Source of the DNA: Hyphomicrobiales bacterium
Lineage (GTDB): Bacteria; Pseudomonadota; Alphaproteobacteria; Rhizobiales; Rhizobiaceae
Reading direction: 5' to 3'
Length of the DNA: 64,000 nucleotides
Assembly (NCBI GenBank): GCA_900473175.1
Contig: UCKM01000013.1
Coordinates: 275,799-339,798, forward strand
Position numbers and translations under genes: made by a program. Positions within the stretch are counted from its first letter, which is position 1, and each line of letters opens with the position of its first letter. This document shows, in pieces, positions 1-64,000 of the stretch. The notes beneath the pieces were generated by a model. It saw only the letters and a program-made list of their open reading frames with translations, was not told the DNA's origin and did no database searches.

Positions 1-625
1 AGAACGGATTCAGGCCCCAGCGCGATACGCCCAGAAGCACGAGCAGCGCCGCAACGGCCACGAAGGCGTCAGTCCATTCTGCCTGTCCATGCGAGAGCGG
101 TGAGAGAAAGGCGACCACTGCCAGCAGCGGTACGATCATCAGATCCTCAAACAAGAGGATAGCGACCGACTTTTGTCCCTCTGCGCTCGAAATCTCGCCC
201 CGATCCTGCAGCACCGACATGATGACGGCGGTCGAGGATAAAACAAAGCCCGCCCCGGCGATGAAAGCGACGGTCACGGAAAGGCCAAGGAGCAACGCGC
301 CCGTCAGCGTAAGGGCGGCTGTGGCTAAGAAAACCTGGACGAGGCCCAGCCCGAAAATCTGGGCCCGCATCGTCCATAACTTGTTCGGGCGCAGCTCCAG
401 TCCGATCACGAACAGGAACATCACCACGCCAAGCTCGGAAAAATGGAGGATGGATTGGGTATCGGTGAACAGCCCCAGCACCGATGGCCCGACAAGAACG
501 CCAGCGGCGAAGTAGCCGAGCACTGATCCCAGCCCCAGCCGGCGGAACAACGGCACAGCGACAACAGCCGCTCCCATCAGGACAACTGCCGGTCCAATTG
601 TTTGCCCCAGACTCACTTCAGCCAT
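1..625 (-). CDS. KefB/KefC-type cation:proton antiporter, N-terminal part (runs off window)
   Basis: Reading the minus strand from an ATG at 625 gives 208 codons with no stop before the window edge, so only the N-terminal part is present. The protein is very hydrophobic, with successive membrane helices. The segments GYFAAGVLVGPSVLGLF, FSELGVVMFLFVIGLEL and AGFVLSSTAVIMSVLQDRG are typical of the CPA2 monovalent cation:proton antiporter family, which includes the glutathione-gated KefB/KefC potassium efflux systems. It would sit in the inner membrane and exchange K+ or Na+ for protons. The missing part should hold the rest of the membrane domain and any cytoplasmic RCK/TrkA-N domain, so KefB-like and single-domain antiporters cannot be separated. 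The next gene on the same strand starts 963 bases upstream, across a 120-base gap after its stop. Confidence 0.85.
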   Translation of the reverse strand, partial: MAEVSLGQTIGPAVVLMGAAVVAVPLFRRLGLGSVLGYFAAGVLVGPSVLGLFTDTQSILHFSELGVVMFLFVIGLELRPNKLWTMRAQIFGLGLVQVFLATAALTLTGALLLGLSVTVAFIAGAGFVLSSTAVIMSVLQDRGEISSAEGQKSVAILLFEDLMIVPLLAVVAFLSPLSHGQAEWTDAFVAVAALLVLLGVSRWGLNPF

Positions 626-745
626 CCACGTACCTTTCCTGCGTTGCGTTGTTCATGATCCAAGGGCGACAGGGCGGCGGACGATAAGCCATCGCCCGTG
701 ATCGATAGTTGGAAGCGAGGCCCGACAGAGTGTCCGCCACCTCGT

Positions 746-1588
746 TCAAGCCTTGTCACGGCCTTCGATGAACGCCAGCAGATCGGCATTGATCAGCTTG
801 GGATGCGTGGCGAAGAGGCCGTGCGACAGGCCGGGATAGGTCTTCAGCGTGCCGTTCGGCAGGAGGTCGATCGCCTTGCGGGCCGAAGCGTCGATCGGCA
901 CCACCTGATCGTCTTCGCCGTGCATCAGCAGAACCGGTTGCGAAACGGCCTTCAGATCCTCGGTGAAGTCCGTCTCCGAGAAGGCTGAAATGCAGTCGTA
1001 ATGGGCCTTTGCGCCGCCCATCATGCCCTGTCGCCACCAGTTGCGGATCAGTCCTTCGCTAACTTCAGCGCCTTCGCGGTTGAAACCGTAGAAGGGGCCG
1101 GACGGGACATCGAGGAAGAACTGCGCACGGTTGCGCAGGAGCGCCTCGCGAAATCCATCAAACACCTGCATCGGCAGCCCATCTGGATATCGCGGCGTTG
1201 CCAGCATGATTGGCGGCACCGCGCCGATCAGCACGGCCTTCGACACACGACCAGGCTTGCTGCGAGCGACATAACGGATCACCTCGCCGCCGCCGGTCGA
1301 GTGCCCGACGTGAACCGCGTCCTTCAGATCGAGCTCCCGGGTGAGCTCCGCGACGTCGGACGCGTATGTGTCCATGTCGTTTCCTGTATCGGTCTGGTCC
1401 GAGCGACCATGACCGCGCCGGTCATGCGCGATGACGCGGTAGCCCTTGCCGAGGAAGAACAGCATCTGGTTGTCCCAGTCGTCCGCACTGAGCGGCCAGC
1501 CGTGATGGAACATGATGGGCTGCGCGTCTTTCGGACCCCAGTCCTTGTAGAAGATCCGGGTACCGTCCTGCGTTGTAATCGTCGTCAT
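746..1588 (-). CDS. alpha/beta hydrolase, non-heme chloroperoxidase/arylesterase family
   Basis: This is a 280-residue alpha/beta hydrolase with the usual length for cofactor-free haloperoxidases and related arylesterases. It shows the oxyanion region [12 protein letters not shown] near residue 28, the nucleophile elbow GHSTGG with Ser97, the acid loop HGEDDQVVP (Asp226 or Asp227) and the catalytic His256 in GLSHGLF. The ATG at 1588 opens directly onto the typical start [18 protein letters not shown]. It hydrolyses esters, and with acetate and peroxide such enzymes can form peracids; the natural substrate is not visible. It is cytoplasmic, with no signal peptide. It lies downstream of a LysR gene and an LLM oxidoreductase on the same strand. 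A partial copy of the repeated LysR-type element lies about 230 bases upstream. Confidence 0.9.
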
Positions 1589-1876
1589 GGTTTCTTTGCT
1601 TTCCTCAGGTTTTCGGATGGGAAGACCGGGTTGCCACCATCGTCCCGATGGTGGGCGATCGTCGTTGAATCCTTCTCTGGTCGATCATCGGCACGCGGAT
1701 GTTCTTGTCGCTTCATTGGATCAGTCCAGACCGACGAGCTGCAGGCGCAGCGCCCGGAGCATGCGGAGCATCTCCTCGGCTTCGTGGCATAAGCCCGCCG
1801 TTCAGTTGCAGGCTGTAAGTTGTAGTATGTCGTGACAAGCCAATTCGAAACATGAGAAGCGTGCGAGTGAAGGTCG
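1589..1876. other. intergenic region between LysR gene and hydrolase
   Basis: These 288 bases contain no convincing gene. The open frame that spans them on the minus strand is rich in Arg, Cys and Ser and matches no family I recognise. The region probably holds the hydrolase promoter. The only recognisable element is the diverged LysR-type site at 1817-1850. Confidence 0.5.
1817..1850 (-). promoter_or_regulatory. diverged copy of repeated LysR-type element
   Basis: Read on the minus strand, this matches the right half of the element before the third LysR gene: GGCTT, then CACGAC, then ACTAC with similar spacing. The left half is poorly conserved (TTTCGAATT instead of TTGCRACAC) and the spacer is about one base short. 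It points toward the hydrolase starting at 1588. It is less certain than the four well-matched copies. Confidence 0.4.
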
Positions 1877-2767
1877 TCATGTCCCTGCACTCCAAACAGG
1901 CGCATTTCGCTCAAACGATTCGATCAGCAACTCCGAAAGGATGCGCACCTTTTGTGCCGGATGCGGACTGGGTGGGCGCACGACGTGGACATTGCCGACC
2001 GGCAGTGGATATGCGGTCATGACCGGTACGAGCGCGCCGGAGGCAAGATAATGTTGCGTGACACAGTCGGGAAGCCATGCAAGGCCAAGTCCGGCCGCGG
2101 CTGCATTGGCAAGTGCCATGCCGTTTTCGGTTTTGAACCGTCCTTGCGGCTGCACGGTGACAATTTTGTCTCCATCCATGAACCGCCATGTTTCAGCTCC
2201 CACCAAAGTATGGTGAGAGCTGATCTCGTCCGGTGTTTCTGGTGAGCCATGCATCTTGATATAGTCAGGACTTGCGACCAGCTGCCCATAGATCTGACCA
2301 ACTCGCCTCGCGATCAGGTTCGAATCACGCAGTGCACCGACCCGGATCGCACAGTCAAATCCCTCTGCGATCAAATCCACGAAGCGATCACTGTAGTCGG
2401 CCTGTATTTGCAGCTTTGGATGAAGCCATGCCATCCGGGAAAGCACGGGCGCAAAATGCACCGGCCCCGATGTCAGTGGCACGGCGACCCGCAAGCGCCC
2501 CCGAAGGTCACCGGCCGGCAATATCTCGTCTTTCGCCGCATCGATTTCGGCGCAAACCTTTGCCGCATGGTCCCGAAATGCAACCCCGGCCTCCGTTAGC
2601 GCAGCACCACGGGTCGTTCGTGCAAGAAGCTGGATACCCAGGGCTCCCTCGAGCCGGATAAGGCGGCGACTGACCATTGACTTCGATATCCCGAGCCGAC
2701 GGGCCGCGGGAGAAACGCCGCAGGCATCGGCAACTTCGACAAATGTCCGCAGATCCTCGATATCCAT
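1877..2767 (-). CDS. LysR-family transcriptional regulator (paralogue 1)
   Basis: This 296-residue protein has a full LysR layout. Residues 1-60 form the winged helix-turn-helix (MDIEDLRTFVEVADACGVSP, then AARRLGISKSMVSRRLIRLE), followed by the linker helix and a substrate-binding domain from about residue 90. The segment DYSDRFVDLIAEGFDCAIRVG is diagnostic of the CrgA/DmlR-like subgroup. Two more genes in this window (4887 and 13452) encode proteins alike over their whole length, so it is one of three paralogues. It starts at an ATG, while the other two use GTG at the aligned position. It lies 31 bases downstream of the LLM oxidoreductase on the same strand and is probably co-transcribed with it. 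The inducer is unknown. Confidence 0.92.
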   Translation of the reverse strand: MDIEDLRTFVEVADACGVSPAARRLGISKSMVSRRLIRLEGALGIQLLARTTRGAALTEAGVAFRDHAAKVCAEIDAAKDEILPAGDLRGRLRVAVPLTSGPVHFAPVLSRMAWLHPKLQIQADYSDRFVDLIAEGFDCAIRVGALRDSNLIARRVGQIYGQLVASPDYIKMHGSPETPDEISSHHTLVGAETWRFMDGDKIVTVQPQGRFKTENGMALANAAAAGLGLAWLPDCVTQHYLASGALVPVMTAYPLPVGNVHVVRPPSPHPAQKVRILSELLIESFERNAPVWSAGT

Positions 2768-2798
2768 GTGGTCACCCCGCTTCGATTTCGTTTCTCGA

Positions 2799-3836
2799 TC
2801 AGATCTTTCCCGCGGCCCTCACAATTGGCGCGACCTCGGTGCCGAGAAGCTCGATCGAGCGTTTCATTGCCACCGTTTCCAGAGAGGCGGTGCTCATCTG
2901 AAAGGTGATGCGCGATATACCGCCCAGCACCTGGCTGGCCCGAAGCATCTTCTCGGCAACCGTCGCCGGGGCGCCGATCAAGAAGGCGCCTTGAGGGCCC
3001 GCCATGTCTTCGAACTGCTGACGCGTCGGGGGCGACCAGCCACGCTCGCGTCCGACCTTGGTCGTCAGATGCGCCCAGCCCGGGAAGAAGGCGTCCCTTG
3101 CCGCCGCGTCGGTTTCGCCGACGAAGCCCATCGCATGAACACCTACCTTGAGCTTCTCTGGATCATGTCCCGCGCGTATGCCGGCCTCACGATAGAGATC
3201 GACGAGCGGGCGAAACCGTTCAAATGTTCCTCCAATGATCGCCACCATCAGCGGAAGGCCGAGCGCGCCGGCACGCGCGAAGGATTTCGGCGTGCCGCCG
3301 ACGCCGATCCATAATGGCAGTCGCGGTTGGTGTGGTCTCGGAAAGACACCCTGACCGTTCAACGTCGGGCGGAATTGGCCTTCCCAGACGGGATTGCTTG
3401 TCTCGCCAAGCTTCAGGAACAGGTCGAGCTTCTCGGCGAAGAGTTCGTCATACGCCCGGGTGTCCAGGCCGAAGAGCGGAAAGGCCTCGCCGAACGAACC
3501 ACGGCCGACGACGAGCTCGGTGCGCCCTCTGGAAATCAGGTCGAGGGTCGCGAACTCCTGGAAGAGTCTTACAGGATCGGCGGCGCTCAATACCGTTACC
3601 GCGCTCGTCAATCGAATCTGGCTGGTGCGCGCCGCTGCTGCGGCAAGTATGATCGCCGGAGCGGAATCGAGGAATTCGGCGCGATGATGCTCGCCGATGC
3701 CGAATACGTCGAGCCCGACCCTGTCGGCGACCTCCACCTCCTCAAGAAGATCGGCCATGCGGTCGGTCGCCGAAGGGAGCTTTCCTGTCGTCGGATCAGG
3801 AAGGATCGCGGCAAAACTGTCGACACCAATTTCCAT
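2799..3836 (-). CDS. LLM-class flavin-dependent oxidoreductase
   Basis: The product (345 residues) belongs to the bacterial luciferase-like monooxygenase family, which uses reduced FMN and oxygen to oxidise small organic molecules. Seen in the sequence: the start MEIGVDSFAAILPDPTTGK, VGLDVFGIGEHHRAEFLDSA carrying the conserved EHH, LTSAVTVLSAADPVRLFQEF, the LVVGRGSF flavin loop, and a C-terminal IGAPATVAEKML. I chose the ATG at 3836 because it has AAGGAG seven bases upstream and matches the family N-terminus; an upstream start would add about 26 unrelated residues. It probably heads a transcription unit with the LysR gene behind it. The substrate cannot be inferred. Confidence 0.9.
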   Translation of the reverse strand: MEIGVDSFAAILPDPTTGKLPSATDRMADLLEEVEVADRVGLDVFGIGEHHRAEFLDSAPAIILAAAAARTSQIRLTSAVTVLSAADPVRLFQEFATLDLISRGRTELVVGRGSFGEAFPLFGLDTRAYDELFAEKLDLFLKLGETSNPVWEGQFRPTLNGQGVFPRPHQPRLPLWIGVGGTPKSFARAGALGLPLMVAIIGGTFERFRPLVDLYREAGIRAGHDPEKLKVGVHAMGFVGETDAAARDAFFPGWAHLTTKVGRERGWSPPTRQQFEDMAGPQGAFLIGAPATVAEKMLRASQVLGGISRITFQMSTASLETVAMKRSIELLGTEVAPIVRAAGKI

Positions 3837-3926
3837 GAAGGCTCCTTCGAAACTCTTTGGTTGATGGGGGCTGGCCGCGAGGAGAGGTCGCTGCTCAACC
3901 CCTCCGGCACCCAATATCGCTCAGCG

Positions 3927-3968
3927 GGGTAGTCGTCGCGTTTGCGGCCGCCCGTGCCGTTTCACAAC
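3927..3968 (-). promoter_or_regulatory. possible degenerate LysR-type element upstream of LLM gene
   Basis: On the minus strand this has TTGTGAAACGGC and, further on, GCGACGACTACC, which resemble the two ends of the repeated element. The spacing is about nine bases too long and the middle is GC-rich and unrelated. It lies about 90 bases before the LLM start, the same distance as the better copies from their genes. Confidence 0.25.
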
Positions 3969-4079
3969 GGCCTCCGGCATCGATGTAAACTCCGCCTCGC
4001 TGTCGACCGGCGTTGATAAATGCGACGGGGAGGGCGCTTGCGGTTGCACGCCCTTCCCCTTCCCGATAGCCGGTTCGGA

Positions 4080-4733
4080 TCAGGCGGTTTTGCCCGGGAC
4101 CGGCGTATTGAGAAGCTGCTGCTCCCAAAGATAGGCGATGCCGCTGCCGGCGAAGTGCTGGATGAGAATCTCGGTCAGCTGCTCGACATGCCCGGTGCGG
4201 GCCCAGTCGCGTTGCCATTCGCCAGCAAGCGCCATCACTGTCATCGGGTTCGCGCCGGCCGCGATCATTCGCTGGATGGCAACCTCGTGAGACTCCTTCG
4301 AAATCCCGCCTGACGCGTCGGTAATCACGGTCACGTCCCAGCCTTCACCGGCGGCCTGGATGACAGGCATCGCCACGCAGACCTCGGTCCAAAGGCCGGC
4401 GATGATCAGCTGCTTGCGGCCGGTCGCCTTGACGACGTTCACCACATTCTCGTCCTGCCAGGTGTTCACCCAAGTGCGATCGATGACCTCCTGGTCCGGA
4501 AATACGTCGGTGATCTGCTTGAAGAGAAGTCCGCCGCGCCCCGCGATCACGCTGGTGAGAATAGTCGGAACATCGAAGGCTTTTGCCAGCTTCGCCAGCG
4601 CGGTCGTGCTGTTGACCACAGCTTGCGGGTCGTGGCTGTTCAGGTTCGCCAGCTGATAGGGCTGATGGTCGATCAGAACGAGGACGGAGTCTTCGGGGCG
4701 GAGAAGGGAATCAAGGCCGTTACGAAAGGTCAT
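4080..4733 (-). CDS. isochorismatase-family cysteine hydrolase (YcaC-like)
   Basis: The protein has 217 residues, typical of the isochorismatase/nicotinamidase superfamily and close to the YcaC-like branch. The catalytic Asp lies in LVLIDHQPYQLANL (Asp22) and the nucleophile is Cys119 in GLWTEVCVAMPVIQAAGEGW; the usual Lys was not placed with certainty. It is predicted to be cytoplasmic and to hydrolyse an amide or enol ether. The ATG at 4733 has AGGA in its leader, and the product begins MTFRNGLDSLLRPEDSVLV. It is divergent from the second LysR gene. Two relics of a very similar gene occur at about 13.3 kb and 17.4 kb. The frame stays open far beyond the real start, which is not meaningful. 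Confidence 0.9.
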   Translation of the reverse strand: MTFRNGLDSLLRPEDSVLVLIDHQPYQLANLNSHDPQAVVNSTTALAKLAKAFDVPTILTSVIAGRGGLLFKQITDVFPDQEVIDRTWVNTWQDENVVNVVKATGRKQLIIAGLWTEVCVAMPVIQAAGEGWDVTVITDASGGISKESHEVAIQRMIAAGANPMTVMALAGEWQRDWARTGHVEQLTEILIQHFAGSGIAYLWEQQLLNTPVPGKTA

Positions 4734-4838
4734 GGTTTTATCCTGTGTTAGCGGTTCATTGGAGCGCTTTTGCTCAAAGGACATGCGCCCTTCGAGGCGC
4801 CGCCGCAGGACGAAACTTGTCATTCCTGTTTGTGATGC

Positions 4839-4871
4839 GGTAGTCCTTGTCTGTGCTAAGCTGTGTCGCAG
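4839..4871 (-). promoter_or_regulatory. repeated 33-bp LysR-type element, copy at isochorismatase/LysR divergon
   Basis: Read on the minus strand it is CTGCGACACAGCTT, an 11-base spacer, then GGACTACC. The same two blocks with exactly the same 11-base spacer appear at 13404, 9450 and 10906. It ends 16 bases before the GTG of the LysR gene and about 105 bases upstream of the isochorismatase start, a normal place for a LysR regulator to repress itself and activate its divergent target. Confidence 0.65.
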
Positions 4872-4886
4872 AATGGGGAACGCCAA

Positions 4887-5783
4887 GTGGATATCGAAGA
4901 TCTCCGGACATTCGTCGAGGTTGCTGATGCGGGCGGCGTCACATCGGCCGCGCTGCGGCTGGGCATCTCCAAATCGATGGTCAGTCGACGTCTTGTGCGG
5001 CTTGAAAAGGATTTGGGCGTGCAGTTGCTCGCCCGCACGACACGTGGCGCCGCCCTCACGGAGGCTGGAAACACTTTTCGGGAGCACGCTGCAAAGGTTT
5101 GCGCCGAGATCGACATTGCCAAGGAGACGATATTGCCCGCCGGCGACCTTCGCGGTCGACTGAGAATAGCAGCTCCGCTTACATTCGGTCCGACGCACTT
5201 CGCCCCCGTGCTCGCATCTCTGGCGCAGCGCCATCCGGAGTTGCAGGTTCACGCCAGCTATACCGATCGGTTCGTTGACCTGATCGCAGAAGGGTTCGAC
5301 TGCGCGATAAGGGTTGGCCATCTTGCTGACTCGAATATGCTTGCAAGGCGCGTCGGCTGGACCTCCGCCAAGTACGTTGCAACGCCGGACTACATCAAAA
5401 AGCACGGCTCGCCCGAGACGCCAGAGGAATTCCTCACGCATGAGGTCGTCATGCAGGGAACGGAAACCTGGCTGGCGATGGATGGAGACGAGATCATCAC
5501 GTTAAGGCCGCAGGGGCGCTTCAAAGCCGACAATGCCGTGGCTCTTGTGGCTGCTGCACTTGCCGGGATTGGTCTTGCCGGTGTCCCAGAAGAATTGATC
5601 AGGGAGCATCTGGCTTCCGGCGCGTTGGTCCCGGTCATGACGCGCTATCCACCGCCCAAATTGGGTATCTATGTCGTACGACCACCGGGGCAGCACCCCG
5701 CACGCAAGATACGGGTGCTCACCGAGATGTTGGTCGAGTGTTTTGAAGACTTTTCGACAGATCGTCACACGCGATCTGGTTGA
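4887..5783 (+). CDS. LysR-family transcriptional regulator (paralogue 2)
   Basis: This 298-residue LysR regulator is divergent from the isochorismatase-family gene. The helix-turn-helix is in the first 60 residues (VDIEDLRTFVEVADAGGV, then LRLGISKSMVSRRLVRLEK), followed by the binding domain with ASYTDRFVDLIAEGFDCAIR. I chose GTG at 4887 rather than GTG at 4863 because it has GGGGAA six bases upstream and aligns exactly with the ATG of paralogue 1 and the GTG of paralogue 3; the 8-residue extension is not conserved. It most likely controls the divergent gene through the element at 4839-4871. Its 3' end runs into a decayed TetR fragment. Confidence 0.92.
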   Translation: MDIEDLRTFVEVADAGGVTSAALRLGISKSMVSRRLVRLEKDLGVQLLARTTRGAALTEAGNTFREHAAKVCAEIDIAKETILPAGDLRGRLRIAAPLTFGPTHFAPVLASLAQRHPELQVHASYTDRFVDLIAEGFDCAIRVGHLADSNMLARRVGWTSAKYVATPDYIKKHGSPETPEEFLTHEVVMQGTETWLAMDGDEIITLRPQGRFKADNAVALVAAALAGIGLAGVPEELIREHLASGALVPVMTRYPPPKLGIYVVRPPGQHPARKIRVLTEMLVECFEDFSTDRHTRSG

Positions 5784-6027
5784 AGCCGCTAGGGCTCTGG
5801 CTTCTACACACACTCCGCTGGACGCACTCCGTGAATGGTTGGAAGCATTCATCGATTACATCGCCACCAAGCAGATAATCGCGGAGGCGACCAGCGCACT
5901 GGTCTCACCGTCTTCCGACCTCATGCGCGCCATTGCCGGGGTGGCGACATTCGGTCCTCAGACAGAATGGGAACACAACGCAAGACGGTTGGTCCGCATT
6001 CTTGTCGCAGGACTAAGTACCAGGTGA
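5764..6027 (+). pseudogene. decayed TetR-family regulator, C-terminal remnant
   Basis: The frame from 5764 to the stop at 6025-6027 reads LVEAARALASTHTPLDALREW, FIDYIATKQIIAEATSALV, then MRAIAGVATFGP and ARRLVRILVAGL. These match the C-terminal ligand-binding half of a common TetR/AcrR subgroup, in order. The DNA-binding half is missing, and about 25-30 residues expected between the SALVSPSSDL and MRAIAGV blocks have been deleted. The first bases overlap the end of the LysR gene. No start codon or Shine-Dalgarno sequence fits this fragment, so I call it a relic. The LysR gene may have been joined to it by a deletion. Confidence 0.7.
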
Positions 6028-6212
6028 TGTAGCGGTAATTATGGGCAAACCGTGCGTCTACCTGGATCTGGGTATCACGTTGCTCCCCAAGAGCCTCGGA
6101 ACATGTCGGATAAGGTCGATGGACAATGCCATACACCATGTTCAATCTCTATGTCTCGGACCTGACGTGAGCCGACGTCTACACACAATTTCTCACCGGT
6201 CCGCCAATTACG

Positions 6213-7220
6213 TCACGTGGCGTCCAGAGGGACAATGCTGCCGCCTTGCGCGTGCAACCGGGACAGGTAGCTGGCGTGATCGAGAACCTGAAAAGGAAAA
6301 TACAGCCCTGCCGGGGTCGGTCCATTGCCATCCAGCCCGATCAGTCGTTCAAGGATCATGCTGACGCCCAGTGCAGTCAAGGGCGCAGCGCCGCCCGGAT
6401 GAAACACTGCATGGCGGTTACGAAGCGGCTGTCCATTCTGATCCTCGCCAGCCAGTTCGATGATGATCTCCGTCGACTTGGGGTCGCCGCGACGACGGGA
6501 CGTACTCACGCCGGTCGCAATGTTGAACTGTACATTTGGCGCCCCGGTTGCTGCTGCCAGGCCGACAACATCGATAGACGAAAAGCCTGTCCCAGCCATT
6601 TTGGTGCCATCGATTGCACGGAACTCGGCCTTGGCGTTATCTTCACTACGCCAGACATAGCTGCCGTCACGGCGGGGGAGGGCGGCCGGCATCATCCGGT
6701 TCAATCGCTCAAAATCCTCGGCGACAGCCGGCCCGCCACTATCCTGCTCATCGACAAGGGCACCGATCGTGATCTCGTGAAGTCGGGCAAACGGTTTGGC
6801 GCATGTGAATGTGGCGACGGTTGTGGCACCGACCAGCCATTCATAGCCGAGGACGACTGCCGCGGCGTCTGGCGCGTGCATATAGGTTGCGACTTCGGGG
6901 GCAATTTCATAGACGCCTGAAGAAATACCCAGATGGGGTACCCTGCGGCTTTGAGCGAAGCGCAGGCTGGCCAATCGTTCGTCAGTGTAAAAAATCGCGA
7001 CGGCACTTACCTGGCGTTCACCGAGACCGAGATCGTCAGCATGCGAGTCGATCAAAACGCCCTCTGCTTGCCCGATCTCGCTAGCGGCGTTGCGGCTTTT
7101 GAGCCGATCGCGCCCGCCGATCAATAAAGGAACATCGGGGTAAACGGAGCGAAGCGCGTGGGCGGTCTGGCGTCCGATCGCGCCCGTGCCGCCCATCAGG
7201 AGAATGGGATGGGAAATCAT
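6213..7220 (-). CDS. NAD(P)-binding saccharopine dehydrogenase-like protein
   Basis: The N-terminus has a dinucleotide-binding Rossmann motif (LLMGGTGAIGRQTAHALR), then IGGRDRLKSRNAA, as in saccharopine dehydrogenase-like and related NAD(P)-binding proteins. The protein is 335 residues from the ATG at 7220; a GTG two codons upstream is also possible. The rest (VVLGYEWLVGATTVATFTCA, FHPGGAAPLTALGVSMILER) gives no firm substrate. It is probably a cytoplasmic reductase or an inactive relative. It is divergent from a TetR gene, with two identical-format palindromes between them, so it is probably repressed by that TetR protein. Confidence 0.75.
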   Translation of the reverse strand: MISHPILLMGGTGAIGRQTAHALRSVYPDVPLLIGGRDRLKSRNAASEIGQAEGVLIDSHADDLGLGERQVSAVAIFYTDERLASLRFAQSRRVPHLGISSGVYEIAPEVATYMHAPDAAAVVLGYEWLVGATTVATFTCAKPFARLHEITIGALVDEQDSGGPAVAEDFERLNRMMPAALPRRDGSYVWRSEDNAKAEFRAIDGTKMAGTGFSSIDVVGLAAATGAPNVQFNIATGVSTSRRRGDPKSTEIIIELAGEDQNGQPLRNRHAVFHPGGAAPLTALGVSMILERLIGLDGNGPTPAGLYFPFQVLDHASYLSRLHAQGGSIVPLDAT

Positions 7221-7244
7221 TGTCACATGTCCTTACCTGGTATA

Positions 7245-7283
7245 ACCTACGAATGGTAGATTATACCTACTAAAAGTAGGTTT
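7245..7283. promoter_or_regulatory. paired TetR operator palindromes (CTAC-N5-GTAG)
   Basis: Two copies of CTAC-N5-GTAG lie 20 bases apart, at 7247-7259 and 7267-7279. The second extends to a perfect ACCTAC/GTAGGT inverted repeat. They sit between the divergent starts of the NAD(P)-binding gene (7220) and the TetR gene (7299). Two sites two helical turns apart fit cooperative binding by TetR dimers controlling both genes. Confidence 0.75.
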
Positions 7284-7298
7284 TGCAAGGAGCCGACC

Positions 7299-7910
7299 GT
7301 GACAGGCATTTCCAATCACGTTGCCATACAGACCTCATCACGTAGGCTTTCGAAAGGAGAGAGACGACGGCAACTGCTCGATACTGCATTGCTGATCGTC
7401 CGCGATGAAGGTGCAGACCGTCTGACGCTGGGTAATCTCGCGTCCCGAGCCGGAATTTCGAAACCAGTGGTATACGAACATTTCGGCACGCGTTCAGGTC
7501 TGCTCATCGAGCTTTACCGGTGGATTGATGACGAGCGGGTGAGGGCGTTTCGAATCGCGATGGCAGCCGGTGCGCGGAGTCTGGAGGAAACCATTCGTCT
7601 GCTGGCGGAAGCCTACATCCGGTGCGCTGCTGACATGACGGATGAATTTCACACCGTCGGCGCAGCTTTAACCGGGAGCGAGGAAAAAGCCGTCGTATTT
7701 CAGGAATTGCTCGACAACTCGGTCCAGATGTTCGCTGCAGTCCTTAAGCCCTTCGACACTCTGTCGGCAGGGGAATTAGAGAAGCGTTGCATTGGCTTCG
7801 TCGGCGCGGGAGAAGCGCTTTCGTCGGCTGTAGTGCGTCAGACTTTGCAGCAGAGGGAAGCCGCCGAGCTCTTTACATCGCTGATTGGTGGGGGAATGGT
7901 TGCACCATAA
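7299..7910 (+). CDS. TetR/AcrR-family transcriptional regulator
   Basis: This 203-residue regulator has the TetR N-terminal helix-turn-helix (RRRQLLDTALLIVRDEGADR, LTLGNLASRAGISKPVVYEH, FGTRSGLL; about residues 22-68) and an all-helical ligand domain afterwards. The GTG start at 7299 has AAGGAG six bases upstream. It is divergent from the NAD(P)-binding gene, and the two palindromes between them are its likely operator, giving autoregulation and control of the neighbour. The ligand is unknown. It is not related to the decayed TetR fragment at 5.8 kb beyond family level. Confidence 0.9.
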   Translation: MTGISNHVAIQTSSRRLSKGERRRQLLDTALLIVRDEGADRLTLGNLASRAGISKPVVYEHFGTRSGLLIELYRWIDDERVRAFRIAMAAGARSLEETIRLLAEAYIRCAADMTDEFHTVGAALTGSEEKAVVFQELLDNSVQMFAAVLKPFDTLSAGELEKRCIGFVGAGEALSSAVVRQTLQQREAAELFTSLIGGGMVAP

Positions 7911-7927
7911 ATTGTCAGGCTCAGAAG

Positions 7928-8080
7928 GATCTGAGCGGAAGTCTCATCCGAGGTAGGTGCTGAGAGAAACCGGCATTTCCGTATTGCCATCGACGTGGAC
8001 CGTCCGGATGCTGTCAAAGTGACGAATGACCGCGTTCGAGACCAGATGGGCTTCCTGTTCGCACCGTCCACGGTTCAGAC
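7928..8080 (-). pseudogene. possible C-terminal protein remnant between TetR and HxlR genes
   Basis: On the minus strand one frame reads HLVSNAVIRHFDSIRTVHVD and then GNTEMPVSLSTYLG before a stop. Its composition is like a real protein C-terminus, unlike the Arg/Ser-rich frame beside it. No start codon or upstream domain is present, and the frame overlaps the end of the HxlR gene. I do not recognise the family. It may be the tail of a lost redox gene; low confidence. Confidence 0.3.
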
Positions 8081-8461
8081 CGCAGCCTGATCTTCGCGCG
8101 CATCGTAACTGCGCTGGCAGTCCTGAATCACAGTGATGTTCTCAACAGTCCAGTCGAACAGGATCGAGAACGGCCCCTGCAGCGACCGGCCGAGCGGCGT
8201 CAGCGCATATTCGACGCCCAGCACGCGCCCGTCCAGAACCCTGCGCGTCACCATGCCGTTGCGCTCAAGCTTGCGCAGCGTCTGGGTCAGCACGCGTTGT
8301 GTGACGGCATCCAGGCGGCGCTTGATCGCATTGAAGCGACGGGGCTCGCTGAGCACCGCAAGCACCATCATCGACCATTTGTCGGCGATCTGGTCGAGGA
8401 TTACGCGGCTCGGGCAGTCTGCACGGTAGACCGGATCATTTTCACGTGCTGGTTCATCCAT
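8075..8461 (-). CDS. HxlR-family winged-helix regulator
   Basis: This 128-residue protein shows the HxlR pattern: CPSRVILDQIADKWSMMVLA, then LSEPRRFNAIKRRLDAVTQR and VLTQTLRKLERNGMVTRRV, ending with the YALTPLGRSL wing. Cys16 in the DCPS segment is at the position used for redox or aldehyde sensing in several HxlR proteins. The ATG at 8461 gives the family's normal length. It is divergent from the enoyl-CoA hydratase-like gene at 8587, which is its most likely target, across a 125-base promoter region. Confidence 0.9.
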   Translation of the reverse strand: MDEPARENDPVYRADCPSRVILDQIADKWSMMVLAVLSEPRRFNAIKRRLDAVTQRVLTQTLRKLERNGMVTRRVLDGRVLGVEYALTPLGRSLQGPFSILFDWTVENITVIQDCQRSYDAREDQAAV

Positions 8462-8586
8462 CGGTATCCTCCGGCATCCCTGGGATGCTTCAGGTGCGTA
8501 ATTGACGCTAGGTATATGATGAATACTTTACGGTCAATGGCGCGAAACACCAGCGCCAGAGTTTCCCGAGAACAGAGACTTTACGT

Positions 8587-9420
8587 ATGACAGACACAGT
8601 TTTCAGCCGGCTACGGATTTCCCGGGCAGACGGTATTGCCACAATCACGATCGACAACCCGCCGGTAAACGTTCTCGATGTTCCGTTGATGAGCGAAATC
8701 CGCAGCTTTCTCCTCTCCGTTCGTGATGATCCGGACACACGCGTGCTGGTTTTCGAGAGCGCAGACCCGGAGTTCTTTATTGCCCATGTCGACATGACAT
8801 TGATCGACGAGCCGCACGCCTTTGACGATTTTGTCCGTGAGGCTCCGGAGGGCCTCAATCCGTTCCAAGCCTTCGGCGAGCTTCTGCGAGAACAGCCGCA
8901 GGTCACAATCGTCAAGCTCGCCGGTTTGGCCCGCGGCGGCGGCGCTGAGTTTGTCGCAGCGGCCGATATGGCATTTGCCGCCGAGGGCCGAGCGGGACTT
9001 GCCCAATGCGAGGCGCTGATGGGCATCACGCCGGGAGGTGGGGCCACCCAGTATCTGTCCAGCCGGTTGACGCGCGGTCGGGCCCTTGAGGTGATCCTCG
9101 GCGCCGATCTCGTCGACGCTGCGACGGCGGAACGCTATGGTTGGATCAACCGGGCATTGCCGGCCTCGGAGCTTGATGGCTTCGTCGACCAGCTGGCGCG
9201 CAACATTGCAGCGTTGCCCGAAGGCGTCATCGCCGCTGCCAAGAAGGCGATTCCACCCGCAGACTTGCGGGAAGGCTTCAGTCGCGAACACGACGCCTGG
9301 GCGGGGCTGTTCGCACGTCCTGCAGCCGAGAAGCTCATCCGGGGTGGGCTGAAGGCAGGAGCACAGACCAAGGACGGCGAGCGAAACCTGGAAGGTCTGC
9401 TCCGTGCGCTGCGGGCTTGA
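8587..9420 (+). CDS. enoyl-CoA hydratase/isomerase-family (crotonase) protein
   Basis: The 277-residue product has the crotonase fold signature: IATITIDNPPVNVLDVPLMS near the start, then KLAGLARGGGAEFVAAADMA supplying an oxyanion-hole loop, then LAQCEALMGITPGGGATQYL and ADLVDAATAERYGWINRALP. It is likely a soluble enzyme on a CoA thioester or related carbonyl substrate. The classical first catalytic Glu is not obvious, so hydratase activity is not assured. It is divergent from HxlR and upstream of the SDR gene in the same direction, 170 bases away, with a LysR-type element in that gap, so the SDR gene probably has its own promoter. Confidence 0.85.
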   Translation: MTDTVFSRLRISRADGIATITIDNPPVNVLDVPLMSEIRSFLLSVRDDPDTRVLVFESADPEFFIAHVDMTLIDEPHAFDDFVREAPEGLNPFQAFGELLREQPQVTIVKLAGLARGGGAEFVAAADMAFAAEGRAGLAQCEALMGITPGGGATQYLSSRLTRGRALEVILGADLVDAATAERYGWINRALPASELDGFVDQLARNIAALPEGVIAAAKKAIPPADLREGFSREHDAWAGLFARPAAEKLIRGGLKAGAQTKDGERNLEGLLRALRA

Positions 9421-9449
9421 CGCCCCGCCTTCGCCCGACGTTCCGCACT

Positions 9450-9482
9450 TTGCAACACAGTTCAGCACTTCTCGATACTAAG
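9450..9482 (+). promoter_or_regulatory. repeated 33-bp LysR-type element upstream of SDR gene
   Basis: On the plus strand it is TTGCAACACAGTTC, an 11-base spacer, then ATACTAAG. This matches the copies at 4839 and 13404 (opposite strand) and at 10906 with no gap in the alignment. It ends 107 bases before the SDR start codon and points toward it. Confidence 0.6.
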
Positions 9483-9589
9483 AGCCGTTACTGGAGAACA
9501 TTAAGTTAGCGGGACAGGCGGTCGAGCGTCTTTCGCATTTTGTGCAAACCACGCGGGCTTGGGTCGACGACGTAAAAAAGGAAGAACAA

Positions 9590-10330
9590 ATGATTGATCT
9601 GAACGGGAAACGTGCATTGGTAACCGGAGGGTCGCGGGGCATCGGTGCCGCGATCGCATTGGCTCTGGCCGAGAACGGCGCTGACGTGGCATTTACGTAC
9701 CAGCGCTCGGCTGAAAAAGCTGACACGGTGGCCAAATCCATCGAGAGTACGGGGCGGCGCGCGATTGCTATTCAAGCCGACAGTGCCGATACTGAGGCGA
9801 TCACGCGCGCAGCCAGCGATGCCATCACGGCGCTTGGCGGTCTCGATATTCTCGTCAACAGCGCGGCGATCGGCCACTCCGGAACGATCGCCGACCTTGA
9901 TGTGGCTGAGTATCAAACGTTGATGGACGTCAACGTGCGAGCGCCCGTGCTGTTCGCGAAGGCTGTCATTCCGCATCTTTCCGCTGGCGGGCGCATCATC
10001 TCTATCGGATCGGGTCTCGGCGAGCGGGTTCCCTTCCCGGGCGTAACGGCTTATGCGATGTCCAAGGCGGCACTCACCTCTTTCACCCGCGGGCTGTCGC
10101 GCGAACTTGGTCCGAACGGCATTACGGTAAACCTCGTGCAGCCCGGATCCGTGGATACGGATGCAAATCCGGCGGACGGTGCGGCAGCTGACTTCCAGCG
10201 GAGCCTCACGTCGCTGGGACGTTTCGGCGAGCCACGCGAAATCGCGAATCTTGTAGTCTTTCTTGCAAGTCCTGCCGCGAGCCTGATTACGGGTGCCATC
10301 CTGACCGCCGATGGGGGCGCGATAGCCTGA
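9590..10330 (+). CDS. short-chain dehydrogenase/reductase (FabG-like)
   Basis: This 246-residue classical SDR starts at ATG 9590 (MIDLNGKRALVTGGSRGIG). It shows the TGGSRGIG cofactor motif, the ILVNSAAIGHSG region, the active-site serine in SIGSGLGERVPF and the catalytic pair in AYAMSKAALT (YxxxK), and ends with FLASPAASLITGAILTADGG. It reduces or oxidises a carbonyl/alcohol with NAD(P)H in the cytoplasm; its position outside a fatty-acid operon argues against it being the main FabG. The in-frame codons from 9542 to 9590 are not conserved in SDRs. Its promoter carries one of the repeated elements. Confidence 0.92.
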   Translation: MIDLNGKRALVTGGSRGIGAAIALALAENGADVAFTYQRSAEKADTVAKSIESTGRRAIAIQADSADTEAITRAASDAITALGGLDILVNSAAIGHSGTIADLDVAEYQTLMDVNVRAPVLFAKAVIPHLSAGGRIISIGSGLGERVPFPGVTAYAMSKAALTSFTRGLSRELGPNGITVNLVQPGSVDTDANPADGAAADFQRSLTSLGRFGEPREIANLVVFLASPAASLITGAILTADGGAIA

Positions 10331-10394
10331 CTGCGCTCGATCTTCCGTATGCCGGGGGAGAACCTTCGCTCCCCCCGCGGACGATCGGCGTGTC

Positions 10395-10890
10395 GACCGC
10401 TATCCAGAAAAGCAGGCTGGGATGGATGCTCGCTCCCGCATCGGATGATCGTCGATCTCCAGGCCTGCTACCGCCTCGCCGACGATAAGAGTTGTTCCGC
10501 CAAGCGGTCAATCCGCCGTCGCAGCGTCGAGGCCGGTCCAATGGGCGGCGAACGCCCAAAGGTCGGTCATCTCCGTCGATTGCCTTGCTGGTTGGCTTCC
10601 CGGCGCCGTACCCGGCCCGCTCGTCGACCCCCAGGATCCGGGGCTTATCGCCGAGCTTCACGGCTGGAGCGCCGCAACATATTTGAAGCTGCAAGCCCGG
10701 CACGACGCGATCGTCGGTATCAGCCGCCGTGACCAGGATTCGCCGGATAGGGCATGCCCGAGCGGATCGTGTGACAGGGCGAACAGGACAGGAGAGTGCG
10801 GAAGTCGGTTTCCTTCCCTGGATCGCCGCAGCCAGGGCAACGCCTGGTTTCGGGCGCTTCCCGCAATGTATCATGACATCCTTGATCGAC
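10395..10890 (-). pseudogene. decayed prolyl oligopeptidase (S9 family), C-terminal part
   Basis: Three minus-strand frames together give the C-terminal catalytic region of a prolyl oligopeptidase. The first reads GDPGKETDFRTLLSCSPCHT and IRSGMPYPA (about 10830-10740); a +1 shift gives ILVTAADTDDRVVPG; another shift gives SFKYVAALQ; then a frame with ERAGYGAGKPTSKAID. In the family these blocks run in one frame as ...YGDP..., ...SPYHNI...YPAILVTTADxDDRVVPxHSFKYxAALQ... and ...GHGAGKP.... The active-site Asp is in TADTDDR, and the catalytic His position has become Tyr in AGYGAGKP. At least two frameshifts and the lost N-terminal half make it non-functional. Between 10395 and 10490 an unassigned frame reads LIVGEAVAGLEIDDHPM. 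Confidence 0.75.
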
Positions 10891-10905
10891 CTCCCGTTGT
10901 GCGTT

Positions 10906-10938
10906 TTGCAACAGAGTTTCGCATTTGGGGAGACTATG
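10906..10938 (+). promoter_or_regulatory. repeated 33-bp LysR-type element upstream of VOC gene
   Basis: On the plus strand it is TTGCAACAGAGTTT, an 11-base spacer, then AGACTATG. It keeps the spacing of the other copies. It lies 208 bases before the VOC start codon and points toward it. Nothing else recognisable lies between 10939 and 11146. Confidence 0.6.
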
Positions 10939-11146
10939 CTGCCAGTATATGCACGACTAACGTCTACACCAAGAGTTCTCATGAACGCCGGCACTGCACC
11001 CGAAGTTATGGCAGAAGGGCCCTTAGGTGGGCGACTTGAATCAGGAAGTATGAACTTCGGATCCGGCAGAGCGCATAGTCCTGCAACCGTTGCGGGATGG
11101 TTTCCCAGCCGGATCTGGAGCGACAAAAATTAAACCAGGAAATCAC

Positions 11147-11563
11147 ATGGAAGACTTCGTCCGTCGCCTCCATCATGTCGGTGTCGTCGTCAACGACCTG
11201 CAGAGTAGCCTTGACTGGTATCGAGACAAGCTTGAGTTCGAGCACCAGTACAGTTTCACCTTGCCTGGCGCGCAGGTGGCCATGCTCGTTCGCGGCGAAG
11301 CTCGGCTCGAAATCTTTCAAGTCGAAGGTGCTGCCCCCGGGGCGAACGAGCGAGAAGATATCGAAACACTCCTGAAACGCGGTGGCGTCAACCATTTCGC
11401 GCTCAATGTCGATGAGCTGGAAGAGACCGTAGCCGCGCTGGCGGCCAAGGGTGTTGAAATAGTCATACCGCCGTCTTCCGTCCCCAACAATTCCGGCGAT
11501 CGTTTCGCTTACATCCGGGACAATGACAGGATGCTGGTCGAGTTGTTTCAACCGGCGTCCTGA
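11147..11563 (+). CDS. VOC (glyoxalase/bleomycin-resistance) family protein
   Basis: The protein has 138 residues and a single glyoxalase-like fold. It starts RLHHVGVVVNDLQSSLDWYR, has the second paired half at GGVNHFALNVDELEETVAAL, and ends NDRMLVELFQPAS. The likely metal ligands are His10, Glu56 (RLEIF), His80 and Glu133. Such proteins act as lyases, epimerases or dioxygenases on small molecules; which one is not visible. The ATG at 11147 follows AGGAAA; earlier in-frame codons are not family-like. It points away from the porin gene, and one of the repeated elements lies upstream. Confidence 0.85.
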   Translation: MEDFVRRLHHVGVVVNDLQSSLDWYRDKLEFEHQYSFTLPGAQVAMLVRGEARLEIFQVEGAAPGANEREDIETLLKRGGVNHFALNVDELEETVAALAAKGVEIVIPPSSVPNNSGDRFAYIRDNDRMLVELFQPAS

Positions 11564-11700
11564 GAATGGGTGCTGTGATATCGACCCCAGAATGCCCCTC
11601 ATCGCGCGGCACCGCGTCTTGCATCTCAGGCGAGCGATCCATCGTCCCTGAATGCTTGGCACGGCGAAAGGCGGCTTTGGTGCGTAGGGCTGTGCATTCG

Positions 11701-13203
11701 CTACCATGAGTATTTCAATTCCGCTCGAACATAGTTGCTGTCAGTGCCTCCGGCGTCGCGAAGCGTCGAGCCGACCTGGTAATGGACGGCCTCCAGCGAC
11801 CCCGTGAGAACGGGAGTGAAGCGGTAGTCCGCCCTGACCTGCAAATAGGCCCCTGTCCACGCCGACCCCTGACCCGCCGTGCCAGACACGGGAACGCTTG
11901 GCAGGGTGTAGACGGCGTCATCAGTCGTCTGTCGCCAAAGCAGTCCGACCCCGGCCATCAGGGTCAGGTCTTCTGTCGGCTGAACGGTGACCGATGGTTT
12001 TATGTGAACGAGGTTGGCGTATCCGGTATGACCGCCGAGCGAGAAATAAAAGCCGTTCGGAAACAGCGGATTGAAAGTGCCGAGCGTGCCGTTGCCCGCA
12101 TCACCGTCGCCCGTCGCCACGTCGAACTGCAGACCGATCCGCGGCGACCAGGTGACATTCTCGAAGGTGTAGCCGGTTCTCGCACCCATGGCCCAGGCCA
12201 GAATATCGGCCGAGCCGACCTTGCCGACCTGTCCCATCGCTTCCGCGTCCCAGTCGAAACCAGCATATTTGCCGGCCGTCCGGATATTGAGGATATGCCT
12301 GTCCTCCTCACCTGACGCGCTGAGAAAGGTGGCGTCCTTGCGCTGATAAAGCGCATAATATGCGGAGGCCTCGATATCCGGCGACAGCTGCCATTCCACA
12401 CGAGCTCCGCTGAACATTGCATCGCCACTCGATCGGTCATCGAAAGGGCGGTCATCGCGATACTGGACAGGTCGGCTGACAAGACCATAGAAGCGCCATG
12501 CATCCGTCTCCCAACCGGCCCAGACAGCATCGAACGACTGACGGACATTCGGCCCATCGCGTGTCGAAACGAACCGCTCCAGGTCGAACGCAAAGTCTTG
12601 ACGGCCAACCCTTGCCCTGAACGTTCCGCTGTCGGTCTCTTGCGTATAGCCGATGAATGCTTGCCGAAGGTCAAATCGGTTCGCGTCGTTAGGGCCGACT
12701 ACCGTTTTGTTGAACGCACGCACATCCTCGAACTGTGTGAACAATTGCCAGTTTTCATTCAGGTGAACATCGATATGGAGCTGCGCGCGCTGCAACCAGT
12801 AGGAGTCCCCGGGATTCGTACGCACGGTTCCGAAAGCCGGCGCATCACTGACTTCGAAGATTTCGCGCAGATTGAGCCCGAGCGAGATGTAGCTGTCGGG
12901 ATTGGAGGGAAACAACGGAATGTATTTCAGATTGTCCAGCGGCTCAGTCCGCAGTTTCGGATCGGCGAGAAGCGACCAGTCCTCCCGCGACCTGTCGGCT
13001 TTTATCGAAGGCCTCTCCTGCTTCAGGCCAGAATCATCTGCCATTGCTGACTGGTAGTCCCATTGAACAAAGGCGAGGGCAGCGAGAGAGAGCAACGGTA
13101 ATCGCGCCCTGGATACGGACCGAAGGCCAAGCGTTATTGAAAGACGCGAGGTGGCGTATCTCTGTTGGTCGATCATCTCTTTGCCTTTCAGCCTTCTGCC
13201 CAT
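11701..13203 (-). CDS. outer-membrane beta-barrel channel, alginate-export/porin family
   Basis: This is a 500-residue outer-membrane protein. After an N-terminal stretch (LPLLSLAALAFVQWDYQSAM, likely cleaved after AMA) the mature chain alternates hydrophilic and aromatic residues as in beta-barrels. It contains QLHIDVHLNENWQLFTQFED, ARVGRQDFAFD and RVEWQLSPDIEASAYYALY, and ends NYVRAELKYSW, with the terminal aromatic residue typical of barrels inserted by BamA. The pattern matches the alginate-export (AlgE-like) family of channels. I chose the ATG at 13203 because AGGA lies seven bases upstream and the leader is the same as that of the isochorismatase gene; a start at 13176 is also possible. 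It is divergent from the third LysR gene. Confidence 0.85.
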   Translation of the reverse strand: MGRRLKGKEMIDQQRYATSRLSITLGLRSVSRARLPLLSLAALAFVQWDYQSAMADDSGLKQERPSIKADRSREDWSLLADPKLRTEPLDNLKYIPLFPSNPDSYISLGLNLREIFEVSDAPAFGTVRTNPGDSYWLQRAQLHIDVHLNENWQLFTQFEDVRAFNKTVVGPNDANRFDLRQAFIGYTQETDSGTFRARVGRQDFAFDLERFVSTRDGPNVRQSFDAVWAGWETDAWRFYGLVSRPVQYRDDRPFDDRSSGDAMFSGARVEWQLSPDIEASAYYALYQRKDATFLSASGEEDRHILNIRTAGKYAGFDWDAEAMGQVGKVGSADILAWAMGARTGYTFENVTWSPRIGLQFDVATGDGDAGNGTLGTFNPLFPNGFYFSLGGHTGYANLVHIKPSVTVQPTEDLTLMAGVGLLWRQTTDDAVYTLPSVPVSGTAGQGSAWTGAYLQVRADYRFTPVLTGSLEAVHYQVGSTLRDAGGTDSNYVRAELKYSW

Positions 13204-13284
13204 GGCCACATCCTGTGTTAATTTTTCATGGGTGATCGCCGTCGTCCGCCACTGGCACGACGTGCGATGGACGGACAAATGAGT

Positions 13285-13336
13285 GGAAGCTGTTACGAAA
13301 GATTATGTAGTAAATCCTGTATTACCGGTTCGTGAG
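13285..13336 (-). pseudogene. relic of an isochorismatase-gene 5' end in the porin promoter
   Basis: On the minus strand this reads GAACCGGTAATACAGGAT and then ATAATCTTTCGTAACAGC. The isochorismatase gene at 4733 has GAACCGCTAACACAGGAT before its start and then ATGACCTTTCGTAACGGC. So the leader and the first six codons of a second copy are still visible, with the start codon changed from ATG to ATA. It is evidence that the third LysR gene once faced an isochorismatase gene, now replaced by the porin gene. Confidence 0.6.
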
Positions 13337-13403
13337 ACACGTTGCGGGGATACCCGCATGGGCGAGTCAGCCGCTGCGAAGTTGTCATTCTCTTCGTTGC
13401 CTT

Positions 13404-13436
13404 GGTAGTCTTCGGTCGTGTGAAGCCGTGTCGCAA
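13404..13436 (-). promoter_or_regulatory. repeated 33-bp LysR-type element at porin/LysR divergon
   Basis: On the minus strand it is TTGCGACACGGCTT, an 11-base spacer, then AGACTACC. It is nearly the same as the copy at 4839 and sits at the same place: just before the GTG of the LysR gene, pointing to the divergent gene. Confidence 0.65.
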
Positions 13437-13451
13437 AATAAGGAACGCTTT

Positions 13452-14360
13452 GTGGAAATTGAGGATCTAAGAATATTCGTCGAAGTGGCCGAGGCGGGCG
13501 GAGTCTCATCCGCAGCGCTGCGACTGGGCATCTCCAAGTCGATGGTCAGCCGGCGGATCACCAGGCTCGAGGAACAACTCGGCGCACAGCTATTTGCAAG
13601 GACAACCCGTGGTATAGCGCTCACGGAAGCAGGCGCCACATTCCGCGATTACGCAGCCAGGACCTCCGCCGAATTGGACCTGGTGCGCGAAACGATCCTG
13701 CCCGCCGGTAAGCTTCGAGGCCGCATGCGCGTAGCCGCCCCATTGTCATTTGGTCCGACCTGTTTTGCTCCCGTGCTCTCGCGGATGGCTAGCCAACACC
13801 CGCAGCTACAAATCCTTTCTTCCTTTACTGATCGCTTCGTGGATCTCGTGGGAGAAGGGTTTGATTGCGCAATCCGGCTGGGGCATCTGTCGGATTCGAA
13901 CCTCGTCGCAAGACGTATCGGACCGATCTTTGGCAAGCTGGTTGCAAGTCCTGCCTATATCGAGGCTCACGGTGCTCCCGAGACACCGGACGAGATTGTG
14001 AAGCATCAGACCGTTATGCGGGACGCCGAGAAGTGGCAATTCATGGATGGCGACGAGATCGTCACGGTGCGGCCCCAGGGACGCTTCATAGCTGATAACG
14101 CAATGTCTCTGGTAGCGGCCGCTCTGGACGGAGTTGGGGTCGCCTATCTGCCAGAGCCGTTGGTCGCGGATCATATTAGTTCGGGCGCGCTGGTGCCAAT
14201 CATGGCGCGTCATCCGATTCCGCCGGCCGGCATCTTCGTCGTGAGGCCGCCCGGCCAATATCCCTCTCGAAAAGTGCGAGCTCTCACTGAGATGCTTATC
14301 GAACGATTTGGAACCCGGTCCGCTAGCGAGGATACGTCGGCTACCGACAAGGTACTTTAA
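13452..14360 (+). CDS. LysR-family transcriptional regulator (paralogue 3)
   Basis: This 302-residue LysR protein has the helix-turn-helix at residues 1-60 (VEIEDLRIFVEVAEAGGVSS, then LRLGISKSMVSRRITRLEEQ) and the binding domain with SSFTDRFVDLVGEGFDCAIR. It is collinear with the LysR proteins at 1877 and 4887. GTG at 13452 follows AAGGAA and aligns with their starts; the longer frame from 13332 is non-coding leader. It is divergent from the porin gene and probably controls it through the element at 13404-13436. Confidence 0.92.
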   Translation: MEIEDLRIFVEVAEAGGVSSAALRLGISKSMVSRRITRLEEQLGAQLFARTTRGIALTEAGATFRDYAARTSAELDLVRETILPAGKLRGRMRVAAPLSFGPTCFAPVLSRMASQHPQLQILSSFTDRFVDLVGEGFDCAIRLGHLSDSNLVARRIGPIFGKLVASPAYIEAHGAPETPDEIVKHQTVMRDAEKWQFMDGDEIVTVRPQGRFIADNAMSLVAAALDGVGVAYLPEPLVADHISSGALVPIMARHPIPPAGIFVVRPPGQYPSRKVRALTEMLIERFGTRSASEDTSATDKVL

Positions 14361-14477
14361 CGATCGGTGCAGGATAGTGGCATTCCTTGCACTGAAGCCG
14401 CGAGAGCCGACTGAAGCAAAGATATTGCATAGTGGTCCCGTATGGTGCGGAGACCTGCCGGAAACACCAGCGTTGAA

Positions 14478-16043
14478 TCATGACTTCGCTCGCACCACCG
14501 TCTGCCGCGGAAAGAGAATCCCTCCAGAAGATGTCTTCGCTCCGCTGACAACGAGTGGAGCGTCATACCTTGCCGGGCAACATATCCCGAGCCTCGTGTG
14601 CAGCCGTGAAGCTGATTCAGGCAGAAACGGTAGTAAGCAGCGAGCGACGATGGCGAGCCCATGGACCTGCTCCGCCAGTGTCGCACCAAGACGAGCCGAA
14701 ATCCTTTGCCGTCCCGTATGGTTGAGCTCGCCGAGCAAGGCCTTGGCATCAGACCAGGGCGCTTTCCGCGTAAACTCCCTGTTCGCGGACCCCAGATAGG
14801 AAAAGATTTCTGTCAGGCCGACGTGAAGTTCGTAGTTATCGAAGGCATCCAGAATCTTTTCGGGAAGACGCGCTGCTTCGCGAACAAGGGCACTGTCGGG
14901 AACGGCTGGCGTTACACCGGAGAAGGACGAAGACAGTAATGTGAGAACCCGATTGAGGAGATTTCCAAGCTGCCCGCCAAGTTCTCCCGACCACGCGGCC
15001 TCGAGCCGTTCCTCGGAGAAATCCCCATCATGGGCCGAACGGATATGGCGGAGCAGGTAATAACGAAGTGCGTCCGGAGTCTGGTAGTTTTGAACGAGAC
15101 CATCGGGATCGATGCCGTTGCCGGTCGATTTCCCGATCTTCCGCCCGTTGGCGGTCAGGTAGCCATGAACGTAGATCGACGACGGCAGCGGTACGCCAGC
15201 GGAAAGGAGTATCGCCGGCCAGTAGATCGCATGGAACTTGGATATCCCCTTTCCGACGAAGTGAATGCGCTCGCCCTGGCGCGCCCAATATTGGCTGAAC
15301 AGCGCCTCGTCGGAACCGTAACCGAGCCCTGTCAGGTAGTTCGCCAAGGCATCGAACCAGACATAGATAACTTCGTCGTTGTCGGGCACGGGCACTCCCC
15401 AGCCGCGTGCCCTTTCGGCACTGCGCGACACACTGATGTCCTCGAGCCCGCGCCGGAGCAAGGCAAGTATCTCGTTTCGCCGGTGAACCGGCACGACCTG
15501 AAGCTCCTCTGTCTCGATCAGACGAAGGATACGGTTGCCATATCCGGAGAGGCGGAAGAACCAGTTTTCTTCCTTGACGACTTCAAGCGGGATACCGTGC
15601 TCCGGGCATCGGCCGTCATCGAGATCTGGTAGGTCGTAGAACTGCTCACAGCCCACGCAATAAAAGCCCTCATAGCTCTTTCGATAAAGATCGCCATTCT
15701 TCGCACATGCGTTCCAGAGCGAATGAACGCAGGCAGCATGTCTTGAATCAGCGGATGTGCGGACGAACGCGTCGCTTGAGATGTGGAGGCGCTTGCCAAG
15801 CTCTTCGAAGTGGTCTGCATTTTCGCCGACGAAGTCGGCCACGGGGCGTCCCGCCGCCTCCGCGGCACGGACGTTCTTCAGGCTGTTATCATCCGTCCCG
15901 CACTGAAACCTGACGTCGTTGCCGAGAAGTCGGGAATGGCGAGCATAAGCGTCGGCCTGCACGAGTTCGAGCGCAAAACCCACATGTGGTGCGGCATTGA
16001 CGTATGGAATCGAGGTTGTGATGTAAGTCGTTGTGTTGTTCAT
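14478..16043 (-). CDS. metG: methionyl-tRNA synthetase, second-type (MetG paralogue)
   Basis: The 521-residue enzyme charges tRNA-Met with methionine. It has the class I HIGH-type motif as PHVGFA (residues 19-24), a single zinc knuckle (Cys129, Cys132, Cys146, His149 in YCVGCEQF and RCPEHG), and the KMSKS-type motif as KIGKS (302-306). The C-terminal helical anticodon domain runs to about 490, with no tRNA-binding C-terminal extension. It lacks the double-zinc insert of long MetRS enzymes. Its setting among accessory genes suggests a spare or resistance copy, with the main gene elsewhere; that is inference. The ATG at 16043 has AAGGA in its leader. A Met-codon leader peptide and terminator lie immediately upstream and probably regulate it by attenuation. 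Confidence 0.9.
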   Translation of the reverse strand: MNNTTTYITTSIPYVNAAPHVGFALELVQADAYARHSRLLGNDVRFQCGTDDNSLKNVRAAEAAGRPVADFVGENADHFEELGKRLHISSDAFVRTSADSRHAACVHSLWNACAKNGDLYRKSYEGFYCVGCEQFYDLPDLDDGRCPEHGIPLEVVKEENWFFRLSGYGNRILRLIETEELQVVPVHRRNEILALLRRGLEDISVSRSAERARGWGVPVPDNDEVIYVWFDALANYLTGLGYGSDEALFSQYWARQGERIHFVGKGISKFHAIYWPAILLSAGVPLPSSIYVHGYLTANGRKIGKSTGNGIDPDGLVQNYQTPDALRYYLLRHIRSAHDGDFSEERLEAAWSGELGGQLGNLLNRVLTLLSSSFSGVTPAVPDSALVREAARLPEKILDAFDNYELHVGLTEIFSYLGSANREFTRKAPWSDAKALLGELNHTGRQRISARLGATLAEQVHGLAIVARCLLPFLPESASRLHTRLGICCPARYDAPLVVSGAKTSSGGILFPRQTVVRAKS

Positions 16044-16092
16044 TGGGATATCCTTGTGGAGGTTGAATATCCCTCAAGGCGGATCGACCAAT

Positions 16093-16116
16093 GAAAAACC
16101 GCCTCAAGGGCGGTCT
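16093..16116 (-). terminator. metG: intrinsic terminator inside the metG leader (attenuator arms 3:4)
   Basis: On the minus strand the stem is ACCGCC (16114-16109) and GGCGGT (16103-16098) around a CTTGA loop, followed by a run of four more T. It ends about 50 bases before the metG start, so it would stop transcription before the gene. The left arm can instead pair with GGCGG at 16146-16142 (arm 2). Confidence 0.75.
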
Positions 16117-16141
16117 AAGGTGCATAAAAAGCGCACAAAAT

Positions 16142-16177
16142 CCGCCACGCTAGGAGCGCAGCATCATCATCGTGGCG
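16142..16177 (-). promoter_or_regulatory. metG: metG leader pause/antiterminator region (arms 1 and 2)
   Basis: On the minus strand, CGCCACG (16177-16171) can pair with CGTGGCG (16149-16143), and the three Met codons lie in the loop. The right arm, extended to GGCGG, can alternatively pair with CCGCC of the terminator stem. A ribosome stalled at the Met codons would cover arm 1 and free arm 2 to form the antiterminator. This is the standard geometry of leader-peptide attenuation. Confidence 0.65.
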
Positions 16178-16197
16178 TTGGCAAAAAGTGTGTCCAT
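16150..16197 (-). CDS. metG leader peptide with three consecutive Met codons
   Basis: A short minus-strand frame from ATG 16197 encodes MDTLFANATMMMLRS and stops at TAG (16152-16150). The three Met codons in a row (16170-16162) lie inside a predicted hairpin, and the stop codon overlaps its right side. The peptide ends about 35 bases before the terminator that precedes methionyl-tRNA synthetase. The likely role is to sense charged tRNA-Met by ribosome position, as Phe, Trp or Leu leader peptides do for their genes. The Shine-Dalgarno match upstream of ATG 16197 is weak; a shorter peptide starting at one of the three internal ATGs is possible. Confidence 0.65.
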   Translation of the reverse strand: MDTLFANATMMMLRS

Positions 16198-16846
16198 ATC
16201 GTCACTGCTATCATGTGGAGACGCCGGGAACAAGATCGCGACTGAGAGCTTTGCCAGCGCCGAAGCGGCAAATGGCGAGACCGTTCTTCTTCGATCAGGC
16301 CTGCCCGGCCGAGCTGGTGACCGGCCACGGCATCGATGTTCGGCCCCACCACTTTATCGGCCTTGGCACTGTCAGACGTCTGTATCGCGGTGACTTTCAT
16401 TGCCGCTGCAGCACTCGGGCTGACCAGATTATCCGTCCTGGTGCGTTGGACCCGATGGTCGCAGGGCGTGGTGTTTCCCATTGCGAGCAGTCAGGCGGTG
16501 CGCGTTCCGCCTTTGGTGACTGAGTATTGCGAATAGCGGGACTACCCAACCTATGGCGGCATCGATACCAACCGCGTTGAAAGGTTGGTCGGCAAGATGA
16601 GGGTTATCTCGGGTCGTCGCCCGGAAGGCGAACGACGAGGGAGCGCGGTAGCACTTCGGAAGGAAAGGGAACGCCAGGAGGCTGTTCTCAAAGATGGGAG
16701 TAAACAGCAGCAACGGGCACTCTCTCGGCGCATCAACGACCGCGAGCTTACGCAGGCGGCAAAAGCTATCTGTCGTTTCTCAGCACCCCCAGAGCAGGAA
16801 CTGTGGCAGCACAATTGAAGTACACTAACAACACGTGAGGTGAACA
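16198..16846. other. unassigned region upstream of metG leader
   Basis: These 650 bases have several open frames on both strands, none with a convincing start, Shine-Dalgarno sequence or recognisable domain. The promoter of the metG leader should lie near 16210-16260 on the minus strand. A plus-strand stretch at 16585-16818 is rich in Arg, Glu and Gln and looks like chance coding. I see no insertion-sequence ends. Confidence 0.4.
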
Positions 16847-17194
16847 ATGATAGATAATGGACCTGATCTTACGCCGGCTGCACGCCAAATCGCTGATGTC
16901 ATCAGTCGTGCGGACAGGATGTTGGCTGCTGCCGTTTCGTCGGCTTTGGAAAAGGCGGTCGAACAGGCTGCCGATGAACTGCGGGCGATTGGCCGGGAGG
17001 ACGCGACGCCGGTTCTGCAATATTTTGCAAGCGTCGTCCATCAGCAAATGTATTGTTTGATGTGTGGTGCGGACCCGGATACTCTTCAAGGAGGAGATCC
17101 GGATATCGCCTACCACGTTATCCGCAACAGCCAGAACATTGCTAAACACTATTGGTCGGCGGATATCGAGCCTTATCCAGCCAAGCGAGAATAG
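16847..17194 (+). CDS. hypothetical protein, 115 residues
   Basis: I do not recognise this protein. It begins MIDNGPDLTPAARQIADVIS and appears mostly helical and acidic (SSALEKAVEQAADELRAIGR). Two Cys-Met features are seen in HQQMYCLMCGADPDTL, and the end is YHVIRNSQNIAKHYWSADIE. It is likely soluble, with no signal peptide or membrane segment. The ATG has a good GAGGTGA ribosome-binding site five bases upstream, which supports a real gene. It lies alone between the metG leader region and an isochorismatase relic. Confidence 0.6.
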   Translation: MIDNGPDLTPAARQIADVISRADRMLAAAVSSALEKAVEQAADELRAIGREDATPVLQYFASVVHQQMYCLMCGADPDTLQGGDPDIAYHVIRNSQNIAKHYWSADIEPYPAKRE

Positions 17195-17272
17195 TATTTA
17201 ATATTAGGCGCCGGCATTCGCGATCTCAACGAGCCCTTTACAGATCTTCGATCTTCCCGCTTGTGTTCCTCG

Positions 17273-17308
17273 TTGCAGGACACAGTTTCGCGCGCGGCGA
17301 GACTACAG
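17273..17308 (+). promoter_or_regulatory. repeated LysR-type element upstream of isochorismatase relic
   Basis: On the plus strand it is TTGCAGGACACAGTTT, an 11-base spacer, then AGACTACA. It matches the other copies except for two extra G bases in the left block. It ends about 92 bases before the start of the relic at 17400, the same distance as at the intact isochorismatase gene. Confidence 0.55.
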
Positions 17309-17399
17309 TGACGCCCGATCGAACGGTAGAAGAGGGCTATGCGCACGGGGTTGCTGCGCTTCGCACGCACTACCGATGACCTCAGTAGAAGGATTGAAA

Positions 17400-17654
17400 A
17401 TGGCGTTCCGCAATGACCTGAAGTCACTCCTTCGTCCTGAGGATTCGGTTCTCGTTCTGATCGATCATCCAGCCACGATCCTCAGACTGTGGTTCAACAA
17501 TGCGACCGCCGCGGCGAAGCAGGCAAAATCTTTCAATTATTACTTGGGGCTGCGTGACCGGAAATCGGTCCGCGATCAGGGTGCCGGAAATAAGCTGGTT
17601 CATACCATCCGAACCCGAATATTGGGAGATACCGGCAGCACATACTGGAAGTGA
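17400..17654 (+). pseudogene. truncated isochorismatase-family gene
   Basis: From ATG 17400 the frame begins MAFRNDLKSLLRPEDSVLVL and then IDHPATILRLWFNNATAAAK, QAKSF. The first part is nearly the same as the intact gene at 4733 (MTFRNGLDSLLRPEDSVLVL, IDHQP). After about 45 codons the match is lost, bases are missing after IDH, and the frame ends at 17654 without the catalytic Cys region. About two thirds of the gene is gone or frameshifted, so it is not functional. It still has a LysR-type element upstream. Confidence 0.75.
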
Positions 17655-17719
17655 AAGGCATGACTGTCGCGGATTCACGGCGCTTGGAGCCTCTGGTCCG
17701 TGGATGAGGAGCGGAGAGG

Positions 17720-18886
17720 ATGACGATCAGGCGGCGAAAGAAATCCGGGCGATACATGGCGGTCGCACTGATCACGGCGCTGGCGCTTGCATTGGGCGCC
17801 TGCGCCTCGCGGCCCGGCTCATCCGTCCTCACTCCGGTGACTGCCGTCGAGGGCGCGAAGCACGTTACCATCTTCGTGGCGAGTACGCGGGCAACCGATC
17901 CGAGCGCACCAACCTTCTTGACCGACCGGATTACGGCCACAACTACCTACGTTCGGTATGTCGTCTCCATTCCGCCGACCCACCGACCGACCGAGATCGA
18001 ATGGCCGACGGATGTGCCGGACCCGACCCGGCACTTCGCGATTGTCTCGTCCGAGCGCCTCGATGAAACGAGGTTCTTTGCGGAAGTCGGAGCCTCTGCC
18101 GCACGCGGGGAAGCGCTCGGCCGCGACGTCGCCATCTTCGTCCACGGCTTCAACAACAACTTCCCGGAGTCACTGTTCCGCACGGCGCAACTCACCGCCG
18201 ACGTCCATGTCGCGCAATCGGCAGTGCTATTCTCATGGCCTTCGAAGGCAGCGATCACGGGGTATCTAGCAGACAAAGATGCGGTGACCTTCTCGCGCGA
18301 TGCGCTTGCCCGGGTGGTCGAGCGGGTCGCTGCCGACCACCATGTCAGGGGGATGAAGCTTTACGCCCACAGCATGGGGGCTTGGCTGACAATGGAGTCT
18401 GTCCGGCAAATCCGGATCGCCAAAGACGGCCGCACCCTCGGCAAGCTCATCGACCTCACGCTCGCTGCTCCAGATATCGACGCGGAAGTATTTCTTCAAC
18501 AACTTCGGATCGTCGGCCGCCTGCGCTCCCCCGTCACCGTTCTGGTCTCCAAGAAGGATCAGGCGCTGTCGATATCCAGGTTTATCGCCGGAGGGCAATT
18601 CCGCGCCGGCGCAGCCAACATCGATGACCCCCAAGTTCTCGTCGAAGCGCGGAATTCAAACCTCCGCGTGATTGACATAACTAATCTGGCCACGCAGGCG
18701 GGAGCCGGCCACGATGGTTTCGCGGCCTTCGCTTCTATCTACGGCCGCCTCCCGCAGAGCTTAGATGGAAGGGTTGCTTCCGACGTCGGTCCGGGCGTCT
18801 ACGAGCTTGATGTCGCTAACAAGTTCGAAACGCTCGACGCCCGACTGGTCCAACGGGTCGCAGATCCAACGACCACCGAGCGCTAG
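17720..18886 (+). CDS. alpha/beta hydrolase lipoprotein (DUF900 family)
   Basis: The 388-residue protein has a lipoprotein signal: RRRKK at the start, a hydrophobic run, and the lipobox LGAC with Cys28. The mature part is the DUF900 alpha/beta hydrolase domain, with VTIFVASTR near residue 49, AIFVHGFNNNFPESLFRTAQ (oxyanion region, 138-157) and the nucleophile elbow YAHSMGAW with Ser218. The acid and His probably lie in APDIDAEVF and AGHDGFA. It should be anchored in the cell envelope and act as an esterase or lipase; the substrate is unknown. The ATG at 17720 follows GGAGAGG. It has no operon partner. Confidence 0.85.
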   Translation: MTIRRRKKSGRYMAVALITALALALGACASRPGSSVLTPVTAVEGAKHVTIFVASTRATDPSAPTFLTDRITATTTYVRYVVSIPPTHRPTEIEWPTDVPDPTRHFAIVSSERLDETRFFAEVGASAARGEALGRDVAIFVHGFNNNFPESLFRTAQLTADVHVAQSAVLFSWPSKAAITGYLADKDAVTFSRDALARVVERVAADHHVRGMKLYAHSMGAWLTMESVRQIRIAKDGRTLGKLIDLTLAAPDIDAEVFLQQLRIVGRLRSPVTVLVSKKDQALSISRFIAGGQFRAGAANIDDPQVLVEARNSNLRVIDITNLATQAGAGHDGFAAFASIYGRLPQSLDGRVASDVGPGVYELDVANKFETLDARLVQRVADPTTTER

Positions 18887-19196
18887 CACTTCGCAGTTAC
18901 GCAACGGTACGAAATAGTCCGCTATGGTTGCTGGTAGGAAGTGATTTTAGAAGGGCATGGGACGGTGGTGATGATCGCAAGTTAAGATGAAATCCTGCCC
19001 CCGCAACCACACCTTTTCGCGATATGCTAACCTGGAGGGGGCAAAGTGCTAAAATTCGCCCTAGTTTGAAGAATGTTCGACAGAAATTCAAACGGGATTG
19101 TCGTCGCCTGGATGATTTCTTGCCTCTTTCTATCTGACGTTCTGTTACAAATCCTTGTATATTGCAAATTAATACCGAGGGTTTATAACAAGCATT
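18887..19196. other. intergenic region upstream of AbiE pair
   Basis: These 310 bases hold no supported gene. The last 80 bases before 19197 are AT-rich (TTACAAATCC, TTGTATATTGCAAATTAAT, GGTTTATAAC) and probably carry the abiE promoter. AbiEi antitoxins bind inverted repeats in such regions; I could not assign clear ones. A stretch with TGCCCCC and GGGGGCA at 18998-19043 could form a long-loop hairpin. Confidence 0.4.
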
Positions 19197-19811
19197 ATGG
19201 CTATCCAAACCCACCGAGATCGCGCCCTGGAGGTTGCCCGTCAACAAGGAATCGCCCGGGGTCGCGATTTCGATGCCGCCGGCGTGCCGCGTGTTTACCT
19301 GCAAAGGCTGCGCGACGAGGGGGTTCTCCAGCAGGTCGGCCGTGGCCTTTATAAACTGGCGAATGCAGAGGTCGCCAGCGCCACCAGCCTGGCTGAAGCC
19401 GCACGCATTAAGCCAAAAGGGGTCATCGGCCTGCTGTCGGCGCTGCAATTCCACAATCTCACGACCCAGACGCCGCATGCCGTGTGGATGCTGCTCGGGC
19501 CAACGGACTGGGCGCCGACCAATCCGTCAGTCTCGCTGAAGATCGTCCGTGCCAGCGGTGAGGCGCTGACGGCCGGCATAGAGACCCATCAGATCGACGG
19601 CGTGCCTGTTCCAATCACGTCGCCAGCAAAGACCATCGCTGACTGTTTCAAGCACCGCAACAAGATCGGCCTCGATGTTGCGATCGAAGCACTGCGGGAT
19701 CTCCTCAAATCACGAAAGGGGCGGGCAGGGCTGAACGAGCTTTGGCGTTACGCTGAGATCGATCGTGTCCAGACCGTGATGCGTCCCTACATCGAGGCCA
19801 TGGTTTCATGA
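19197..19811 (+). CDS. abiEi: type IV toxin-antitoxin, AbiEi antitoxin/transcriptional regulator
   Basis: This 204-residue protein matches AbiEi antitoxins. An N-terminal winged helix (DFDAAGVPRVYLQRLRDEGV, LQQVGRGLYKL; about residues 22-60) is followed by the C-terminal antitoxin domain with KGVIGLLSALQFHNLTTQTP, VPITSPAKTIADCFKHRNK and IEALRDLLKSRKGRAGLNEL. AbiEi represses its own operon and counteracts the AbiEii toxin without stable complex formation. The gene overlaps the toxin start by four bases (ATGA), which implies translational coupling. The ATG at 19197 gives the family N-terminus. Confidence 0.9.
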   Translation: MAIQTHRDRALEVARQQGIARGRDFDAAGVPRVYLQRLRDEGVLQQVGRGLYKLANAEVASATSLAEAARIKPKGVIGLLSALQFHNLTTQTPHAVWMLLGPTDWAPTNPSVSLKIVRASGEALTAGIETHQIDGVPVPITSPAKTIADCFKHRNKIGLDVAIEALRDLLKSRKGRAGLNELWRYAEIDRVQTVMRPYIEAMVS

Positions 19812-20719
19812 AGGCGCCTAAGAATATTGGCGTCTCTGTACGCGATCGGCTGACTCAGCATGCTCGCGAACGTCGTGAGAACGCCCAATTGCTGATGACG
19901 CGTTATGCCATCGAGCGTGTGCTCTATCGTTTGAGTGTCTCGCCGTACCGGGATCGCTTCGTCCTCAAGGGCGCGATGCTGTTCAGCCTGTGGGCGCCTG
20001 TGCCCTACCGTGCCACCGGCGACCTTGATCTCCTCGGTTTTGGAGAGAACGCTCCTGCTGCCATCGCCGCCATATTTGTCGAAATCCTTGCCACACAGGT
20101 TGAAGATGATGGGGTAATCTTCCGGCCTGAGACGCTGCGTGCCGCCCCGGCACGCGAGGAAGACGAATACGCTGGCGTGCGGTTGGACTTCGTGGCCGAA
20201 CTCGCTGGCGCGCGCCTTCCCATGCATGTTGACATTGGATACGGCGATGTGATCACGCCGGAGCCGGTCGACATCGAATATCCTGCACTTCTGGGACAGC
20301 CGGCGCCGCGCCTTAAAGCCTATCCACCTGAAACTGTTGTGGCGGAGAAGTTCCAGGCCATGGTGGCGCTCGACATGCTCAATTCGCGCATGAAGGACTT
20401 CTTCGATCTGTGGGCCATCGCGGGCGCCTTCCCCTTTGAAGGGGAGGTTCTGGCGCGAGCGATCCAGACGACCTTCGAGCGTCGCGAGACGCGGCTTCCC
20501 ACCGAAACGCCAGTGGCGCTGACGGTGGGCTTCGCCGACGCAAAGCAAGTCCAATGGGCGGCGTTTCTGCGGCGGACCGAGATCGCCCTTGCACCTGAAC
20601 CGCTTCCGGAAATCCAGGCGCGTGTCGCCGAACTCGTGATGCCGCCCACGATCGCAATGTCTGAGGCTGCCCCTTTCAATGCGCGTTGGGCGGCAGGCGG
20701 TCCCTGGATTGACGCATAG
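19808..20719 (+). CDS. abiEii: type IV toxin-antitoxin, AbiEii nucleotidyltransferase toxin
   Basis: The 303-residue toxin belongs to the AbiEii/MenT nucleotidyltransferase group. The active-site block is RFVLKGAMLF (Lys54) followed by PYRATGDLDLLGFG with Asp72 and Asp74, the DxD metal-binding pair. Further family segments are RLDFVAELAGARLPMHVDIG, LKAYPPETVVAEKFQAMVAL and NSRMKDFFDLW. Such enzymes add nucleotides to tRNA acceptor ends and stop translation, giving phage defence by abortive infection; target and phage range here are unknown. All key residues appear intact. It is translated from the ATGA overlap with the antitoxin and is followed by an intrinsic terminator at 20768. Confidence 0.9.
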   Translation: MKAPKNIGVSVRDRLTQHARERRENAQLLMTRYAIERVLYRLSVSPYRDRFVLKGAMLFSLWAPVPYRATGDLDLLGFGENAPAAIAAIFVEILATQVEDDGVIFRPETLRAAPAREEDEYAGVRLDFVAELAGARLPMHVDIGYGDVITPEPVDIEYPALLGQPAPRLKAYPPETVVAEKFQAMVALDMLNSRMKDFFDLWAIAGAFPFEGEVLARAIQTTFERRETRLPTETPVALTVGFADAKQVQWAAFLRRTEIALAPEPLPEIQARVAELVMPPTIAMSEAAPFNARWAAGGPWIDA

Positions 20720-20767
20720 CATTTCAAGGTTGCAGATAGAATTCTAGGCCCAGCTATCAATGCAGCC

Positions 20768-20791
20768 GATGCCAACGATGGCATCGTTTTT
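20768..20791 (+). terminator. intrinsic terminator after abiEii
   Basis: GATGCC and GGCATC form a six-base stem around AACGAT, followed by GTTTTT. It lies 49 bases after the abiEii stop codon, a normal place for the end of this operon. Confidence 0.7.
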
Positions 20792-21199
20792 CAAAGCCTG
20801 ATATGGCTTAATGACGGTACTTTTCGTCGCTAACGCCAAGGCGACGGTTCGCCGGAAAATTCTGTCAAAGGGTCGATTGACGCCGATAGTTGCTGAAACC
20901 ACAGAAAAATTTTGGCGCCGATTTTCCCTTTGAAATCAAAAGCGTAGCATTCTGACAGGCCCGGCGTCGGAGTTTTCTCGCCACGAAAATAGATTTATAA
21001 GCAAATTCAATTGGTTATGTGGCATTTAAATAATAGAGTGGGAATGAGGGGTAGTAGAAGGCGGTAGACGGTGGCAAACGAGCAAGGTTTTTTCGGAACA
21101 CTGCCCCCGATAGACGACGAAAGATAGTGATCGATCGAAAACGTAACCGAATGTACCGATCATCTCTGCAATCCTCATCTCGATACAGTTCGAAGGGCT
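20792..21199. other. intergenic region between abiE and LacI relic
   Basis: I see no gene, repeat or RNA in these roughly 400 bases. Base composition shifts to AT-rich around 20980-21040 (TAGATTTATAAGCAAATTCA), which is unlike the neighbouring genes and may mark a junction between the abiE pair and the chromosome. No integrase, tRNA end or insertion-sequence repeat is present. Confidence 0.4.
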
Positions 21200-21219
21200 A
21201 CGCCGGTATCATCACAATC

Positions 21220-21530
21220 GTGCTGTCCTGGCTATAATCACGCTGGATGACAAAGAACCGGGAGGTCATCGGTAATCTGCCTTCCCGGCCGTAGTGGGCT
21301 GTGGTTGGCCGAAGTAAAAAGCCAAGCGAGTGCTTCGCGCCAGTGGAAGGAGTTCGGCTTCCAATGATCTCGAAGCTTTTGAAGCCGATCTGCTGTGCCG
21401 CAAGCGTTACCCGTTGGCCGGTAGCTGGATGTACCCTTCGGAACCGGTAAGAACGCCATCGACCGTTGCAATCGATACGTCAGCGGCGTTCGCTAGATCA
21501 CGAATTGTAGGTCGCTGCAACGAAACGCCG
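21220..21530 (-). pseudogene. decayed LacI-family regulator, N-terminal half
   Basis: On the minus strand the frame from about 21525 reads RPTIRDLANAADVSIATVDG and VLTGSE, a LacI helix-turn-helix. After a frameshift it continues GQRVTLAAQQIGFKSFEIIG, then HSLGFLLRPTTAHYGREG, which match the hinge and first strand of LacI/GalR proteins. It stops before the effector-binding core. It lies right after the intact LacI gene on the same strand, in the orientation of a tandem relative; it is more like a different LacI subgroup than a recent copy of its neighbour. Confidence 0.7.
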
Positions 21531-21546
21531 AATGATTTTGCCAAAA

Positions 21547-22587
21547 CTACGTCCAAATGCTTTCCGGAGTCAGGATGTCAAACGGGACGATTCTCTGTTC
21601 GATTGACGCTGCATCCCGCCGCTCAATCAAGCGCAGCATGACATCAATCAGTTCCTGCGGCATCTTATCAATCGGGTGGCACAGCGACGCGGTGATCAAA
21701 CCTTCGCTCAATCCTTTGCGGGTTTCGGGTCCGATGTCAGAACAAACGACCCGGATCATGCGCTGCCTGTCCAGCGGCAATTCACGCAGAGCGCGCAAGA
21801 CGCCGGAAATTCCGCCGCCGTTTACAAAAATACCCCTTAGGTCAGGCTCTTCTTCAATCAGTCGGCGGACAATTGCATAGGCATTTTCGGGCACCTCGTG
21901 AGTGAGCTGTGTTTCGCAAATATTAAAAGCGGAAGCATGCTCGCGCATATAGGAGCGAAAACTGGCATCTGCGATATCCTGACACTGATAGCGATTACTC
22001 CCGACGAGTGGGAACACTTTGCCCGGGCCAGCTGCCGTCTGACTGATAAACCACGCTGCCGTGCGTCCCCTCTTCCAGTTGTCCGTCCCGACGAATCCTG
22101 CCCGGCTAGCGGCCGATAAATCGGTCACGTACGCCACAACGGGAATGCCTCTGCCGCGCAATTCATCAATTGCCTGACTGACAAGCGGATGATCGGCCGT
22201 CACAACGGCAATGGCGTCCGAGGTCTGTCCCATCCTCAGCAGATTGGCTGACACCGCTTCGGGGGAAAGGTCATCTTCGAAGACAACATCGGGCTCGATG
22301 ACCGCATCGGCCCTTCGCATCGAGGCCGACATCAATGCTTCTGCCCACATCTGATAGAGCGGTCGGTGAGACTGCTGCATCAGGAATCCAAGCTTTCGAT
22401 GTGGGAGGTTCTCGCGTTTGCGCTGCCGCAGGGCTCCCAAGCCATAGAACCCAATCTCATTGGCGGCATCCAGTATGCGGTCTACCGTTTCCTGTCGAAC
22501 CGTTCCCGTCCCGTGCAGAAGCCTGTTTACCGTTGAGAGGCTGACATCTGCGGTCTTCGCCAGATCAGAGATGGTTGGCCTATTCAT
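21547..22587 (-). CDS. LacI-family transcriptional regulator of the sugar/cyclitol operon
   Basis: This 346-residue protein has the LacI helix-turn-helix (MNRPTISDLAKTADVSLSTV, NRLLHGTGTVRQ; residues 1-32), the hinge and a periplasmic-binding-protein-like effector domain (HRKLGFLMQQSHRPLYQMW, SDAIAVVTADHPLVSQAIDE, IFVNGGGISGVLRAL, CHPIDKMPQELIDVML). It starts at ATG 22587. It is divergent from the ABC transporter SBP gene, so it probably controls the importer and the downstream catabolic operon, released by a cyclitol or sugar-acid. It is collinear with rhizobial LacI proteins located beside FrcBCA-like transporters. Confidence 0.9.
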   Translation of the reverse strand: MNRPTISDLAKTADVSLSTVNRLLHGTGTVRQETVDRILDAANEIGFYGLGALRQRKRENLPHRKLGFLMQQSHRPLYQMWAEALMSASMRRADAVIEPDVVFEDDLSPEAVSANLLRMGQTSDAIAVVTADHPLVSQAIDELRGRGIPVVAYVTDLSAASRAGFVGTDNWKRGRTAAWFISQTAAGPGKVFPLVGSNRYQCQDIADASFRSYMREHASAFNICETQLTHEVPENAYAIVRRLIEEEPDLRGIFVNGGGISGVLRALRELPLDRQRMIRVVCSDIGPETRKGLSEGLITASLCHPIDKMPQELIDVMLRLIERRDAASIEQRIVPFDILTPESIWT

Positions 22588-22614
22588 TCAGAAGTTCCGT
22601 TCTGTGTCATTTGT

Positions 22615-22680
22615 GAATGGCATGCTTTGGAATGAAATGCTCCTAAGACAGCCAAGATGGTTCCATTCTGGCATTCCAAA
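22615..22680. promoter_or_regulatory. candidate LacI operator half-sites in the divergent promoter
   Basis: Between the LacI start (22587) and the SBP start (22742) are GAATGGCAT at 22615, TGGAATG at 22628 and its inverted form CATTCCA at 22672. Repeated TGG-AATG/CATT-CCA half-sites in both directions suggest operators for the LacI protein. Arms and spacing are not perfect, so the exact sites are uncertain. Confidence 0.4.
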
Positions 22681-22741
22681 CGCTACAGATCAAGACGCAA
22701 TTACTGCAGCCATCGAGGGATGGAATTGGGAGGAGAGTTTG

Positions 22742-23716
22742 ATGAAACATATGAAGCACGTTTGTGCAGCATTGCTTGCGACCACTATTGTGTCTTTCGC
22801 CGCTCCGGTGGCTTTTGCGGCAAACATCGCCGTCGTCGGGGGTAAGACGGACGACGAGTTTTGGAACCGCATCAAGAAGGGCGTTGATGACGCTCGGCTC
22901 GTCGTTGAGAAGAACGGCGGCCAGGTCAGCTATCTCCAGCTGCAGACCTACGACAATCTTGGTCCCGACGCCGCACAGCTCGTGCGCACCGCCATTAGCC
23001 AGGGTGTGAACGGTATCGTCGTTCCGAACTGGGTCCCAGAGGCGGAAGATGAAGCGATCAAGGCTGCAATCGACGCCGGGATCAAGGTTATCCTGATGAA
23101 TGCGGGTAGTATCGAAAAAGCCCGTCAACTCGGCGCCATTAATTATGTTGGCTCCGACGAATTCGTCGCGGGCAAGGCAGGCGGCGAATACCTTGGCTCG
23201 AAAGGCGCGAAGAATGTCATTTGCGTCAACACTGTTCCAGGCGCGGCCAATCAGGAGGCGCGATGCAAGGGCGTCATCGACGGCATTACCACGAAGGGTG
23301 GCAAGGGAAAGCAGCTGCCGCTGCCGGCGACCAGCTTCGGCGACCAGACGGCAATTGCTGAAGCAGTGAAGGCCACGCTGCTGCAGGATGATACCATCGA
23401 TGGCGTGATTAATGTCAGCGCGACAGATGCAGATGCGGCCGCAAGCGGCATCAGCCAGGCGGGTAAGGTTGGAAAGGTTGTCCATGGCACTTTCGACCTG
23501 AATGCCTCAGGGCTGGCGCGTATCAAGGATGGATCCCAGACCTTTGCAATCGACCAGCAGCCCTATCTCCAATCGTTGCTTGGCGTGACGCTCCTTGCCT
23601 CCACCATCGACTACGGTACGGCTCTGCCGACTGCTCCGGTTCTAACGGGTCCCGGCATTGTTGATGCATCAAACATTGATGCCACCTTGGCCGGCGTAGA
23701 AAAAGGCGCTCGCTAA
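22742..23716 (+). CDS. sugar ABC transporter substrate-binding protein (ribose/fructose type)
   Basis: The 324-residue periplasmic protein starts MKHMKHVCAALLATTIVSFA with a signal peptide cleaved near AFA-ANI (residue 26). The mature chain is a type I sugar-binding protein: IAVVGGKTDDEFWNRIKKGV, VNGIVVPNWVPEAEDEAIKA, INYVGSDEFVAGKAGGEYLG, and VHGTFDLNASGLARIKDG with FAIDQQPYLQSLLGV. It binds a sugar or cyclitol and delivers it to the permease behind it. ATG 22742 follows GGGAGGAG. A strong hairpin after the gene probably raises its level over the permease. Confidence 0.93.
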   Translation: MKHMKHVCAALLATTIVSFAAPVAFAANIAVVGGKTDDEFWNRIKKGVDDARLVVEKNGGQVSYLQLQTYDNLGPDAAQLVRTAISQGVNGIVVPNWVPEAEDEAIKAAIDAGIKVILMNAGSIEKARQLGAINYVGSDEFVAGKAGGEYLGSKGAKNVICVNTVPGAANQEARCKGVIDGITTKGGKGKQLPLPATSFGDQTAIAEAVKATLLQDDTIDGVINVSATDADAAASGISQAGKVGKVVHGTFDLNASGLARIKDGSQTFAIDQQPYLQSLLGVTLLASTIDYGTALPTAPVLTGPGIVDASNIDATLAGVEKGAR

Positions 23717-23731
23717 GCAAATCCTCCGGTT

Positions 23732-23756
23732 CGGTCCGTAGCGGGGCTATGGACCG
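23732..23756 (+). promoter_or_regulatory. intercistronic stem-loop between SBP and permease genes
   Basis: CGGTCCGTAGC and GCTATGGACCG form an 11-base-pair stem with one G-U pair and a GGG loop. There is no T run, so it is more likely an mRNA-stabilising hairpin than a terminator. It begins 15 bases after the SBP stop codon. Confidence 0.6.
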
Positions 23757-23825
23757 GCCTTATCAGGTGTCCGGCCACACGCGTTTAACCGCGTAAAGAG
23801 TCGTGCCAAAAATGGGATCTTTCCT

Positions 23826-24821
23826 ATGAACAACTTTTCCTTCGGAAATCTTTTCCGCCGACCCGAGGCGGGAGCCTTTCTCGGACTAATCGGTGTCCTC
23901 GTCTTTTTTGTCGTGTTCGGGAGTACGAAGTTTCTTGAACCCGCCGGTGCTGCAAGCTGGCTGAACGTTGCGGCGAACCTCGGCATCGTTGCGCTTCCCA
24001 TCGGACTTTTGATGATCGCCGGTGAGCTCGACATTTCGATCGGCGCGATGATTCCCGCGGGCTCCATGATGGTTGCCGTGCTTTCGGGACATTACGATTT
24101 TCCAATCTGGATCGGAATGCTGGGCTCCATCTTGCTCGGCTTCGTCGTCGGCCTGATCAATGGTATCCTGGTCGTTCGCACAGCGGTCCCATCGCTGATC
24201 GTCACCCTCGGCACACTGTTTGCCGTCCAGGGCCTTACCTTAGGATTTTCGGTTTTTGTAACCGGCACCACAAGCGTTGCATTGACTGCGGATCCTTGGG
24301 CCAAGTTTGTCTTCGGTCAGTTCCTTGGGGGATCGTTTCAAGTCATCATCCTGTGGTGGTTTGCCATAACGGCCCTGTTCATCTTTTTCATCCATTACTC
24401 CCCATATGGAAACTGGATCTTTGCAATGGGCGGCGACAAGATCAGCGCCCGCAATGCTGGCATTCCGACAAGCCGATTGACCATCGCCCTGTTCGTGCTC
24501 TCAGCTGTCAGTGCCTCATTCGTCGGGATGTGCCAGGCGATCCTGTTCAACTCCGCCCAGGTCTCCGGCGGCATGACCTTCATCTTCAACTCGATCATCT
24601 CGGTTGTCGTTGGCGGCGTTCTGCTTACGGGCGGCTTCGGCTCAGTAATCGGAATATTCTTCGGCACAATCACCTTCGCCATCGTCAATCAGGGCATCTA
24701 TTTCACGACGTTCGATCGTAACTGGTCGAGCCTGATCATCGGCATCATGCTGCTGCTGGCTGTCCTGATGAACAACACCTTCCGCAACATGGCGCTGGCC
24801 TACAGGCCGAAGAAGAAGTGA
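23826..24821 (+). CDS. sugar ABC transporter permease
   Basis: This 331-residue inner-membrane protein has about eight to ten hydrophobic segments and the BPD_transp_2 pattern of ribose-type permeases: FLGLIGVLVFFVVFGSTKFL, GLLMIAGELDISIGAMIPAG (conserved GELDIS), TLGTLFAVQGLTLGFSVFV and SVVVGGVLLTGGFGSVIGIF. It forms the channel of the importer with the adjacent SBP and ATPase. Starting at ATG 23826, it stops ten bases before the ATPase gene. The conserved GELDIS loop is intact, which supports function. Confidence 0.92.
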   Translation: MNNFSFGNLFRRPEAGAFLGLIGVLVFFVVFGSTKFLEPAGAASWLNVAANLGIVALPIGLLMIAGELDISIGAMIPAGSMMVAVLSGHYDFPIWIGMLGSILLGFVVGLINGILVVRTAVPSLIVTLGTLFAVQGLTLGFSVFVTGTTSVALTADPWAKFVFGQFLGGSFQVIILWWFAITALFIFFIHYSPYGNWIFAMGGDKISARNAGIPTSRLTIALFVLSAVSASFVGMCQAILFNSAQVSGGMTFIFNSIISVVVGGVLLTGGFGSVIGIFFGTITFAIVNQGIYFTTFDRNWSSLIIGIMLLLAVLMNNTFRNMALAYRPKKK

Positions 24822-24831
24822 GGGATATGCG

Positions 24832-25641
24832 ATGACCACTCCAATTTTGGAATTACGCCAAGTCGACAAGTCCTTCGGCCCGATCGATGTGCTTCACGAT
24901 ATCTCGCTCAAGGTGCATGCAGGTGAAGTGCTCTGCCTTCTCGGTGACAACGGCGCAGGCAAATCAACGCTGATCAAGACCATGGCCGGCGTCTTCAAGC
25001 CCAGTTCCGGCGAGCTGCTGATGGATGGCAATCCCGTCGAGTTTCGCGGCCCACGGGATGCCCAGGAAGCCGGGATTTCGACGGTGCATCAGTTCGGCGG
25101 CACGTTCCCGCTCATGTCGATCGGTCGCTCCTTTTTCATCGGTGTCGAGCCGACCAAAGGGTTCGGCCCGTTCAAGGTTTACGACCGGAAGAAGGCCAAC
25201 GAGATTGCCGTCAAGGCTGTGCAGGAATTCGGCATCACCCGCATTGATGACGGGGACCGGCTGATCGGTGGCCTGTCAGGTGGCGAGCGCCAATCGCTGG
25301 CAATCGCCCGGGCAGTCCACTTCGGAGCCAGGGTACTGATCCTTGATGAGCCTACCGCGGCACTTGGCGTCAAGGAAGCGGCACACGTCCTGCGTATCGT
25401 GCTGGAGGCACGCCGACGTGGCCTCGCTGTAATCTTTATCACCCATCAGGTGACGCATGCGATGACGGTCGGCGACCATTTTGCCGTACTGATCCGTGGC
25501 GCGGTTGCCGCCGATTTCCGCAAGGGCGAAAGGTCCCGCGAAGAGATCACCGATCTGATGGCAGGCGGCGAAGCCATGGCAGAACTCGAGGCTGAGATCG
25601 AAGGCCATCTCACAGCACAACACAATCCTCCCGCGGCTTGA
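24832..25641 (+). CDS. sugar ABC transporter ATP-binding protein (single-domain)
   Basis: The 269-residue ATPase has one nucleotide-binding domain: Walker A LLGDNGAGKSTLIKT (about residues 38-52), Q-loop HQFGGTFPL, signature LSGGERQSLAIARA, Walker B LILDEPTAAL, and the switch His in FITHQVTHAMTV. Most ribose-type importers have a fused double ATPase of about 500 residues; a single domain, working as a homodimer, is the layout of FrcA-type rhizobial transporters. It energises the uptake system encoded by the two genes before it. A terminator-like hairpin follows it. Confidence 0.93.
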   Translation: MTTPILELRQVDKSFGPIDVLHDISLKVHAGEVLCLLGDNGAGKSTLIKTMAGVFKPSSGELLMDGNPVEFRGPRDAQEAGISTVHQFGGTFPLMSIGRSFFIGVEPTKGFGPFKVYDRKKANEIAVKAVQEFGITRIDDGDRLIGGLSGGERQSLAIARAVHFGARVLILDEPTAALGVKEAAHVLRIVLEARRRGLAVIFITHQVTHAMTVGDHFAVLIRGAVAADFRKGERSREEITDLMAGGEAMAELEAEIEGHLTAQHNPPAA

Positions 25642-25652
25642 AGGCCGAACCT

Positions 25653-25682
25653 GCCCCGGCCGCTACCGGCCGGGGCTTCTTT
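25653..25682 (+). terminator. intrinsic terminator after the ABC transporter genes
   Basis: GCCCCGGCC and GGCCGGGGC make a perfect nine-base-pair stem around GCTACC, followed by TTCTTT. It lies between the ATPase gene and the isomerase gene 30 bases further on, so it may lower read-through into the catabolic genes rather than end the operon fully. Confidence 0.8.
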
Positions 25683-25711
25683 AACAGCCGCCGACACTAG
25701 GAGTAATACAT

Positions 25712-26614
25712 ATGAAAATCGCTCTCGACCCGTTCATGCATCGCCATTTGAGCCTTGAGCAGCTGCCTGCCAAGGTGAAAGAACTAGGCTACGACTGGAT
25801 TGAACTTTCTCCTCGCGGAGACTTCCTTGAGTGGTTCAAGGCGCCCCGCGTGTTTCCTGATCGAATCAAATCGTTCAAGCGTGCACTGAAGGACGCAAAC
25901 GTCGGAATTGCTTCTATCCTGCCGATGTATCGCTGGGCCTCCAACGACGAGGCCGAGCGGCAAGCTGCCGTCAAGCACTGGAAGCGTGCCATCGAGATCG
26001 CGGTCGAGATGGAAGTGGATGTGATGAACTCGGAATTCGGCCGCGGACCGCATCCCGACAAGGGATCCTGCTACTGCTGCCACACCGGCAGCATGATCGA
26101 GACCTGTGAGGATGCATGGTGGCGCTCGATGGAAGAGCTGGTGCCAATCTTCGAGAGGGAAGGCATCAATCTTCATGTCGAGCCACATCCCGAAGACTGG
26201 TGCGAGACACTGCAACCCGCCGTGGACATCATCCGCACGGTGAACTCCAAGAACGTCAAGTTCCTTTATTGCGCACCTCATACTTTCTACTTCGGCGACG
26301 ATACGAAAGCGATGCTGCGGGAATGTGCTGATGTGTTGGCTCATGTTCATGTTGGCGATACGTTCAATCACAAGGCCAGTTCGGGCTTGCGTTACATTCT
26401 CAATCCGCCGGGCACGCAGGCACGCGTCCATCAGCATCTTAATATCGGCCAGGGCGAAGTGCCGTGGGACGATTTCTTCGGCACACTGGCCGAGGTGGGC
26501 TTTGACGGAATCATGACGGCTTGCGTCTTCGCTTGGGAGGACAAGGCTGACCATTCGGGCACGTTCATGCGCTCCGAGATGCAGCGTTACGTGGACAAAT
26601 ACTGGAAGAAATAG
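25712..26614 (+). CDS. TIM-barrel sugar phosphate isomerase/epimerase-like protein
   Basis: The product has 300 residues and belongs to the AP-endonuclease-2-like TIM-barrel family used for sugar and cyclitol isomerases and dehydratases. It begins MKIALDPFMHRHLSLEQLPA. Probable metal ligands lie in VMNSEFGRG, NLHVEPHPEDWCE and LAHVHVGDTFNHKAS, and the C-terminal end is GEVPWDDFFGTLAEVGFDG. It is cytoplasmic. Together with the two related genes downstream it suggests stepwise isomerisation of a polyol or its keto form. The ATG at 25712 follows AGGAG. Confidence 0.85.
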   Translation: MKIALDPFMHRHLSLEQLPAKVKELGYDWIELSPRGDFLEWFKAPRVFPDRIKSFKRALKDANVGIASILPMYRWASNDEAERQAAVKHWKRAIEIAVEMEVDVMNSEFGRGPHPDKGSCYCCHTGSMIETCEDAWWRSMEELVPIFEREGINLHVEPHPEDWCETLQPAVDIIRTVNSKNVKFLYCAPHTFYFGDDTKAMLRECADVLAHVHVGDTFNHKASSGLRYILNPPGTQARVHQHLNIGQGEVPWDDFFGTLAEVGFDGIMTACVFAWEDKADHSGTFMRSEMQRYVDKYWKK

Positions 26615-26751
26615 GCCCGGAGAGGCCAGGGCGCGGAAGCAACCGCACAGGCAAGTTTCAACGAGACAGCTCACGTGGGCGACGGGACAGTCCCGCCGCA
26701 GGGCGGAGCTTTTGCAAACCAAAGCCGGCACGAGGCCGGAGGAGAACAGAC

Positions 26752-27924
26752 ATGATAAATGGCGAACGACTGATAGAACGGCCACTGCGCTGGGGTATGG
26801 TCGGCGGTGGACGCACCGGTCAGGTGGGCTACAAGCATCGGACCGGAGCTTTGCGCGACGGGACCTACAAGCTCATCTGCGGGGCCTTCGATCTTGACGC
26901 GGCGCGTGGCCGCGACTTCGGCATCAAACTGGGTGTCGAGGCCGATCGCTGCTATGCCGATTACAGGGAACTGATCGCCAAGGAGACAGCGCGTGAAGAC
27001 GGTGTCGAAGTCGTCTCGATTGCCACGCCAAATTTCACACACTACGAAATCACCAAAGCTTGCCTTGAAGCCGGCCTCCATGTGATCTGCGAGAAGCCGC
27101 TATTCTTTACCGTTGAGGAATGCGATGAAGTTGCGAAATTGGCCGAGGAAAAAGGCCTGATCGTCGGGGTAACCTATGGTTTCACCGGCCATCCGCTGGT
27201 TCATCAGATGGCAGCCATGGTGAAGAAGGGCATGCTCGGCGATATCCGCATCGTCGACCTGCAGTATACCCACGGCTTCAATGCTGGCGACGACATTGGC
27301 GCGGGCGAGGCTCTAAAATGGCGTACCAATCCGAAGACCGCTGGCCCGACTTTCGTTCTCGGCGACATCGGCACGCATCTCTATTACCTCTCCGAAGTCG
27401 TTCTGCCGCATCTGAATATCGAAAGGCTGCTCTGCGACCGTAAGGCCTTCATTCCGACCCGTTCACCGCTCGAGGACCACGCAACAGTTCTGATGCATTA
27501 TGACAACGGAGCTCGTGGTCGCCTGTGGGTTTCGTCTGTCAATGCGGGCAATATGGGTTCGCAGCGCTATCGTTTCGTTGGCTCAAAGGCTTCCATCGAA
27601 TGGTCCGACGCGCATCCTGACCAGCTGATCTACGAAGTTCAGGGTGAACCAAACCGCATCCTGCATCATGGCATGCCCTATCTTGAAGAGGAAAGCCTTG
27701 CCGTTGACCGCATGGGTGCGCTGCATACGGAAGGTCTCGGCGATAGCTGGTCGAATATCTATCTCTGGATCGCACAGGCGATCGACGCGAAAAATCGCGA
27801 CGACGAAGCCTTCCTGAAGACGCACCACTACCCCGGCATCAAGGCGGGCACTGAGGGTGTGCGCTGGTTGGAAAACTGCGTCCGTTCGGCCGATGCAGGC
27901 TCCGCCTGGGTCGATTTCAAGTGA
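26752..27924 (+). CDS. Gfo/Idh/MocA-family NAD(P)-dependent oxidoreductase
   Basis: This 390-residue dehydrogenase has the N-terminal Rossmann motif in RWGMVGGGRTGQVGYKH, the family EKP motif in HVICEKPLFFTVEEC, and the C-terminal domain with TFVLGDIGTHLYYLSEVVLP carrying a catalytic His. The family oxidises a hydroxyl of sugars or inositols with NAD(P)+. In this cluster it is the best candidate for the first step (inositol or cyclitol dehydrogenase), though its length and N-terminus differ from classical IolG. ATG 26752 follows GGAGGAG. Confidence 0.88.
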   Translation: MINGERLIERPLRWGMVGGGRTGQVGYKHRTGALRDGTYKLICGAFDLDAARGRDFGIKLGVEADRCYADYRELIAKETAREDGVEVVSIATPNFTHYEITKACLEAGLHVICEKPLFFTVEECDEVAKLAEEKGLIVGVTYGFTGHPLVHQMAAMVKKGMLGDIRIVDLQYTHGFNAGDDIGAGEALKWRTNPKTAGPTFVLGDIGTHLYYLSEVVLPHLNIERLLCDRKAFIPTRSPLEDHATVLMHYDNGARGRLWVSSVNAGNMGSQRYRFVGSKASIEWSDAHPDQLIYEVQGEPNRILHHGMPYLEEESLAVDRMGALHTEGLGDSWSNIYLWIAQAIDAKNRDDEAFLKTHHYPGIKAGTEGVRWLENCVRSADAGSAWVDFK

Positions 27925-27994
27925 CAAAAAAGAGGCGCGTCGCTGCCCGCGTCATCGAGCGCCCCGACAATCTCTACTCCGGAAAGATAGCACA

Positions 27995-28936
27995 ATGAAA
28001 CTTTCGATCTGCACCGACGTGATGGGCGACCTGTCATTCACCGATATGCTCGACAAATGTGTAAAGCTCGGTGTTGAAGGCATCGAAATGACTGGTGGCG
28101 GCTGGTCCCGTGCGCCGCATTTCCGCGCTCACGAGCTTCTGGCCGACAAGGTGCTCTTGAAAACCAAACTCAAGGAAATCGAAGTGCGCGGTCTGGAGAT
28201 CGCGGCACTGAATTGCTCCGCCAATCCCCTCGATCCCGGCGACATGGGCACGCGCCATCGCAAGGAGATGGAACAAACCATCCGCCTTGCCGGCGAGATT
28301 GGGATTAAGACCATCGTGACGATGTCCGGGTTGCCGGAAGCCGCGCCTGGCGACAGCGTGCCGAACTGGCTTGTCTACACCAAGAGCTGGCCCGATGAGA
28401 TGCCGGAGCGCGATCGCTATCAATGGGAGGACCGTGCCTTTCCGCTTTGGCACGATCTGGTGAAGCTCGCCAAGGAAGTGGGCGTCGAAAAATACGCGCT
28501 TGAAAACTTCTCGGCTATGCTCGTCTGGAGCCCGGAAACCCTGTTTCGCCTGCGCAACGAGGTTGGCGCATCCGTTGGCATGAATCTCGACCCGTCGCAC
28601 CTGATGTGGATGGGCGCCGATCCGATTGCCTCGGCGCGTGCACTCGGTCCGGCCATCCACCATTGCCATGGCAAGGATACCCGTATCGAACGTGGGCTCG
28701 CGGATGTAAACGGCCTGCTTGAGCTGAAGGATGTAACCGACGTTGCGAACCGCTCCTGGAATTATGTTGCCGTCGGGGCAGGCCACGACCTGCAATGGTG
28801 GAAGGAGTTCTTCTCGGTGGTCCGCATGGTCGGCTACAATGGCTGGGTCAGCCTCGAGATGGAAGACTTCACCATGTCGACCAACGCTGGCATCCAGTCC
28901 TCCATTGACGCGCTGCAGGCGACGATCAGCCGCTGA
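27995..28936 (+). CDS. TIM-barrel sugar phosphate isomerase/epimerase-like protein
   Basis: This 313-residue TIM-barrel protein begins MKLSICTDVMGDLSFTDMLD. It contains VEGIEMTGGGWSRAPHF, EKYALENFSAMLVWSPETLF (metal-binding Glu), NLDPSHLMWMGADP (Asp, His), HHCHGKDTRIERG (His) and GWVSLEMEDFTMS. The metal-site residues E...DxSH...H...E are in place, as in isomerases and epimerases of this family. It lies between the Gfo/Idh dehydrogenase and the next TIM-barrel gene on the same strand. I set the start at ATG 27995 (GGAAAG upstream). Its substrate is not identified. Confidence 0.87.
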   Translation: MKLSICTDVMGDLSFTDMLDKCVKLGVEGIEMTGGGWSRAPHFRAHELLADKVLLKTKLKEIEVRGLEIAALNCSANPLDPGDMGTRHRKEMEQTIRLAGEIGIKTIVTMSGLPEAAPGDSVPNWLVYTKSWPDEMPERDRYQWEDRAFPLWHDLVKLAKEVGVEKYALENFSAMLVWSPETLFRLRNEVGASVGMNLDPSHLMWMGADPIASARALGPAIHHCHGKDTRIERGLADVNGLLELKDVTDVANRSWNYVAVGAGHDLQWWKEFFSVVRMVGYNGWVSLEMEDFTMSTNAGIQSSIDALQATISR

Positions 28937-28974
28937 TTTCGCTGTCGCGGCCCCACCAACCTCCTGAGGACGAG

Positions 28975-29904
28975 ATGACTAACCCGATCACCATTACTAC
29001 CGCGCCCTGCTGCTGGGGTGTCGATGATGTGAAGAACCCGCATCTGCCCCACTGGGAGAAGGTGCTCGACGAGGCGCAGGCGGCCGGATTTGGCGGACTT
29101 GAGCTCGGACCTTATGGTTATCTGCCGCTCGACCTTGGCCTGGTGTCTGAGGCGCTCAACCAACGCGGCCTGAAGGTTGTCGCCGGAACGATCTTTGACG
29201 ATCTTGTTTCGCCGTCGAACCGCGGCAATCTGCTGCGCCAGACCGAAGAGATTTGTGCGCTGATCACCCGATTGCCGAAGCCCGAGACCCATCCGGGCCA
29301 GCGCTATGCGGCGCCCTTTCTGACGGTGATGGACTGGGGACATGACGAGCGAGACTATGCTGCCGGTCATTCGGACCGTGCCCCACGACTTGACGATGCC
29401 GCGTGGGACGCGATGGTCGAAAACATCCGCGCCATCGCGACGCTTGCGCGTGACACATATGGTGTACGCGCCACTATCCATCCGCACGCCGGCGGCTATA
29501 TCGAATTTGCCGATGAACTGAAGCGGATAGCGAGCGATATTCCCGCCGAGTTGGCGGGCTTCTGCCTTGACACCGGGCATATGGCCTATTCCGCGATGGA
29601 CCCTGTTGCCACCTTGCGCCGCTATTGGGACCGCGTCGACTATATCCATTTCAAGGACATTGATGCCGGAACCTACCGGGAAGTGATGGGCGAGCGTATC
29701 CGCTTCTTCGACGCTTGTGCCAAAGGCGTCATGTGTCCGATCGGGCGTGGCTCGATCGATTATCCGGCCATCCGTACACTTCTCACAGAACTTGATTACA
29801 GCGGCTACATCACGATCGAACAGGAGCGCGATCCGCGTAACACCGGTTCAATCCTTGAGGATTTGGCGGCCAGCCGCGCTTTCCTCGCGCGCACCGGTTT
29901 CTGA
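28975..29904 (+). CDS. TIM-barrel protein, inosose dehydratase (IolE)-like
   Basis: The 309-residue product has the IolE-type N-terminus NPITITTAPCCWGVDDVKNP and then GFGGLELGPYGYLPLD. Later blocks are ATIHPHAGGYIEFADELKRI, GFCLDTGHMAYSAMDPVATL, VDYIHFKDIDAGTY and MCPIGRGSIDYPAIRTLLTE. IolE dehydrates 2-keto-myo-inositol (inosose) to the diketone used by IolD, so this position just before iolC and iolD fits. The assignment is by similarity to this subgroup and by context. ATG 28975 follows TGAGGA. Confidence 0.8.
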   Translation: MTNPITITTAPCCWGVDDVKNPHLPHWEKVLDEAQAAGFGGLELGPYGYLPLDLGLVSEALNQRGLKVVAGTIFDDLVSPSNRGNLLRQTEEICALITRLPKPETHPGQRYAAPFLTVMDWGHDERDYAAGHSDRAPRLDDAAWDAMVENIRAIATLARDTYGVRATIHPHAGGYIEFADELKRIASDIPAELAGFCLDTGHMAYSAMDPVATLRRYWDRVDYIHFKDIDAGTYREVMGERIRFFDACAKGVMCPIGRGSIDYPAIRTLLTELDYSGYITIEQERDPRNTGSILEDLAASRAFLARTGF

Positions 29905-29922
29905 ACAGCTCGGAGTCTTGAC

Positions 29923-31845
29923 ATGAAATCACTCGACGTCATCACCATCGGCCGGTCTTCGGTCGACCTCTACGGCCTACAGGTTGGCGGACGACTGGAG
30001 GATATGGGCTCGTTCAACAAATATATTGGCGGGTCACCGACCAATATCGCTTGCGGCGCAGCCCGCCTTGGACTGAAGTCCGGCTTGATCACGAAAGTTG
30101 GCGACGAACATATGGGCCGCTTCATCCGCGAGCAACTTCAACGCGAAGGCGTCGACGTAGGCGGCGTGGTGACAGATCCGGAGCGACTGACGGCGCTGGT
30201 TCTCCTCGGAATTCGAGATGAGGACACATTTCCTCTGATTTTCTACCGCGAGAACTGCGCCGACATGGGGCTCAGTGAAGACGATATCGACAAAGAATAT
30301 ATTGCGTCCGCCCGCGCCGTGGTCGTCACAGGCACGCATCTGTCCAATACCCGGACAGAAGCGGCCGTCCTAAAAGCACTTGGGATCGCGCGTGCGCACG
30401 GTGCCCAAACGGCCCTCGACATTGATTACCGGCCGAACCTGTGGGGTGTCGCCGGTCATGGCGACGGGGAGAGCCGCTATGTGGCGAGCCGGCAGGTGAC
30501 CGATAAACTCCAGTCGACACTCCATTTCTTCGATCTGATCGTCGGTACGGAGGAAGAATTCCACATTGCCGGCGGCACGTCGGACACCGTGGCAGCGCTG
30601 AGGGCCGTCCGTGCGGTATCCGCGGCGACGCTTGTCTGCAAGCGCGGTGCGAAAGGTGCGGTCGCTTTCGAGGGCGTAATCCCGGACAATCTCGATGAGG
30701 GCGTGTCGGGCGAAGGTTTTCCCATTGAAGTCTTTAATGTCCTTGGGGCAGGGGATGGCTTCTTCTCGGGCCTGCTTAAGGGCTGGCTCGATGGCAAGGA
30801 TTGGGCGATAGCCCTCAAGCACGCCAATGCTTGCGGTGCTTTCGCCGTTTCCCGGCATGGCTGTACGCCGGCCTATCCCTCTTTGGAGGAATTGGAGTTC
30901 TTCCTGAAACGTGGCATCCAGCGGCCGGATCTGCGCAACGATGCAGAGCTCGAGCAGATCCACTGGTCGACAAACCGCCATCGAAATCATGCAGAAGACT
31001 GGCCCGACTATCGGGTCTTCGCCTTCGATCACCGCATGCAGCTTGAGCAACTGGCGGGCTATACGCTCGAAAAAGGTGGCGCCTTCAAGAAGCTTTGCCT
31101 TCAGACGGCTTTGCAAGTTCAGGAAGGACGGCCTGGTTACGGTATTCTGTGTGACAACCGGATCGGACGAAAGGCGCTGCACGCGGCGTCGGGGTCTGGC
31201 CTGTGGATTGGACGGCCCTGCGAGTGGCCGGGGTCGCGCCCGCTGACTTTGGAGCCGGAACTGGGCAGCGACTATGGTGGTCTTGGCGAGTGGGCGCGAG
31301 AAAACGTCGTCAAGGTGCTTTGCTTTTGCCATCCGGACGACGATGCTGAAACGCGCGCAGACCAGGAAGCAACGGTAAAGCGGTTGTTCGATGCCTCGCG
31401 GCGCAACGGCTTGGAATTCCTCCTGGAGATTATTCCGTCAAAGGTTGGGCCGATCGACGACCAGACGGCGGCCGCTCTGATCCAGCAATTCTATGACATC
31501 GGCATCTTTCCAGATTGGTGGAAGCTTGAGCCGATGAAGACGCAAGCCGCTTGGGCGAACACGATTTCCGCGATTGAAAAAAATGACCGTCACACACGCG
31601 GCATCGTGGTGTTGGGACTGGATGCGCCGGAGGCAGAGCTGGCGGCGAGCTTCGAGGTCGCCGCAGCATTCCCTCTGGTCAAGGGCTTCGCCGTTGGCCG
31701 GACAATCTTCGGCGACGTTGCAAGGCTTTGGATGACTGGTGAATTGGAAGACGAGGCAGCCATCACGGAGATGGCGGAGCGGTATCGGCGCCTATGCTTG
31801 ATTTGGGATCAGGCGAGAACCTTCGTACGGGAGAAGGCAGCATGA
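29923..31845 (+). CDS. iolC: 5-dehydro-2-deoxygluconokinase fused to DUF2090 (IolC)
   Basis: The 640-residue protein has two parts. Residues 1 to about 320 are a PfkB-type sugar kinase, with LDVITIGRSSVDLYGLQVGG, IGGSPTNIACGAARLGLKSG and the catalytic GAGDGFFSGLLKGWLDG. Residues from about 335 are a DUF2090 TIM-barrel, with FAFDHRMQLEQLAGYTLEKG and ILCDNRIGRKALHAASGSGL. It phosphorylates 5-dehydro-2-deoxy-D-gluconate; the DUF2090 domain resembles class I aldolases such as IolJ, so it may also cleave the product. The fusion is common in alphaproteobacteria. Its stop overlaps the iolD start. Confidence 0.95.
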   Translation: MKSLDVITIGRSSVDLYGLQVGGRLEDMGSFNKYIGGSPTNIACGAARLGLKSGLITKVGDEHMGRFIREQLQREGVDVGGVVTDPERLTALVLLGIRDEDTFPLIFYRENCADMGLSEDDIDKEYIASARAVVVTGTHLSNTRTEAAVLKALGIARAHGAQTALDIDYRPNLWGVAGHGDGESRYVASRQVTDKLQSTLHFFDLIVGTEEEFHIAGGTSDTVAALRAVRAVSAATLVCKRGAKGAVAFEGVIPDNLDEGVSGEGFPIEVFNVLGAGDGFFSGLLKGWLDGKDWAIALKHANACGAFAVSRHGCTPAYPSLEELEFFLKRGIQRPDLRNDAELEQIHWSTNRHRNHAEDWPDYRVFAFDHRMQLEQLAGYTLEKGGAFKKLCLQTALQVQEGRPGYGILCDNRIGRKALHAASGSGLWIGRPCEWPGSRPLTLEPELGSDYGGLGEWARENVVKVLCFCHPDDDAETRADQEATVKRLFDASRRNGLEFLLEIIPSKVGPIDDQTAAALIQQFYDIGIFPDWWKLEPMKTQAAWANTISAIEKNDRHTRGIVVLGLDAPEAELAASFEVAAAFPLVKGFAVGRTIFGDVARLWMTGELEDEAAITEMAERYRRLCLIWDQARTFVREKAA

Positions 31846-33680
31846 CAAAGACGATCCGACTGACGGCCGCGCAGGCCATGGTGAAATGGCTGTCGGTACA
31901 GATGACCGAAGAGGGCGAACGGTTCATCGAAGGCGTATGGGCAATCTTCGGACATGGCAACGTGGCTGGGATCGGAGAGGCGCTGCACGGCATCGGCGAT
32001 GCGTTGCCGACATGGCGTGGCCAAAACGAGCAAACGATGGCGCATGCTGCAATCGCTTACGCAAAAACGTTAAAGCGCACGCGGGCACAGGCTGTGACCT
32101 CCTCGATCGGGCCTGGGGCTCTAAACATGGTGACGGCTTGCGCGCTTGCCCATGTCAATCGCCTTCCCGTACTGTTCATCCCAGGTGACGTATTTGCCAA
32201 CCGACGACCCGACCCGGTCTTGCAGCAGATCGAAGATATGAATGACGGTACGGTCAGCGCCAACGACTGCTTCCGGCCGATCTCTGCTTATTTTGATCGC
32301 ATTTCCCGGCCGGAGCATCTTCTCACTTGCCTGCCGCGCGCGCTCGCCGTCATGACCGATCCAGCCAATTGCGGTCCAGCAACGCTTGCCTTCAGCCAGG
32401 ACGTGCAAGCTGAACTTTACGACTATCCGGAAGCGTTCTTCGAACAGAGGACCTGGCGCATCCGGCGCGCTGAGCCAGATCCGCGAGACGTTGCGGGCTT
32501 GGCCGTTGCGATCCGCGGCGCGCGGAAGCCCGTCATCATTTCAGGTGGCGGCGTGATTTATTCGCAGGCAGAAGCCGAACTGGTCGCGTTTGCCGAGGTT
32601 CATAATATTCCGTTCGTGGAAACCCAGGCAGGCAAGGGCGCGAATGGGTGGGATCACCCGTTGAATTTCGGGTCTCCGGGTGTCACCGGCTCGGAATGCG
32701 CCAATGCCCTTTGCGCGGACGCTGACCTCATCATTGGCGTCGGGACGCGCTTTCAGGATTTTACCACTGGAAGCTGGGCGCTTTTTCGCAACCCTTCTCG
32801 TCGGCTGGCCTCGATCAATCTCGCTGGCTATGATGCAATGAAGCATGGCGCGTTGCCTTGCGTGGGAGATGCCAAAGTCACGCTCGAGCGTTTGACAGCG
32901 GCACTTGGTCCTTTTCGCGCCCCCGACGTCAACGGTCAGCGCCGACTTGACTGGCATGCTGCCGTTGGTCGGGTGACGGCCGCTCCCGCTGCGGATGGGC
33001 CGGACAACCTGCCGACCGACGCGCAGGTGATCGGTGCGGTGCAACGCGTGGCGACGGACAACACAGTCGTCATGTGTGCTGCAGGCACGATGCCCGGTGC
33101 GTTGCAGGTGCTGTGGCAATCGGTGCCAGGCGGGTATCACATGGAGTACGGCTTTTCCTGCATGGGTTACGAGGTCGCCGGCGCGATGGGCATCAAGCTT
33201 GCCCGTCCGGACAAGGAAGTCGTCTGCTTCGTCGGCGACGGTTCCTATATGATGGCAAATTCGGAACTCGCGACCGCTGTCACGCGCCGCGTCCCATTCA
33301 CCGTCGTGCTGACTGACAATCGCGGTTACGGATGCATCAATCGACTCCAGGTCGAGTGCGGTGGCGCCGAATTCAACAACATGTACAAGGACTGCAATGT
33401 CGAGACGCAGCCAGAGATCGACTTTGTTGCGCATGCCGCATCGATGGGAGCGCATGCGGAGAAGGTCGCTTCGATAGCGGAACTGCAAGTGCGGATCGTT
33501 GAAGCACGGAACCGAGATATTCCCAGCGTGATTGTTATCGACACGGACGCTGTTCCCGGCACAGGTATTGGCGGTCACTGGTGGGATGTCGCAGTGCCCC
33601 AGGTTGGAGGACCGGGCCGTCTCGAGCGCGCACGCGCGCGCTACAACCAAAACGCTGCCCATCAACGAACGTTTGATTGA
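31842..33680 (+). CDS. iolD: 3D-(3,5/4)-trihydroxycyclohexane-1,2-dione hydrolase (IolD)
   Basis: This 612-residue thiamine-diphosphate enzyme opens the cyclohexane diketone ring in inositol catabolism. It starts TIRLTAAQAMVKWLSVQMTE, has the conserved Glu region GNVAGIGEALHG, the middle domain with VIISGGGVIYSQAEAELVAF, and the ThDP/Mg motif CFVGDGSYMMANSELATAVT (GDG...N) in the C-terminal domain. The ATG at 31842 overlaps the iolC stop by four bases, so the two are coupled. Length and domain order match IolD. Confidence 0.95.
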   Translation: MTKTIRLTAAQAMVKWLSVQMTEEGERFIEGVWAIFGHGNVAGIGEALHGIGDALPTWRGQNEQTMAHAAIAYAKTLKRTRAQAVTSSIGPGALNMVTACALAHVNRLPVLFIPGDVFANRRPDPVLQQIEDMNDGTVSANDCFRPISAYFDRISRPEHLLTCLPRALAVMTDPANCGPATLAFSQDVQAELYDYPEAFFEQRTWRIRRAEPDPRDVAGLAVAIRGARKPVIISGGGVIYSQAEAELVAFAEVHNIPFVETQAGKGANGWDHPLNFGSPGVTGSECANALCADADLIIGVGTRFQDFTTGSWALFRNPSRRLASINLAGYDAMKHGALPCVGDAKVTLERLTAALGPFRAPDVNGQRRLDWHAAVGRVTAAPAADGPDNLPTDAQVIGAVQRVATDNTVVMCAAGTMPGALQVLWQSVPGGYHMEYGFSCMGYEVAGAMGIKLARPDKEVVCFVGDGSYMMANSELATAVTRRVPFTVVLTDNRGYGCINRLQVECGGAEFNNMYKDCNVETQPEIDFVAHAASMGAHAEKVASIAELQVRIVEARNRDIPSVIVIDTDAVPGTGIGGHWWDVAVPQVGGPGRLERARARYNQNAAHQRTFD

Positions 33681-33692
33681 CGGAGAGAGATA

Positions 33693-34502
33693 ATGACCGG
33701 ATTGCTGCGCAGGCCATTTGGCTCTCATGGGAAAGTTCATGAGATCACTCCTCAATCCGCCGGCTGGCGCTATGTCGGTTTTTCGGTCTACCGTTTGAGG
33801 TCGGGTGAAGTCGTAGAGGAAGCAACTGGCGACAGCGAGGTGATCCTCGTCATGGTCGAGGGGAAGGCGGCATTCCACGCGGCCGGGAAGAATTGGGGCG
33901 TGCTCGGCGAGCGTATGGACGTGTTCGAGAAAACCGCGCCCCATTGCCTCTATGTGCCAAATGCCAGCGAGTGGCGGGCGAATGCTCAGACCGAATGCAC
34001 AATTGCGGTGTGCTCGGCGCCCGGCAAGAGCGGCCATCGTGCACGGCGCATTGGGCCCGACGGAATTTCGCTGACGAGGCGCGGCAAGGGAGCCAATACA
34101 CGGCATATCAATAATATCGCCATGGAGGCTGAAGACTATTGCGACAGTCTGCTGGTAACTGAAGTGTTCACGCCGGCAGGACATTGGTCATCCTATCCGA
34201 GCCACAGGCATGATGAAGACGATTTCCCTCGGATTACCTATCTTGAGGAGACATACTATCATCGATTGAACCCTGCTCCCGGCTTTGGGGTCCAACGCGT
34301 CTACACCGACGACGGGCTGCTTGACGAAACCATGGCGGTCAAGGACCACGATGTTGTCCTGGTTCCGCGCGGACACCATCCCTGCGGCGCGCCTTACGGT
34401 TTTGAAATGTACTACCTCAATGTAATGGCGGGTCCATTGCGCAAATGGCGCTTCATACCCGCGCCCGAGGTGGAGTGGATCATCGAGCGCGATACGAAAT
34501 GA
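33693..34502 (+). CDS. iolB: 5-deoxy-glucuronate isomerase (IolB)
   Basis: The 269-residue product is a two-domain cupin of the KduI/IolB family that converts 5-deoxy-glucuronate to 5-dehydro-2-deoxygluconate, the substrate of IolC. The metal site is in WSSYPSHRHDEDDFPRITYL, followed by EETYYHRLNPAPGFGVQRVY, giving His-x-His and Glu ligands. The end is DVVLVPRGHHPCGAPYGFEM with a further His. ATG 33693 follows GGAGAGAG, 12 bases after iolD. Its stop overlaps the start of an IolI-like relic by four bases. Confidence 0.95.
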   Translation: MTGLLRRPFGSHGKVHEITPQSAGWRYVGFSVYRLRSGEVVEEATGDSEVILVMVEGKAAFHAAGKNWGVLGERMDVFEKTAPHCLYVPNASEWRANAQTECTIAVCSAPGKSGHRARRIGPDGISLTRRGKGANTRHINNIAMEAEDYCDSLLVTEVFTPAGHWSSYPSHRHDEDDFPRITYLEETYYHRLNPAPGFGVQRVYTDDGLLDETMAVKDHDVVLVPRGHHPCGAPYGFEMYYLNVMAGPLRKWRFIPAPEVEWIIERDTK

Positions 34503-34809
34503 TCAACCGTGACCTCAACCAGAAAACCGCCAGGCATCTGGGTTTTGACTGCGTGGGCGGTGAGCCTCGCAATCCGGAGCCTGCGCTTGCCGATCGCCTC
34601 GACGGCCGACGCGTACTGGTTGATCGCCTCGACCGTTGCGGTACCGTCGATCAAATCGACACGTTCCTTAACGCAGGGTATCAAGGTGCCTTCTCTTTCG
34701 AGTGCACCGTCCATCCATCGCAGAGGGCCCCACACTGACGCAGGACGTTGCGGAATCTTTCGCCTTTATCGATGCATCCCTGCAGTCGAGGCGAACCAGA
34801 TCAAAGTGA
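34499..34809 (+). pseudogene. IolI-like TIM-barrel isomerase with large internal deletion
   Basis: From ATG 34499, overlapping the iolB stop, the frame reads MINRDLNQKTARHLGFD, then CVGGEPRN, and later GTVDQIDTFLNAGYQGAFSF with ECTVHPS. These are the first strand, second strand and final strands of an IolI-like isomerase, in order. About 190 residues between them are missing; the joined parts are still in frame. After 34730 the frame shifts: LTQDVAESFAFIDASLQS at 34735-34788 is the family C-terminal helix in another frame. The metal site is gone, so it is not functional. It shows the operon once ended in a complete iolI. Confidence 0.7.
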
Positions 34810-34864
34810 TAGCATTAACTTTTGGGTTTTACTGCGGGTCTTACCCGAACTGGAGAAGGTGTCC

Positions 34865-35254
34865 ATGCCGCTTTTGAAGTTCCATCTTTACAAGGGTCGC
34901 TCGTCGGATGAGCTTGATGGTCTGCTGGACGTCGCCCACGACGTGATGGTCCAGACATTCGGTGTCCCGGCCGAGGATCGCTACCAAATCGTCAACGAGC
35001 ATGCCCCTTCCCATATGCGAGCACTTGACACAGGTCTTGACATCCCTCGGACGGAAAAGTTCGTTCTGCTGGAGGTGGTCTCGCGTCCAAGGGGAACGCC
35101 GGCCAAAGTCGCCTTCTATGAAACTCTCTGCTCCGCCCTCCAAGAGAAATGCGGCGTACCGGCATCCGACGTGATGATCTCATTCACCGAAAATTCCGAT
35201 GATGATTGGTCTTTCGGGCTCGGTCGCGCTCAGTTTCTGACGGGCGAACTGTAA
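34865..35254 (+). CDS. tautomerase-family protein
   Basis: The 129-residue protein begins MPLLKFHLYKGRSSDELDGL, so Pro becomes the N-terminal catalytic residue after Met removal, as in 4-oxalocrotonate tautomerase relatives. It continues QTFGVPAEDRYQIVNEHAPS and PRTEKFVLLEVVSRPRGTPA, typical of the longer tautomerases seen near aromatic or unknown catabolic genes. It is cytoplasmic and probably catalyses keto-enol isomerisation. The start at ATG 34865 follows GAGAAGG and gives the essential Pro2. Confidence 0.85.
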   Translation: MPLLKFHLYKGRSSDELDGLLDVAHDVMVQTFGVPAEDRYQIVNEHAPSHMRALDTGLDIPRTEKFVLLEVVSRPRGTPAKVAFYETLCSALQEKCGVPASDVMISFTENSDDDWSFGLGRAQFLTGEL

Positions 35255-35280
35255 CTTTGTATCTTCGCAATGGTAACGAG

Positions 35281-35496
35281 TTAGATCCCGCCCTTTGAGC
35301 GGGCGCGTCTTTCGCTTTGCGACTTCCGGGTGCTGAGCGCGACGGATCGGCGCTGCGGCCGTGCCAGCAGCCACGCTTCGACTTCAGCCAGGTCCCAGAC
35401 GATGCATCTGGGCGAAAGCGCAAAGCGTCGCGGGAATTCACCACGCTGCTCCATTTCATAGATCGTGCTGCCAGCCAGCGGGATCATCTCGCGCAA
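35281..35496 (-). CDS. AlpA-family helix-turn-helix protein
   Basis: This short protein (71 residues from the TTG at 35496) matches the AlpA/excisionase-like DNA-binding family: MIPLAGSTIYEMEQRGEFPR, then FALSPRCIVWDLAEVEAWLL. AlpA proteins are often linked to prophage or integrative-element genes, where they activate excision or integrase expression. The frame is open further upstream as LRRIIRRQQ, which also looks AlpA-like, but runs into a truncated epimerase, so the true start is unclear and may have been lost. No integrase is in the window. Confidence 0.7.
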   Translation of the reverse strand: MREMIPLAGSTIYEMEQRGEFPRRFALSPRCIVWDLAEVEAWLLARPQRRSVALSTRKSQSERRARSKGGI

Positions 35497-35527
35497 CTGT
35501 TGGCGTCGGATAATCCGCCGTAGCGCG

Positions 35528-35740
35528 GCGTTAGAAGATGCCGTTGCCAGATTTCCAACGACGACCTCGGCGCCTAGATCCCGCAGCAGTGCGGCCCCGC
35601 TCGTCGTCGACTCGCACCTGTGCCCTTACCCGAAATCCACGGGCGAGAAGCCTCTCCGTGACCATGCGTCCCACGGAGCCGATCCGGCCGGCCGCACCGG
35701 TCACGAGGATCGGAAGTTCATATTTTGCCATGCCAGCCAT
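35528..35740 (-). pseudogene. truncated SDR/NmrA-type epimerase fragment
   Basis: The minus strand from ATG 35740 reads MAGMAKYELPILVTGAAGRI and then RMVTERLLARGFRVRAQVRV, the Rossmann start of an atypical SDR (NmrA/epimerase-like). After a frameshift the sequence AALLRDLGAEVVVGNLATAS continues the second strand and the acidic tail that follows. It ends at the AlpA-like frame, which it enters without a stop. Only about 75 residues of a roughly 290-residue family remain. Confidence 0.65.
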
Positions 35741-35820
35741 GGGAGAAGGTCACGACCAGCGCCCCAGTCCTTGAAGCAACGGTGCCGGGTCGTTCGCCAT
35801 TAGATACCATCACGCGGATC

Positions 35821-35860
35821 AATTAGTATTGATTAATTGATTAGTAGTTGCTAATATGTA
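35821..35860 (+). promoter_or_regulatory. AT-rich repeated sequence before arsR-type gene
   Basis: Just before the ArsR-family start is a very AT-rich block with repeated TTAGTA, TTGATTAA and TTGATTAG, and an imperfect TTAG/CTAA inverted repeat (35841-35854). This is the likely promoter and operator of the autoregulated ArsR operon. Confidence 0.45.
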
Positions 35861-35863
35861 TTC

Positions 35864-36193
35864 ATGACTGAAGCCGCACCCATCAACGCTGTCATGCGAA
35901 CCCTTGCCGATCCCACCCGGCGAGCCGTGTTCGAACGGATCGTCAGGTCCGACGAAATCACCGTGGTCGAACTGACGCGAGGGAGCGGCGTGACGCAGGG
36001 CGCCATCTCGCAACACTTGAAATCGTTGAAGCAGGCTGGCCTCGTTGCGGAACGCCCTGTCGGCCGCAACGTTTACTATCGCGCCGAGCCGCAGGGGCTC
36101 GCACCACTTGTCGACTGGATGAGCCACTACGGCGTCTTCTGGCGCGAGCGGTTCGCCAACCTCCGCACCCTTCTCAAGGAGATCGATCCATGA
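35864..36193 (+). CDS. ArsR-family winged-helix regulator
   Basis: The 109-residue regulator has the ArsR fold: NAVMRTLADPTRRAVFERIV, then ELTRGSGVTQGAISQHLKSL and KQAGLVAERPVGRNVYYRAE. It has no metal-binding Cys pair, so it belongs to the non-metal ArsR group that is usually paired with an SRPBCC gene. The stop overlaps the start of that SRPBCC gene by four bases (ATGA). It probably represses its own operon. A similar ArsR-SRPBCC pair exists at 51 kb. Confidence 0.9.
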   Translation: MTEAAPINAVMRTLADPTRRAVFERIVRSDEITVVELTRGSGVTQGAISQHLKSLKQAGLVAERPVGRNVYYRAEPQGLAPLVDWMSHYGVFWRERFANLRTLLKEIDP

Positions 36194-36672
36194 ACGACAC
36201 AGCATTGCATATCGCCACGCAGGATATCGTCGTCGACGAAATTTTCCCGCATGCGCCGGAGACAATTTGGAAAGCGCTGACGACTGACGACCTTATCGCT
36301 CGCTGGATGATGGCACCGACCGGTTTCGAGCCCGTGAAGGGCAATCGCTTTACGTTCCAGACGACGCCGGCCGGCGAATGGGACGGCGTCATTCGTTGCG
36401 AGGTGCTGGAAGTGAAGACGGACGAGCGTCTCGTCTATGCCTGGAGAGGCGGAGACGAGCGAAATGTCGGATATGGATCACGTCTGGACACTGTCGTCAC
36501 GTTGAGCCTTTCCAGGGTTGAAAACGGTACGCGCCTTCGCCTTGTCCATTCAGGCTTCATCACTCCAAAGAACGATAGCGCGTTCAAGAACATGAGTGAG
36601 GGATGGCCGAAGGTGTTCCAGAGGCTTGACGCGGTTGCCGCAGAACAGATCCCGCCGAAAGATCTGCACTAG
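36190..36672 (+). CDS. SRPBCC (AHSA1-type) domain protein
   Basis: The 160-residue product belongs to the START-like SRPBCC superfamily: DEIFPHAPETIWKALTTDDL, WMMAPTGFEPVKGNRFTF, GEWDGVIRCEVLEVKTDERL and LRLVHSGFITPKNDSAFKNM. Such proteins bind hydrophobic ligands in a deep cavity. The function is unknown, but the paired ArsR gene suggests it is made under a specific signal. It is translationally coupled to ArsR through an ATGA overlap. Confidence 0.88.
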   Translation: MNDTALHIATQDIVVDEIFPHAPETIWKALTTDDLIARWMMAPTGFEPVKGNRFTFQTTPAGEWDGVIRCEVLEVKTDERLVYAWRGGDERNVGYGSRLDTVVTLSLSRVENGTRLRLVHSGFITPKNDSAFKNMSEGWPKVFQRLDAVAAEQIPPKDLH

Positions 36673-36740
36673 CGCGAGGATTTGGCTGCATTTGTTGTTG
36701 GCAAGAGCCAGCGGGCATTTCGGTAAAACAGGAGGTTACC

Positions 36741-37505
36741 ATGCACAATCAAGTCGTTTCGCGCGATGCGTGGCTGAAGGCCCGCCTGGAGCTGCTTGAG
36801 CAGGAGAAAGAGTTCACGCGGCGCGGCGACGAGCTGGCGCGGCGACGGCAGGAGCTGCCTTGGGTACGGATTGACAAGGAGTATCGCTTCGAGACTGACG
36901 CAGGGACCGCTTCGCTTGCGGATCTCTTCAAAGGCCGCTCGCAGCTTCTGGTCTATCATTTCATGTTCGGCCCCGACTACACAGCGGGGTGTCCTTCTTG
37001 CTCTGCGATCGCGGACGGGTTTAACGGTATCGTCGACCACCTGGAGAATCACGACGTTGCGTTTACGGCGGTGTCGCGGGCGCCGCTTGCCAAGCTTGAG
37101 GCGTACAGGCAACGGATGGGCTGGACGTTTCCGTGGGCCTCGTCATACGGCGGCGACTTCAATTTCGACTTCAACGTCTCCTTTACCGGGGAGCAACAGC
37201 GCGAGGGTATCGAATACAACTACCACCGCGAGGCGCCCGTCGCCGACATAGCGTCGCGATCAACACCCGACGGGGCGACTGCCTTCGCGGCCATGTCAGG
37301 GACCGATCGGGCGACCTATACGCGCGAACGGCCGGGGATGAGCACCTTTATTCGTGAGGACGGCGCAATCTACCACATCTATTCCGCCTATTCGCGCGGC
37401 GTGGACGGGCTCTGGAATATGTACCAGTGGCTCGACCGCGCACCCAAGGGGCGAAACGAGACGGGCGTCTGGTGGCGCCGCCACGACGAGTACGGCAACA
37501 GCTGA
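36741..37505 (+). CDS. DUF899 thioredoxin-family protein
   Basis: This 254-residue protein belongs to DUF899, a thioredoxin-fold family. Seen are KEFTRRGDELARRRQELPWV, VYHFMFGPDYTAGCPSCSAI with the CPSC active-site motif (Cys86 and Cys89), and EDGAIYHIYSAYSRGVDGLW near the end. The CxxC suggests disulphide or peroxide reduction in the cytoplasm. It follows the ArsR-SRPBCC pair in the same direction with a strong AGGAGG site before ATG 36741. Confidence 0.9.
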   Translation: MHNQVVSRDAWLKARLELLEQEKEFTRRGDELARRRQELPWVRIDKEYRFETDAGTASLADLFKGRSQLLVYHFMFGPDYTAGCPSCSAIADGFNGIVDHLENHDVAFTAVSRAPLAKLEAYRQRMGWTFPWASSYGGDFNFDFNVSFTGEQQREGIEYNYHREAPVADIASRSTPDGATAFAAMSGTDRATYTRERPGMSTFIREDGAIYHIYSAYSRGVDGLWNMYQWLDRAPKGRNETGVWWRRHDEYGNS

Positions 37506-37540
37506 AGCATCACAACAATTTTGAGAACTGGGAGACTACG

Positions 37541-37957
37541 ATGAGCAAGCCCTACAGCGGCGGCTGCGCCTGCGGTAAAATCCGCTACGAGATATCTGGC
37601 GAACCGATATTCCAAAACGATTGCCAGTGTCGCGACTGCCAGCGCAAGAGCGGCACAGGTCACGGTTCGTACCTGACCTTTGCGGGCCGTGGCAGCGTGA
37701 ATCTCCAAGGCGAAGCTCAGCAGTGGGACGTTGTCGGTGACAGTGGCAATGCGAAAACGCGGGCTTTTTGCCCCACCTGCGGCTCGCCCGTGTATCTGAC
37801 CTTCAGCGCTGCGCCCGAACTCTTCACCATTCACGCCGCAAGCCTAGATGATCCCGGCCGGTACAGGCCGCAGGCGGTGACTTATACTGTACGCGGCTAT
37901 GCCTGGGATTATCTTGATCCGGCCTTGGCGAAATTCGACACCATGCCGCCCGCATAA
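37541..37957 (+). CDS. GFA-family zinc protein (formaldehyde-activating-like)
   Basis: The 138-residue protein has the GFA family zinc signature: GGCACGKIRYEISGEP (Cys9, Cys11), DCQCRDCQRKSGTGHGSYLT (Cys28, Cys30, Cys33), and RAFCPTCGSPVY with two more. The family is named for glutathione-dependent formaldehyde-activating enzyme, though activity is not established for most members. It is cytoplasmic. It lies 35 bases after the DUF899 gene and is probably in the same operon. I took ATG 37541 after GGGAGA; the longer frame from 37427 has no family match. Confidence 0.88.
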   Translation: MSKPYSGGCACGKIRYEISGEPIFQNDCQCRDCQRKSGTGHGSYLTFAGRGSVNLQGEAQQWDVVGDSGNAKTRAFCPTCGSPVYLTFSAAPELFTIHAASLDDPGRYRPQAVTYTVRGYAWDYLDPALAKFDTMPPA

Positions 37958-37974
37958 CTGCAGGGGTCCCGACC

Positions 37975-38538
37975 CTACAAAGCCAGCGATTGCTGTGCCG
38001 GTTGTTCGGGCCCCACATGCACGCCTTCGAGTTCAAGCATGCGCAATTTTGCTGAGGAGCCTCCGGGAGCCGAAAAGCCGCCGATCTTGCCGCCGGCGGC
38101 AAGGACGCGGTGGCACGGTATGATCAAAGCCACGGGATTCTTTGCCATGGCCTGCCCGACGTCGCGCGCGGCCTCCGGTCCGGCCCCAAGCTCTTTTGCC
38201 AGCGCGCCATATGTGGTTGTGCGGCCCCAGCCCACACGCCGCGCAGCTTCATAGATCGCTTTGAAGAACGCATCCTGGCCGCTCAGGTCCAGCTTGATGC
38301 CGGAAAAATCGGTCGCTTCGCCAGCGAAGTAGCGCTTCACAGCGGCAACGGCTTCAAAGACATCGGGGGTGGGTTTGGCGGGCTCGGCACCTGGAAGGCG
38401 CCGCCGCAATATCTGTTCAGTCGCCGCCGCGCTTTTCGCCGGCAACTGGAAGCGCACAATGCCGTTGGCATTCCAGGCGATCCCGCAGAAACCGCCAGCC
38501 GTTTCGAATATGAGATAATGGTGCGCTGTCGTGTCCAT
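37975..38538 (-). CDS. ogt: methylated-DNA--protein-cysteine methyltransferase (Ogt type)
   Basis: The 187-residue repair protein transfers methyl groups from O6-methylguanine to its own cysteine. The C-terminal DNA-binding domain shows VGWGRTTTYGALAKELGAGP, a Pro-rich turn, then NPVALIIPCHRVLAAGGKIG with the acceptor Cys142 in PCHRV. The N-terminal domain has weak similarity. ATG 38538. It is convergent with the GFA gene (17-base gap). Confidence 0.92.
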   Translation of the reverse strand: MDTTAHHYLIFETAGGFCGIAWNANGIVRFQLPAKSAAATEQILRRRLPGAEPAKPTPDVFEAVAAVKRYFAGEATDFSGIKLDLSGQDAFFKAIYEAARRVGWGRTTTYGALAKELGAGPEAARDVGQAMAKNPVALIIPCHRVLAAGGKIGGFSAPGGSSAKLRMLELEGVHVGPEQPAQQSLAL

Positions 38539-38891
38539 GACATGGCTCGGGTGTTTTTGATCCGTTTGTAAGATCGCGTGGACGAGCGGCTATTTCAATC
38601 CGATTCTTGCGAGCGTCGTTCAATCCTGACAATTGCAAAATAGGTGACCTGTCGCTGCATTCCACTTCCTCCGCCTGCGCGCATTTGATAGCTCATGACA
38701 GTTGCCATCAATCTTTTGGGAAATCTGAATGAAAGGGTTCGGGCCACACCGAATTAATCGCACAGGTCTTTCAAATTTTTCATAGGGAACGAATTCGCCA
38801 TTCTTAGACTATTGAGTAAGATGTCAGAACATTCTGCCATCGGCAGAGAAAAATGCAGTGCCGGGCAAATGGCCCCCTGAAGGAAACTGAG
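38539..38891. other. intergenic region before ureidoglycine aminohydrolase gene
   Basis: I see no gene in these 350 bases. Near the 3' end TCTGCC-ATC-GGCAGA (38834-38848) could form a six-base hairpin in the leader of the next gene. A TTAGAC...GTAAGAT stretch at 38800-38830 may be the promoter, but I do not trust it. Confidence 0.4.
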
Positions 38892-39725
38892 ATGGCTGGA
38901 CGAACCTATTCCGCACCCCATGGCGGGGCACCCGCGCAGACCCAACTGCTGACCGATCGCGCCGTCTTCACGGAAGCCTATGCGGTGATCCCCAAAGGAG
39001 TGATGATGGACATCGTCACCAGCTATCTGCCGTTCTGGGACAAGACGCGTCTCTGGGTCCTGTCCCGCCCGCTGTCGGGTTTCGCCGAGACTTTCTCGCA
39101 ATATATTATGGAAGTTGCGCCCGGCGGCGGCAGTGAAAAGCCCGAGCTTGACCCCGGCGCCGAAGGCGTCCTGTTTGTGCTCGAAGGTGAATTAAGCGTC
39201 GTCCTCGATGGCAAGAAACATGTCATGCAGCCAGGCGGCTTTGCCTTCATTCCTCCGTCGAGCAAATGGACTGTGCGCAATGAGAGCGACGGGCCCGTCC
39301 GATTCCACTGGATCCGCAAGGCTTATGAGTTCGTCGACGGCATCGAAGTTCCGGAAGCCTTCTTCGCCGACGAGGCTGATATCGCCCCAGCACCGATGGC
39401 CGGCACCGATGGCAAATGGGCAACGACCCGCTTTGTCGATCCAGCAGATCTGCGCCACGACATGCATGTGACTATCGTCACATTCGAGCCGGGCGCTATC
39501 ATTCCCTTTGCTGAAACGCATGTCATGGAGCACGGGCTTTATGTGCTCGAGGGCAAAGCCGTGTACCGGCTAAACCAGGATTGGGTCGAGGTCGAAGCGG
39601 GCGACTTCATGTGGCTGCGCGCCTTCTGCCCCCAGGCATGCTATGCCGGCGGTCCGGGAAAGTTCCGCTACCTGCTCTATAAAGACGTCAACCGTCACAT
39701 GAAGCTGAGCCTGTCGCGGCGATAG
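38892..39725 (+). CDS. (S)-ureidoglycine aminohydrolase-type bicupin (YlbA/AllE)
   Basis: The 277-residue product has two cupin domains. The first holds VAPGGGSEKPELDPGAEGVL and MQPGGFAFIPPSSKWTVRNE; the second holds VTFEPGAIIPFAETHVMEHG, LYVLEGKAVYRLNQDWVEVE and GDFMWLRAFCPQACYAGG. The metal-binding His and Glu of the second domain (ETHVMEHG) match ureidoglycine aminohydrolases, which release ammonia from ureidoglycine in purine (allantoin) breakdown, giving ureidoglycolate. No other allantoin gene is adjacent here. ATG 38892 follows AGGAAACTGAG. Confidence 0.85.
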   Translation: MAGRTYSAPHGGAPAQTQLLTDRAVFTEAYAVIPKGVMMDIVTSYLPFWDKTRLWVLSRPLSGFAETFSQYIMEVAPGGGSEKPELDPGAEGVLFVLEGELSVVLDGKKHVMQPGGFAFIPPSSKWTVRNESDGPVRFHWIRKAYEFVDGIEVPEAFFADEADIAPAPMAGTDGKWATTRFVDPADLRHDMHVTIVTFEPGAIIPFAETHVMEHGLYVLEGKAVYRLNQDWVEVEAGDFMWLRAFCPQACYAGGPGKFRYLLYKDVNRHMKLSLSRR

Positions 39726-39727
39726 GT

Positions 39728-40255
39728 CTAAGATTCCGTGTCGCCCCCGATCGACTTCGGCGTTTGGAAGAGTTCGAGTTCGCCTAGGCCGTCGGCGATC
39801 TCGGTCCAGTCCTGTACAGCGAAGTCGATGACGGCAAGGCCCGCAGTCGGAAATTTTTGGTGCAGGGCGGAAAGAGCTGGCTCCGGACCTTTACCGATCA
39901 GTATGCCCGCAAACTCTTCCAGACCGGGATTGTGCCCGACAATCAGCAAGGTACCAATACGCCTTGGAGCTTCCCTGACGATGTCCAGAAGCGTGGTGGC
40001 TGCCGCGTCGTAAAGCCGTGGCTCCTCCTTCCAGGCAATCGTTCTGCCGCAAGCGGCGCTTGCAAGTTCCCAGGTCTCAATGGCGCGGCGGGCTGTCGAT
40101 ATCAGGGCCAGATCGGGCAGGAGCCCCTGCTTGACCAGATAAGTCCCCATCAGCGGAGCCGTCCGCCGACCTCGTTTCGCCAGCGGGCGCTCATGATCGG
40201 GCACCCCGTCGGGCCAGTCCGATTTTGCATGACGAAGAAGGATGAGCCTGCGCAT
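39728..40255 (-). CDS. SixA-like histidine phosphatase
   Basis: The 175-residue protein is a short histidine phosphatase. It begins MRRLILLRHAKSDWPDGVPD with the active-site RHA (Arg8, His9), and has the conserved His in LLIVGHNPGLEEFAGILIG. SixA-type enzymes remove phosphate from phosphohistidine proteins; the exact target is unknown. I set ATG 40255 as the start because the RHG/RHA motif begins at once; an in-frame GTG at 40264 overlaps the acylphosphatase stop. It lies directly downstream of acylphosphatase, probably in one operon. Confidence 0.88.
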   Translation of the reverse strand: MRRLILLRHAKSDWPDGVPDHERPLAKRGRRTAPLMGTYLVKQGLLPDLALISTARRAIETWELASAACGRTIAWKEEPRLYDAAATTLLDIVREAPRRIGTLLIVGHNPGLEEFAGILIGKGPEPALSALHQKFPTAGLAVIDFAVQDWTEIADGLGELELFQTPKSIGGDTES

Positions 40256-40263
40256 TGGAGCCA

Positions 40264-40548
40264 CTACGATGTAATCCTGAAATCGGTCGGTGCGTCGCCA
40301 GCGTTGGCGTCCCCGAATTTGACACTGGAAACCGACGCGCCCGGCGGGCCTTGCCAGAAGCGCTCAAGCATGGACGAGACCGCAGCGCCTCGCCCGGCAA
40401 TAAGCGCTGTTACGGTTCCGTCGGGCTCATTGCGCACCCAGCCGGACAATCCCAGTTTCTGGGCCTCCATACGTGTCCAGACACGGAAGCTGACGCCCTG
40501 GACGCGTCCGGAGATATGAACAAGCTTGGCCTGACGTGTATCCTCCAT
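40264..40548 (-). CDS. acyP: acylphosphatase
   Basis: This 94-residue enzyme hydrolyses acyl phosphates. It has the family site [19 protein letters not shown] with Arg22 and [11 protein letters not shown] with Asn40, the two catalytic residues. Length is typical. It lies between the small membrane protein gene and the SixA-like phosphatase on the same strand, and its stop nearly touches the next start. Confidence 0.93.
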
Positions 40549-40561
40549 CCCAGCCTCTCGA

Positions 40562-40894
40562 TCACTCGGTTGCTGACCCGAAGGTTATCAGGCCAACCGC
40601 CAGTATCGCAAACATGATTCCGAATGACTGAACGATCGACAGCTTCTCCCCGAAAAACATGAGTGCAATGAGGTTGACAGCAATCAGTTGAATGACGGCT
40701 GACAGACTGAAAGCAGACGCCATGCCGAATTCGCGCACCAGGCGCAGCATGATGAGATTGCCGACCGAATATAACCCGATCGTCAAGAGCAGCTTCGCAT
40801 TGGTGGGCGCCAAAGCCCAGGCTTTTGCGCACGTCGCGGCAAGGAGGAAGGTTATCGTCGAAGCGGTGAGCTGGAAGAAGCCCGTCAGGGTCAT
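40562..40894 (-). CDS. small four-helix membrane protein, SMR/EamA-like
   Basis: The 110-residue protein has four hydrophobic segments: [59 protein letters not shown] and [20 protein letters not shown]. The size and pattern fit small multidrug resistance or half-size EamA-like transporters, which work as dimers. The key membrane Glu of EmrE (helix 1) is not present, so drug-efflux activity is doubtful. ATG 40894. Confidence 0.75.
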
Positions 40895-41055
40895 GTCGAT
40901 CTCCGGTGAAAAAGCGCATGAAGAAAGCTGTCTCTAGCACGGAACGTCCAGGCGGGAACGGGCGCGATCGACACAGGGAATGCTAGTTCAGAGATTTCAT
41001 TATTGCAATATTGTCGACAATCTGATTTTCTGGATTTACCTTGAGGATTGCGAGA

Positions 41056-41769
41056 ATGAGCAACACAGATTTTGATCCGATCGTGGATACGACCCGCCGG
41101 GCGGAGATCGTCACCCTGCTCAAGCGCGCGGTCCTGACTGGCAAGCTCGAACCCGGACAGAAACTCAACGAGCTTCGTATCTCCGAGCAGATGCGCGTCA
41201 GCCGTGCACCGCTGCGCGAAGCGATGCGCGAACTGGTACAGGAGGGCATTCTCACCAGTATTCCCTATGCGGGAACCTTCGTCATCGAAGTCACGGCCAA
41301 GGACATCGAGGATGCCTATTCGCTCAATCAGGTGCTCGATGAATTCGCCATCGAAAGAACATGGCCCAATCGTACGGCAGCGTTTTCTGCCGAACTCGAC
41401 CGGCGCCATGCGGCGGTCAAACAGGCGACGCTTGATATCGATACCACCCGCCAGATCGAAACGGCGCTGCAGCTGCACGGCCTGATCTATGAATGGGCCG
41501 ATCACCCTTTGCTGCTCGAGACCTGGCAGCGCCTGACCAGCCGCCTGCAAATGTATTTTGCCCTGCACCAGCGTGCGCGCAATGAGCCTGTTCCCTCGCT
41601 CGAGGTCCATGAGGATTATGTCCGCCTGCTCAAGGGCGATGACATGAAGGCGGCGCAGCGACATGCCCGCGAGCACATCGCGCTCGATTTCGAAGAACTC
41701 GTCGGCTTTGCGAGAACCCTTGAAAAGCGGGATCGCGCATCAGCTGCCCGCAAGCGCATCGACACCTAA
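41056..41769 (+). CDS. GntR-family (FCD) transcriptional regulator
   Basis: The 237-residue regulator has the GntR winged helix (IVTLLKRAVLTGKLEPGQKL, NELRISEQMRVSRAPLREAM, RELVQEGILTSIPYAGTFV; residues 15-75) and an FCD ligand domain with metal-site residues around ETALQLHGLIYEWADHPLLL and ALDFEELVG. It leads an operon of two enolase-superfamily enzymes, an ABC importer and a reductase, so it probably represses these until the substrate or its product is bound. I set the ATG at 41056; an in-frame TTG five codons upstream is unlikely. Confidence 0.9.
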   Translation: MSNTDFDPIVDTTRRAEIVTLLKRAVLTGKLEPGQKLNELRISEQMRVSRAPLREAMRELVQEGILTSIPYAGTFVIEVTAKDIEDAYSLNQVLDEFAIERTWPNRTAAFSAELDRRHAAVKQATLDIDTTRQIETALQLHGLIYEWADHPLLLETWQRLTSRLQMYFALHQRARNEPVPSLEVHEDYVRLLKGDDMKAAQRHAREHIALDFEELVGFARTLEKRDRASAARKRIDT

Positions 41770-41821
41770 ACCGCTGTGGACCGGCGCTGCGTCATCCCAT
41801 TCCAACTTAGGACCGTCACCC

Positions 41822-42928
41822 GTGCATATCGAAACCATAAAAGCCTATAGCCTCATGCAGCCATTCGTTGATGGTCGCTACAACATGTCGAAGGGGCGCG
41901 GCGCCGATGGCTTCGACGCGGTCCTCGTCTCCATCACCTCGAATACCGGATTGACCGGGTGGGGCGAAATGGCGCCGCTCGGAAATTTCTATTCCGCTGC
42001 CTTCGCCGCCGGGGCAAGGGCAGGGGTTGTGGAAATCGCCCCCCATCTCCTCGGTCAGGATCCGCGTGCACTGGCGCAGATCAACAGATTGATGGATACC
42101 GTCTTCAAGGGCCACCCCTACATCAAGTCTGCGCTCGACATGGCCTGTTGCGATCTTGCTGCCAGAGCTGCCGACGTCCCGCTCGTGACAATGCTCGGCG
42201 GCCGGGAGGGCGACATGGCCGATCTCTACAAGGTCGTCACCCATGGCTCGGTCGAGACGATGATCGCCAATGCCAAGCGGATCGTTGCCGAGGGCTATCA
42301 CCGCCTGCAGGTCAAGGTGGGCGGCAAGGTGCACGACGACATTGAAAGGGTTGCAGCTGTCGCCGCCGCGGTTCCGAAGGGGACGGTGATCTTCTGTGAC
42401 GCCAATGCCGGATGGACAGCCTACCAGGCACGGCAGTTCGTCGATGCGACGCGGGACATCGACTACACGATGGAGCAGCCCTGTGTATCGATCGATGATT
42501 GCGTTTCGGTCCGGCGCTCGCTCAACAAACCGATGGTCCTCGATGAATCCGTGACCTCTCTTGAGGAAATGCTGGATATCCATCGCAAGGGCGCCGCGGA
42601 CGGGCTGACACTGAAGATATCGCGCCTTGGCGGCGTGACAAAGACGCGGCAGATCCGGGACCTTGCAGTCGATCTTGGCTTCATGGTGACGGTCGAGGAT
42701 ACCGGCGGAGCTGAGGTTGATACTGCCGCCATGGCACACCTTTCACTTTCGACACCCGAGGAACGGCGTCTGCATGCGATCGCCTTCCACGAATGGGTTA
42801 CGATCCGCACCGCCAGGAACGCGCCGCCAGTCGTCGGCAGTCGCATGGGCATCCCCGATGGTCCGGGGCTCGGCATCGACGTCGATCCGGACCTCCTCGG
42901 AAAACCTTTCCTCGATCTGAGCCGCTGA
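41822..42928 (+). CDS. mandelate racemase/muconate lactonizing family enzyme 1
   Basis: The 368-residue enzyme belongs to the enolase superfamily, MLE subgroup. The capping domain holds MQPFVDGRYNMSKGRGADGF; the barrel shows a base Lys in YHRLQVKVGGKVHDD, the metal ligands in FCDANAGWTAYQ (Asp), YTMEQPCVSI (Glu) and VLDESVTSLEEM (Asp), and the opposite Lys in LTLKISRLGGVTKT. GTG 41822 gives the family start (HIETIKAYSLMQPF); the frame before it is part of the GntR gene's overlap. Such enzymes include hydroxyproline-betaine epimerases and cis-3-hydroxyproline dehydratases, which this resembles; the exact substrate is inference. Confidence 0.85.
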   Translation: MHIETIKAYSLMQPFVDGRYNMSKGRGADGFDAVLVSITSNTGLTGWGEMAPLGNFYSAAFAAGARAGVVEIAPHLLGQDPRALAQINRLMDTVFKGHPYIKSALDMACCDLAARAADVPLVTMLGGREGDMADLYKVVTHGSVETMIANAKRIVAEGYHRLQVKVGGKVHDDIERVAAVAAAVPKGTVIFCDANAGWTAYQARQFVDATRDIDYTMEQPCVSIDDCVSVRRSLNKPMVLDESVTSLEEMLDIHRKGAADGLTLKISRLGGVTKTRQIRDLAVDLGFMVTVEDTGGAEVDTAAMAHLSLSTPEERRLHAIAFHEWVTIRTARNAPPVVGSRMGIPDGPGLGIDVDPDLLGKPFLDLSR

Positions 42929-42929
42929 T

Positions 42930-44114
42930 ATGAAAATTCGCCGCATCACAGCAACGCCGATCAACCTCACGCTCGAGGCGCCCTATGTCTGGGTATTCGG
43001 CGAGCTCGATGGTTTCTCGCCGACGATCGTCGAGGTTGAAACCGATGACGGCCTTGTCGGCCTTGGCGAGGCGCCAAGCTCTGCGGCAGCGGCGATTATC
43101 ACCGACGTGCTGGCGCCGCGTCTGATCGGGCGCGATCCGATCGACGTCGCCGGCGCTGAAAATGTCTGCCTGCCGTTCTGGACCGGGGTTCAAAGCATCA
43201 ATGACCGCAATCGCATCATGGCATTCGGTGCGATCGAAATGGCGCTGTGGGATTTGCGCGGCAAGGCCTGGAACCAGCCGCTCTATCAATTGCTTGGCGG
43301 TGCTGTTCGCAAGGAAATACCCTTTACCGACTATTTCTCGCTGCGTAGTGATGGACCTGCGAGGTTTGGCGAGAAAACGCCGCAAGAAGTTGCCGAGTAT
43401 TGTGTCGAGTTGCACGAGACATACGGTACAACTTTCTTCGAAGGAAAGTTCTCGACCGACGATCCGAAGACCTCGCTGAAAATGCTCGAGCTCATTCGCA
43501 AATTGCTCGGCGACGACGTGATGCTGCGAATTGATTCCAACCAAGCTTATTCCCTTGCAACCGCGCGGCAACTTGTGCGACCGTTAGAACAACTGAACGT
43601 CCGCAACTGGGAAGATCCCGTCGCGACAATCGAGGAAATGCGTGAATTGCGCCGCCATTGTTCGATACCGTTCTCCACCCATAATATCGACATTGCCCGT
43701 GCCACCGAATTGCGGGTTCCTGACGCGATTGTCGGCAATCCGGCGATACATGGTGGTATTGGACGCCTGATCCGTTTCATTGGCGCCTGCGAACATGCCG
43801 CCATCGATTTCTGGTGCTATAGTGGTGACTCCGGTATCGGCAGCGCCGCCTACCTGCATTTGTGTGCGGCGCTCGGCTGGATCAGGGAGCCGAACCAGTC
43901 GCTCTTTCGGATGCAGACGACGGATGTCATTGAAGAGGGGCCGTTTTCGCCGCGAAACAATGTCGTTCCTGTGCCAGAAGGCCCCGGCCTCGGGGTTACA
44001 CTATCGCGGGACAGATTGGCTGCCTGCCATCAGGACTACGTCGATGGCGGCCCGAAGAACAAGTATCACGATCCGGCAAAGCCCGGTACATACCGGCGCC
44101 TGCCGTTGAACTGA
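42930..44114 (+). CDS. mandelate racemase/muconate lactonizing family enzyme 2
   Basis: The 394-residue product is a second enolase-superfamily enzyme. It shows VEVETDDGLVGLGEAPSS, the metal ligands in LRIDSNQAYSLATARQLV (Asp) and VRNWEDPVATIEEMR (Glu), and a third site in PFSTHNIDIARATELR, where Asn replaces the usual Asp/Glu as in glucarate dehydratase. FFEGKFSTDDPK supplies one Lys. So it is nearer the glucarate-dehydratase branch, which dehydrates hydroxy acids. It begins one base after the first enzyme's stop codon. Substrate unknown. Confidence 0.82.
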   Translation: MKIRRITATPINLTLEAPYVWVFGELDGFSPTIVEVETDDGLVGLGEAPSSAAAAIITDVLAPRLIGRDPIDVAGAENVCLPFWTGVQSINDRNRIMAFGAIEMALWDLRGKAWNQPLYQLLGGAVRKEIPFTDYFSLRSDGPARFGEKTPQEVAEYCVELHETYGTTFFEGKFSTDDPKTSLKMLELIRKLLGDDVMLRIDSNQAYSLATARQLVRPLEQLNVRNWEDPVATIEEMRELRRHCSIPFSTHNIDIARATELRVPDAIVGNPAIHGGIGRLIRFIGACEHAAIDFWCYSGDSGIGSAAYLHLCAALGWIREPNQSLFRMQTTDVIEEGPFSPRNNVVPVPEGPGLGVTLSRDRLAACHQDYVDGGPKNKYHDPAKPGTYRRLPLN

Positions 44115-44279
44115 GGGAGAATATTGCCGACTGCCGACCCGGCGCCAAGACCGGGCGATGAACGGAGGAGATGAATTCCAGTTTTGCCGGACACGGACGA
44201 TCCGGCAATGTGGCGACCAGGAGCGCTGTTGAAATCATCGTCCGGCAAGAATCATAATCCAGGGGAAAGAGCAGAAGCC

Positions 44280-45941
44280 ATGAAGAACTACAAGATCCTT
44301 GATATGCTCCGGCGTGACCGGACCGACCTCGAAAACCATCTGATCGACGGGCTCGTTGATGGAAGGGTGAGCCGCCGCGAATTCATCCGTCACGGCAGTC
44401 TGCTGGGGCTGTCGCTGCCTTTCCTCGGAAGCGTCGGCTTTGCCGCCGGTCTCGGTGGCTTGCCAAGCCTTGCCCGGGCGCAGGGCAAGCCTGGCGCGAC
44501 CATCCGCGTTGCAAGCAGCGTTCCCGCAGCGGCTATCGAGCCGGTCAGCGTTGCTGACGCCGGTGGCCTCCTGATGTTGCAGCAGGTCGGCGAATTCCTC
44601 TGTCTCGATGGTCCGGACCTGGTCCTGAAGCCGATGCTTGCCGAAAGCTGGAAGCCGAACGACAAGGGCGACGTCTGGACGTTCAAGCTGCGCAAGGGCG
44701 TCAAGTTCCACAGCGGCGGCGAGATGAAGGCCGATGACGTTGTGGCAAGTATCGACCGCCTCGCCGATCCAAAGAATTCGTCCAATGCTTTGTCGGTATT
44801 TACCGGCTACCTGCAAAAAGGTGCGACAAAGAAGGTCGACGACTATACGGTCGAGTTCCACCTCGATGCACCCAACGGCAACTTCCCGTACATGGTGTCA
44901 TCCGACAACTACAACGCGATCATCATTCCCGCGGACTACAAGGGCGACTTCGAAAAGACGTTCAACGGAACCGGACCGTTCAAGCTGGAAAAGTACACGC
45001 CGAAAGTCGGCGCCTCTTTTGTCAGGAATGATGACTATTGGGGTGAAAAGGCACTGCCGGACCGCACCGAGTTCACATTCTTTGGCGATATCCAGCCGAT
45101 GATCCTTGCGCTTCAGGGCAGGCAGGTCGATGTTATCAACCAGCTCCCGGTTCTGGCTGGCGTTGCGCTGCTCAACGACCCGAATGTCGACATCCTCAGC
45201 TTGAAATCGGTGGCACACCAGCAGGTGCACATGCGTACCGACATGGACCCGTTCAAGGATCCGCGCGTTCGCCGTGCAATCGCTCTCAGCCTCGACCGGA
45301 ACAAGCTGCAGAAGGGGTTGATGCGTGGCCGGGCCGCATTGGGCAATGACAGCCCGTTCGCCGCAGTCTATCCCTCGTCCGATCCGACTGTTCCCCAGCG
45401 CCAGCAGGATCTGAAGCAGGCCAAGGAGTTGATGGAAGCAGCGGGCGTCGGCAAGGGCTTCAAAGTCACGCTGACGACCGAGCGCTATCTCGAAATTCCG
45501 GAATACGCAGTGCTTATCCAGAACGCCGTCAAGGAAATCGGCATTACGCTTGATCTCAACATTCTTGATCAGGGTGCCTACTACGGCGATGCCGTCTTCG
45601 GCAAGTCGAACTGGCTCGACTCAGTAATGGGTATTACCGACTATGGCCATCGCGGCGTGCCGAATGTCTACCTGTCGGCTCCCCTGAAGAGTGAAGGCAC
45701 CTGGAACTCGGCGCACTTCAAGAACAAGGATTATGACACGCTTGCTTCAAGCTACATCGCAGCCCTCGATCTCGAAGCGCAGAAGCAGACCGCTGGCAAG
45801 ATCCAGCGCCTGTTGCTCGAAGAAACGCCGGTCATCTTCGGCTATTTCTTCGACTTCCTGACGGCCACGGCCAAGGGGGTAACAGGCGTACAGCCGACGG
45901 CGATGTCGCAGAACTATCTCGACCGCGCGTCGAAAGCCTGA
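44280..45941 (+). CDS. ABC transporter substrate-binding protein, peptide type (Tat signal)
   Basis: The 553-residue protein is an SBP_bac_5-type (peptide/opine/nickel) binding protein. The N-terminus carries a twin-arginine signal: SRREFIRHGSLLG (Arg32, Arg33) and a hydrophobic stretch ending near SLARAQG, so it may be exported folded by the Tat system. The mature chain has LKPMLAESWKPNDKGDVWTF, LRKGVKFHSGGEMKADDVVA and FKDPRVRRAIALSLDRNKLQ. It probably binds an amino-acid or small peptide-like compound. ATG 44280 follows AGGGGAAAGAG. A hairpin follows the gene. Confidence 0.9.
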   Translation: MKNYKILDMLRRDRTDLENHLIDGLVDGRVSRREFIRHGSLLGLSLPFLGSVGFAAGLGGLPSLARAQGKPGATIRVASSVPAAAIEPVSVADAGGLLMLQQVGEFLCLDGPDLVLKPMLAESWKPNDKGDVWTFKLRKGVKFHSGGEMKADDVVASIDRLADPKNSSNALSVFTGYLQKGATKKVDDYTVEFHLDAPNGNFPYMVSSDNYNAIIIPADYKGDFEKTFNGTGPFKLEKYTPKVGASFVRNDDYWGEKALPDRTEFTFFGDIQPMILALQGRQVDVINQLPVLAGVALLNDPNVDILSLKSVAHQQVHMRTDMDPFKDPRVRRAIALSLDRNKLQKGLMRGRAALGNDSPFAAVYPSSDPTVPQRQQDLKQAKELMEAAGVGKGFKVTLTTERYLEIPEYAVLIQNAVKEIGITLDLNILDQGAYYGDAVFGKSNWLDSVMGITDYGHRGVPNVYLSAPLKSEGTWNSAHFKNKDYDTLASSYIAALDLEAQKQTAGKIQRLLLEETPVIFGYFFDFLTATAKGVTGVQPTAMSQNYLDRASKA

Positions 45942-45967
45942 CGAGGAGGGAACGGACATCCTGTAAC

Positions 45968-45995
45968 AGCCAGCTCTACAGACGTAGAGCTGGCT
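45968..45995 (+). promoter_or_regulatory. intercistronic stem-loop between SBP and permease genes
   Basis: AGCCAGCTCTAC and GTAGAGCTGGCT form a perfect 12-base-pair stem around AGAC. There is no T run. It lies 27 bases after the SBP stop codon and just before the ribosome-binding site of the permease, so it likely stabilises the SBP message or reduces read-through. Confidence 0.7.
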
Positions 45996-46013
45996 AACGA
46001 AGGAGCACAGGCC

Positions 46014-46967
46014 ATTCTTTCATTCCTGCTCAAGCGCATTGCGCTGTCTGTTGTAACGCTGTTTCTGCTCAGTATCATGGTGTTTCTGGGAGGTCAGGTT
46101 TTGCCCGGAAATGTGGGGCGCGCCATTTTGGGGCCGCTTGCTGACCAGCGTGCTGTCGATGTACTGAACCATTCCCTTGGTCTCGATCGCCCGCTTCTGG
46201 TGCAATACTGGGATTGGATTTCGCATTTTGTTCAAGGAGATATGGGGACATCCTATATTTTCCGCGCACCCGTCGCGCCATTCGTGATCGATGCCTTGGG
46301 CAATTCCATGAAGCTTGCATTGGTTGCCTTCGTCATGGTCGTGCCCTTGGGGATCCTCGGGGGCATCATTGCCGCCTTGAACGTCAATCGGCCGATCGAT
46401 CGCATCATCAGTCTTGGCGGACTGTCGGCGACTGTATTGCCGGAATTCGTCACCGGCATCATCTTCATTCTCATATTCGGCGTCTGGTTGAACTGGCTGC
46501 CAATCGCTGCTGTCTGGCCCGAGGGCGCCGGATTTTTCACCCAGATCTATTATCTGATCCTGCCGGCCCTGCCGCTGTTTCTGGTGCTGTTCGGCTATAT
46601 CGCCCGGATGGCGCGCTCCGGGATGATCGAGGCGCTTGATGCAGACTACACGCGAACCGCCGTGCTCAAGGGCCTTCCGTGGCGCACGGTCATCTGGCGG
46701 CATGTCCTGCGCAATGCGCTGCTTCCGACGATAACCGTCATAGCCACGCAAACGGGCTATCTTATAGGCGGGCTCGTCGTGGTTGAGACCCTGTTTCGCT
46801 ACCAAGGCATTGGCTCGCTGATCTTCACCGCCGCACGCGGCAAGGATTTCCCCATCCTCGAGGCCGGAATATTGACAATCGGCATCGTTTATTCCGTCGC
46901 CACACTCGTTGCCGATCTTCTCTACTCGGTGCTTAACCCACGTATTCGACTGGGGACGGATCAATGA
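46014..46967 (+). CDS. ABC transporter permease (DppB type), probable ATT start
   Basis: The membrane protein is 317 residues if it begins with ATT at 46014. The sequence then reads, after the start, LSFLLKRIALSVVTLFLLSI, the normal first helix of DppB-type permeases, with AGGAG eight bases upstream. No ATG, GTG or TTG exists in frame near there; the next ATG (46077) would remove most of the first helix. So an AUU start is the simplest reading, with a mutated ATG as alternative. Further features are VDVLNHSLGLDRPLLVQYWD, the loop TAVLKGLPWRTVIWRHVLRN with the EAA-like motif, and VVETLFRYQGIGSLIFTAAR. The stop overlaps the next gene. Confidence 0.85.
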   Translation: MLSFLLKRIALSVVTLFLLSIMVFLGGQVLPGNVGRAILGPLADQRAVDVLNHSLGLDRPLLVQYWDWISHFVQGDMGTSYIFRAPVAPFVIDALGNSMKLALVAFVMVVPLGILGGIIAALNVNRPIDRIISLGGLSATVLPEFVTGIIFILIFGVWLNWLPIAAVWPEGAGFFTQIYYLILPALPLFLVLFGYIARMARSGMIEALDADYTRTAVLKGLPWRTVIWRHVLRNALLPTITVIATQTGYLIGGLVVVETLFRYQGIGSLIFTAARGKDFPILEAGILTIGIVYSVATLVADLLYSVLNPRIRLGTDQ

Positions 46968-47845
46968 CAGCAATCGACGTCAAGCAACCCGAATTGCCGG
47001 CCGCGAATGCCAATCGCAGCCCCGTGACCGAGGTTTTGATCTCACTTAGTCGCTCGGGATCGTTCCTGACAGGGCTTGTGATCCTGCTCTTCTGGATTGT
47101 CTGCGCGCTCTTCGGCGAACATTTCACGCCCTATGATCCGCTCGCGGACGATATCATCAACGCGCTCATGCCGCCCTCGGCCGACAATTGGTTCGGCACG
47201 GATCAGCTCGGGCGCGACGTCTTCTCCCGCGTCATCGTTGGATCGCGGGACATCTTGACTGTTGCACCACTCGCCACACTTCTGGCGACCGTAGCGGGTA
47301 CCACGCTCGGCCTCTTTACCGGTTACTTTCGCGGTCTGGTCGATGACATCATCAGCCGCATCCTCGAGGCGTTCATGGCGATCCCCGTGGTGATCGTTGC
47401 GCTCCTTGCCATCGTTGCGCTCGGGACATCGAAATCCACGGTGATCATCGTCATCGGCCTGAGCTTCGCGCCGATCATCGCCCGCACCGTTCGCTCGGCG
47501 GTTCTTTCCGAACGTGAGCTGGACTACGTGGCCGCCGCGCAGCTGCGGCGGGAAAGCGCGCTGCACACCATGTTCGTCGAGATCTTGCCGAACGTCATCC
47601 CGCCGATCCTCGTTGAAACCACGGTGCGGCTCGGCTACGCGATCTTCGCGGTCGCGACGCTGAGCTTCATGGGCTTCGGCATCCAGCCACCGTCGCCGGA
47701 TTGGGGCCTCAGCATTTCCAGCAACTACGGCATGATCGGCGGCGGATTCTGGTGGACGGTGCTCTTCGACGCACTTGCCATCGCGTCACTCGTTATCGGC
47801 GTCAATCTGGTGGCCGACGGTGTACAGGGAGCGCTCAATGATTGA
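46964..47845 (+). CDS. ABC transporter permease (DppC type)
   Basis: This 293-residue inner-membrane permease has a short N-terminal tail and six membrane segments: GSFLTGLVILLFWIVCALFG, IPVVIVALLAIVALGTSKST, and FDALAIASLVIGVNLVADG. It has the DppC-type NWFGTDQLGRDVFSRVIVGS and an EAA-type loop in ELDYVAAAQLRRESALHTMF. It pairs with the gene before it to form the channel. It starts at ATG 46964, overlapping the preceding stop by four bases. Confidence 0.92.
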   Translation: MTAIDVKQPELPAANANRSPVTEVLISLSRSGSFLTGLVILLFWIVCALFGEHFTPYDPLADDIINALMPPSADNWFGTDQLGRDVFSRVIVGSRDILTVAPLATLLATVAGTTLGLFTGYFRGLVDDIISRILEAFMAIPVVIVALLAIVALGTSKSTVIIVIGLSFAPIIARTVRSAVLSERELDYVAAAQLRRESALHTMFVEILPNVIPPILVETTVRLGYAIFAVATLSFMGFGIQPPSPDWGLSISSNYGMIGGGFWWTVLFDALAIASLVIGVNLVADGVQGALND

Positions 47846-49880
47846 CACTTCCACTGGCCCCAATGCGCTTGAATTGCATCACCTCTCCGTTGCCTACCGC
47901 GTCGGCCGGCGCAACAGGGCGGTCCTGCGCGATCTCAGCCTGACGATTCGTGCCGGCGAGGCCTATGGGCTTGTCGGCGAATCCGGCTGTGGCAAATCCA
48001 CTGTGGCTCTGTCCGTGGTGCGCTATCTGCCAAGGAACGGCGTGATTACCGCAGGCGAAATTTCGCTTGCCGGCCACGATGTCATGAAGCTCGACCATGA
48101 GGCGCTGCGCCGGATGCGTGCCGAAAGTGTCTCCATGGTCTATCAGGACCCGGGCAAGGCGCTTAATCCGTCGATCCGCATCGGACGCCAGCTGACGGAA
48201 ATCTTCGAGTTGCGCGGCATTTCGGGGCAGGCGGCGGTGGATAGGGCGATCTCCATGCTCAATCGGGTGCGCATCTCCGATCCGGTACGGGTGATGCAGC
48301 GCTATCCACATCAGCTTTCTGGCGGCATGCAGCAGCGCGTCGGCATAGCCATGGCGCTTGCCAATGATCCGACGATGCTCATCCTCGACGAGCCAACGAC
48401 GGGACTTGACGCGACCGTCGAGGCGGAGGTTCTCGACCTCATCGCCAAGCTGCGTCAGGAACTGTCGGCCTCCATTCTTTTCATCAGCCACAACCTCGCC
48501 GTCGTCTCGCGCATGTGCGACCGGGTGGGTGTTCTCTATGCAGGCATGCTGGTGGAGGAGGGGCCAACGGAGGAAGTGTTCAACAATCCACGCCATCCTT
48601 ATACGGTGGCGCTGTTGCGCTGCCTGCCGCGCGGCGGTCAACGCAAGGATCAGATTCGCCTCGACACCATCCCGGGCTTCCTGCCTTCCCCCGGGGCGCA
48701 AATCAGCGGCTGCCCCTTTGCCGACCGCTGTGCGCTCGCCGATAGTCGCTGCCACAACGAGCTGCCGCTGCTGCATGATCTCGGCGGACGACTGTCCCGC
48801 TGTCACTACCATGAGAGGGCGCAGGACCTTCCACGTACCACTCCGGGCCATATCGCGGCTGCACATGTTGCGGCAGCACCGCAGCCAGTGCTGCGGATCG
48901 AGGGGCTTAACAAAACCTATGCCGCGCACGGCCATGCGCTGCGCGCGGTGAACGATGTTTCGCTCGACCTTATGCCGGGCCAGACGCTCGGCCTTGTCGG
49001 CGAATCCGGTAGCGGCAAGACCACCTTCGCCCGGTTGCTGCTCGGCCTTGTTCCGGCAGATGGCGGCGGAACAATGGAACTCGACGGCAAGACGCTTGCG
49101 TCGAAGCTCGAAAGCCGCAGCGCCGAGCAGGTGAAGGCGATGCAGATCGTCTTCCAGAATCCGGACTCGGCGCTTAATCGGTCGCACTCGATCCGCCACA
49201 TCATGGGCCGTGCATTGCGCACGCTGGCTGGCCTGCGCGGCGCAGCGCAACAGAAGCGCCTGGTCGAGCTGGTGCGTTCGGTCCGCCTCACCGAACGGCA
49301 TCTGAGCGTCAAGCCGCGCCAGCTTTCTGGCGGGTTGAAACAGCGCGTGGCCATCGCCCGCGCCTTTGCCGGCGATCCCCGCATTGTGGTGTGCGACGAA
49401 CCGACGTCAGCGCTCGATGTTTCGGTGCAGGCGGCAATTCTCAATCTGCTCGCCGACCTGCAGACGAAGGAACGCGTCAGCTATATCTTCATCTCGCATG
49501 ATCTGGCCGTCGTCCGTTATCTGTCGGACCAGATTGCCGTACTTTACCTTGGTCGCATCATGGAGATCGGACCGTCCGAGCGTGTGTTCTCGGGGCCGCA
49601 CCATCCCTATACCGAGGCCTTGCTTTCAGCCGTGCCAAAGCTGGACGAGACCGAACCCAGTCGGGTCCGGCTCGACGGCGAGATTCCGAGTGCCATCAAC
49701 CCGCCATCGGGCTGCGTCTTCCATACGCGTTGCCCGCGCAAGATCGGTGCAATCTGCGAGGAACAGGAGCCGCCATTGTTCGAGTCCGAGCCCGGCCACA
49801 AGATCCGGTGCCACATCCCCTTTGAAGAACTGGCCCGACTGCAAAGAAAGACAGACCACATAAACGAGGTGACCGCATGA
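47838..49880 (+). CDS. ABC transporter double ATP-binding protein (DppD-DppF fusion)
   Basis: The 680-residue protein has two ATPase domains. The first has Walker A GLVGESGCGKSTVALS (about residue 43), signature LSGGMQQRVGIAMALANDP and Walker B LILDEPTTGLDATVEAEVL; the second, from about 350, has GLVGESGSGKTTFARL, LSGGLKQRVAIARAFAGDP and VCDEPTSALDVSVQAAIL. Each ends with the oligopeptide-transporter C-terminal extension holding Cys clusters (CPFADRCALADSRC and CVFHTRCPRKIGAIC). It energises the importer encoded by the two permeases. The ATG at 47838 overlaps the preceding gene by eight bases. Confidence 0.93.
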   Translation: MIDTSTGPNALELHHLSVAYRVGRRNRAVLRDLSLTIRAGEAYGLVGESGCGKSTVALSVVRYLPRNGVITAGEISLAGHDVMKLDHEALRRMRAESVSMVYQDPGKALNPSIRIGRQLTEIFELRGISGQAAVDRAISMLNRVRISDPVRVMQRYPHQLSGGMQQRVGIAMALANDPTMLILDEPTTGLDATVEAEVLDLIAKLRQELSASILFISHNLAVVSRMCDRVGVLYAGMLVEEGPTEEVFNNPRHPYTVALLRCLPRGGQRKDQIRLDTIPGFLPSPGAQISGCPFADRCALADSRCHNELPLLHDLGGRLSRCHYHERAQDLPRTTPGHIAAAHVAAAPQPVLRIEGLNKTYAAHGHALRAVNDVSLDLMPGQTLGLVGESGSGKTTFARLLLGLVPADGGGTMELDGKTLASKLESRSAEQVKAMQIVFQNPDSALNRSHSIRHIMGRALRTLAGLRGAAQQKRLVELVRSVRLTERHLSVKPRQLSGGLKQRVAIARAFAGDPRIVVCDEPTSALDVSVQAAILNLLADLQTKERVSYIFISHDLAVVRYLSDQIAVLYLGRIMEIGPSERVFSGPHHPYTEALLSAVPKLDETEPSRVRLDGEIPSAINPPSGCVFHTRCPRKIGAICEEQEPPLFESEPGHKIRCHIPFEELARLQRKTDHINEVTA

Positions 49881-50905
49881 GCGAACAAAGGGTGCTGACA
49901 TATGATGAGATCGCATCTCTTGCGGCGAAAGCCCTGACAGCGTCCAATGTCTCCGCCGAAAATGCCGGCGCCGTAGCGAAGTCGATCGCCGCAGCGGAAC
50001 GTGACGGCCAGGCGATTGTCGGGCTATCCTATCTTCCGACCTATTGCGACCACGCTGCCTGCGGCAAGGTCGACGGCCACGCCCGACCGCACCTCGAAGC
50101 GCTCTCAGGTGTTGTTCTTCGCGTCGACGCCGGCACGGGCTTTGCTCATCCGGCAATCGGGCTAGGCGTGCCGGCGCTGGCGCAGGCAGCGCGGCAATCC
50201 GGAATAGCTGCACTGTCCGTCGGCAATTCCTATGCCTGCGGCTCGCTCGGCTATTTCGTCGAGGAATTGGCTGAGCAGGGGCTCATCGCGCTGATGGCCG
50301 CGAATGCCTCGCCGTCCATAGCGCCATTCGGTGGCAAGACGCCATTCTTCGGGACAAATCCTCTGGCATTCGCCGTTCCGCGCGAGGGCCGTGAACCGCT
50401 CGTCATAGACCAGTCATCGAGCGTCGTCGCCAAGGTCGCCGTCATTGACGCCTATAATCGAGGCGTTGCGCTGCCCGACGGGTGGGCCATCGATGCCGAC
50501 GGCGTTCCGACCAACGATGCCGCAGCGGCGATGCAGGGCAGCCTGCTGTCGATAGGTGGCTACAAGGGGTTCGGTCTCGCTCTGATGGTGGATATCCTTG
50601 CCGCAGGTCTCACGCGATCGCATTGGTCCTATGAAGCCTCGTCCTTCGGAGATTGCGAAGGCGGACCGCCACGTACGGGTCAAATGATCATCGCGCTCGA
50701 TCCGAAACGCTTTGCCGGTCCTGACTTTGCAGCACGGCTCGAGGCTATGCTGGATGCCGCACAGGAAACGCCGGCGGTCCGTCTTCCAGGTGATCGCCGG
50801 CTTCATGCGCGCAAGAAGCACCAGGAGGGTATCCCGGTGCCTGCAGCCGTGGTCGAGACTGTCGAACGCTATGCGCGCGAAGGTTCACCCATGCTTGCTA
50901 TGTAA
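49877..50905 (+). CDS. Ldh2-family NAD(P)H-dependent dehydrogenase/reductase
   Basis: The 342-residue protein belongs to the malate/L-lactate dehydrogenase Ldh2 family, which includes delta-1-piperideine-2-carboxylate and pyrroline-2-carboxylate reductases. It shows LTYDEIASLAAKALTASNVS, FGGKTPFFGTNPLAFAVPRE and YKGFGLALMVDILAAGLTRS, and a catalytic His is probably in VDAGTGFAHPAIG. With the hydroxyproline-type dehydratase upstream it could reduce pyrroline-2-carboxylate to proline; that is inference. It overlaps the ABC gene by four bases and ends the operon. Confidence 0.85.
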   Translation: MSEQRVLTYDEIASLAAKALTASNVSAENAGAVAKSIAAAERDGQAIVGLSYLPTYCDHAACGKVDGHARPHLEALSGVVLRVDAGTGFAHPAIGLGVPALAQAARQSGIAALSVGNSYACGSLGYFVEELAEQGLIALMAANASPSIAPFGGKTPFFGTNPLAFAVPREGREPLVIDQSSSVVAKVAVIDAYNRGVALPDGWAIDADGVPTNDAAAAMQGSLLSIGGYKGFGLALMVDILAAGLTRSHWSYEASSFGDCEGGPPRTGQMIIALDPKRFAGPDFAARLEAMLDAAQETPAVRLPGDRRLHARKKHQEGIPVPAAVVETVERYAREGSPMLAM

Positions 50906-50914
50906 GGTGGAGCG

Positions 50915-51397
50915 CTACATCGCCTTTATGTAGTCGACGAGCTGATCGAGCACAGTTCCCCACCCATCGTGGAAGCCCATTTCTTCGTGCTGTTTTCTGC
51001 CGGCTTCGTCGCGGTGGACAGCGATCGCAGTGTAGCGTGTGCCGCTTCCCTCGGATTTCAGCGACAGAATCGCCGTAAAGAACGGTTTTTCGGAAGGGCG
51101 ATAGCCAGGGAGCAGTGCATCGGTCCAGACCAGCCGTTCGTTCGGAACGACTTCCAGATAGCAGCCGACGTTTGGGAAGGATTGGCCCTCAGGCGAAAGC
51201 ATGGTTGTCCGGAAGATGCCGCCCGGCCGCAAATCGATTTCGCAATCCGTCGTCCGCCAGGGTTTGGGGGTGAACCATTTGACGACGTGTTCAGGTGTCG
51301 TCCATGCCTTCCAGACCAGTTCGCGCGGCACGTCGATCACCCGTTCAAGAACGAGGTCGAGCTTCGGATCGATTTTCATGCCTGCTGCTTGTGTCAT
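50915..51397 (-). CDS. SRPBCC (AHSA1-type) domain protein
   Basis: The 160-residue protein is an SRPBCC-fold ligand binder: [60 protein letters not shown] and [18 protein letters not shown]. It overlaps the ArsR gene upstream by four bases on the minus strand, the same layout as the pair at 36 kb. The function is unknown. The first ATG (51397) or the internal ATG (51379) may be used. Confidence 0.88.
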
Positions 51398-51753
51398 GTA
51401 TTTTCCTCCTTGAGTTGAATGAGATATTCGTCGAGCTGGTCAAGGCGCCGCTCCCAGAGCGTACGCTGTTTGCCGAGCCAATCTTCCACCAGTTGCAAAG
51501 GCTCTGGCGCAATCCGGTAGGTCCTGACCCGGCCTGTCTTCGCCGAACGAACCAGCCCGCATCCCTCCAGCACCCTCAAATGTTCCACAAAGGAGGGAAG
51601 GGCCATGTCGAAAGGTTCGGCGAGTTCGCTGACCGAGGCAGGACTGCTGCCGAGACGTTCGAGTACCCTCCGGCGCGTCGGATCCGATAGTGCGCGAAAC
51701 ACGCCGTCAATTGGTGCAATGCCGGTTACAGCGCTGGTCGCGATAGCAGTCAT
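51394..51753 (-). CDS. ArsR-family winged-helix regulator
   Basis: The regulator has about 119 residues from ATG 51753; an in-frame GTG at 51804 would add 17 residues. It shows [40 protein letters not shown] and [20 protein letters not shown], the ArsR winged helix without metal-binding Cys pairs. It probably represses its own operon and the divergent MFS gene through the perfect palindrome at 51799. It is coupled to the SRPBCC gene. Confidence 0.88.
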
Positions 51754-51798
51754 TGCCGCAATGTCCAAAGTCCAAGCATGGGTCGTTCCTTTCGAGAG

Positions 51799-51826
51799 AA
51801 ACACTTAGGATAATTCCTAAGTGTTT
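51799..51826. promoter_or_regulatory. perfect 28-bp palindrome, ArsR operator
   Basis: AAACACTTAGGA and TCCTAAGTGTTT are perfect 12-base inverted arms around TAAT. The palindrome covers the divergent promoter region between the ArsR and MFS genes. Its length and symmetry are typical of an ArsR dimer site, which would control both directions. Confidence 0.8.
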
Positions 51827-51928
51827 GCAACCCCCGGACCTAGCGTTTTTCTGATCCATCACCCGCAAGAACCAAACGATCAAATTAATTGGCTTGTCAG
51901 CCAGCAGCGCGGCGATAATGTCCGCCGC

Positions 51929-53095
51929 ATGCATACGCACACCCTCTCTCCCGTCCGTTTCGCTCTTGGCGGCCTTGTGGCCATGGCTGTCGGCATGGGC
52001 ATCGGGCGCTTCATCTTCACCCCGATCCTGCCCGGCATGATGAGCGATCTCGGGCTGAGCCCGGGCGATGCGGGTATCATCGCTTCGGCCAATTATTTCG
52101 GTTACCTCCTCGGCGCCGTCATTGCGGGTTTTGGCTGGGCGTCGGGGATTGAGCGACCGCTCGTGTATCTTTCGCTGGCCGCAAGCGCGGCCCTGTGCCT
52201 TGCCATGAGTATCAGCGACGGCGTCATGCTTTTCTCGGTGGTGCGATTCTTTGCCGGCACGGCCAGCGCGTTCATGCTGGTGTTCACCGCGACGATCGTC
52301 TTCAGCCATCTTGCGGCCGCCAATCGGCTCGATTTGCAGGCGGTGCATTTCGGCGGCGTCGGGACCGGCATTGCCATTTCGTCCCTGCTCGTCGCGTTCA
52401 GTGCGTCCAACGGTTATGGCTGGCGCGAGGATTGGATCGGCGCGGCGATCCTTTCGGCGATCGGCCTGGTCGCGGTCATGGCCATGATCCGCCTGGGGCC
52501 GCTGCGCAACGATGCCGCTGCCGCCGAACCGCCGATTGTCTGGACGCCGGCTTTCATAAAGGTCAACATCGCTTACGGCATTTTCGGCTTTGGCTATATC
52601 ATCACCGCAACCTTCATCATCGCCATCGTCCGCTCCAGTCATGGCGGCCCATGGATGGAAGCGCTGGTCTGGCTGGTGACGGGGATCGCCGGCGCCGTTT
52701 CGGTCTGGCTCTGGACGCCGCTCCTGCGTCGCACGGGCCCCTTCGTCGCCCTCGCACTCGGTTGCGCAGTCCAGGCAATCGGCGTCGCGGCGAGTGTCGT
52801 GCTTCCGTCACCAGTTGGCCCACTGCTCGGTGGTCTGCTGCTCGGGCTGACCTTCATCGTCATTACAGCGTTTGGTTTTCAGGCGGGCCGCGTTCTCCTG
52901 CCGCACGCTCAGCGCCGGGTCATGGCCGTGATGACGGCGGCATTCGGCATCGGCCAGATCATTGGACCGCTCGTGGGCGGCTATCTTGCGAACCTGACTG
53001 GCGACTTCATCTTCGCCACCCTGGCTGCGGCGGCAAGCCTGGTGGTTGCAGCGCTGTTTGCCTATTCGGCACGGCGCGGACAGGCAGGACGTTAG
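51929..53095 (+). CDS. YbfB/YjiJ-family MFS transporter
   Basis: The 388-residue membrane protein has about twelve hydrophobic segments and the YbfB/YjiJ start RFALGGLVAMAVGMGIGRFI, then FTPILPGMMSDLGLSPGDAG. Later segments include YFGYLLGAVIAGFGWASGIE and GVGTGIAISSLLVAFSASNG. It is probably an exporter of a small molecule or drug. I started at ATG 51929 because the upstream part of the frame (from 51821) lies in the operator and lacks membrane character. It is divergent from the ArsR-SRPBCC operon. Confidence 0.9.
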   Translation: MHTHTLSPVRFALGGLVAMAVGMGIGRFIFTPILPGMMSDLGLSPGDAGIIASANYFGYLLGAVIAGFGWASGIERPLVYLSLAASAALCLAMSISDGVMLFSVVRFFAGTASAFMLVFTATIVFSHLAAANRLDLQAVHFGGVGTGIAISSLLVAFSASNGYGWREDWIGAAILSAIGLVAVMAMIRLGPLRNDAAAAEPPIVWTPAFIKVNIAYGIFGFGYIITATFIIAIVRSSHGGPWMEALVWLVTGIAGAVSVWLWTPLLRRTGPFVALALGCAVQAIGVAASVVLPSPVGPLLGGLLLGLTFIVITAFGFQAGRVLLPHAQRRVMAVMTAAFGIGQIIGPLVGGYLANLTGDFIFATLAAAASLVVAALFAYSARRGQAGR

Positions 53096-53104
53096 CGCAG
53101 GAGT

Positions 53105-53518
53105 CTACGCCACGCCTCTGGCTTCTCTCGCCAGCTCCTCAAGGATTTGCATTGCATCGCCGGCCCTGTCGGCAGGGATGAACAGGTGATCGTGATAGAA
53201 GGCGGAGACCGGATTGACGCCCATGCCAGCTGCTGCCAGCCGGTCAGTGATCGCAGCGAGGAAGCCGACCGCCTCCAGCGAAGAATGGACGTCGAGCGTA
53301 ATCATTCGCGAGCGGAAGATGCCCTTTAGTTTCAAACGGCTGGCTTCGGCCTCGCGGAGGATCAAAGTCAGGCCTTCACCCTCCTTGAACGTCATCACAG
53401 CATCGAGACCCGCCGGAACAGCTTGCCCGGCGGGCAGGGTGGCAAATACGTAGGTCTCGTCAAGCAGGCGCGGTCGCATCGTTGCAAGCAGCCTGTTCAG
53501 GTTCGTTTCGCCAACCAT
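53105..53518 (-). CDS. ACT-domain protein
   Basis: The 137-residue protein has two ACT-type domains: TYVFATLPAGQAVPAGLDAV, MTFKEGEGLTLILREAEASR, then MITLDVHSSLEAVGFLAAIT and GMGVNPVSAFYHDHLFIPAD. It resembles small stand-alone ACT proteins that bind an amino acid; the role is unknown. ATG 53518 was chosen because the upstream 64 residues are not conserved. It is convergent with the MFS gene and 10 bases apart. Confidence 0.85.
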   Translation of the reverse strand: MVGETNLNRLLATMRPRLLDETYVFATLPAGQAVPAGLDAVMTFKEGEGLTLILREAEASRLKLKGIFRSRMITLDVHSSLEAVGFLAAITDRLAAAGMGVNPVSAFYHDHLFIPADRAGDAMQILEELAREARGVA

Positions 53519-53716
53519 GGCATCGGCCCTCCATTTGCGTGTCCCAGATGGTTGGATACACCAAAGTCTGGCAGCACGCTCTATCCAATCGCGGAAATGC
53601 CCTCTTGTGGCTTGTCTTGGATCGATATTGAGTACACTAATGGGGCGATATTTTTGCCAACTGTTTGAATACACAACCATAAATTGTAGTCGATTTGTAT
53701 TTGAGGTCATTTCGCC

Positions 53717-54970
53717 GTGTTTGTTTCATTTTTTCCCAAGCCGAAGCTGCTTTTCCTTTCCGCGGTACTTTGGTCGCTTGTTGCCATTCTCTTCTGGTAC
53801 GCCTTTGGCGAGCGGCTTGGAGCCTATGTCGGCATGCCACCGGCGGCGCCCGACGCGCCACCAATTATCGGTATTTCGGCTTTTGTCTCAAAACCCTATC
53901 TGTGGCTCTATATCTATTTCGCTGCATTCGTTGCCGTATTTTACGCGTTCTGGGCTCGGTTTTCGCCACATCCCTGGCAACGGTGGTCGGTCCTTGGTTC
54001 AGCATTGATATTGTTTTCCACGTATTTTTCAGTCCAGGTGAGTGTAGTCGTAAATGATTGGCGCGGCGTTTTTTACGACCTTGTTCAAAAGGCGCTCACG
54101 TTGAAGGGCTCGGTTGTGCCTGGCGAGCTTTATGTCGGCGTTTTGAGCTTCGTGATCATCGCCTGCGTCGCCATCACAGTCGCCGTGTTGACCATTTTCT
54201 TGACCAGTCACTATGTTTTCAGATGGCGGACCGCCATGAACAGCTACTACATGGAACATTGGAGCAGGCTGCGGCACATCGAAGGAGCCTCTCAGCGTAT
54301 CCAGGAAGATACGATGAGGTTTTCTTCCATTCTGGAGGATCTCGGGATATCGCTGGTGCAATCAGTGATGACGCTCATTGCGTTCCTGCCAATGCTCGCG
54401 CGGCTATCCCACTACATCACAGAACTGCCGATCGTCGGCGTCATCCCCCACCCGTTGGTATATGCGGCAATTTTCTGGTCGATTTTCGGAACTGCTCTCC
54501 TTGCCGTAGTCGGGATAAAATTGCCCGGACTCCAATTTCGCAATCAACGTGTCGAGGCCGCATACCGAAAGGAGCTTGTGCTTGGCGAGGACAATCCGGA
54601 GAGGGCCCAACCCCTAACCGTTGAGCAGCTTTTCGCAAATGTTCGCCGCAACTATTTCCGCATGTATTTCCATTACGTCTATTTTAACGTGGCTCGCTAC
54701 GTCTACATCCAGGCCGACGTCGTCTTCGGGTTAATGCTATTGGTCCCGACGATCGCCGCGGGAGCGATCACGTTCGGCGTTTACCAGCAGATCAGAGCCG
54801 CTTTTTCGAGTGTGACTGAGTCGTTTCAGTATCTCGTCAATTCATGGCCCACCATCGTCGAACTGCTTTCCATACAGAAACGTCTGAGGGCATTCGAAGC
54901 CACAATGCAAGGTGAGCCCCTGCCGTCGATTGACGAGCGCTATCTGCGAACACAGTCCGAAGAGGCCTGA
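53717..54970 (+). CDS. BacA/SbmA-type peptide transporter, first tandem copy
   Basis: The 417-residue protein has the SbmA/BacA domain with about eight membrane segments: [60 protein letters not shown] and [16 protein letters not shown]. The conserved [34 protein letters not shown] and [20 protein letters not shown] are present. BacA imports peptides across the inner membrane using the proton gradient, and in rhizobia is needed for symbiosis and for uptake of NCR and Bac7 peptides. It is alike over its full length to the copy 200 bases downstream, which has the same 417 residues. GTG 53717 has no strong Shine-Dalgarno sequence. Confidence 0.9.
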
Positions 54971-54984
54971 CACCCGACGCGCGA

Positions 54985-55042
54985 ATGGCGGGTCGTCAAC
55001 GCTCCGCCCGCCATAATGACACCTGACGGTTGAAAACCGTCA
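54985..55042 (+). promoter_or_regulatory. two hairpins between the tandem bacA copies
   Basis: ATGGCGGG (54985-54992) pairs with CCCGCCAT (55007-55014), and TGACGGTT (55024-55031) pairs with AACCGTCA (55035-55042) around GAA. Neither has a T run. They may be factor-dependent ends or mRNA processing signals, so the two copies may be expressed separately. Confidence 0.5.
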
Positions 55043-55169
55043 CTTGCCGATCGACAAATCATTACAGCAATTTAATCGCCATTGAGCAATGTTTGACCAA
55101 TTCGTGCTGTTAAGTGCAATTCAGAGCAACTATGAATTGCACAACTTATCACACGAGGAACGTGTTAAC

Positions 55170-56423
55170 GTGTTTGTCTCATTCTTTCCCAAACCGAAGC
55201 TTTTCTTCACGTCGGCGGTCCTTTGGTCGCTGCTTGCCGTGCTCTTCTGGTTCTTTGTCGGCGAGCAGCTTGGCGCCCGTTTCGGCCTGCCGCCCGCGGC
55301 TCCCGATGCTGCGCCGATTATTGGCATTGAGAGTTTCTGGTCGCCAGCCTTCATCTGGTTCTATCTGTACTTTGGCGTGGTCGTGGCGATTTTCGGGAGC
55401 TTTTGGGCGTGGTTTTCGCCGCACCGGTGGCAGCGCTGGTCCGTCCTCGGTTCGGCCTTCATACTCTTCGTCACCTATTTCCAGGTTCAGGTGAGCGTCG
55501 CCGTCAACAACTGGTATGGACCATTCTACAATCTGATCCAGACCGCCGTGTCGAAATCCGCACCTGTGACGTTCGAACAATTCTATGAAGGCGTGAACCA
55601 GTTTCTGGGCGTCGCGCTTGTGGGCGTCACGGTCAGCGTGTTGCTGGCCTTCTTCGTCAGCCACTATATCTTCCGCTGGCGAACGGCCATGAACGAGTTC
55701 TACATGTCGCACTGGGGCCAGTTGCGTCACATTGAAGGCGCGTCGCAGCGTGTGCAGGAAGACACAATGCGCTTTGCGGAGACGATGGAAGGCCTCGGGG
55801 TGCGGCTCATCGATTCGTTCATGACGCTGATCGCCTTCGTCCCCGTGCTGATTGCATTGTCCGCCAACATCACGGAATTGCCTGTCATCGGCGCGGTACC
55901 GCATCCGCTGGTTTTCGCCGCTGTGTTCTGGTCGATCTTCGGCACGGTGGTGCTTGCCGGTGTCGGCGTGAAATTGCCCGGCCTGCAATTTCGTAACCAG
56001 CGGGTCGAGGCGGCCTACCGCAAGGAACTCGTCTATGGTGAGGACCATTCGGATCGCGCGCAGCCGGAGGTCGTGCGCGAACTATTCTCGAACGTGCGCC
56101 GAAATTATTTCCGGCTCTATTTCCACTACATGTACTTCAACGTCGCCCGCTATCTTTACCTGCAGACCGACAACATCTTCTCGCTGATCGTGCTGATCCC
56201 GTCGATCGTCGCCGGAAAGATTACGCTCGGCACCATGAACCAGATCAGCGGTGCGTTCTCACAGGTGACATCTTCGTTCCAGTATCTGGTGAATTCCTGG
56301 ACGACGATCGTCGAGCTCATCTCGATCTACAAGCGTCTGCGTGCATTCGAAGCCGTGATCTACGACGAGCCATTGCCGGAAATCGACGAACGCTATCTGC
56401 GGACACAATCCGAAGAAGTTTGA
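55170..56423 (+). CDS. bacA: BacA/SbmA-type peptide transporter, second tandem copy
   Basis: The second copy is 417 residues long and starts at GTG 55170 ([19 protein letters not shown]), aligned with the first copy's start. Core features: [20 protein letters not shown]-like segment at about residues 165-185, [40 protein letters not shown] and [20 protein letters not shown]. The two copies share the order of all blocks and the C-terminus [11 protein letters not shown]. It is the likelier main BacA because it has a better ribosome-binding site (GAGGAA) and codon use like its neighbours. A start at ATG 55089 is possible but not supported by the first copy. Confidence 0.93.
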
Positions 56424-56447
56424 TCATGATAGCGTGGCGGGTGGCGG

Positions 56448-57485
56448 TCAGATGCCGCCGCTCGCCGAAGGCTGCGTCGGTTCCGCTCCGGCAACCGGCG
56501 TCACGCCTCGGGTTTCTTTCAGATATTGGCTATAGGTGGTGCAGCGTACGTCCGGCTTCCTGCAGACCTCGCTGGTGAAGCGCTCCAGCGCCCGCCAATA
56601 GGCATCGCCGTTCATCAGCGTGAAATGCAGGCCAATCTGGAACGGAATGCGCTGACCTTGATATTGCCGGTCGAAGGCGCGCTTGAAGGCGTCATAGGCA
56701 CGACCTTCGAATTCGTTCAGCTGGTCGGGGCGCTCGATGGCGCCAGAGTGGCGCACATAAAGATTATAGTCCATGGCGACGACTGGGCGGTTCTGCGGCC
56801 CTTCGCTGATCGTCGGCAGCCCAAACTGGTAAAGTCCGCCTGAATGCACCGGCAGGGCAGGCCCACGCGAAACGCCGCTGCCATCAAATGCATAGCCCAT
56901 GTCTCGCAACGCGGAGAGCAGGGCCGGACCTTCCGAAAGATAGGGCGCGCGGAAGCCGCGGATTTCATCGGCGACGAAACGCTTCCAACCCTCCGGCTCG
57001 GGGTCGCTGCCATATTTTGCCCATGCCTCAGTCAATACCTGCTTGTAGGTGGTGAGTTCGCGTTGCCAATCCGCCTTGGTCCAGCTCTTGCCGTCGAAAT
57101 GGCCGCAGGCATGGCTGGCGATTTCGTTACCCTCGTTGCGCGCGCGCCAGATATTGTCGAGCCGCTTGGCGATATCCTCCCTGGAAGCAGCGAAGCCGAT
57201 GTTTGAGCGACCGGGCGCCTCGCCCGGAGCCTGATAGGATTTGCGGTCTTCGCGGTCGATCAGAAAGACGCAAGAGAGAAAATAGGTGAACTTCGCATTC
57301 GAACCCTCAGCCAACGACCGGCTGCGATCCCAAAGTTCATTGCTGCCGGAATTGTCGAAGGAGATCAGAACGTACTGAGGCCTGCCGACGAGGGGAGCGC
57401 TCGACGCGGCGATGCTGTTCGCCGATGCCGGAATCGTAATCGAGATCGCGAATGATGCGGCAAGGGCAGTGCAGATCGAACGCAT
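56448..57485 (-). CDS. polysaccharide deacetylase-family protein
   Basis: The 345-residue protein has a signal peptide (MRSICTALAASFAISITIPA, cut near SANS) and a polysaccharide-deacetylase-like (NodB-type) barrel. Visible: YVLISFDNSGSNELWDRSRS with the metal-binding Asp, NEGNEIASHACGHFDGKSWT with His-x3-His, and EIRGFRAPYLSEGPALLSAL. It is likely periplasmic and may de-N-acetylate or hydrolyse a cell-surface polymer; the substrate is unknown. ATG 57485 follows the family start; the extra 28 residues upstream are not conserved. It is convergent with the bacA gene. Confidence 0.85.
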   Translation of the reverse strand: MRSICTALAASFAISITIPASANSIAASSAPLVGRPQYVLISFDNSGSNELWDRSRSLAEGSNAKFTYFLSCVFLIDREDRKSYQAPGEAPGRSNIGFAASREDIAKRLDNIWRARNEGNEIASHACGHFDGKSWTKADWQRELTTYKQVLTEAWAKYGSDPEPEGWKRFVADEIRGFRAPYLSEGPALLSALRDMGYAFDGSGVSRGPALPVHSGGLYQFGLPTISEGPQNRPVVAMDYNLYVRHSGAIERPDQLNEFEGRAYDAFKRAFDRQYQGQRIPFQIGLHFTLMNGDAYWRALERFTSEVCRKPDVRCTTYSQYLKETRGVTPVAGAEPTQPSASGGI

Positions 57486-57633
57486 GATGATTGTTACGCG
57501 GCTCCGGAATGGGAAAGACGTCGCTACAGGTGAAATGTGGCGATGATCGGACGCGGCGATCCACCGCAAGCGACCAGCTTGGAACTATTCCAAGGCCGCT
57601 ATAGTGTGCAAGCAACTTTCGGGGAGCGCGGTC

Positions 57634-58215
57634 ATGCTGGTACTGATTCTTGGGATCATCGTTTTTCTCGGCATCCATTCCGTCCGGATTGTCGCGCCCG
57701 AATGGCGTCTCGCAAAGATGCAGGAATGGGGCGAGGGCAAGTGGAAGGGCCTCTATTCGGTCGTGTCGCTCCTTGGTTTTGTAATCCTTGTCTGGGGCTA
57801 TGGCTTGGCACGCCCCGATGCGCCCGTTCTTTACGAGCCGCCGCTCTGGATGAAGCACATCACCGGATTACTGATGCTCTTTGCTTTCATCTTCCTCGGC
57901 GTCTTCATTGCCAAGCCGGGCAAGATGAAGCCAGCCCTGAAGCATCCCATGCTTATCGCCATCAAGACCTGGGCACTCGCGCATCTGCTTGCCAATGGCG
58001 ATCTTGCCTCGCTCATCCTGTTTCTCTCGTTCCTCGCCTGGGCCGTTGCAGACCGCATCGCCATCAAACGCCAGGAGAGGGCGGGCCTCGCATCCACTCC
58101 TATTGTGCCGGGTCCGATCGCAAACGACATTATCGCCATCGCCATCGGCGTCGTGTTCTACGCGCTTTTCGTATGGAAGTTGCATATGCTTTTGATCGGC
58201 GTGCAGCCGACGTAG
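57634..58215 (+). CDS. NnrU-family membrane protein
   Basis: The 193-residue inner-membrane protein belongs to the NnrU family: FLGIHSVRIVAPEWRLAKMQ, GLYSVVSLLGFVILVWGYGL, HPMLIAIKTWALAHLLANGD and SLILFLSFLAWAVADRIAIK. Members are linked to nitrogen-oxide metabolism or, as with isorenieratene/MFS-like proteins, to unknown roles. It has about six helices. ATG 57634 follows GGGGAG. A terminator follows at 58213. Confidence 0.85.
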   Translation: MLVLILGIIVFLGIHSVRIVAPEWRLAKMQEWGEGKWKGLYSVVSLLGFVILVWGYGLARPDAPVLYEPPLWMKHITGLLMLFAFIFLGVFIAKPGKMKPALKHPMLIAIKTWALAHLLANGDLASLILFLSFLAWAVADRIAIKRQERAGLASTPIVPGPIANDIIAIAIGVVFYALFVWKLHMLLIGVQPT

Positions 58216-58240
58216 GTCGCCGACGGTGACCTAATTTTCG
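58213..58240 (+). terminator. intrinsic terminator after nnrU-family gene
   Basis: TAGGTCGCC and GGTGACCTA form a nine-base-pair stem (one G-U pair) around GAC, followed by ATTTTCG. The stem overlaps the stop codon. It separates this gene from the YfgM-like gene. Confidence 0.65.
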
Positions 58241-58358
58241 TTTACCACTTACATCCTTTGAGATTTCCGACTAAAAGCGCCTGAACTCATGCGCGGGCAG
58301 CACTTGCTGCGCCGCGTTTTATCAATTGTTCTTTGGCGCGAGCCACTCAAGAGGCACT

Positions 58359-59039
58359 ATGACTGACGACGGCTTTATCCGTGAGGTGAATGAGGAACTG
58401 CGTTCCGACAAGGTGAAGGCTTTCTGGAAGCGCTACGGTTCGCTGCTTATTGCCGGCGTGGTCGCCATCGTCGTCGGCACAGGCGCCTTCTCGTTCTATG
58501 AATACTGGACGGAAAAACAGGCCTCGCGATCGGGCGACCAGTTCCTGGCCGCGCTCAATCTCGTTCGCGACGGCAAGAATGATGAGGCTCTGAAAGCGCT
58601 CGATCAACTGGAAAAAGACGGCTACGGCGCCTATCCGGTGCTTGCCCGGATGCGCGCCGCTGGCGTCCTTGCACAAAAGGGCGATTCAGCCGGGGCCATC
58701 GCAGCCTTTGACAAGGTTTCCGCCGACACGTCGATTCCGCAGGCCATTCGTGACCTTGCCAAGCTGCGCGCTGCTTTCATTCTTGTCGACACCGGCTCCT
58801 ACGATGACGTTGCAAGCCGTGTCGAGGCGCTCTCCTCCGACAGCAATCCAATGCGTCACTCGGCGCGCGAGGCCCTTGGGCTTGCCGCCTGGAAGGCCGG
58901 CCGAGGTGCCGATGCAGTCAAGCTGTTCCAGCAGATATCGGATGATCAGGCTGCGCCGTCCAATGTGCGCCAGTTTGCTGAAACCATGCTCGACATGCTG
59001 CGCAGCACGGGCGCCGCTCCTGCCGCCAAGGCCGGCTAA
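58359..59039 (+). CDS. YfgM-like membrane-anchored TPR protein
   Basis: The 226-residue protein has a cytoplasmic N-terminus (DGFIREVNEELRSDKVKAFW), one membrane helix (YGSLLIAGVVAIVVGTGAFS, about residues 27-46) and a periplasmic tetratricopeptide-like region with repeated KALDQLEKDGYGAYPVLARM and AIAAFDKVSADTSIPQAIRD. It resembles YfgM, which assists secretion with the Sec translocon and periplasmic chaperones. It lies 18 bases upstream of der, the same order as in many proteobacteria. ATG 58359 follows AAGAGGC. Confidence 0.88.
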   Translation: MTDDGFIREVNEELRSDKVKAFWKRYGSLLIAGVVAIVVGTGAFSFYEYWTEKQASRSGDQFLAALNLVRDGKNDEALKALDQLEKDGYGAYPVLARMRAAGVLAQKGDSAGAIAAFDKVSADTSIPQAIRDLAKLRAAFILVDTGSYDDVASRVEALSSDSNPMRHSAREALGLAAWKAGRGADAVKLFQQISDDQAAPSNVRQFAETMLDMLRSTGAAPAAKAG

Positions 59040-59057
59040 AGATAGGAATTTGAGCCG

Positions 59058-60527
59058 ATGAGCTTCACCCTCGCAATTGTCGGCCGTCCGAATGTCGGTA
59101 AATCCACGCTGTTCAACCGGCTTGTCGGCCGCAAGATCGCTCTTGTCGACGATTTGCCGGGCGTTACCCGCGACCGCCGTGTTCATGCCGCCAAGCTCTA
59201 CGACCTCAAATTCGATGTCATAGACACGGCAGGCCTGGAGGAGGTCGACAGCGAATCGCTGGAAGGCCGCATGCGCGCCCAGACGGAAATGGCGATCGGC
59301 GAAGCCGACCTCATTCTTTTTCTTGTCGATGCCAAGGCGGGTATCACGCCAATCGATGTGACCTTCGCTGACCTCGTCCGCCGTTCCGGCAAGCCGGTTA
59401 TCCTGGTCGCCAACAAGGCCGAAGCGCGCGGCGCTGAATCCGGCATGTACGATGCGTGGCAGCTGGGCCTCGGCGAGCCGTGTCCGATCTCCGCGGAGCA
59501 CGGTCAGGGCTTTCCTGACCTGCGCGATGCGATTGTCGCGACCATGGGCGAAGAGCGCGTATTCCCCGATGAGTATGAGCAGCCAGGCGCTGACGATTCC
59601 ATCGCTGTCACCATACCGGCGATACCGCGTTCGCAGGACGAGCTTATCGGCGATGATATCGAGGATCCGGACGCAGAGGACGTTCCGACCTATGATTCTT
59701 CGAAGCCTTTGCGCATTGCCATTGTCGGCCGCCCGAATGCCGGAAAGTCGACACTGGTCAACACGATGCTGGGTGAAGACCGGCTGTTGACCGGACCCGA
59801 GGCAGGGATCACCCGCGATTCCATTTCAGTCGATTGGGAATGGAATGGCCGCAAGATCAAGCTGTTCGATACGGCAGGCCTTCGCCGCAAATCCCGCGTG
59901 CAGGGCAAGCTGGAAAAGCTCTCCGTTGGCGATGCGCTGCGCGCCATCCGCTTTGCCGAAGTCGTGATCATCGTGCTTGACGCGACGATCCCCTTCGAGA
60001 AGCAGGATCTGCAGATCGCTGATCTGATCATTCGCGAAGGCCGCGCGCCGGTCATCGCCTTCAACAAATGGGACCTTGTCGAAAACCGCCAGATGGTTCT
60101 GGCCGATTTGCGCGAAAAGACCGAGCGACTCCTGCCGCAGATCCGTGGCATCCGTGCCGTGCCCATTTCCGGTGAGCGTAACCAGGGTATCGACAAGCTG
60201 ATGGCCGCGGTTGCATCCACCGATGAGATCTGGAACCGCCGCATTTCCACCGGGCGTCTAAACCGCTGGATGGAAGGGGTAACCACCCATCACCCACCGC
60301 CCGCGGTTGCCGGCCGGCGCCTCAAGATCAAGTACATCACGCAGGTCAAGACGCGGCCCCCAGGCTTCGTTATCTCCTGTTCGCGCCCGGAGGCATTTCC
60401 GACCTCCTACGTTCGTTACCTTTCCAACGGATTGCGTGAGACATTCGACATGCCCGGCGTTCCGATCCGCCTGGTGCTGCGCACCTCCGACAATCCCTTT
60501 GCCGGACGAGCCAAGAAGAAGCGTTGA
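59058..60527 (+). CDS. der: ribosome biogenesis GTPase Der (EngA)
   Basis: The 489-residue protein has two GTPase domains in tandem and a KH-like C-terminal domain. G1 motifs are GRPNVGKS (residues 9-16) and GRPNAGKS (224-231); DTAGL of the first and the second domain and NKAE/NKWD recognise guanine. It binds the 50S ribosomal subunit and is needed for its maturation. Length is usual for the family. It follows the YfgM-like gene, probably in one transcript. ATG 59058. Confidence 0.97.
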
Positions 60528-60672
60528 AGTCCACAGGTTATATGGCTGCCTTCCGTCATCCTGCGATCGCTGCCCCGCATCCAGCGCAATTCCCCGCGCC
60601 CGTTAACTCTCCATCAAGGTTAATGCTTCATTTTTGATGGCGGAAGTGTTCGGTTTTGAGTGGGGTATCGGC

Positions 60673-61854
60673 GTGCGTTTCTCTGAGTTTTTGCGGGCAT
60701 CGCGTCCCCGACGGACAAATCGAAACTATATGGGTCCGCTGATCATCGGCGCAGCGATCTATCTGTTCTCCCCGACGATTACCGCCTATCAAGACATGGC
60801 GAGCCTGCTCTCCGGATCCGAATCCGGGCAAGGGCGCTGGACGTCCTACCTTGAAAAATCGCCGGCGGGATCGATCCAGAAAGCCAACATGTCGTTTGTC
60901 GACGAAAAGGCGATCACATCCTCCGTTCCGGCCAGTGGCATAGACGCGCCCGGCATTGGACCCATCGCCATCAACGGGTCGCAGAAATCACCCGATGCAA
61001 CCCCCGACGAGGAGCGGATCAATCGCGCCGAAAAGCAGGGGCGTATCGTCTCCATCAGCAAGAAGGCGCCGCCGAAGGCGTTCAGCGCCGGTTCGATCCT
61101 GCAGCGCTCCAGCATGCTGATCCGCCCGGTTCAAGGCGTCGAGGTTGAGATGGCCTTCGCCAAGCCGAAGATCGCCGGCCAGGAGTTCCAGATCGCGCTC
61201 GCGTTCCACAATCGCGCGCCCGACAAGCCCAAGCAGGATTTGCCGCCGATGCTGGCAAGCCTCGTCAATAATAACCAGCCCGATGTGCTGGCGCTTGGCT
61301 ATGCGCCCGTCGCGCCGGATTATTCCAAGACATCGCCGTTCGACACGATCCTGAACGAACCCAAGCAACCCGGCCGCTTCGTGCCGCAGCTTGGCGCCGG
61401 CGACCATTACTGGCTGGCAACGCCATTGCCACCAATCGTATTCACCAAGGAAGAACAGAAATGCCTGGCGACAGGCATTTATTTTGAGGCGCGCAGCGAG
61501 AGCGTCAAAGGGCAGGCTGCCGTTGCGCAGGTGATTCTCAATCGCGTTCGCAATCCGGCCTATCCGAAGACCATTTGCGGCGTCGTCTACCAGAACGACG
61601 ACTGGATCAACCGCTGTCAGTTCTCCTTCGCCTGTGAAGGGCGCAAGCTCAGTGTCACGGAACCCCGAGAATGGAAGACGGCGCAGCAGGTGGCCCAAGC
61701 GGTCACATCCGGTCAAATCTTCCTGCCTGAAGTCGGCTCCGCCACGCACTATCACGCGGTCTATGTCCGCCCCAATTGGGCGCATACGATGAAACGCGTC
61801 GACAAGATCGGCCAGCACATCTTCTATCGCACCTATGGCGGGGGCTGGATTTGA
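60673..61854 (+). CDS. SleB-type cell-wall hydrolase
   Basis: The protein is 393 residues from GTG 60673, where it starts RFSEFLRASRPRRTNRNYMG, followed by a hydrophobic segment (PLIIGAAIYLFSPTITAYQD) that should anchor it in the inner membrane. The middle is low-complexity and the C-terminal domain (from about 270) is the hydrolase_2/SleB domain: EEQKCLATGIYFEARSESVK with the catalytic Glu, QAAVAQVILNRVRNPAYPKT-like segment, NDDWINRCQFSFACEGR and SATHYHAVYVRPNWAHTM. It probably cuts peptidoglycan. An earlier start (ATG 60637) would add 12 residues. Confidence 0.85.
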   Translation: MRFSEFLRASRPRRTNRNYMGPLIIGAAIYLFSPTITAYQDMASLLSGSESGQGRWTSYLEKSPAGSIQKANMSFVDEKAITSSVPASGIDAPGIGPIAINGSQKSPDATPDEERINRAEKQGRIVSISKKAPPKAFSAGSILQRSSMLIRPVQGVEVEMAFAKPKIAGQEFQIALAFHNRAPDKPKQDLPPMLASLVNNNQPDVLALGYAPVAPDYSKTSPFDTILNEPKQPGRFVPQLGAGDHYWLATPLPPIVFTKEEQKCLATGIYFEARSESVKGQAAVAQVILNRVRNPAYPKTICGVVYQNDDWINRCQFSFACEGRKLSVTEPREWKTAQQVAQAVTSGQIFLPEVGSATHYHAVYVRPNWAHTMKRVDKIGQHIFYRTYGGGWI

Positions 61855-62056
61855 CCAAATTGGATTGAATAAGAAGACGTTGCGGCGCTCCAATGGCGAG
61901 GATTCGAACGCGAATTTTCACCAAAGAGGTGAGACATAAAGTCATATTTGCCTAACATATTGAATTTTACCACGAAAATTACCCTTCAGAGTCTCCGCGC
62001 AGTGCCTTGACTAGCGCGGATCAGGACAATATGTTGCGCGCGACTTCGAAGCGGGG

Positions 62057-62503
62057 GTGAAGCCTCGCATTCAGCGTGTAAAGGACATGCCATTGGCCAC
62101 GGGGAAGCGTCCCGATAAGTCAGGTTCTGTCGGTGACGCGCCGGGTGCAGGGCAGAAGCTGACTTCGGATGAACTGGAGAGCCGTCGCCGCTCTTTGGAG
62201 GCAAAGCTTGTCTCGAAGGGCGTAGGACCGAAGGCCAGTTCGCAAGACAAGGGGACGGGAACCGCCTCCGGTGCCGCGCAGGCCATGAAACTGTCTAGCG
62301 AGTTTATCGCGGGTGTTCTGGCGGGTGCGGGGTTGGGCTGGTTAGCTGACCGATTTTTGGGTACTTCACCTTGGGGGCTGATAATCCTGCTCCTCCTGGG
62401 TTTTTGTGCTGGAACGCTTAATATCCTGCGCTCTGCAGGGCATGTGGCGGAAAACCGTGGCCTGGAGTTTCACAGGGACTCCGATCATGAGAAACCGGAA
62501 TAG
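62057..62503 (+). CDS. atpI: ATP synthase protein I (AtpI/AtpZ family)
   Basis: The 148-residue product has a charged N-terminal part and two membrane helices at the end (AGVLAGAGLGWLADRFLGTS, then WGLIILLLLGFCAGTLNILR). It precedes atpB, the place of atpI in alphaproteobacterial F0 operons. AtpI helps assembly of the c-ring and is not part of the final enzyme. The start is uncertain: GTG 62057 or ATG 62087. Confidence 0.85.
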   Translation: MKPRIQRVKDMPLATGKRPDKSGSVGDAPGAGQKLTSDELESRRRSLEAKLVSKGVGPKASSQDKGTGTASGAAQAMKLSSEFIAGVLAGAGLGWLADRFLGTSPWGLIILLLLGFCAGTLNILRSAGHVAENRGLEFHRDSDHEKPE

Positions 62504-62563
62504 GGCTTCGGCCAAGGTCGCAAGACCGGACCCGCAAGTGCAGACATTACAGACGAGGTTAGA

Positions 62564-63316
62564 GTGTCCAACGATCCGATTCATCAATTCCATATAAACC
62601 AGTGGATTCCCATTCATGTGGGCGGAGTTGATCTATCCTTCACCAACTCGTCGGCCTTCATGGTCGCCACCGTTGGTGTCGCCTCGGCATTTCTCTATCT
62701 GACGTCTTCCAATCGCGGCCTCATTCCGACCCGTCTGCAGTCGATTTCCGAAATGGCCTATGAGTTCGTCGCCTCGACCCTGCGCGATTCGGCCGGCAGC
62801 GCCGGGATGAAGTTCTTCCCGTTTGTGTTCTCGCTGTTCATGTTCGTGCTGGTCGCCAACATGCTTGGCATGTTCCCGTACTTCTTCACCGTTACGAGCC
62901 AGATCATCGTCACGTTCTGCCTTGCGATTCTGGTGATCGGCACGGTTCTCGCTTATGGCTTCGCCAAACACGGCTCCAAGTTCTTTGGGGTCTTCGTGCC
63001 ATCGGGCGTTCCCAAGCTCCTGCTTTTGCTCGTCGTTCCCATCGAGATCATCTCGTTTCTTTCCCGGCCGATCAGCCTGTCTGTCCGTCTCTTCGCCAAC
63101 ATGCTTGCCGGCCATATCACGCTGAAAGTGTTTGCCGGTTTCGTCGCGTCGCTGAGCGCCCTCGGCGCCCTCGGAATTGGTGGTTCGATCCTTCCGCTCG
63201 CCATGACGGTCGCACTGACCGGTCTCGAATTCCTGGTGGCTTTCCTTCAGGCCTACGTGTTCACCGTGCTTACCTGCATGTATCTGAACGACGCAGTGCA
63301 TCCTGGCGGCCACTAA
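62564..63316 (+). CDS. atpB: F0F1 ATP synthase subunit a
   Basis: The 250-residue subunit a forms the proton half-channel next to the c-ring. It has five to six membrane helices; the essential Arg lies in [20 protein letters not shown], and [20 protein letters not shown] is the last helix. The GTG at 62564 follows GAGGTTAGA. It is the first core gene of the F0 cluster, 60 bases after atpI. Confidence 0.97.
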
Positions 63317-63387
63317 GAACAACTTCACCGGCGGGTTTCCGCCAAATGCAAAACTATCAATGAGAATTCTATCCAAAGGAGTTTAAT

Positions 63388-63615
63388 ATGGATCCGGTAG
63401 CAGCAAAGTACATCGGTGCAGGTCTCGCCTGTTTTGGTATGGCCGGAACGGCCCTCGGCCTCGGCAACATTTTCGGCAGCTATCTCTCCGGTGCACTGCG
63501 CAACCCTTCAGCAGCTGATGGCCAATTCGGGCGCCTGGTATTCGGCTTCGCCGTTACCGAAGCTTTGGGCATCTTCTCGCTGCTCATCGCACTTCTGCTT
63601 CTCTTCGCCGTTTAA
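63388..63615 (+). CDS. atpE: F0F1 ATP synthase subunit c
   Basis: The 75-residue subunit c is a two-helix hairpin: [20 protein letters not shown] and, after the polar loop [29 protein letters not shown]. The proton-binding Glu58 is in AVTEALG. It forms the rotor ring. ATG 63388 follows AAAGGAG. Terminal Val and length are normal for rhizobia. Confidence 0.98.
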
Positions 63616-63632
63616 TTCGAGACAGCGTCAGA

Positions 63633-63659
63633 TACTGGCTGCGCCTCGCGCGGCCAGTA
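63633..63659 (+). promoter_or_regulatory. stem-loop between atpE and the b' gene
   Basis: TACTGGC (63633) pairs with GCCAGTA (63653), with inner GCGC/GCGC pairing around CTC. There is no T run. Such hairpins after atpE help keep the subunit c message abundant relative to the b-type subunits. Confidence 0.55.
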
Positions 63660-63721
63660 CATTTTATGCAGCAAAGTCAATTTGCTGATTTGGGAAACGC
63701 CCGAACCCAAGGGGACAACAT

Positions 63722-64000
63722 ATGTTTGTGTCTTCGGCTCATGCCGCATCCACAACGGAAACAATCGTCGCTCAGACCGATACTCATGGCGCCGCCGAAA
63801 CGGTAGCTCCTGGAACAACGCCTGACGCTCATGCCACCGAGACGCATACCGAAACGGGTGCGCATGAGAAGACTGTATTCCCGCCCTTTGATTCCACCCA
63901 TTTTGCGTCACAGATTCTGTGGCTCGCCCTGACGTTCGCAGCGTTCTACCTGTTCCTGTCGCGCGTGGTGTTGCCACGTATCGGCGGCATCATCGAGACA
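63722..64000 (+). CDS. F0F1 ATP synthase subunit b' (N-terminal part, runs off window)
   Basis: From ATG 63722 the frame is open to the end of the window (93 codons). The start [20 protein letters not shown] has a Thr/His/Ala-rich extension, then [31 protein letters not shown]-type helix (written here in two parts: [20 protein letters not shown] and [17 protein letters not shown]). This is the membrane-anchored b' subunit of photosynthetic and alphaproteobacterial ATP synthases, the stator partner of b. The long N-terminal extension is usual in rhizobia. Confidence 0.93.

Follow-up and report, generated by a model that had tools for sequence, protein, structure and literature searches.

The metG2 gene is preceded by a short open reading frame (uORF) with three consecutive methionine codons and by a terminator hairpin, and this arrangement raises the question of whether translation of the uORF decides on the transcription of a gene for methionyl-tRNA synthetase (MetRS). 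The leader very likely represents a ribosome-mediated transcription attenuator that is specific for methionine and controls an auxiliary MetRS. The analysis covered the window, i.e. the whole stretch of 64,000 nucleotides, together with related loci in other bacteria.

The leader region and the second methionyl-tRNA synthetase

The following elements were assigned to the leader and to metG2, in the direction of transcription:

16233-16228 to 16210-16205, minus strand: predicted promoter with TTGTTC, a 17-base spacer ending in TGA, and TAGCAG
16197 (ATG) to 16150 (TAG), minus strand: leader ORF MDTLFANATMMMLRS of 15 codons (sequence read, coordinates scripted)
16170-16162, minus strand: three consecutive Met codons within the leader ORF, predicted to be regulatory
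16161-16155, minus strand: segment 1, CTGCGCT, immediately 3' of the Met codons
16151-16142, minus strand: segment 2, AGCGTGGCGG, partner of segment 1 or, via GGCGG, of segment 3
16136-16120, minus strand: middle stem GTGCG...TGCAC, enclosed by the antiterminator
16116-16096, minus strand: intrinsic terminator AGACCGCC-CTTGA-GGCGGTTT formed by segments 3 and 4, with a T run to 16094
16114-16109, minus strand: segment 3, ACCGCC, used as 5' arm by the terminator or as 3' arm by the antiterminator
16055-16051, minus strand: Shine-Dalgarno-like AAGGA of metG2
14478-16043, minus strand: metG2, encoding an auxiliary methionyl-tRNA synthetase of 521 aa (TIGR00398)

The initial annotation of this DNA had described the 15-residue frame with its three successive Met codons, an intrinsic terminator about 50 bases upstream of metG and a competing pairing of GGCGG with CCGCC. 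All three were confirmed, the terminator lying about 53 bases from the metG2 start at 16043 and the antiterminator pairing joining 16146-16142 to 16113-16109. The hairpin CGCCACG (16177-16171)/CGTGGCG (16149-16143) proposed at the end of the uORF exists in the window but was rejected as the conserved first stem, since no more than four of 31 aligned rows (the window, L003, L005 and L030) share an identical 5' arm. The claim that all four arms of an attenuator are present therefore stands in modified form: the helices 1:2, 2:3 and 3:4 exist and are conserved, but the first conserved stem is another one, pairing CTGCGCT (16161-16155) with AGCGTGG (16151-16145). The first two bases of segment 2 are part of the leader stop codon, and the TAGCAG hexamer of the promoter candidate is located 7 bases 5' of the leader ATG.

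An internal MMM occurs in one of the 687 ATG-started ORFs of 8-30 codons in the window (both strands, nested starts counted separately), and this ORF is the leader ORF itself. In L003-L032, a set of related rhizobial loci, 32 of 3379 such ORFs contain MMM, and all of them start inside the leader-bearing 100 bases. The folding energy of the window leader is ordinary (z -1.62; 12 of 200 shuffles equally good). A generic scan of the window, which is stricter than the pattern search described below, found no promoter; it did not flag the terminator at 16116-16096 and flagged the helix 16163-16143 instead, its terminator-type calls occurring at about the shuffle rate (1 versus 0.8). Folding energy and generic scans alone are not significant, as might be expected if a chance uORF lay beside a constitutive weak terminator that keeps metG2 at a low fixed level; the conservation of 37 leaders and the rebuilding of the same plan in unrelated sequences render this reading hardly credible. 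No Rfam family matched the window at gathering score, and a T-box riboswitch was rejected on this ground. Likewise rejected were SAM riboswitches, for which no covariance-model match was obtained in the window, and a rhizobial trp attenuator, since Met codons precede metG2 instead of a Trp run preceding trpE.

The designation of metG as a second MetRS gene proved correct. The metG2 product scored 350.3-358.5 bits against TIGR00398, above the curated cut-off of 336.35, and is outscored by another MetRS of the same genome (G000, 45 contigs) with 498.6 bits. At least two MetRS genes were found in all 35 metG2 genomes checked, comprising the window's own, 30 of L003-L032 and G560, G617, G741 and G038, with metG2 as the extra copy. 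A tree built from 39 MetRS rows (midpoint root; long branches flagged) unites the 22 leader-bearing ones in a single clade (99/94) that is joined next by L034 and L040 (91/81), and the eight housekeeping MetRS are separate from the metG2 clade (100/100). The leader is not a general property of metG, since R1, the covariance model of the leader, gave no match at E 1 in eight housekeeping metG loci (L126, L134-L140) from genomes with metG2. The neighbouring genes are common to the near relatives L117 and L124 and differ among L119, L122 and the window; metG2 therefore looks like a stand-alone gene. The metG2 coding sequence is apparently interrupted in L005 and perhaps also in L032.

Conservation and occurrence of the leader

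A scan of named genomes yielded 225 relatives. The best 80 of these 225 correspond to 79 loci, among which 30 are rhizobial (L003-L032) and 66-94% identical, the rest showing 50% identity or less. The rhizobial loci belong to Phyllobacterium, Rhizobium, Pararhizobium, Neorhizobium, Xaviernesmea, Martelella and other Rhizobiales, and all 30 possess the leader. L082, L084 and L085 are the same genes as L004, L020 and L027 and were excluded from the counts. Plasmid records provided 18 matches at E 1e-80, nine of which were analysed, leaving out H2, H9, H18 (partial) and H12-H17 (35-40% identical); H2 and H9 resemble sister records of H1 and H8. The six intact rhizobial-type plasmid genes (L117-L120, L124, L125) all carry the leader, and in L123 the metG2 match starts only at residue 88, with the leader about 2.9 kb upstream.

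The alignment of homologous leaders, a check set beforehand, demonstrated that the Met codons, the stems and the promoter-like sequence are kept. The uORF is present in 37 of 37 rhizobial-type metG2 leaders, which contain 29 distinct uORFs of 15, 16, 17 or 23 codons. At least three consecutive Met codons occur in 34 of these leaders; two of the three are found in L028, which has Thr, and in L021 and L022, which have Val. If the uORFs are numbered backwards from the Pro/Leu codon next to the run, ATG stands at each of the three Met positions in 28 of the 29 distinct ones. The same proportion applies to the residues after the run, Pro or Leu and then Arg, and to a TAG stop three codons past it; in L118 this stop is lost and the frame extends to the middle stem. 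The residues upstream of the Met run are variable.

In 31 aligned rows (28 distinct), pairing holds in 99.6% of 504 cells for the helices 1:2, middle and 3:4, and in 99.3% of 280 cells for helix 2:3 taken with the middle stem, which shows a G-U to A-U change in three sequences. The covariation that had been suggested as a further check is missing within this close group, with compensatory changes in 0 of 18 and 0 of 10 pairs; this is in keeping with segments 2 and 3 each taking part in two helices and with segment 1 being coding at the same time. Compensatory differences are present between lineages only, in segments chosen by eye and by folding. A terminator between uORF and gene was located by script in 42 of 43 leaders, the remaining one, L120, having a hairpin with a weak T run.

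All 37 rhizobial-type leaders contain a promoter-like TTG-N17-TGn-TA hexamer pattern that ends 5-7 bases before the leader ATG (spacers of 15-19 and distances of 4-9 bases to the ATG were allowed, and the best match was kept). L086-L088 show TTGACA, an 18-base spacer and a hexamer 5 bases before the ATG, so that the pattern, judged by sequence only, is present in 40 of 43 leaders, with L083, L121 and L122 as misfits. A promoter-like sequence so close to the ATG predicts a leaderless transcript, which probably starts at or near the leader ATG. A crude test detected Shine-Dalgarno-like matches of 4-5 bases in 20 of 43 leaders, situated 4-17 bases 5' of the leader ATG, and at the metG2 start in 23 of 31; a ribosome-binding site of the uORF is therefore excluded only if transcription starts at the ATG. 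A leaderless transcript has been reported for trpL of S. meliloti (PMC10117765, PMC7298713).

Moreover, six distant metG2 genes with 47-53% identity all have segment 1 right behind two or three Met codons. Four of them, L083 (from another family) and L086-L088, belong to the window's order and are 50-53% identical; the two on Streptomycetaceae plasmids, L121 (Embleya) and L122 (Streptomyces), are 47-48% identical. The corresponding uORFs are MPTHPASSSRFTMMPLSQIEVARVVV in L083, MT(S/C)LP(I/L)N(A/T)LS(C/R)MMMPLSIREADPFA in L086-L088, MITRSFQMMPRRRGC in L121 and MITPSRQHRMMPRTRGC in L122. With the exception of the Met run, these leader sequences are unlike the rhizobial ones: R1 matched L086-L088 weakly (E 0.002 to 0.008) and L083 and L121 without significance (E 0.24 and 0.38), and it gave no match for L122 at E 1. 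In the four representatives L083, L086, L121 and L122, mutually exclusive 1:2, 2:3 and 3:4 helices are all possible, and segment 1 starts at most 2 bases from the end of the Met run. The helices, in the order 1:2, 2:3 and 3:4, are TGCC-CCTC/GAGG-T-GGCA, GAGGTGG/CCGCCTC and GACCGCCTC/GAGGCGGTT in L083; CCGCT/AGCGG, GAAGCGG/CCGCTTC and AAGCCGCTTC/GAGGCGGCTT in L086; CCCCGC/GCGGGG, CGGGG/CCCCG and CGAGGCCCC/GGGGCCTCG in L121; and GCCCCG/CGGGGC, CGGGG/CCCCG and GGCCCC/GGGGCC in L122. This comparison was made post hoc, with segments chosen by eye and by folding. Longer 2:3 pairings were tried for L118 and L122 and did not hold.

The conserved residues around the Met run also bear on the nature of the stall. 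TnaC- and Erm-type leaders provide precedents for stalling that is set by a nascent peptide or a drug, and the leader might be an attenuator in which translation is halted without a lack of Met-tRNA, either by the growing peptide (MMMPR/MMMLR) or by a ribosome-bound drug or small molecule. The Pro or Leu and the Arg that follow the run in rhizobial-type uORFs, as well as the recurrence of MMP in the six distant uORFs, are in line with this idea. However, the residues before the run vary, the residue after Pro/Leu is Arg, Ser or Leu across lineages, and the L083, L121 and L122 types have two Met only. The codons after the run are C-rich because segment 1 is located there, and the controlled gene itself makes Met-tRNA. 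Stalling of this kind is therefore considered improbable, and a shortage of Met-tRNA is preferred as the cause.

With respect to its distribution, metG2 is rare: it was detected in 3 of 397 genomes sampled from the order and in 7 of 394 from the family (E limit 1e-120 in both cases), and in 1 of 385 from the class (E limit 1e-118), the own genome being included each time. The plasmid location and the patchy occurrence suggest that metG2 has been transferred between bacteria. At E 0.01, R1 matched in 26 of the 394 family genomes. Four genomes reached E 1.7e-25 or better, the next best match having 5e-5, and these four are exactly those with a metG2 of 66% identity or more; the remaining three metG2 genomes contain a diverged metG2 type. 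Among the 24 weak rows below the four strong ones, 13 were inspected. L103 (E 0.0016) is a rhizobial trp leader, L093 is a different uORF with a terminator, and L115 shows CTGCGC and GCGTGG behind four ATG codons, with no stop-and-terminator arrangement seen; in the other ten inspected matches, no Met leader with a terminator was recognized by eye.

The confinement of strong leader matches to genomes with metG2 among these 394 also argues against a function in trans. According to this proposal, the terminated leader RNA or its peptide acts elsewhere and is conserved for that reason, as with rnTrpL/peTrpL of Sinorhizobium meliloti, which resembles the metG2 leader in length, predicted leaderless start and related host bacteria (PMC7298713, PMC10117765). 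Apart from the Met run and the part encoded by segment 1, the metG2 leader peptide is variable, and such a role appears very improbable as the explanation of the conservation, although it would be compatible with attenuation.

Folding model and proposed mechanism

Full-length folds of 16 leaders, from which the ribosome-covered part had been removed, contained the terminator at nearly every ribosome position. Since the terminator wins at equilibrium, the switch would have to act during transcription. The attenuation scheme was modelled with cut transcripts, in which the RNA ends before segment 4 and the extent to which RNA upstream captures segment 3 is calculated. Mean capture reached 0.81 when the A site contained a Met codon, as against 0.62 for other codons, 0.38 for RNA free of ribosomes and 0.20 for the final position tested. 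In 42 of 42 leaders the Met value was the highest of the four means, with a contrast that is small in many rhizobial ones; L120, in which the script found no terminator, was left out. Examples of a large and a small contrast are L117, rising from 0.00 without a ribosome to 0.86 at Met, and L017, rising from 0.65 to 0.74-0.75. As controls, trpL of E. coli K-12 rose from 0.29 without a ribosome to 0.71 at the Trp codons and fell to 0.03 at the stop, and the rhizobial trp leader L103 was nearly flat (0.65, 0.67 and 0.31, respectively). The capture plateau is broader than the Met run, equally good windows amounting to 0.14-0.25 with an 11-base footprint in the window leader, L083, L086 and L121. 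Combined p values for the fit between the Met run and the best stall window were 0.23, 0.08 and 0.09 for footprints of 8, 11 and 14 bases, so that this placement is suggestive only. The cut-transcript model supports the attenuation scheme, short of proof.

A uORF of 5-40 codons containing MM was found up to 350 bases upstream of 3 of 48 other MetRS loci (L033-L081 without L071), namely L034, L040 and L073. L034 was not counted as a Met leader, as a promoter-like stretch lies, by eye, downstream of its uORF. L040 (Armatimonadota), the sole MetRS found in its genome, combines MMM with a strong hairpin but showed low capture at the Met codons (0.33, 0.27 and 0.09) and was not counted either.

We infer that transcription starts at or beside the leader AUG and that the uORF is translated, with Met-tRNA as the signal of a kinetic switch. 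When Met-tRNA is ample, the ribosome would clear the AUG run, reach the stop codon and cover segment 2, whereupon segments 3 and 4 would pair and transcription would terminate. When Met-tRNA is short, because of starvation or because the housekeeping MetRS fails or is inhibited, the ribosome would stall on the AUG run and cover segment 1; segment 2 would then take segment 3 before segment 4 exists, and the polymerase would enter metG2.

This scheme poses the question of how a ribosome-based sensor can report the lack of the amino acid that starts every protein, and the question can be asked here because MetRS charges both the initiator and the elongator tRNA. As the initiator tRNA is needed to start leader translation, a severe shortage of Met-tRNA should cut leader translation itself, and at a deep shortage no ribosome should be present on the leader, a state in which the model gives a capture of 0.00 in L117, L121 and L122 and of up to 0.79 in other leaders. 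The sensor should perform best when the elongator tRNA is short and the initiator tRNA is not. A tentative and rather doubtful extension holds that the backup MetRS and its own Met attenuator spread jointly among distant bacteria as an inducible defence against natural MetRS poisons of soil neighbours, the sensor overcoming a difficulty peculiar to methionine, namely to begin translation with initiator Met-tRNA while signalling a shortage of elongator Met-tRNA, by reading the difference between initiator and elongator charging. Speculatively, an extra MetRS under a starvation switch of its own may point to natural MetRS inhibitors in the rhizosphere. If the attenuator is real, methionine and metG join the synthetase genes under leader-peptide attenuation, and the leader would be a natural reporter of Met-tRNA charging.

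Comparison with known systems

The T-box riboswitch does the same job for many Gram-positive synthetase genes and reads uncharged tRNA directly. Unlike the T-box, the metG2 leader, devoid of Rfam matches in the window, is proposed to sense via leader translation. A closer parallel in purpose is trpRS1 of Streptomyces coelicolor, reportedly described by Vecchione and Sello as an auxiliary antibiotic-resistant TrpRS under leader-peptide attenuation. In both cases a spare synthetase would be induced by failure of the housekeeping function through codons of the leader, with Trp and the inhibitor indolmycin at trpRS1 and Met at metG2.

The initial annotation had regarded a Met-sensing leader for MetRS as unfamiliar. 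No recognizable description of a Met leader before metG was found in the open-licence literature; however, one Met leader has been proposed before metN of Streptomyces lividans (PMC8079986). This metL leader is a leaderless uORF with several Met codons and a proposed Met-dependent function, and differs from the metG2 leader in preceding a transporter gene, in its non-consecutive Met codons and in the lack of a clear terminator.

Attenuators of synthetase genes are known for pheST in gamma-proteobacteria and for trpS, leuS, alaS and thrS in Streptomyces (PMC1262725, PMC8079986), and leader peptides for hisS paralogues in bacilli (PMC2965389). The metG2 gene resembles these in being a tRNA-synthetase gene behind a leader with its own codon; the available portions of these three sources do not name metG or MetRS among the attenuated synthetase genes. 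Related background concerns the theory of codon choice (PMC1183508) and duplicated synthetases (PMC9437257, PMC4787780). The trpL/rnTrpL leader of Sinorhizobium meliloti and other rhizobia is reported to comprise a terminator and a short leaderless uORF in which one codon is repeated towards the end (PMC10117765, PMC7298713). The metG2 leader shares this plan, i.e. a short, predicted leaderless uORF, a run of one codon near the end and a terminator, and differs in that Trp codons and a biosynthetic gene are replaced by Met codons and a tRNA synthetase.

A leader without a uORF stop codon

L118, 2856-2964: leader in Agrobacterium pusense

In this leader the stop codon of the uORF has been lost and the frame extends through segment 2, while the run of Met codons and the helices are kept.

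Weak matches of the leader model

L103 (G565:C5:128824-128936): trp leader MNKTMNIAANWWRTLS
L093, about 1500-1620 (G550:C3:148754-148870), minus strand: uORF MNNTHKTNLSIMTTVH with hairpins and terminator
L115 (G430:C2:505943-506043): four consecutive ATG codons, then CTGCGC and GCGTGG

The covariance model of the rhizobial metG2 leader, R1, weakly detected the trp leader of L103, indicating that the plan of both leaders is alike. A further weak match (E 5e-5) fell on the leader of L093, which may be another attenuator; the gene following the uORF and terminator is small and appears SnoaL-like. The weak match in L115 (E 0.0014) coincides with the four ATG codons, no terminator is visible at this site, and the match is perhaps due to chance.

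Other MetRS-like proteins

L149, 4595-6208, complement: third MetRS-like protein, 538 residues from stop to stop
L040, at most 260 bases upstream of 2595: uORF with MMM and strong hairpin

The genomes carrying the rhizobial metG2 loci L025 and L026 encode a third, divergent MetRS-like protein (loci L149 and L150), whose KMSKS region is changed in L149. The neighbouring genes, named by reading the sequences of L149 alone, putatively specify an N-monooxygenase-like protein, a phytanoyl-CoA-type dioxygenase-like protein and NodD-like LysR regulators, and the region may be a natural-product cluster that includes a dedicated synthetase-like enzyme. The sole MetRS found in the genome of L040 (Armatimonadota) is of the type encoded by metG2, and the plan of its upstream uORF and hairpin is unlike that of the metG2 leader.
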